Of a DNA stretch of 20,365 bases, positions 1 to 20,365 are shown piece after piece (position 1 is the stretch's first letter; each line of letters starts with the position of its first letter). The stretch is from Microtetraspora glauca. Lineage in GTDB: Bacteria > Actinomycetota > Actinomycetes > Streptomycetales > Streptomycetaceae. Both the position numbers and the translations under genes were made by a program. Below the pieces are notes generated by a model. The model searched no databases and had not been told where the DNA came from. It saw nothing but the letters and a program-made list of their open reading frames with translations. The DNA lies in NCBI GenBank assembly GCA_000721275.1, contig JOFO01000077.1:1-20365 (forward strand), written 5' to 3'.

Positions 1-1
1 G

Positions 2-1504
2 TCAGGGGGCGGTGGCGGGGGTTTCGAGGGTGCGGCGGACGAGGGTGCGGTCGACCTTGCCGGTGGAGGTCTTGGGCAGGGGGTCGGTGGTGAGGTCGAA
101 GGCGGTGGGGACGGCGGCGCGGACGGTGTGGCGGGCGCAGTGGCTGCGCAGGGCCAGGGTGGAGACGGCGCCCGGGGCGGTGACGCGCAGGACGGCGTGG
201 AGGCGCTTGCCGGCGACCGGGTCGGGCAGGGCGATCACGGCGGCCTCGGTGACGTCCGGGTGGTCGAGCAGGATCTGCTCGACGGCCTGGGTGCTGATCT
301 GGAAGCCGCGGACCTTCACCATGAAGTCGGTGCGGCCGAGGACGCTGAGGGTGCCGTCCTCGTGGCGGGTGACGATGTCGCCGGTGCGGTAGTAGACGCG
401 GCCGGGCACGCCGTCCGGGTGGGGGCCGAAGCGGTCGTTCGGGGCGTTGAGGTAGCCGGCGGTCTGGAAGGGGGTGCTGACGAGGAGTTCGCCGCGGCCC
501 TCGCCGGTGACGGGCTTGCCGTCCTCGTCGGTGACCAGCCACTCGACGCCGGGGAGCGGGCGGCCGATGGGCAGCGGCGCGCGGACCGGGGCGGTGCGGT
601 CGATGGCGTGGAGGAAGCTGTTGTTGGTCTCGGTGCAGCCGTAGTTGTTGTACCAGCGGGCGTCGGGGAAGACCCGGGCGAGTGCGTCGAGGACGCGGCC
701 GGGGGTGCTCTCGCCGGCGAAGACGATGTGCTCGGGGGTGGTGAGCGGGCCGGTGCCCTCGGTGGCCTCGATGAGCAGCTGGAAGAGGAGCGGGACGCCC
801 TGGATCAGGGTGACGCGGTGGTCGGCGACGAGGTCGCGGAGGTACGAGGGGGAGGCGCCGCGGTCGGGGTCGGCGAGGACGACGGTGCCGCCGTGGGCGA
901 GGGTGCTCCAGACGTCCAGCAGACAGAGGTCGAAGTTGAGCGGGGCGTAGTTCAGCACCCGGGCGCCGGGGCCGAGGGGGAAGGCGGCGCCGGCCCAGGC
1001 GGTGAAGCGGGTGACGGCGCCGGTGGGGACGGGGACGATCTTCGGCAGTCCGGTGGAGCCGGAGGTCGTGAGCAGGAAGCCGGGGGCGTCGTCGGCGACG
1101 GGCGCGGGCGGCGGGGCGGTGGCGGGGCCGTCCGCCGGGCCGTCGGCGAGGTCCGTCACGTGGTCGGCGAGCGGGTGGGGTTCGGTGCCGAGGACGGTGC
1201 GGCAGCCGGCCTCGGCGTACAGGGAGCGGAGGGGTTCCTCGGGCAGTTCGCGGGAGGGCAGCAGGAAGCCGCGGCCGGCCAGGAGGCAGCCCAGGACGAG
1301 GGCGACGGCCTGGGGCGACTTGCGGACGAGGAGTCCCACCGGGTGGGCGGGGTCGGGGGCGGCGGTCTCGACGAGGGCGCGGGCGCGGGCCGCCATGGCG
1401 TACAGCTCGCCGTAGGAGACGGGGCGGTCCTCCCAGACGAGGGCAGGTGCGTCGGGGCGGGCGGCGGCGTGCGCGGTGAACGCCTGGGCCAGGGTGCGGC
1501 TCAT
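2..1504 (-). CDS. Free-standing adenylation enzyme (amino acid-AMP ligase)
   Basis: A 500-residue stand-alone ANL-superfamily adenylation enzyme, predicted to activate a carboxylic acid with ATP and load it onto the carrier protein encoded just upstream. Visible cores are the P-loop TTSGSTGLPK (146-155), FDLCLLD (191-197), NNYGCTE (286-292), YRTGD (372-376) and the C-terminal PKTSTGK with catalytic Lys483. Asp192 sits where amino-acid A domains keep the Asp that binds the alpha-amino group, so an amino acid is more likely than a fatty acid. The code read by eye is DLLQVANNSK; I recognise no substrate for it. The first three residues recall the prolyl-AMP ligases of pyrrole pathways (PltF/CloN4 type), but the rest differs. 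The ATG overlaps the TGA of the carrier-protein gene (ATGA), implying translational coupling. The TGA stop is at 2-4, so the gene is complete. No condensation or carrier domain is fused. Confidence 0.93.
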   Translation of the reverse strand: MSRTLAQAFTAHAAARPDAPALVWEDRPVSYGELYAMAARARALVETAAPDPAHPVGLLVRKSPQAVALVLGCLLAGRGFLLPSRELPEEPLRSLYAEAGCRTVLGTEPHPLADHVTDLADGPADGPATAPPPAPVADDAPGFLLTTSGSTGLPKIVPVPTGAVTRFTAWAGAAFPLGPGARVLNYAPLNFDLCLLDVWSTLAHGGTVVLADPDRGASPSYLRDLVADHRVTLIQGVPLLFQLLIEATEGTGPLTTPEHIVFAGESTPGRVLDALARVFPDARWYNNYGCTETNNSFLHAIDRTAPVRAPLPIGRPLPGVEWLVTDEDGKPVTGEGRGELLVSTPFQTAGYLNAPNDRFGPHPDGVPGRVYYRTGDIVTRHEDGTLSVLGRTDFMVKVRGFQISTQAVEQILLDHPDVTEAAVIALPDPVAGKRLHAVLRVTAPGAVSTLALRSHCARHTVRAAVPTAFDLTTDPLPKTSTGKVDRTLVRRTLETPATAP

Positions 1505-1803
1505 GACCGGCCGCCCGGGGCGGCGGCGGCCCGCTCGGCGGTCTCGCGGATCGCGCGGACGCTGCGGAAGCGGGGGCCGGTGAGGTCGCGGTCGGGCACG
1601 ACGACGCCGTGGGTCTTCTCCAGCCAGGCGGCGACCTGGAGGAGGCCGAGGCTGTCGAGGACGGCGGTGGCCAGGAGGTCGTACTCGGGGTCGAGTTCGG
1701 CGACGTCGACAGAGGGGAGGAAGCGGTCGACGACGAAGCGGGCTATCTCCTCCTCCGTGACGGCGCGGGCCGGGGCCAGGAGCGTCCGGGGCTCGGTGGT
1801 CAT
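1501..1803 (-). CDS. Free-standing peptidyl/acyl carrier protein
   Basis: A 100-residue discrete carrier protein. The phosphopantetheine site is Ser51 in the motif VLDSLGLLQ, with a normal Asp-Ser-Leu. The domain covers roughly residues 15-92, with a short Ala/Gly-rich tail. It lies between the KAS III-like gene and the adenylation gene, and its stop codon overlaps the ligase start, so the two should be made in equal amounts. The natural reading is that the ligase loads this protein and the KAS III-like enzyme draws from it. A good ribosome binding site (AGGAG) lies just before the ATG at 1803. It differs clearly from the second discrete ACP at 11955-12299, whose Ser motif is GFHSL. The identity of its cargo is unknown. 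Confidence 0.93.
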   Translation of the reverse strand: MTTEPRTLLAPARAVTEEEIARFVVDRFLPSVDVAELDPEYDLLATAVLDSLGLLQVAAWLEKTHGVVVPDRDLTGPRFRSVRAIRETAERAAAAPGGRS

Positions 1804-1824
1804 GGGGTCTCTCCTCTCGCGGGT

Positions 1825-1858
1825 CCCCGGCCGGCCGGGGCTCGGCGGCCGGCCGGGG
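1825..1858 (-). terminator. Intercistronic GC hairpin between KAS III-like and carrier-protein genes
   Basis: CCCCGGCCGG (1825-1834) can pair perfectly with CCGGCCGGGG (1849-1858) around a 14-nt loop. The first half, 1825-1840, is itself a 16-bp palindrome. There is no T-run. It sits between two genes of the same direction, so it may be an attenuator, an mRNA-processing or stabilising structure, or a leaky terminator. Confidence 0.4.
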
Positions 1859-1866
1859 TGGCGTCC

Positions 1867-2883
1867 TCACACCTCGATGAGGGTGCAGAACCAGTGCATT
1901 CCGGGTGCCGAGATGCCGGCCAGGGCGACCAGGTCGCCCTTGGCCAGTTCGCCGGCCTCGACGTGGCGCCAGAGGCAGACGAGCTGGTCGGCGGCGCCCA
2001 TGTGGCCCAGTTCGCGGGCCAGGGCGGCGTTGGTGCGTTCGACGGGGAGGCCGACGGCCTCGCCGGCCTCCTGGATCGCCCGCTGGTTGTCGTTGATGAA
2101 GACGAGCCGGGCGATCTCGTGGCGCTCGCGTCCGGCGCGGACCAGGGCGGTGTCGACGACGCCGGCCAGGCGGGCGCGGATCTCCTGCTCGAACTCCTCG
2201 AAGCGGGCCGGGTCGCGGTCGAAGTGGCGGAAGACCGCGATCTTGGGGTCGATGTCGAGGTTGCCGGCGCCTTCGGGGGCGACGGGCGCGGCGGCGCCGC
2301 CGTACTCGATGCGGAACAGGTCGGCGTAGTCGGCGTTGGTGAGGTGGGCGGAGGAGAGCCGGCGCAGCCGCGGGTGGTCGCGGCGGAGGACGGCGGCGAC
2401 GGCTCCGTCGCTGGCGATGGTGGCGTTGAAGTCCATGCGGTTGGCGTGCGCCTCGCTGAGCGCGTTGACGAGGACCAGCAGCACGGTGTCGGTGTCGGGC
2501 GACAGGGCCATGGCGCCGGCGGCGTGGTCGAGGGCGGGCGACCAGGCGGCGCAGGACTGGGTGAACTGGACGGTGGGGACGGCCCGGGCGCCGAGGGCGC
2601 GGGCGACGGCGGCGGAGGTGTCCCAGCCGAGGTACTCGGGGATGTCGGAGACGCCGACGATCAGCAGGTCGAGGTCGTCCACGTCGAGGTCCGCGTCCTC
2701 CAGGGCCTCGCGGGCGGCGCGGGCGGCGAGCGCGGTGGGCGTGTCGCCGTCGCGCAGCCGGTAGTAGGTGTCGTAGCCCATCTTCTCGGCGACGCCGGGG
2801 TCGGCCAGGTAGTCGGCCGCGGTCTCCCGTACGTCGCACAGTTCGCCGAACGCCGTTCCGACGGCGACGATGCCCATCTCCAC
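1867..2883 (-). CDS. KAS III-like (FabH/DpsC-type) acyltransferase with rearranged active site
   Basis: A 338-residue thiolase-fold protein of the FabH/KAS III family. Cys111 in FTQSCAAW aligns with the FabH nucleophile. The FabH catalytic HQAN box reads INDN here (264-267), so the catalytic His is absent. The later GN(T/S) box reads GHMGAAD (293-299), placing His294 where FabH has Asn. That pattern argues against ordinary decarboxylative condensation. It suggests the divergent group that moves acyl groups between carriers or onto small molecules; DpsC, CerJ and the CloN2-type pyrrole transferases are relatives in role. Its neighbours are a carrier protein and adenylation enzyme downstream and an amidase upstream, so the likely substrate is the aminoacyl-carrier. 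The GTG start at 2883 has GGGGGA six bases upstream; an ATG two codons later (2877) is the alternative. Confidence 0.88.
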   Translation of the reverse strand: MEMGIVAVGTAFGELCDVRETAADYLADPGVAEKMGYDTYYRLRDGDTPTALAARAAREALEDADLDVDDLDLLIVGVSDIPEYLGWDTSAAVARALGARAVPTVQFTQSCAAWSPALDHAAGAMALSPDTDTVLLVLVNALSEAHANRMDFNATIASDGAVAAVLRRDHPRLRRLSSAHLTNADYADLFRIEYGGAAAPVAPEGAGNLDIDPKIAVFRHFDRDPARFEEFEQEIRARLAGVVDTALVRAGRERHEIARLVFINDNQRAIQEAGEAVGLPVERTNAALARELGHMGAADQLVCLWRHVEAGELAKGDLVALAGISAPGMHWFCTLIEV

Positions 2884-2923
2884 GGTCGGTCCCCCGATTC
2901 TCCGTCGTGTTTCTCTGCCAAGG

Positions 2924-2942
2924 GCGCCGGATCCGCCGGCGC
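2924..2942 (-). terminator. Short hairpin after the amidase stop
   Basis: GCGCCGG (2924-2930) and CCGGCGC (2936-2942) form a 7-bp stem with a 5-nt loop, a few bases beyond the amidase stop codon. It is followed by a mixed sequence with no T-run. It could be a weak terminator or an mRNA 3' structure. Transcription probably continues into the KAS III-like gene, which starts about 40 bases further on. Confidence 0.3.
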
Positions 2943-2946
2943 GGTG

Positions 2947-4251
2947 TCACACCGTCAGCGCGCTCTCCAGGCCCTGGGCCCAGTGGAGCAGTCGTTCGTC
3001 CTCGCCGGTCCGGCCGGCGCACTGGAGGCCGAGCGGGAGGCCCGCCGCGGAGCGTCCGGCCGGGACCGAGACGATCGGCAGGCCGGCGCCGCTCCAGGGC
3101 AGGGACATGACCGAGTCGCCGGCGTGGTCGAGTCCGCGGGGGGCCGGGCCGGTGGCGGCGGGGCTGATCCACAGGTCGACGCCGTGCTCGTGGGTCGTGT
3201 CCGCGAGGCGGTCGCGGAAGGCGTCGCGGGCCTTGCGGGCGTCGGCGTAGTCGGAGTCCTGGGCGGTGCGGCCCTGGAGGATCGCCTCGGCGGTGCGGGG
3301 GTCGTAGCGGTCGGCGTGGCGGTCGAACAGGCCGGCGTGGGCGCGGGCGAGTTCGTAGAGGTTGATGACGAAGAGGGAGAAGGCGTCCTGCTCGAAGTCG
3401 TCGAAGAGCGGGACCTCGCGGATCTCGTACCCGGCCGCGCGGAGGGCGGTGAGCTGCCGCTCGAAGGCGGTGAGCGCCTCCGGTTCGGCGAGGGCGAGGT
3501 ACGGGCCGCGCGGGACGGCGAGGACGGGGCGGCGGGCGGCGGCGCGCTCGGGGCGCCAGTCGTCGCAGAGGACGGAGGCGGCGAGGGCGGCGTCGGCGGC
3601 GGTGGCGGTGAAGGTGCCGACGGTGTCGTACGACGGGGAGGTCGGGAGGACGCCGTCGAGCGGGACGCGACCGTGGGTGGGCTTGTAGCCGACGACGCCG
3701 CAGTAGGCGGCGGGGCGGATGAGCGAGGCGATGGTCTGGGTGCCGAGGGCGAGCGGGACGAGCCCGGCGGCGACGGCGGCGGCCGAGCCGCTGCTGGAGC
3801 CGCCCGGGGTGTGGTCGAGGTCGTGGGGGTTGCGGGTGGGGCCGGGGGCGGCGACGGCGAACTCGGCGGTCACCGTCTTGCCGGCGACGAGCGCGCCCGC
3901 GTCGAGGAGCCGGGTGACGGCGGCGGCCTGCGGGCCCGCCAGTTCCCCGGGGGGCACGGTGGAGCCGGCCCGGGTGGGCAGCCCGTCGACGTGCAGGATG
4001 TCCTTCACGCCGACGGGCACGCCGTACAGCGCCGGACGGGCGTCCGGTGCCGGGTGCCGGTCCGCGAGGTCCCGTGCGGCCGCTCGTAACCGCTCCGTCC
4101 GGTCCGGCTCGTCCACGAAGGAGCGCACCGCGCGGTCCACGTCGGCGATGCGCCGGAGGGTGCCGTCGGTGTGCTCCCGCACGCCGGTGGCACCGGTGCG
4201 CAGGCTCTCGGCCACGGGGAGCAGGGACGTGGTCCGCACGGGATCTTCCAT
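2947..4251 (-). CDS. Amidase-signature family hydrolase
   Basis: A 434-residue amidase-signature enzyme. The Ser-cisSer-Lys triad can be read as Lys83 (GVKDI), Ser152 (PGGSSSGS) and Ser176 (TQTIASLIRP); the 24-residue gap between the two serines is the family spacing. The usual TGGS before the nucleophile is TIAS here, so the oxyanion glycines are replaced by Ile-Ala. No signal peptide is visible, so it should act in the cytoplasm. Its place beside the KAS III-like transferase, carrier protein and ligase suggests it hydrolyses an amide made by that set, for example removing an aminoacyl protecting group or trimming the peptide; this is inference. The ATG at 4251 is preceded closely by AAGGA. 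Codon 55 is TTA (4087-4089), a rare bldA-dependent codon. It lies 83 bases after the DUF1707 gene and may share its transcript. Confidence 0.92.
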   Translation of the reverse strand: MEDPVRTTSLLPVAESLRTGATGVREHTDGTLRRIADVDRAVRSFVDEPDRTERLRAAARDLADRHPAPDARPALYGVPVGVKDILHVDGLPTRAGSTVPPGELAGPQAAAVTRLLDAGALVAGKTVTAEFAVAAPGPTRNPHDLDHTPGGSSSGSAAAVAAGLVPLALGTQTIASLIRPAAYCGVVGYKPTHGRVPLDGVLPTSPSYDTVGTFTATAADAALAASVLCDDWRPERAAARRPVLAVPRGPYLALAEPEALTAFERQLTALRAAGYEIREVPLFDDFEQDAFSLFVINLYELARAHAGLFDRHADRYDPRTAEAILQGRTAQDSDYADARKARDAFRDRLADTTHEHGVDLWISPAATGPAPRGLDHAGDSVMSLPWSGAGLPIVSVPAGRSAAGLPLGLQCAGRTGEDERLLHWAQGLESALTV

Positions 4252-4334
4252 GGTGTCCTTCGTGTCTCGCCCGGAGGGGTGGGCGGGGTCCGGTACGGCG
4301 GGTCGGGGCGGGCCGCGGGGTCACGGCCGGGCGG

Positions 4335-4961
4335 CTAGTCGCGGGAGCGCTTCATCTCCCTGGTGCGGGTGGTGACGCCGCCGAACATCGCGAGGCCCTT
4401 GATGAGCACGCGCGGGGTGCCGGGCTTGTTGTGCTTGCGGGCGCCGCGCTTGCCGAAGACGCCGAAGAGCCCGAAGCCGCGGACCTCGACCTCGATGTCG
4501 TCGGGGAGGATGATCTCGGTGCCGCCGAAGAGGGCGACGGCCCGGATGACCGTCTCCTGCTCGGCGTACCGCGCCTCGCTGAGGTCGAGCCGGCCGCCGC
4601 CCCACATCGACCAGGCGGTGAAGCGCGGCGGGACCACCCACTCGCCCTGGCGCTCGAAGCCGCCGAACATGCCGAGGGCGAAGCGCGAGGTGGGCGCGCG
4701 GTCCACCACGAGGGCGTCGCGGGGGCCGATGTCGGGCAGGCCGCGGCCTGCGACCTCCAGTTCGGCGTGGGTCCTGGCCTGGTAGACCTGGGCGAGCCGG
4801 GCGTCGAGGTCGCCGATCTCCAGCCGGCCGGCGGCGACCGCCGCCCGTACCTTCTCGGCGACGCGGTTGCGGTCGTCGTCGGACGCCAGCAGGTCGCCCG
4901 CCTGCGGCTTCGTGGTGTCGATCTGCTTGTTCTGGTCGTGATGTCCGGAGTGTTCAGTCAT
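4335..4961 (-). CDS. DUF1707 / LiaF-like envelope-response protein
   Basis: A 208-residue protein with an N-terminal DUF1707 domain (about residues 25-77: ASDDDRNRVAEKVRAAVAAG, then GRLEIGDLDARL and HAELEV). The C-terminal half resembles the cell-wall-active-antibiotic response domain of LiaF proteins, with repeated Phe-Gly-Gly turns (LFGGTEI near 145 and MFGGV near 192). There are no membrane helices and no signal peptide. The molecular function of this actinobacterial family is not established; LiaF in Firmicutes senses envelope stress. The start codon overlaps the stop of the exporter gene (ATGA), so it is translationally coupled to export. That suggests, but does not prove, a role in self-protection against a product that perturbs the envelope. 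The stop is TAG at 4335-4337. Confidence 0.88.
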   Translation of the reverse strand: MTEHSGHHDQNKQIDTTKPQAGDLLASDDDRNRVAEKVRAAVAAGRLEIGDLDARLAQVYQARTHAELEVAGRGLPDIGPRDALVVDRAPTSRFALGMFGGFERQGEWVVPPRFTAWSMWGGGRLDLSEARYAEQETVIRAVALFGGTEIILPDDIEVEVRGFGLFGVFGKRGARKHNKPGTPRVLIKGLAMFGGVTTRTREMKRSRD

Positions 4962-6373
4962 GTCGTCAACCCTTCCACACCTGCTTCCGCACGGCGATCT
5001 TCCGCTTCTGAACTGTCCTCTTTCGAGCGGTCGTTGGCGGCGGTGTCAACCTTCCGCGCCGGGTCCGGCGTGCCGGGGGCAGCGATCTCCCGGACGTCGG
5101 CCAGGGGAACGTCGAGGACGCTCAGCCGGCCGCGGGCGACGTGCAGGGCGAGCGCGAGGGCGGCCATGCACACCGCCAGGACCAGGACGGCGGCGCGCAC
5201 GCCGAGCGCGTCGGCGAGGAAGCCGGCGCCGAGCGGGCCGGTCCACTGCACGGCCTGGATGCTGAACCGGACGACGGCGGACAGCCGGCCCAGGTACGCG
5301 TCGGGGACGAGCCGCACCTGGTACGACTCGATGACCACGTTCAGCGGAACCATGCTGGTCATGGCCACGAGCAGGACGAGACCGATCTGCCAGGGGCGCG
5401 GCACCCAGACGACGGCGGCGAAGCAGGCGACGAACAGCCAGGCGGCCACGTGCATGACCCGGCGGGCGCCCAGGCGCCGCATCAGGGCGGGGCCGGCGGT
5501 GGCGCCGAGCAGACCGCCGACGAGCGCGAGCGAGGTGGCGGTGCCGACGTCGGTGGGGCTGCCGCCGCGGTGCTGCACGAGGACCACGAAGAGCAGGGTG
5601 AAGCCCTCGGCGACGACGTTGAGCAGGGCGCCCCAGACGATGGTGAACACCAGGTACCGGCTGCCGCGGACCATCCGCAGGCCATCGGCCATCTCGGTGA
5701 ACAGGCCCGGCCGCGGGCCGTCGTCCGGCTGCCGGTCGGGGCCCAGCGGGCGGCGGATCAGCGCCGAGGCGAGCGTGACGAAGAGGAAGGACAGCGCGTC
5801 GAAGAGGAACGGCATCCAGCGGGACAGCGAGTAGAGCAGGCCGCCGAGCGGGGCGCCCAGCAGATGGGCGACCATGTCGCGGCCCATGCCCTGCGCGGTG
5901 GCCGTGGGCACCTGCTCCTTGGGGACGATGCGGCGCAGCGCGGACATCGACACGCCGCTGCGCAGGCCGGCCGCGAGGCCGCCGGCCAGGGCGAGCAGGT
6001 CGAGCAGGAGGACCGCCGGGTCGCCGCCGTACACGAGCAGGGCGACCGCGCCCATGGCGAGGGCCTGGCCGAGCGAGGCGGAGATCATCAGCGCGCGGCG
6101 GGAGACCCGGTCGGCGAGGACGCCGCCGACCGGCAGCATCACCAGGGTGCCGATCATGTGGCAGGCGGTGATGGCTCCGGCCTGGGCGACGGAGCCGGTG
6201 TGGGCGAGCATGAGGAGCGGGAAGGCGAGGGTGGAGACGCTGGTGCCGAGGGTGGACACGCCGTTGCCGGTCCACCAGTACATGTAGTCGAGATTGCGCC
6301 ACAGCGACGGCGGGCGGGCGTCGACCTCGTCGGTCCGCTCCTCGCCCTCGGAGCGCGGCTGCGCCGTGGCCAT
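4958..6373 (-). CDS. MFS exporter (MFS_3/EntS-like)
   Basis: A 471-residue major facilitator superfamily transporter with about 12 predicted membrane segments between residues 30 and 420. A loop 2-3 motif, GGVLADRVSRRALM (about 83-96), matches the MFS A-motif. The overall pattern resembles the EntS/MFS_3 efflux family that often exports siderophores or nonribosomal peptides. The C-terminal tail of roughly 50 residues is hydrophilic and acidic and probably cytoplasmic. The ATG at 6373 has GGAGG (6384-6388) ten bases upstream. It leads a run of six same-strand genes ending at position 2. The upstream region carries a near-perfect inverted repeat (6469-6493) and a leader hairpin (6432-6459). The likely role is export of the cluster product; the substrate cannot be read from the sequence. 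Confidence 0.92.
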   Translation of the reverse strand: MATAQPRSEGEERTDEVDARPPSLWRNLDYMYWWTGNGVSTLGTSVSTLAFPLLMLAHTGSVAQAGAITACHMIGTLVMLPVGGVLADRVSRRALMISASLGQALAMGAVALLVYGGDPAVLLLDLLALAGGLAAGLRSGVSMSALRRIVPKEQVPTATAQGMGRDMVAHLLGAPLGGLLYSLSRWMPFLFDALSFLFVTLASALIRRPLGPDRQPDDGPRPGLFTEMADGLRMVRGSRYLVFTIVWGALLNVVAEGFTLLFVVLVQHRGGSPTDVGTATSLALVGGLLGATAGPALMRRLGARRVMHVAAWLFVACFAAVVWVPRPWQIGLVLLVAMTSMVPLNVVIESYQVRLVPDAYLGRLSAVVRFSIQAVQWTGPLGAGFLADALGVRAAVLVLAVCMAALALALHVARGRLSVLDVPLADVREIAAPGTPDPARKVDTAANDRSKEDSSEAEDRRAEAGVEGLTT

Positions 6374-6431
6374 TCGCCCTCTTCCTCCCAGCGGTGCGGG
6401 GCCGATGCCGGCTCCCCGTTCCCCGCCGATG

Positions 6432-6459
6432 CTGGTCCACCCGGGGACGGGCGGACCAG
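6432..6459 (-). promoter_or_regulatory. Leader hairpin upstream of the exporter gene
   Basis: CTGGTCCACCCG (6432-6443) pairs with CGGGCGGACCAG (6448-6459) with one mismatch around a GGGA loop. It lies 59-86 bases before the exporter start. It may be an operator or a stabilising 5' UTR hairpin. Confidence 0.4.
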
Positions 6460-6468
6460 GCAGCGCAC

Positions 6469-6493
6469 CGGCAACTTCCGGCCGGAATTGCCG
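6469..6493. promoter_or_regulatory. Near-perfect 25-bp inverted repeat, candidate operator of the exporter operon
   Basis: CGGCAACTTCCG and GCCGGAATTGCCG form a palindrome with a single extra C (6475) in the left arm. It sits about 100 bases upstream of the exporter start and between two oppositely positioned gene ends. The left arm CGGCAACTTC is identical to the left arm of the inverted repeat between the ACP and TE genes (12358-12367). I did not find this 10-mer elsewhere in the window on reading it through. It is a good candidate for a regulator binding site. Confidence 0.5.
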
Positions 6494-6542
6494 CCGCGGC
6501 GCGGGGCGGGCCGGTGGTGCGGCGCGGGTGGGGCTGGCCCGG

Positions 6543-6601
6543 CCCGGGCGGGCGGGGCCGGCCGGGCCGGGAGGCCGGGCCGGCCGGGCCGCCCGCCCGG
6601 G
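6543..6601 (-). terminator. Strong GC hairpin terminator after the LuxR-type gene
   Basis: CCCGGGCGGGCGG (6543-6555) is perfectly complementary to CCGCCCGCCCGGG (6589-6601). The inner parts (CCGGCC repeats) extend the stem with a small mismatch. It begins four bases beyond the regulator's stop codon. There is no T-tract, which is usual for Streptomyces terminators. It should isolate the regulator from the exporter operon. Confidence 0.65.
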
Positions 6602-6605
6602 GTGG

Positions 6606-7592
6606 TCAGAGCCAGCCGCGTTCCGCCGCCTTGTAGCCCATCTCGAAGCGGCTCTCCGCGCCCAGGCGGGCGGAGAGGTCGGCCACGACGCGGCGGACGG
6701 TGCGGAGGGAGACGCCCAGGCGGCGGCTGACCGCGCCGTCGGTGAGTCCGCGGGAGAGGAGCCGTACCAGCTCGCGCTCCTGCGGGCTGAGCCCGTGCTC
6801 GTCGGTGCCGGTGTCGGTGCCGAGCGGGACGCCGCCCTCCCACACGTGCTCGAACAGCGCCTGGAGCGCGGCCAGCACCCCCGGCGAGGTGATCTCCATG
6901 ACCGCGTACCACGGGTCGCCGGGGTCCACCGGCAGCAGCACCCGGCTGCGGTCGACGACCAGCATGTGCACCGGCAGCGAGGGGACGGTGCGCACCGGGC
7001 AGCCGAGTTCCGCGCAGCGGGTGGCGCGGCGGAGTGCGGCGGCGTCGGTGCGGATGCCGTCGGTGTAGACGATGCGGTTGGCGACCTCCCGGTGGTGGAC
7101 CTGCAGGGTGAGTGCCGCGGCGAGTTCCAGCCACGCGGTGTTGCGGACGCCGCCGGGGACGAAGGCGAGCCATTCGGCCTCCACGTCGCCGGCGAGCTGC
7201 CAGAGCCGGTCGGTGACGGCCTCGCGGCCGGACACGTAGACGCCGCCCGCCTCGATGCCGCCGGGGTGCTGCTCGGCGAACTGCGCCAGCAGGTCGAGGA
7301 CGGTGGCCCGGTCCTCCTCGAACTCCCTGATCCGGTCCTCGATCCCGGAGATCTGCCGGAGCAGCAGCGACTTCAGGCCGAGGTTGGGGTCGACGAGCCG
7401 GCTGCGGCCCTCGCGCTGGGGCAGCAGGAGGTCCATCTTCTCCAGCCGCTCGATGGCGGAGCGCACCTCGCCGGGCGGCAGGGCGAGCTCCTCCGCGAGG
7501 TCGTCGACGCTCTTCGAACTCCCCGCTATCAGGCCCCGGTACACGGCCGCGGCCAGGTGGTCGAACCCTAACCGTCCTAGTCTTCCGAGCAT
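6606..7592 (-). CDS. LuxR-family transcriptional regulator with N-terminal TrmB-like winged helix
   Basis: A 328-residue regulator. The C-terminus (about 267-325: LSPQERELVRLLSRGLTDGA, then RRLGVSLRTVRRVVADL) is a LuxR/GerE helix-turn-helix. Residues about 10-70 look like a winged helix of the TrmB type (VDDLAEELALPPGEVRSAIERL). Between them is a sensor-like region of unknown ligand. There is no AAA ATPase, so it is not a large LAL regulator, and no response-regulator receiver. Codon 8 is TTA (7569-7571), which makes translation dependent on the bldA tRNA if the Streptomyces rule holds. It is divergent from the PPTase gene and followed by a strong hairpin, so it is probably monocistronic. The ATG at 7592 follows GGGGGA about ten bases upstream. 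It is a plausible pathway-specific regulator and a candidate binder of the inverted repeats at 6469-6493 and 12359-12400. Confidence 0.9.
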   Translation of the reverse strand: MLGRLGRLGFDHLAAAVYRGLIAGSSKSVDDLAEELALPPGEVRSAIERLEKMDLLLPQREGRSRLVDPNLGLKSLLLRQISGIEDRIREFEEDRATVLDLLAQFAEQHPGGIEAGGVYVSGREAVTDRLWQLAGDVEAEWLAFVPGGVRNTAWLELAAALTLQVHHREVANRIVYTDGIRTDAAALRRATRCAELGCPVRTVPSLPVHMLVVDRSRVLLPVDPGDPWYAVMEITSPGVLAALQALFEHVWEGGVPLGTDTGTDEHGLSPQERELVRLLSRGLTDGAVSRRLGVSLRTVRRVVADLSARLGAESRFEMGYKAAERGWL

Positions 7593-7635
7593 GTGCTCGC
7601 GTCCCCCTGTTCCCCGTTACCTTCGAAGCGCCCGC

Positions 7636-7652
7636 GGTCGGTCGGTCGGTCG
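7636..7652. repeat. Four tandem GGTC units in the divergent regulator/PPTase promoter region
   Basis: GGTCGGTCGGTCGGTCG lies in the 186-base gap between the two divergent genes. It could be a slippage-prone microsatellite or part of an operator; there is no further support. Confidence 0.4.
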
Positions 7653-7678
7653 AACGCGTGCGCTCCCGGCTCTTCCAC

Positions 7679-7709
7679 TTTCTACCCGATCCCCCGCTTG
7701 TGCGATCAA
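7679..7709 (-). promoter_or_regulatory. Possible promoter of the LuxR-type regulator
   Basis: Read on the minus strand, TTGATC (7704-7709) and TAGAAA (7679-7684) are separated by 19 bases. This is a loose match to the principal sigma-factor consensus about 90 bases before the start codon, in the only AT-richer patch of this gap. The call is weak, based on spacing and composition only. Confidence 0.25.
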
Positions 7710-7778
7710 GAGTCCCGAAGGGGGGAATCCGGTTCCGCCGGGCGAACAGCGCGTGCCGGACGGCGGGGCGGGCCGCCG

Positions 7779-8447
7779 GTGATCGCCGGTCTGCTGCCCG
7801 CCGGGGTGGCGTCGGCGGAGGCGTTCGGGGACGACGGGCCGGCCGGGCGGGTGGCGCTGTTCCCGGCCGAGCGGGCGGCGGTGGCGGGAGTGTCGCCGGA
7901 GCGGCTGCGGGAGTTCACGACGGTGCGGGGCTGCGCGCGGGCGGCGCTGGCCGCCCTGGACGTGGGGCCGGCGCCGCTGGTCCCGGGGCCGCTGGGGGCG
8001 CCGGAGTGGCCGGCGGGGGTGGTGGGCAGCATGACGCACTGCGCGGGCTACCGGGCGGCCGTGGTGGCGCGGGGTGCGGCGTACGCGTCGGTGGGGATCG
8101 ACGCGGAGCCGCTGGAGCCGCTGCCGGCGGTGGTGGCGGCGCGGGTGGTGGGGGCGGTGGAGCGGGCGTGGCTGCGGGAGGACTTCCCGCCGGGCGGGCT
8201 GCCCTGCGACCGGCTGGTGTTCAGCGCCAAGGAGGCGGCGTACAAGGCGTTCTCGCCGTGGCTGGGGGCCCGGTTCGGATTCCGGGACTTCACGGTGCGA
8301 CCGTACCCGGACGGTACTTTCCTCGTGATACCGCCGGAAACGGATGTCCCGCTGCCCGCGCTTCCCCGGGGCGGGGTGAGGGGGCGCTGGTCGGCGGGGG
8401 CGGGGATCGTGCTGACCGGTTTACTCGTTCCACAAAGTGAAGTCTGA
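7779..8447 (+). CDS. Sfp/EntD-type 4'-phosphopantetheinyl transferase
   Basis: A 222-residue phosphopantetheinyl transferase that converts apo carrier proteins to the holo form using CoA. Family marks are TVRGCARAAL (48-57), GSMTHCAG (83-90), the metal-binding GIDAE with Asp108 and Glu110, and FSAKEAAYKAF (148-158) with Glu152 and Lys156. I chose GTG at 7779 because the product then begins MIAGLLPAGV, the usual family N-terminus. An ATG at 7593 in the same frame would add 62 residues of unlike sequence. No strong ribosome binding site is visible. Codon 215 is TTA (8421-8423). It is divergent from the LuxR-type gene. Within this cluster it can serve the two discrete carrier proteins and the NRPS carrier domains. 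A dedicated cluster PPTase carrying a bldA codon would make carrier activation growth-phase dependent. Confidence 0.94.
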   Translation: MIAGLLPAGVASAEAFGDDGPAGRVALFPAERAAVAGVSPERLREFTTVRGCARAALAALDVGPAPLVPGPLGAPEWPAGVVGSMTHCAGYRAAVVARGAAYASVGIDAEPLEPLPAVVAARVVGAVERAWLREDFPPGGLPCDRLVFSAKEAAYKAFSPWLGARFGFRDFTVRPYPDGTFLVIPPETDVPLPALPRGGVRGRWSAGAGIVLTGLLVPQSEV

Positions 8448-8801
8448 CTCCACGTCAGTTCACCTGGTCCTCATCCGGGCGTCCCCTCAAGGGTTTATGA
8501 ATCAGTGGCACCAAGCTGCCAGCCAGCACTTCCTGCCACAGCCCCGTCCGCACTTCCCGGTTACGCTGATCCCGATCGGCCGCCTCCCGCTTGCAACCGT
8601 CGTCTTTCACCGTCCCCACGGATTAAACCTTCGGGAAAAGGCATATACCAACGGGAATTCGGGACCATCCACGTCCCCGTTCCCGAGGATCGGCCCGGCA
8701 CAGGCGGCCGCGACACCGACATGTCGTCGCCGGAACAACACCGCCGATCCACCTGCGCGTTGCAACGCATTCCGCACACGATCCGGAGGGTGTTCTTCCC
8801 C
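8448..8801. other. 354-base gap between PPTase and XRE/NB-ARC regulator
   Basis: This is the least GC-rich stretch of the window. It holds an interrupted small hairpin over the PPTase stop (CTGAC 8444-8448 with GTCAG 8454-8458, plus TGAA/TTCA outside). An AT-richer patch follows at 8620-8660 (ATTAAACC, CATATACC) that could contain the regulator's promoter, although I cannot place a convincing -35/-10 pair. GGAGGG at 8785-8790 is the ribosome binding site of the next gene. The reading frame of the downstream gene stays open through this gap, with an ATG at 8721 and one at 8505. Neither has a ribosome binding site and the codon use there is poor, so I see no gene here. Confidence 0.5.
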
Positions 8802-10181
8802 ATGCAGACCCCGAACGAAACGATCCCGTTCCGACCCACGGACATCCACAGCCTGAGAGACTTTCTGCTCCACCAACGCAGAATGTCGGGCTGGACCCAG
8901 GAAGAACTCTCCGAGCGGTCCGGCGTCAGCGTCCGGACCATCCGCAATCTGGAGACCGGCAGCAACGTCAATCCGCGCCGCAGCTCCGTGTCGCTGCTGC
9001 TCAGCGCGTTCGGAGCGACCGCCTCCGCGCTCGACAAGGGCGCCCCGGCGGAGAGCGGCGGCTGGCCGGCGCCCGCCCCGCACCCCGAGGCCGAGCGGCC
9101 GGCGGCCGACTCCGGCCCCCCGCCGTGGTACGGGCCCCGCCCGCTGCCGGCCCCGCTGGTGGGCCGCCAGGCCGACCTGCGGCACCTCCTCGGCGCCGTG
9201 CAGCGCGGCCGGCTCGTCGTGCTGACCGGGCCCGGCGGCGTCGGCAAGACCCGGCTGGCGCTCGCGGCGGCGGCCCGGCTGCTGCCGCTCTTCCAGGACG
9301 GGGTGGCCGTCGCCGAACTGCACGACTGCCCGCCCGAGCACATCGACCCGGTCCGGGCCGCCAGCGAACTCCACCGCATCACGGGCGACCTCGTCCGTTC
9401 CGACATCTCTACGCGCGAAGACGCCGGAATGCGCAGGCAGTTGCTGGTCCTCGACAGCGCCGAGCACGTCGTCCAGCAGACCGCCCGGGTGGTCCGCGGC
9501 CTGCTCGACGCCCACCCGGGGCTGCACGTGCTGGTCACCTCGCGCCGCACCATGGCGGTGAGCGCCGCGGAGACCTGGGAGGTCGAGCCGCTGGACACCG
9601 GACCGCGGGCGCGCGGCGAGGCCGCCGTGCCCAGCGCGGTCGAGCTCTTCCTGCGGCGGGTGCAGGCCAGCCTGCCGACGCTCGACCTGAGCAGCCGGCT
9701 GCCGCTCGTCCGGGAGCTGTGCGGGCTGCTCGACGGGCTCCCGCTGGCCATCGAATTAGCGGCGGGCCGGCTGCGGTCGCTGCCGCTCACCTCGCTCCTG
9801 GACGACGACACGCTGTTCCACCTGCTGACCCGGGTCGACGCGGGCGACCTGTCCCGCCACCGCACCCTGTCGAGCAGCGTCCGCTGGAGCTACGAGCTGC
9901 TGCCCGCCCCCCACCGGGACCTGCTGCACCGGCTGGCAGCGCTGCCCCGGACGTTCTCCCTGGACGACGCGCTGACGATCCCCGGGCCCGGCGACGCGGC
10001 CGGCGCCCCGCACGTCGCCCATCTGCTCGCCGAGCTGGCCGACGCCTCCCTGGTGCAGATCCACCGGGAACGCCAGTACCACTACCGGGTCCACTCGCTG
10101 GTCCGGCACTTCGTCACCGAGGTCGCCGGAGCCGCCCGAGCGCGGCCCGCGGACGACAGCGCCTGGTGCGCCGTCGGCTGA
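8802..10181 (+). CDS. XRE-type HTH / NB-ARC ATPase regulator (STAND class, no TPR tail)
   Basis: A 459-residue probable transcriptional regulator. Residues about 16-75 are a Cro/C1-type helix-turn-helix (MSGWTQEELSERSGVSVRTI). A Pro-rich linker follows, then an NB-ARC/AAA-like ATPase: P-loop GPGGVGKT (143-150), Walker B LLVLDSAEH (214-222), LVTSRR (244-249), GLPLAIELAAGRL (312-324) and the winged-helix segment HRTLSSSVRWSYELL (353-367). The ATPase resembles that of AfsR-type regulators, but the protein stops after the winged helix with no tetratricopeptide sensor and no BTAD domain. ATG 8802 is preceded by GGAGGG eleven bases upstream; starts further upstream lack such a site. Codon 319 is TTA (9756-9758). 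It is convergent with the dehydrogenase gene. It is probably pathway-specific; its ligand and target are unknown. Confidence 0.88.
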   Translation: MQTPNETIPFRPTDIHSLRDFLLHQRRMSGWTQEELSERSGVSVRTIRNLETGSNVNPRRSSVSLLLSAFGATASALDKGAPAESGGWPAPAPHPEAERPAADSGPPPWYGPRPLPAPLVGRQADLRHLLGAVQRGRLVVLTGPGGVGKTRLALAAAARLLPLFQDGVAVAELHDCPPEHIDPVRAASELHRITGDLVRSDISTREDAGMRRQLLVLDSAEHVVQQTARVVRGLLDAHPGLHVLVTSRRTMAVSAAETWEVEPLDTGPRARGEAAVPSAVELFLRRVQASLPTLDLSSRLPLVRELCGLLDGLPLAIELAAGRLRSLPLTSLLDDDTLFHLLTRVDAGDLSRHRTLSSSVRWSYELLPAPHRDLLHRLAALPRTFSLDDALTIPGPGDAAGAPHVAHLLAELADASLVQIHRERQYHYRVHSLVRHFVTEVAGAARARPADDSAWCAVG

Positions 10182-10195
10182 CGGAGCACCAGGCG
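10160..10195. terminator. Bidirectional terminator candidate between convergent genes
   Basis: CGCCTGGTGC (10160-10169) and GCACCAGGCG (10186-10195) form a perfect 10-bp stem with a 16-nt loop. The hairpin spans the stop codon of the XRE/NB-ARC gene and the 37-base gap before the convergent dehydrogenase stop. Confidence 0.5.
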
Positions 10196-10218
10196 TGAAG
10201 GGCGCATGATCGCGGGGG

Positions 10219-11958
10219 TCAGGCGCCGACCGCCTCCTTGACGGTCCGGAGCGAGAAGTGCTCCGGGCCGTCGAGCGAGGCCAGGATCCGCTCCTCCAGC
10301 CACGGCAGGAACGTCTCGTCGAGCCCGGCCGACGGGTCGAGCCGCTGGAGCAGCCGCTGGAGCACCAGCACCAGCCAGCCGGTACCGCCCTCGGCGGACC
10401 GCTCGGCACCGAACGAGTACAGCCACGTGTACAGGCAGGACGCCGCCGCGTGGTGCACGCAGTGCTCCGCCGCCAGGTCCTGCCCCTCGGTGGACACCGC
10501 GTCGAACGCGTCCGTGTCCACCCGGGCGTAGAAGGCCCGGCGGCGCTCGTCGAAGGCGTCCAGCACCTTCACCAGCGCCGCGGCCTCGGCCGCCGGCAGC
10601 TCGCCGTCCGCGATCCGGCGCGCCTCGGCGACCGCCGGACCCCAGCCGCGGGTGATCTCGTCCTCGGCGGCGTTGGTGAGCCGCAGCGCCCGGCCCGACG
10701 GCTCCCAGCGCGGCGCCTCCTCCGACCAGTCGAACAGGCCGCGCAGCACCTCCTCGCCCTTCCGGGCGGGCGTCTCCGCCACCCGGGCCACGGCCCGCAG
10801 CTGCGCCGCGATGCCGTGCAGGTTGACGTGGGTGGTGCCCTCGAAGATGCTCGCGATCGCGTGGTCGCGCTGGAGCTTCTGGAACGCGCCGTGCGCCACG
10901 CCCTCGCGCAGGTAGCTGCGGGCGCCCAGCACCCGGGCCATCTCCTGGACGACCTCCTCGCCGAGGGTCGGCACCAGGTACTTGACCACCGACGACCAGA
11001 GGCTGAGCCGGGACGGCGCGACCGTGAGCGACCGGGCCACCGGCAGCGCGGTGCACTCGGCGATCAGCAGGTCGAGGAAGCCGCCCAGCAGGTGCCGCCG
11101 GATGACGGGGATCGCGTAGATCGGCTCGCCGTACAGGATCCGGTCCCGGGAGTGCCGCAGACCGATCCGGAGCACCGAGTCCATGGTGCCGATCGACAGG
11201 GCGCCGATGGCGGTCCGGGTGATCTGGAGGACCTGCAGGACCTCCGGCAGGCCCGCGCCGGCCCGGCCGAGCAGCGCCGAGGACGGCACCCGGGTGCCGC
11301 GGAAGGTGAGGCCGCTGAGGTCGTGGCCGCGCAGGCCGACCGTGCGGACGAACGGGTGGTTGTCCCAGGTGACCTCCTCCTGCTGCTTCTTGTCGAGCAG
11401 CAGCAGGGAGGAGCCGGCGCCCTCGACCTTGGCGTAGACGGTGACGAAGCGGCCCCGGGTGGCGTTGCCGACGGGCCACTTCTCGCCGGTCAGCACGTAG
11501 TCGTCGCCGTCGACGGCGGCGACGGTCTCGTTGGTGCCGAGGTCGCTGCCGTGGTCGGGCTCGGAGACCGCGAAGCAGGCGAGGTCGCCGGAGAGGAAGC
11601 CCTCGGCGACGCGGCGGCGCTGCTCGTCGGTGCCCCACAGCCACACCGGGTTGATGCCGAGGACCGCCGAGCCGAACATCACGGCGACGGTGACGTTGCG
11701 GCGGGACAGCGAGCGGGTCAGCAGGAACAGCTGCTCCAGGTTGCGGAGCTTGCCGCCGAACGGCTCGGGCACCAGGTGGTCGGCGAAGCCCCACGCGCGG
11801 ACCAGGTCGACGGCGCCGGGCGGCACCGCGCCCTCCTCCTCGTGCGCGACGGTCTCGGCGTAGCTGAACGGCCCGCTCGGGGCCTCCGGGTCGCCGAGCG
11901 CCCGGTCCAGGTCCTCGGCGAGCGCGTAGGCCGGGCGGTCGAAGGCGCGCCCGGTCAC
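10219..11958 (-). CDS. Acyl-CoA (acyl-ACP) dehydrogenase, long form
   Basis: A 579-residue FAD-dependent acyl dehydrogenase. The FAD/substrate signature CFAVSEPDHGSD is at 128-139. IFEGTTHVNL (371-380) carries Glu373, equivalent to the catalytic base of medium-chain acyl-CoA dehydrogenases. It has about 190 residues beyond the normal end of a 380-residue dehydrogenase, so it belongs to the long type and is unlike the short prolyl-PCP oxidases (PltE, CloN3). It starts with GTG at 11958, overlapping the TGA of the ACP gene (GTGA), so the substrate is probably an acyl chain on that ACP. The pairing recalls LipB plus the discrete ACP of friulimicin-type lipopeptide clusters, where the dehydrogenase puts a double bond in the fatty-acid tail. 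That parallel is from memory and unaligned. Confidence 0.92.
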   Translation of the reverse strand: MTGRAFDRPAYALAEDLDRALGDPEAPSGPFSYAETVAHEEEGAVPPGAVDLVRAWGFADHLVPEPFGGKLRNLEQLFLLTRSLSRRNVTVAVMFGSAVLGINPVWLWGTDEQRRRVAEGFLSGDLACFAVSEPDHGSDLGTNETVAAVDGDDYVLTGEKWPVGNATRGRFVTVYAKVEGAGSSLLLLDKKQQEEVTWDNHPFVRTVGLRGHDLSGLTFRGTRVPSSALLGRAGAGLPEVLQVLQITRTAIGALSIGTMDSVLRIGLRHSRDRILYGEPIYAIPVIRRHLLGGFLDLLIAECTALPVARSLTVAPSRLSLWSSVVKYLVPTLGEEVVQEMARVLGARSYLREGVAHGAFQKLQRDHAIASIFEGTTHVNLHGIAAQLRAVARVAETPARKGEEVLRGLFDWSEEAPRWEPSGRALRLTNAAEDEITRGWGPAVAEARRIADGELPAAEAAALVKVLDAFDERRRAFYARVDTDAFDAVSTEGQDLAAEHCVHHAAASCLYTWLYSFGAERSAEGGTGWLVLVLQRLLQRLDPSAGLDETFLPWLEERILASLDGPEHFSLRTVKEAVGA

Positions 11959-12299
11959 GCGAGGGGGCTTTCGACGCCGTAGCGGGCGAAGACGTCCTCG
12001 ACGACCTCGGCCTCGGCCAGCTCGGCCTGCCCGGCGGCCACCTCGGAGCGGACCAGCTCGATCACGTCCCCGACGTTCTGGAGCCGCATGGCCTCCTCGG
12101 GGTTGAGCGACCGGAGGCCGTACAGCTCCTCCAGGTTGTAGCCGAGCTCGGCGAGCACGAGGGAGTGGAAGCCGAGGTCGCCGATCAGCCGCAGTTCGGG
12201 GCCGACCGTGTCGACCTTGCGGGGGGCGATCAGTTGGACCATCCCGCTCACGATGGCGGAGACGGTGTCGGTGCCGACGGCGGCAGGAGTGTTCGTCAT
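11955..12299 (-). CDS. Discrete acyl carrier protein with GFHSL motif
   Basis: A 114-residue acyl carrier protein. The attachment site reads DLGFHSLVLAEL: Ser46 is present, but the usual preceding Asp is His45. The carrier fold covers about residues 10-90, followed by an acidic Glu/Ala-rich tail. The true start is ATG 12299; further upstream the frame stays open but runs into the divergent TE gene's promoter. It is translationally coupled to the acyl dehydrogenase (GTGA overlap), so it most likely carries the fatty acyl chain that enzyme oxidises and then hands to the first NRPS condensation domain. No acyl-AMP ligase for loading it is in the window, apart from the amino-acid-type ligase at 2-1504. 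No strong ribosome binding site is visible. Confidence 0.88.
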   Translation of the reverse strand: MTNTPAAVGTDTVSAIVSGMVQLIAPRKVDTVGPELRLIGDLGFHSLVLAELGYNLEELYGLRSLNPEEAMRLQNVGDVIELVRSEVAAGQAELAEAEVVEDVFARYGVESPLA

Positions 12300-12358
12300 G
12301 CGGCTCACGCTAGGCACGGCGGTCCGCCGCCCCCAGGCATCCCGCCCGGCAGCCACGC

Positions 12359-12400
12359 GGCAACTTCGCGCGCCCGCGCGGGACATGCGGCGAAGTTGCC
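12359..12400. promoter_or_regulatory. Perfect 11-bp inverted repeat in the ACP/TE divergent promoter region, candidate operator
   Basis: GGCAACTTCGC (12359-12369) and GCGAAGTTGCC (12390-12400) are perfect inverted copies separated by 20 bases. Centre-to-centre spacing is 31 bp, about three helical turns, so both arms face the same side of the DNA. The site lies in the 148-base gap between the divergent ACP and thioesterase genes. With the flanking C, the left arm matches the CGGCAACTTC of the exporter-promoter palindrome at 6469-6478. This looks like a shared regulator site covering both divergent transcripts. Confidence 0.55.
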
Positions 12401-12447
12401 CCCGAGCTGCCTGGCCGACGGGCGCCCCGGCGCCCAGTCTTGCGCCC

Positions 12448-13248
12448 ATGACGACCACTCACCACACGGCGGCGGGTCCCCTCGCCGCGTCCTCCTGGAT
12501 CAGCGCCCGGTACGCCCGCGGGGTGCCGCGGCTGCGGCTGCTGTGCCTGCCGCACGCGGGCGGCGGCGTCGGCGTCTTCCACGCGTGGCGGGCCCATCTG
12601 CCGGACGGCATCGAGCTGGCGCCGGTGGAGCTGCCGGGCCGCGGCTCGCGGATCGACGAGCCGATGCCGGCGACGATGGACGCGCTGGTGGACGCGCTGT
12701 TCGACGGCGTGCGCGGGGAGCTCGACGTGCCGTACGCGCTGTTCGGGCACAGCTTCGGGGCGATCCTCGGGTACGAGCTGACCCGCAGGATCGAGCGGGA
12801 GGCGGCGCGCGCCGGCGGGCCGCGCACGCCGGGCGCGCTGCTGGTGTCGGGGTCGCGGGCGCCGCACGTGCCGCTGGGCCGCGGCTCGGTGGCGTCCGGC
12901 GACGACGCCGGGCTGATCGACTGGCTGAGCGGCACCGGGGGGCTGCCGCCGGAGCTGCTGGAGTTCCCGGAGTTCCTGCGGGACCTGCTGCGGGCGGTGC
13001 GCGGCGACATGGCGTTCGCCGAGGCGTACCTGGCGGCGGGGCCGGAGCCGGTCGGCTGCCCGCTGTCGGCGTTCGCGGGGGCCGGCGACACGGTGTCCAC
13101 GGTGGCGCAGGTCGAGCCGTGGGAGCGGTACACGACGGGCCGGCACGGGCTGCGGGTGCTGCCCGGCGGGCACTACTTCCCGCAGAGCCACCCGGCGGAG
13201 ACGGTCGCCGCGGTGGTCGCGGAGCTGGCGGCGGTGTCGGCGGTGTGA
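12448..13248 (+). CDS. Type II thioesterase (external editing TE)
   Basis: A 266-residue alpha/beta hydrolase of the NRPS/PKS type II thioesterase family. The triad can be read as Ser102 in GHSFG (100-104), Asp214 in GAGDT and His242 in GGHYF. The N-terminal LLCLPHAGGG (31-40) is the family signature. It hydrolyses wrong or stalled acyl groups from carrier proteins to restore the assembly line. It is divergent from the ACP gene and convergent with the P450 gene. ATG 12448 gives the usual N-terminal length but has no visible ribosome binding site. A GC hairpin (GGGCGCC 12420-12426 and GGCGCCC 12429-12435) lies just upstream. An in-frame ATG at 12385 is possible but would place one arm of the operator-like repeat inside the gene. 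Translation may therefore be leaderless or structure-controlled. Confidence 0.93.
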   Translation: MTTTHHTAAGPLAASSWISARYARGVPRLRLLCLPHAGGGVGVFHAWRAHLPDGIELAPVELPGRGSRIDEPMPATMDALVDALFDGVRGELDVPYALFGHSFGAILGYELTRRIEREAARAGGPRTPGALLVSGSRAPHVPLGRGSVASGDDAGLIDWLSGTGGLPPELLEFPEFLRDLLRAVRGDMAFAEAYLAAGPEPVGCPLSAFAGAGDTVSTVAQVEPWERYTTGRHGLRVLPGGHYFPQSHPAETVAAVVAELAAVSAV

Positions 13249-13272
13249 GCCGGCACCGCCGCGGCGGCCGGC
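13249..13272. terminator. GC palindrome between convergent TE and P450 genes
   Basis: A 12-bp palindrome CCGCCGCGGCGG (13256-13267) is flanked by GCCGG (13249-13253) and CCGGC (13268-13272), making a long stem with a 2-nt bulge. It fills most of the 28-base gap between two convergent stop codons. It could serve as a bidirectional terminator. Confidence 0.5.
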
Positions 13273-13276
13273 GGGG

Positions 13277-14515
13277 TCAGCGGCGCGGCTCCAGGGCGAC
13301 CGGGAGGGACGACAGGCCGCTGAGGAAGCTGGAGTACACGTACGTCTCCTCCCCCGCCGGCGCGACGTGCCCGACCAGCTCGCGCAGGCTCTCCAGGAGC
13401 GCGGTCAGCTCCTGGCGGGCCAGGAAGGCGCCGAGGCAGAAGTGCGGGCCGTAGGCGAACGACACGTGCTTGTTGGGGGTGCGGGCGAGGTCGAACTCTT
13501 CGGGCCGGTCGAAGATCCGCTCGTCGCGGTTGGCCGACGCCATCCAGGTGGTGACGACGTCACCCTCCTCGACGAACTGCCCGCCCAGGACCACGTCCTG
13601 GGTGGCGGTGCGGCCGGCGTGCAGGGCCGGCGTCGTCCAGCGCAGCACCTCCTCGACGGCGGGGGCGAGCGCGGCCCGGCCCGACACGAGCGCGTCCCAC
13701 TGCCCGGGCCGCTCCATGAGCGCGCGCAGGCCGCCGATCATCGCGAAGCGGGTGGTCTCGTGGCCGCCCATGATGATGCTGTAGCAGTTGAAGACGATCT
13801 CCTCGTGGGTGAGGGGCCGTCCGTCGATCTCCTTGGTGACCAGCAGGCTGACGACGTCGTCGAGCGGCTTCTCCTTGCGGGAGGCGGCCAGTTCGGAGAA
13901 GTACAGCAGCAGGCCGTTGCGCGAGGCCCAGGTCGCCTCCTCGGTCGGCACGCCGTCCGGCGACGACAGGGCCGAGGAGGTCAGGTCGATGATGTGCTGA
14001 CGGTCGGAGACCGGGACGCCGAGCAGGTCGCAGATGGCGGCCAGCGGGATGTGCGCGGCGACCTCGGTGGCGAAGTCGACGGTGCCGCGCTCGACGGCCT
14101 CCGCGACCAGGGCGCGGGTGCCGCGCCGCACGCTGTCGACGACGACGTCCAGGGCGCGCGGCGAGAACGGCTTGAGCAGGGCGCTGCGGAGCGCCTTGTG
14201 CGGGCGGCCGTCGGTGACGGCGAGCATCTTGCCGGCGGCGGAGTCGCCGCCGGCGAGGAGGGTGTCGAGGACGTTGCCGTGCTCCGAGGTGAAGGCGGCG
14301 CCGTCGGCGAGGACGGACACCACGTCGTCGTAGCGGCTGATCACCCAGAACCCGGGGCGCCCGGCGCGCGGCGGCTGCCAGTGCACCGGCTCCTCGTCCC
14401 GCAGCCGCTTCCAGTGCGCCCCCAGGTCGTGCCGGGCGTGCAGCAGCGGGTCGGCGAGGTCGACGTCCTCCAGGGCGCTCGTGGCGAGCGCGGGGCGGCT
14501 GGTCATGGCGGTCAT
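13277..14515 (-). CDS. Cytochrome P450, probable PCP-bound amino-acid beta-hydroxylase
   Basis: A 412-residue soluble class I P450. Motifs are the I-helix IMGGHETTR (248-256), the K-helix EVLR (289-292) and the heme-binding FAYGPHFCLGAF with Cys360. WTTPALHAGRTAT (293-305) resembles the equivalent region of CYP163-type enzymes (NovI, skyllamycin P450), which hydroxylate amino acids tethered to carrier domains. With a predicted Leu-activating NRPS module in the cluster, beta-hydroxylation of bound Leu is a reasonable guess but is not shown. No ferredoxin gene is in the window. The ATG at 14515 has GGAGAG five bases upstream; a second in-frame ATG (14506) is less well placed. A GC hairpin at 14578-14606 separates it from the SDR gene, so it may be expressed below the level of the upstream genes or from its own promoter. 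Confidence 0.93.
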   Translation of the reverse strand: MTAMTSRPALATSALEDVDLADPLLHARHDLGAHWKRLRDEEPVHWQPPRAGRPGFWVISRYDDVVSVLADGAAFTSEHGNVLDTLLAGGDSAAGKMLAVTDGRPHKALRSALLKPFSPRALDVVVDSVRRGTRALVAEAVERGTVDFATEVAAHIPLAAICDLLGVPVSDRQHIIDLTSSALSSPDGVPTEEATWASRNGLLLYFSELAASRKEKPLDDVVSLLVTKEIDGRPLTHEEIVFNCYSIIMGGHETTRFAMIGGLRALMERPGQWDALVSGRAALAPAVEEVLRWTTPALHAGRTATQDVVLGGQFVEEGDVVTTWMASANRDERIFDRPEEFDLARTPNKHVSFAYGPHFCLGAFLARQELTALLESLRELVGHVAPAGEETYVYSSFLSGLSSLPVALEPRR

Positions 14516-14537
14516 CTGGACTCTCCGGCGGTGGTGC

Positions 14538-14558
14538 GGGCGGGCGGGCGGGGCGGGG
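14538..14558 (+). other. G-quadruplex-like G-tract upstream of the P450 gene
   Basis: Five runs of three or four G separated by single C residues occur on the plus strand, which is the template strand for the P450 gene, 23-43 bases before its start codon. It fits the simplest G4 pattern with one-base loops. Random occurrence is possible at this GC content. Confidence 0.4.
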
Positions 14559-14577
14559 TGTTCCTGGAGGTGACGGC

Positions 14578-14606
14578 GCCGGGCGGGGCGGCGGGCCCCG
14601 CCCGGC
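14578..14606 (-). terminator. Perfect 12-bp GC hairpin between SDR and P450 genes
   Basis: GCCGGGCGGGGC (14578-14589) pairs perfectly with GCCCCGCCCGGC (14595-14606) around a 5-nt loop, 20 bases after the SDR stop. No T-run follows. It is a terminator or attenuator that could uncouple the P450 from the two genes before it. Confidence 0.5.
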
Positions 14607-14625
14607 GGCCGGGTCGGCGGGCGGG

Positions 14626-15396
14626 TCAGCGGAGGGGTTCCGTGGGGCCCGGGAAGAAGGCGGTGGTGGCGCCCGCCGTCTCGGCGCCGTCGACCACGAA
14701 CTCCTGGCCGGAGACGAACGACGCCCGGTCCGACGCGAGGAAGTGGAAGACGTCGGCGATCTCCTCGGGCGCCGCGTGGCGCCGCAGCGGGATGCGGGCG
14801 TTGGTCTCGTCGAGCATCGCGTCGGTGTACTCGGCGCGCTGCATCGGGGTGAGGACCGCGCCGGGCGCGACGCACGCGGTGCGGATCAGCGGGGCCAGCT
14901 CGATCGCGAACGTCTGGCACAGCGAGGTCACGCCCGCCTTGGAGGCGTTGTAGTCGGCGTACAGCGGGTAGCCGCGGGTGCCGTTGACGGACGCCGTGGC
15001 GAGCAGCACCCCGCCGCCCTGGCGCAGCATGTGCCCGGTCGCGTGGCGCCACAGGGCGAGGACGCCCATCAGGTTGACGTCCAGGGTGCGGCGGGCCTCG
15101 GCCTCGGTGAGGTCGAGGATGCCGTGCCGGACGCTGATGCCGGCGTTGGCGATCACCACGTCGAGCCGGCCGTGCTCGGCCTGCGTCTCGTCGACGGCGG
15201 CCCGGACCGCCTCCCAGTCGGCGACGTCGGTCTTGATCCAGCGCAGGTGCCCGCCGCCCTCGCGGGGGCCCTGCAGGGTGTCGGCGGGCGGGGCCTGGAC
15301 GTCGAGGTTGACGACGTGGTCGCCGGAGCGGACGAAGCGCTCGGCGGTCGCGTGGCCTATGCCGCTCGACGCGCCGGAGACGATGACGGTGCGCAT
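14626..15396 (-). CDS. Short-chain dehydrogenase/reductase
   Basis: A 256-residue classical SDR. The cofactor motif SGASSGIG is at 7-14, NAG at 84-86, the catalytic Ser136 in ATASVNG, and Tyr149/Lys153 in YNASK. An acidic Asp32 after the second beta strand (NLDV) favours NAD(H) over NADP(H). The C-terminal SGQEFVVDGAE is typical of the family. The substrate is unknown. It lies between the 2OG hydroxylase and the P450 genes, so oxidation of a new hydroxyl group, or reduction of a keto intermediate, on an amino-acid building block is plausible. The ATG at 15396 has GGGAGG about ten bases upstream, and the gap to the upstream hydroxylase stop is only 39 bases, which supports co-transcription with that gene. 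Confidence 0.92.
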   Translation of the reverse strand: MRTVIVSGASSGIGHATAERFVRSGDHVVNLDVQAPPADTLQGPREGGGHLRWIKTDVADWEAVRAAVDETQAEHGRLDVVIANAGISVRHGILDLTEAEARRTLDVNLMGVLALWRHATGHMLRQGGGVLLATASVNGTRGYPLYADYNASKAGVTSLCQTFAIELAPLIRTACVAPGAVLTPMQRAEYTDAMLDETNARIPLRRHAAPEEIADVFHFLASDRASFVSGQEFVVDGAETAGATTAFFPGPTEPLR

Positions 15397-15435
15397 GGGT
15401 GGGCTGCCTCCCTCTCTCTGCTCTGCCGGCCGGGC

Positions 15436-16509
15436 TCAGACGATGACGCGCGGGTGCCGGAGCGCGTAGCCGTTGAGGTTCTGGCGGAGATTGCGGCTGA
15501 CGGTGAGCTTCTTCAGCCAGCGGTCGGTGCCGTCGTAGCGGGCGGTGAAGGGGCGGCGGCCGTGCACGGCGCGGTAGTTGTCGACGAGCAGCAGCGAGCC
15601 GGGGCCGACGGCGACGTCCTGCTGGACGCGCTGGAGCTCGGCCATCAGCCGGTCGAGCGCGCCCTCCGCCTCGGTGTCGCCGGGCCGGACGTCCATGAAC
15701 GGGCGGTCGATCCGCAGGTACGGGTGGAGCCGGTCGCCGGACAGGACGGCGGTGGGCTCCGGCCGGTCCCGCATGGCCCGCAGGCCGGGCAGCGCGGGGT
15801 GGCCGGGGTCGTGGGTCTCCAGCTGCCGGATGTGCTCGGTGTCCGGCCGGATGTGGAAGCGGTTCTCCGCGAGGACCGTGCGGTCGTGGTCGTCGAGCCG
15901 CACGTCCCGCACGGAGGCCACGATGGTCGGCACCCGGTCCGGGTTCCGCAGCCCGAACAGCAGCAGGTAGTCGCAGCGGTTGGGGTGGAAGCCGTCCTCG
16001 GTGTGGAACTCCAGCAGCGCCTCGCTGCCGTAGCCGCTCTGCCGCTCCTCGTCGCCGCGGATGGGCAGGATGTTCTGGATGATCCGGCCCTCCTGGAGCG
16101 TCACCCAGCCGAACGGGTCGCCGAGGACCAGGCCGCAGAGCGCCAGCCACAGCTCCTGCGCGCGGGCCGTCTCGCCGCGCACGGCCTCCCGCCAGTGCCC
16201 GGGCGTGGCGCCGAGCGCGTCCCCGTCCACCGGGAAGCCGTGCACGAGGGCGGCGGCGGAGCGCTCGGAGCGGCGGAAGTCGGCGAGGAAGGAGCGGAGC
16301 CGGGCGGGCAGCAGGTCCTCGGCGCCGGCCGCGCGGTCGTAGAACTCCGGCAGCGACGGCGCGCCGTGGAGGTCGCCGAGCTTCTCGGCGACGGCCTCCA
16401 GCTCGGCGGCCTCGTCGGCGTCGAGCCGGAGCTCCACCGGGGTGTCGAGCCCGCCGTCGCCGGTCCCGTCCAGGGGAAGCGGGGCGGCGTGCTGCGTCGT
16501 GGTGGTCAT
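15436..16509 (-). CDS. Fe(II)/2-oxoglutarate amino-acid beta-hydroxylase (VioC/AsnO family)
   Basis: A 357-residue clavaminate-synthase-like dioxygenase. The iron facial triad reads His169 and Glu171 (EFHTEDGFHP) and His316 (DNYRAVHGRRPF). Arg330 (DGTDRWLKKL) should bind 2-oxoglutarate. These positions and the HTED.FHP context match the free-amino-acid 3-hydroxylases VioC (Arg), AsnO (Asn) and MppO (enduracididine). The VioC guanidinium-binding acidic residues cannot be confidently aligned by eye (Asp268 is present in the corresponding region), so the substrate is open. It should supply a 3-hydroxy amino acid in the cytoplasm for loading onto the NRPS. It has an excellent ribosome binding site, AGGAGG (16519-16524). 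It is first in a probable operon with the SDR, possibly also the P450, and a 276-base regulatory-looking region lies upstream. Confidence 0.92.
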   Translation of the reverse strand: MTTTTQHAAPLPLDGTGDGGLDTPVELRLDADEAAELEAVAEKLGDLHGAPSLPEFYDRAAGAEDLLPARLRSFLADFRRSERSAAALVHGFPVDGDALGATPGHWREAVRGETARAQELWLALCGLVLGDPFGWVTLQEGRIIQNILPIRGDEERQSGYGSEALLEFHTEDGFHPNRCDYLLLFGLRNPDRVPTIVASVRDVRLDDHDRTVLAENRFHIRPDTEHIRQLETHDPGHPALPGLRAMRDRPEPTAVLSGDRLHPYLRIDRPFMDVRPGDTEAEGALDRLMAELQRVQQDVAVGPGSLLLVDNYRAVHGRRPFTARYDGTDRWLKKLTVSRNLRQNLNGYALRHPRVIV

Positions 16510-16564
16510 GGTCGGTGTCCTCCTGGTCGGGACCTCGGGGGTCGGTGCGGTCGTTCGGTCCTGT

Positions 16565-16597
16565 GCGCCGCCGGCCCACGGGCGTGGGCGGCGGCGC
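16565..16597 (-). promoter_or_regulatory. Leader hairpin upstream of the 2OG hydroxylase gene
   Basis: GCGCCGCCGGCCCAC (16565-16579) pairs with GTGGGCGGCGGCGC (16584-16597), with one bulged G and a GGGC loop, 56-88 bases before the hydroxylase start. It could be a second terminator for the NRPS transcript or a 5' UTR attenuator. Confidence 0.45.
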
Positions 16598-16663
16598 GGG
16601 GTGGTGCCCGCCGGACCGGCCGAGCAGGGTCCCGGCCGTGAACGGTCCAGCGGTGGTGCGGGG

Positions 16664-16724
16664 TGGTGCGGTCGTACGGGGTCGTGCGGTCGTACGGGTG
16701 GTGCGGTCGTACGGGTGGTGCGGG
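16664..16724. repeat. 17-bp tandem repeat (about 3.5 copies) upstream of the tailoring operon
   Basis: The unit TGGTGCGGTCGTACGGG occurs at 16664-16680. It recurs with one change (TCGTGCGG...) at 16682-16698, exactly at 16699-16715, and as a 9-base remnant at 16716-16724. Each full copy holds the palindrome CGTACG. It is non-coding and lies between the hairpin after the NRPS stop and the hydroxylase start, so it may be an array of regulator sites. Confidence 0.7.
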
Positions 16725-16739
16725 TGCCGCCGGTGGTGG

Positions 16740-16784
16740 CCGCCGCCGGGGCGGGAGCGCGTACGGCTCCCGCCCCGGCGGCGG
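16740..16784 (-). terminator. Perfect 19-bp hairpin terminator directly after the NRPS stop
   Basis: The arms 16740-16758 and 16766-16784 are perfectly complementary (cores CCGGGGCGGGAGC and GCTCCCGCCCCGG) with a 7-nt loop. The right arm ends one base before the NRPS stop codon (16786-16788). No T-run follows on the minus strand. It is the strongest hairpin in the window and should end the NRPS transcript, which leaves the downstream hydroxylase operon needing its own promoter. Confidence 0.7.
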
Positions 16785-16785
16785 A

Positions 16786-19700
16786 TCACACCGGGTCGCT
16801 CCACTCCTCGGCGAACTCGGCCAGCTCGTCCTGGTCGAGGGTGACGAGCGGCTCGTCGGAGCCGTCGCCGTCGCCTCCGGCGGACGCGCCGCCCGCCGGG
16901 TCGATCTCCTTCACGGCGGTGGCCAGCGCGGCGACCGTCTTGTGCGTGAAGACGTCCTTCGGGGTCATGTCCAGGCCCTCGGCGCGCGCCAGGGTGACCA
17001 GCTTGATCGAGACGATGGAGTCGCCGCCGAGGTCGAAGAAGCCGTCGTCGATGCCGACGCTCCCGGTGCCGAGCGCCTTGGCGAACAGCGCGCACAGCTG
17101 CTCCTCGCGGGCGTTGCGCGGCGCCCGGCTGTCCGCGGCGGCGGCGAAGTCCGGCGCGGGCAGCGCGTCCCGGTCGAGCTTGCCGCCGGGGGTGACGGGC
17201 AGCCGGTCGAGGACGACGACGGCGGCGGGCACCATGTACGGCGGCAAGGCGGCGGCGACCCGGTCGCGCAGGGCGGCCGGCTCGGGCCGCAGGTCGCCGG
17301 CCGGGGACACGTACCCGACGAGGCGGCGCACGCCCGGCTGGTCCTCGCGGACGACGACGGCCGCGCCGGCGACGGCGGCGTCCTCGGCGAGCACGGCCTC
17401 GATCTCGCCGGGCTCGATGCGGAAGCCGCGCACCTTGACCTGGCGGTCGGCCCGGCCGAGGTATTCGAGGGTGCCGTCGGGGCGGCGGCGCGCCAGGTCG
17501 CCGGAGCGGTACATGCGCGTCCCGGGCGGGCCGTACGGGTCGGCGACGAAGCGCTCGCCGGTCTGCCCGGGCCGGCGCAGATAGCCGAGGGCGAGTCCTT
17601 CGCCGGCCAGGTACAGCTCGCCGGGAGCGCCGACCGGCACCGGCCGCAGCGCGCTGTCGAGGAGGTGGACGCGGGCGCCGGCGACGGCCTCGCCGAGCGG
17701 CGGGTGGGTCCGGCCGGCGAGCGGGCCGCTCATGGTGGCCATGACGGTCGCCTCGGTCGGGCCGTACGCGTTGACCATCCGCCGCCCCGCGGACCAGCGC
17801 TCGACGAGGTCGGGCGTGCACGCCTCGCCGCCGACGACGAGGGTGACGCCGGGCGGCAATGCGCCCTCGGGCAGCACCGCGAGGGACGACGGCGGCAGCA
17901 GCAGCGTGGTGACGCCGTGCCGGGCGACGGTGGCGGCCAGCGACGGCCCGGGCAGCAGGTCGTCGGCGGGGGCGGCGACCACGCTCGCGCCGTTGAGCAG
18001 CGCGGTCGCCAGCTCCCACACGGAGGCGTCGAAGCTCGGCGAGGCGAACATCAGCACCCGCTCGTCGTCGCGCAGGGCGAGGCCGGTGCGCTGCTGGGCG
18101 GCGAGCGCGGCGATGCCGGTGTGCGGGACGAGGACGCCCTTGGGGCGGCCGGTCGAACCGGAGGTGTAGATGAGGTACGCGGCGGAGCCGGCGGTCAGCG
18201 GCGCGGACCGCTCGTCGTCGCGCAGCGGCTCGCCGGACAGGCCGGTGGTGAGCTCCAGCGCCAGGCCGAACGGGTCGTCGGGGCCGGTGAGCGCGCCGCC
18301 GTCGCCGTCGAGGCTGAGGGTGCGTCCCGCGCCGGCGCCGGCCGCGGCGGTGACGGCGCTGCCCTCGGCGGTGGTGAGCACCAGGTCGGGCCGGGCGTCG
18401 TCGATGATGTACCGCAACCGCTCCGGCGGGTAGCCGAGGTCGAGCGGCAGGTACGCGGCTCCGCTCTTGAGGACCGCCAGGACGGCGAGGACCGAGCGGG
18501 CGGACCGGGGCAGGGCGACCGCGACGACGTTGCCGGGTCCGACGCCGCGGGCGGCGAGGACGCGGGCGAGCCGGTTGGCCTCGGCGTCCAGGGTGCCGTA
18601 GGTGACCTCGTGCGGGCCGTCGTACACGGCGACGGCGTCGGGGCGGGCGGCGGCGTGGGCCTCGAAGAGCGCCGGGAAGGTGGCCCGGGGCGGGGTGGCG
18701 GCGCCGGCACGGACCGGCTCGGCGCGCTCGGCGTCGGTCCGCAGGTCGATCCGGCCGACGGGGACCGCCGGGTCCTGGGCGAAGGCGTCCAGGACGGCGC
18801 GGACCCGGTGCAGCACGGCCGCCGCCTCGGCGGCGGTGAACAGGTCGGCGCGGTAGGTCAGTTCGAGGCTGAGCCGCCCGGACGGGACCACGACCAGGCT
18901 GAACGGGTAGTGCGAGGCGCCGGGCGCGGGGGTGTCGTCCACGCCGATCCGCAGGCCGGGCACCTGGGCCTGGACGGCGTCGCCGTCGACGGGCGTGTTC
19001 TCGAAGCCGACGACGGTGTCGAAGAGTTCGCCGATGCCGGCGGCGCGCTGCACCTCGGCGAGACCCAGGTGGTGGAAGGGCCGCAGCCCGGCCTGGGTCT
19101 CCTGGAGGGCGGCCAGGGCGTCGCGGAGCGGGCGGCCCGGGTCGAGCCGGACGCGGACGGCGACGGTGTTCATGAGCAGGCCGACCATGTCCTCGGCGCC
19201 GGGCAGCTCGGGCGGGCGGCCCGCCGTGGTGGCGCCGAAGACGACGTCGTCGCGGCCGAGGAACTGCCCGAGGGCGATCGCCCAGGCGCCCTGGACCAGC
19301 GTGTTCAGGGTCAGTCCGGCCTGGCGGGCGGTGTCGGTCAGCCGCTCGGTGGCCTCCGCGTCGAGGGCGGTCGCGACGAGCTCGGGCACGGTGGCCGTGG
19401 CGGCGTCGGAGCCGGGCGCGACCAGGGCGGGCTCGTCCAGGCCGGCCAGTTCGGCGCGCCACGCCGCGACGGCGGCCTGCTCGTCCTGGGCGGCGAGCCA
19501 GCGCAGGAAGCGGTCGAACGGGACGGGCGGGGTGCCGGTGCCGGTGCCGCCGCGGGCGTACGAGGCGAACAGGTCGCGGAAGACGAGCGGCAGCGACCAG
19601 CCGTCGAGCAGCAGGTGGTGGTGGGTCACCAGCAGCAGGTGCTCGTCGGCGGCGAGCTTGACGAGCGCGACCCGCAGCAGCGGCGGCCGGTCGGTCGCGA

Positions 19701-20365
19701 AGCGCCGTACCCGGTCCTCGTCGAGGAGTTCGGCGAGCCGCGCCTCCCGCTCGGCCGGCGCCAGGCCGGACAGGTCCCGCTCCTCCCACGGCACCCGCAC
19801 GTCGTCGTGGACGACCTGCACGGAGCGGCCGGAGCCGAGCGTGACGAACGAGGTGCGCAGCGCCGGGTGGCGGGCGAGGAGCGCGTCGAAGGCGTCGCGG
19901 AGCACGGCCGGCGCGAGGGTGCCGGTGAGCCGCAGGGGCCGCTGGGTGACGTAGACGTCGAGGGCGTCCGTGGCGAGCAGGGCGTGGAAGTGCATGCCCT
20001 GCTGGAGCGGGGTGAGCGTCCAGACGTCGGCGACGGGGCCGGCGAGGGCGTCGAGTTCGGCGCGCTCGGCGTCGTCCAGGTCGACCAGCGGGCCGGCGGC
20101 CGTGAGGTCGGCGCCCGCGTCCTGCGGCACGTCGCGGGCGACCTCGGCCAGGGCGGCGATGGTCTTGTGGACGAAGACGTCCTTCGCGCTCAGGACCAGA
20201 CCCGCGCGGTGAGCACGGGCGGCGAGGCGCATCGAGACGATGGAGTCGCCCCCGAGGTCGAAGAAACTGTCGTCGACACCGACCCGGTCCCGGCCCAGCA
20301 CCTCCGCGAACACCTCGTGCAGGACCCGCTCGCGCTCCGTGGACGGCGCCCGGTACTCCCGCACC
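16786..20365 (-). CDS. NRPS, 3' part: PCP-C-A(Leu?)-PCP, no thioesterase
   Basis: A partial gene whose 5' end lies beyond the window; 1192 residues are visible. Domains, with visible numbering, are as follows. PCP occupies about 5-78 (LGGDSIVSM, Ser41). The condensation domain occupies about 110-540 (LTPLQQGMHFH, HHHLLLDGWS at 248-257 as HHxxxDG). The adenylation domain occupies about 560-1070 (LIYTSGSTGRPKG, NAYGPTE, YRSGD, VTPGGKLD). The second PCP occupies about 1085-1155 (LGGDSIVSI, Ser1116). The A-domain code read by alignment to GrsA is DAWLVGAVMK, one change from the classical leucine code DAWLYGAVMK, so Leu is predicted. The protein ends EFAEEWSDPV without TE, epimerase or reductase domains. 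Such a tail usually hands the chain to a condensation domain on another protein. No MbtH-like gene is in the window. A 19-bp hairpin follows the stop. Confidence 0.95.
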   Translation of the reverse strand, partial: VREYRAPSTERERVLHEVFAEVLGRDRVGVDDSFFDLGGDSIVSMRLAARAHRAGLVLSAKDVFVHKTIAALAEVARDVPQDAGADLTAAGPLVDLDDAERAELDALAGPVADVWTLTPLQQGMHFHALLATDALDVYVTQRPLRLTGTLAPAVLRDAFDALLARHPALRTSFVTLGSGRSVQVVHDDVRVPWEERDLSGLAPAEREARLAELLDEDRVRRFATDRPPLLRVALVKLAADEHLLLVTHHHLLLDGWSLPLVFRDLFASYARGGTGTGTPPVPFDRFLRWLAAQDEQAAVAAWRAELAGLDEPALVAPGSDAATATVPELVATALDAEATERLTDTARQAGLTLNTLVQGAWAIALGQFLGRDDVVFGATTAGRPPELPGAEDMVGLLMNTVAVRVRLDPGRPLRDALAALQETQAGLRPFHHLGLAEVQRAAGIGELFDTVVGFENTPVDGDAVQAQVPGLRIGVDDTPAPGASHYPFSLVVVPSGRLSLELTYRADLFTAAEAAAVLHRVRAVLDAFAQDPAVPVGRIDLRTDAERAEPVRAGAATPPRATFPALFEAHAAARPDAVAVYDGPHEVTYGTLDAEANRLARVLAARGVGPGNVVAVALPRSARSVLAVLAVLKSGAAYLPLDLGYPPERLRYIIDDARPDLVLTTAEGSAVTAAAGAGAGRTLSLDGDGGALTGPDDPFGLALELTTGLSGEPLRDDERSAPLTAGSAAYLIYTSGSTGRPKGVLVPHTGIAALAAQQRTGLALRDDERVLMFASPSFDASVWELATALLNGASVVAAPADDLLPGPSLAATVARHGVTTLLLPPSSLAVLPEGALPPGVTLVVGGEACTPDLVERWSAGRRMVNAYGPTEATVMATMSGPLAGRTHPPLGEAVAGARVHLLDSALRPVPVGAPGELYLAGEGLALGYLRRPGQTGERFVADPYGPPGTRMYRSGDLARRRPDGTLEYLGRADRQVKVRGFRIEPGEIEAVLAEDAAVAGAAVVVREDQPGVRRLVGYVSPAGDLRPEPAALRDRVAAALPPYMVPAAVVVLDRLPVTPGGKLDRDALPAPDFAAAADSRAPRNAREEQLCALFAKALGTGSVGIDDGFFDLGGDSIVSIKLVTLARAEGLDMTPKDVFTHKTVAALATAVKEIDPAGGASAGGDGDGSDEPLVTLDQDELAEFAEEWSDPV

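Follow-up and report, generated by a model that had tools for sequence, protein, structure and literature searches.

Which sequence controls the divergent ACP and thioesterase (TE) genes of this locus, and which protein reads it? The genes belong to a Streptomyces peptide-making, antibiotic-type cluster, for whose product a literature search gave no name. A search of a plasmid collection matched the TE part only, among the 20 of 30 records listed. The window (the whole stretch of 20,365 nucleotides analyzed) contains the features collected in Table 1. A preliminary description of it had taken an inverted repeat in the ACP/TE gap for a shared, cluster-specific binding site of either a LuxR-type or an XRE/NB-ARC regulator. 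We read the gap as two divergent, back-to-back copies of an operator for a cluster-specific activator, with the XRE-STAND protein as the cognate activator, and put the probability of this reading at about 0.85.

Table 1. Positions of genes, operator copies and promoter elements in the window
Feature	Position	Strand	Remarks
MFS exporter	4958-6373	-	Target gene
Candidate -10-like element of exporter, CAGCAT	6429-6434	-	Assigned from spacing
Operator facing MFS exporter, GTTGCCGGTGCGCTGCCTGG	6456-6475	-	PWM 29.7
GerE/LuxR-type regulator	6606-7592	-	Second HTH-like N-terminus; not a conserved partner
XRE-HTH + NB-ARC (STAND) protein	8802-10181	+	459 aa; proposed cognate activator
Acyl-CoA-dehydrogenase-like (ACAD) protein	10219-11958	-	Downstream of ACP
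ACP	11955-12299	-	Target gene
Candidate -10-like element of ACP, TAGCGT	12307-12312	-	Of the TAnnKT kind; ATG at 12299
Third half-site of ACP promoter, ATGCCTGGG	12332-12340	-	12 bp past operator
Operator facing ACP-ACAD genes, GTTGCCGCGTGGCTGCCGGG	12345-12364	-	PWM 26.1; intergenic
Left arm of inverted repeat, GGCAACTTCGC	12359-12369	+	Window sequence
Right arm of inverted repeat, GCGAAGTTGCC	12390-12400	+	Window sequence
Operator facing TE, GTTGCCCCCGAGCTGCCTGG	12395-12414	+	PWM 20.1; intergenic; 33 bp before TE ATG
Candidate -10-like element of TE, CAGTCT	12435-12440	+	Assigned from spacing; ATG at 12448
TE	12448-13248	+	Target gene
NRPS gene	16786-20364	-

The inverted repeat between the ACP and TE genes

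The inverted repeat is present as first described: its 11-bp arms match perfectly, with centers 31 bp apart. The 10-mer CGGCAACTTC, said to recur before the exporter and nowhere else, indeed has only two exact matches, at 6469-6478 and 12358-12367 of the window; its version in the right arm, GGGCAACTTC, carries one mismatch. We counted perfect 11-bp inverted repeats with a loop of at most 40 in the window and in 60 simulated windows. Repeats of any GC content begin at 19 positions, where the simulations average 2.0; GC-rich inverted repeats are thus common in the window. The repeat in the ACP/TE gap is the sole one of the 19 with arms of at most 66% GC, a class of which the simulations yielded 0.017 per window on average and never more than 1.

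Two other inverted repeats were observed beside genes. Very GC-rich stacked repeats at 6536-6602, directly past the LuxR stop codon (13-bp perfect arms at 6543-6555 and 6589-6601), are possibly a terminator-like hairpin. A GC-rich perfect inverted repeat at 16740-16784, just beyond the NRPS stop, has arms of up to 19 bp and is also possibly terminator-like.

Scanning the 7.47-Mb genome, as had been proposed, finds the 9-mer GGCAACTTC opposite its own complement within 30 bp once. The bare 9-mer is scattered through the genome, with 77 matches against 76 for a reversed control, so it has no special status alone and was rejected as a signal. The 20-bp operator described below is not scattered in this way.

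Perfect 11-bp arms are improbable by chance, as would suit an operator formed by the inverted repeat itself, with a dimer bound to its two-fold symmetric arms. However, the GCGAA portion of the arms is unconserved at orthologous operators, the distance between back-to-back copies varies from 34 to 58 bp, and many genes have a single copy; we regard such an operator as extremely improbable. Symmetry is not kept in orthologous gaps. The GAA/TTC extension is absent from the ACP and exporter operators of relatives, so the palindromes are local to the window, and the inverted repeat appears because two operator copies point away from each other. The view of the palindrome as the binding site thus gives way to a conserved direct repeat with an 11-bp period. 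A near-palindrome, CGGCAACTTCCGGCCGGAATTGCCG (6469-6493), overlaps the exporter operator and is absent from the exporter operators of relatives.

A 20-bp direct repeat and its distribution

Judged from sequence comparison, what is conserved is a direct-repeat operator of 20 bp, RTTGCC-N6-YTGCC-KGG, with two TTGCC half-sites 11 bp apart and oriented towards the target gene. In each copy in the window, GGCAGC lies exactly 11 bp upstream of GGCAACTTC and so extends the arm. This parent form, GGCAGC-N5-GGCAACTTC, has three exact matches in 7,474,694 bases, all in the window (6459-6478, 12348-12367 and, in reverse, 12392-12411), and one more place in the genome matches with one mismatch. On the opposite strand it reads GAAGTTGCC-N5-GCTGCC(K)GG towards the exporter, ACP and TE genes. 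Apart from the three operators, no site in the window scores at least 11, and the XRE and LuxR genes have no site of their own; the XRE protein therefore probably stands above the biosynthetic operons.

Related clusters were located through acyl-CoA-dehydrogenase homologues in five other Streptomyces, and also encode ACP, P450, SDR, TauD-like and XRE genes. In all five relatives but G005, the ACP promoter has GTTGCC-N6-TTGCCGGG and, after it, a third TTGCC(TGGG); in four relatives this third half-site of the ACP promoter reads TTGCCTGGG. In G001 and G004, ATTGCCGGTGCACTGCCTGG is present in the exporter promoter. Operators in the related clusters precede ACP, exporter, AurF-like and NRPS genes, and are weaker before most TE genes (scores of 12.8-17.5 in four genomes). 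AurF-facing sites are weak in the window's own genome (12.7-13.9) and strong in G003, G164, G222 and G365. At divergent promoters the operator again comes in back-to-back pairs, most of them spaced by 50-58 bp and a few by 34-35 bp. Comparing the same gaps across clusters, another suggestion of the preliminary description, thus upholds the 20-bp operator but not the palindromic extensions.

Across six whole genomes RTTGCCN6YTGCCKGG has 25 matches, 21 of them in this cluster or its fragments (G000, 4/6; G001, 3/4; G002, 6/7; G003, 4/4; G004, 3/3; G005, 1/1); the reversed pattern has 8. One G000 match, C41:51250, is on another contig, ahead of the start of an NRPS-type gene; this is probably the remainder of this cluster. 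Across 392 genomes of the genus, a stricter motif has 12 matches, which fall in 8 genomes, and its reversed control has 3. Six of these 8 genomes have a strict site within a related cluster: the window's own, G062, G164, G222, G365 and G240. The two strict sites of G108 lie in a region that encodes YcaO and does not resemble this cluster, and the single one of G378 lies beside unrelated genes; no gene of the window, not even XRE or LuxR, was found in the 40 kb around the latter. In G108 (L082/L098) each strict site is paired with a weaker site facing the opposite way. The strong isolated site in G378 (L075, 18769-18788) is 11 bp upstream of a script-called gene. No pattern match was found at L013, the locus of a sixth acyl-CoA-dehydrogenase relative, from Rathayibacter (41% identity), nor in the locus stretch of L015, whose whole genome has one.

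A matrix built from 34 sites (32 distinct) chosen by the fixed pattern reads AGTTGCCGG-tnnn-cTGCCTGGC, which contains direct heptamer repeats with a period of about 11 bp. We also trained a held-out matrix on the first six genomes only and applied it to ten other loci, six chosen by the strict motif and four by the XRE protein alone. Of its 35 matches scoring at least 15, 34 were intergenic, in DNA of which 82% was called coding by our own codon-usage script, not a standard annotator (in the G086 and G006 stretches the calls reach only about half of the DNA). All 8 matches in the four XRE-chosen loci were intergenic. ACP sites fall inside a P450 call in G001 and G004 because the script's call overruns the ACP start. 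In non-cluster DNA the held-out matrix had 1 match in 115 kb with the stretch holding the G378 site left out; with that stretch there was 1 match scoring at least 17.5 in 198 kb. The proposal of a shared, cluster-specific operator is therefore strongly supported, both by the related clusters and by the whole-genome scans.

Candidate regulators of the operator

Co-occurrence across loci and genomes points to the XRE-HTH and NB-ARC protein, which is very probably the operator's regulator. Among 13 operator loci found without using this protein (G000-G005, G062, G164, G222, G365, G240, G108 and G378), an XRE homologue is present in 12 and a LuxR homologue in 6. Without G378, but with four further loci selected through the XRE protein, the set comes to 16 loci, with homologue counts of 16 for XRE, 8 for PadR, 7 for LuxR and 1 for SARP; the last three were rejected as conserved binders on these counts. 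We searched 201 (43 + 78 + 80) of the 392 motif-scanned genomes for XRE homologues at E ≤ 1e-50. Of the 8 strict-motif genomes 7 have one, as do 4 of the remaining 193 (Fisher p = 1.1e-9, or 1.8e-8 when G000 is excluded). Matches to the ATPase part only were dropped (a second copy in G222, 3.2e-41; G093, 1.1e-41; G078, 4.9e-41 and 8.5e-41).

The four other genomes, found by the protein alone, are G006 (38% identity), G086 (43%), G120 (53%) and G150 (47%). All have nearby PWM sites scoring at least 17, those in G086 being weak (17.3-17.6). For G150, where sites were predicted in advance, four intergenic sites scoring 23.4-26.2 lie within 10 kb of the XRE gene; this is a single case, the sole homologue in its batch of 80 genomes. 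The most telling case, as far as sequence comparison goes, is G108, which combines unlike chemistry with the same operator, its XRE homologue and the strict sites being about 19 kb apart. Its YcaO-encoding region is perhaps a second, unlike pathway on the same operator. An XRE homologue is absent from the G378 genome at E ≤ 1e-40. In G005 the XRE match comes only in three pieces (L058, about 8600-9850), and the cluster still has one strong operator; the homologue is perhaps broken or misassembled. The co-occurrence may also be compatible with a co-inherited factor encoded elsewhere.

The LuxR-type protein is encoded in the cluster, beside the exporter, and homologues at 7 of the 16 operator loci would suit a role in binding. 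Another LuxR protein, MilO, binds 11-bp direct repeats according to the accessible part of the source (PMC11784345). However, the operator sequence is kept at the 9 loci that have no LuxR homologue, and the GerE protein of G108 differs, matching over the HTH only. A LuxR-protein system with TGTCN3CGGT repeats likewise has tandem repeats near a biosynthetic promoter, but these differ in sequence from ours and have 2-bp spacers. Binding by the LuxR-type protein is very unlikely, and of the two regulators first put forward only the XRE/NB-ARC protein is favored by co-occurrence. A DUF1707/LiaF-like gene (4335-4961) adjoins the exporter and has no homologue in 14 other operator loci at E 1e-8.

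The layout itself brings to mind a SARP (BTAD) activator encoded elsewhere, for which CGGCARC with 4-bp spacers would be the site. In the available text on PimR, its operator is three CGGCAAG heptamers with 4-bp spacers and the same 11-bp period, and this heptamer is common to PimR, SanG and PolR (PMC3367932; PMC5930380). Like these SARP and SARP-LAL operators, ours has a GGCAA core, an 11-bp period and 2-3 repeats, and is intergenic, beside biosynthetic or regulatory genes. It differs in its heptamer, CGGCARC, and in half-sites that end about 20 bp from the -10 element; in the linked regulator the HTH is of XRE type and no BTAD was reported. SARPs are encoded somewhere in all six genomes compared, but a BTAD-containing SARP lies in the cluster region at only 1 of 16 loci, that of G003, where two are encoded about 13-17 kb from the ACP gene. 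The nearest BTAD in G001 is 65 kb off, and the cluster contigs of G000, G002, G004 and G005 have no BTAD match (the G000 and G002 clusters being split over contigs, so that a linked gene may lie on a missing piece there). A tblastn search with the two G003 SARPs found no match in the other 15 of the 16 loci, and the XRE linkage holds even in the unlike G108 cluster. We therefore consider a SARP unlikely as the binder.

Proposed mechanism and significance

The XRE-STAND protein has an N-terminal XRE/Cro HTH (PF01381/PF13560), in which the stretch S-x-R-T-I-R-N is invariant across 44 aligned proteins; G006 has V for I. An NB-ARC/STAND ATPase with a GPGGVGKT-type P-loop is also present, and the Pfam AAA_16 match is below its cut-off. 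No C-terminal repeat sensor was detected: the protein ends at 459 aa and matches no Pfam repeat family. An AlphaFold2 model (mean pLDDT 84) has a helical N-terminal domain, a low-confidence linker and an NB-ARC-like ATPase body. Its best fold matches in the PDB are NLR resistosomes, Apaf-1 and CED-4, with the maltose-system entry 8bob at rank 39; a PDB sequence search gave no match at E 0.01.

MalT-type STAND regulators combine an ATPase with a DNA-binding domain and act as oligomeric activators on tandem sites. The XRE-STAND protein is predicted to pair the same two kinds of domain, but its HTH is N-terminal and of XRE type, Pfam reports no repeat sensor, and it is 459 aa long. WhiJ9 of S. 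venezuelae is described in the accessible text as an XRE-HTH activator on direct repeats (PMC10294661). The proposed system resembles it in an XRE HTH on intergenic direct repeats, here predicted from sequence, but the three WhiJ9 repeats read CGXXCTCAAC. We know of no NB-ARC domain in WhiJ9.

Promoter geometry was counted at 49 sites scoring at least 19, of which 40 are of the two-repeat kind; 1 of 50 such sites was left out where the locus ended. Of the 40 two-repeat sites, 38 have an A..[AC]T that begins 21-22 bp further on, and 31 have the stricter A..AT there, which none of the 40 has in six offset windows elsewhere; many counted sites are orthologous promoters, so these counts are not independent. 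TAnnKT is found at 32-33 bp in 8 of 9 three-half-site cases.

With the operator, its conservation and placement, the fixed -10 spacing and the linkage to the XRE-STAND gene computed here, we infer that the XRE-STAND protein binds these sites, oligomerizes and activates rather than represses. TTGCC half-sites with an 11-bp period would lie one helical turn apart on a single face of the helix, an arrangement that suits side-by-side protomers. One XRE-HTH protomer could occupy each half-site, and the fused NB-ARC ATPase, in its ATP-bound form, would hold the protomers together; in the ACP copy the array would be extended by the third half-site. The operator ends about 20 bp before the -10-like hexamer, in the usual place of the -35 box; recruitment of RNA polymerase by the complex would serve promoters that lack a clear -35 box. 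A fixed -10 distance and an array at the -35 place suit activation by polymerase recruitment.

The same operator and regulator could instead repress until released by the product. An exporter is among the targets, and a promoter-proximal site could stand in the way of polymerase as well. However, the site ends upstream of the -10 element at a fixed spacing and with no clear -35 box, like activator sites, and STAND regulators such as MalT are activators. SARPs of this layout activate too, according to the part of the source available (PMC10972967). Repression seems improbable.

No description of the DNA site of an XRE-NB-ARC regulator was found in the literature, including the available part of PMC12224297 and with incomplete journal coverage; the class is little studied. 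A search for TTGCCTGG with Streptomyces gave no relevant literature by title or abstract among the matches listed. For NRPS clusters with no known product match, the analysis offers a sequence-defined operator, a named candidate regulator gene and predicted promoters. More speculatively, and with clear doubt on our part, sensor-less XRE-NB-ARC proteins might be widespread cluster activators that form apoptosome-like strings on tandem TTGCC boxes, having reached the GGCAA heptamer code of SARP-LAL proteins by convergence or by a swap of DNA-binding domains; the operator might then read out a regulon of silent clusters of unlike chemistry. The pair adds a case of an XRE-type HTH seemingly working on SARP-like tandem repeats, and may be of use to switch on silent clusters.
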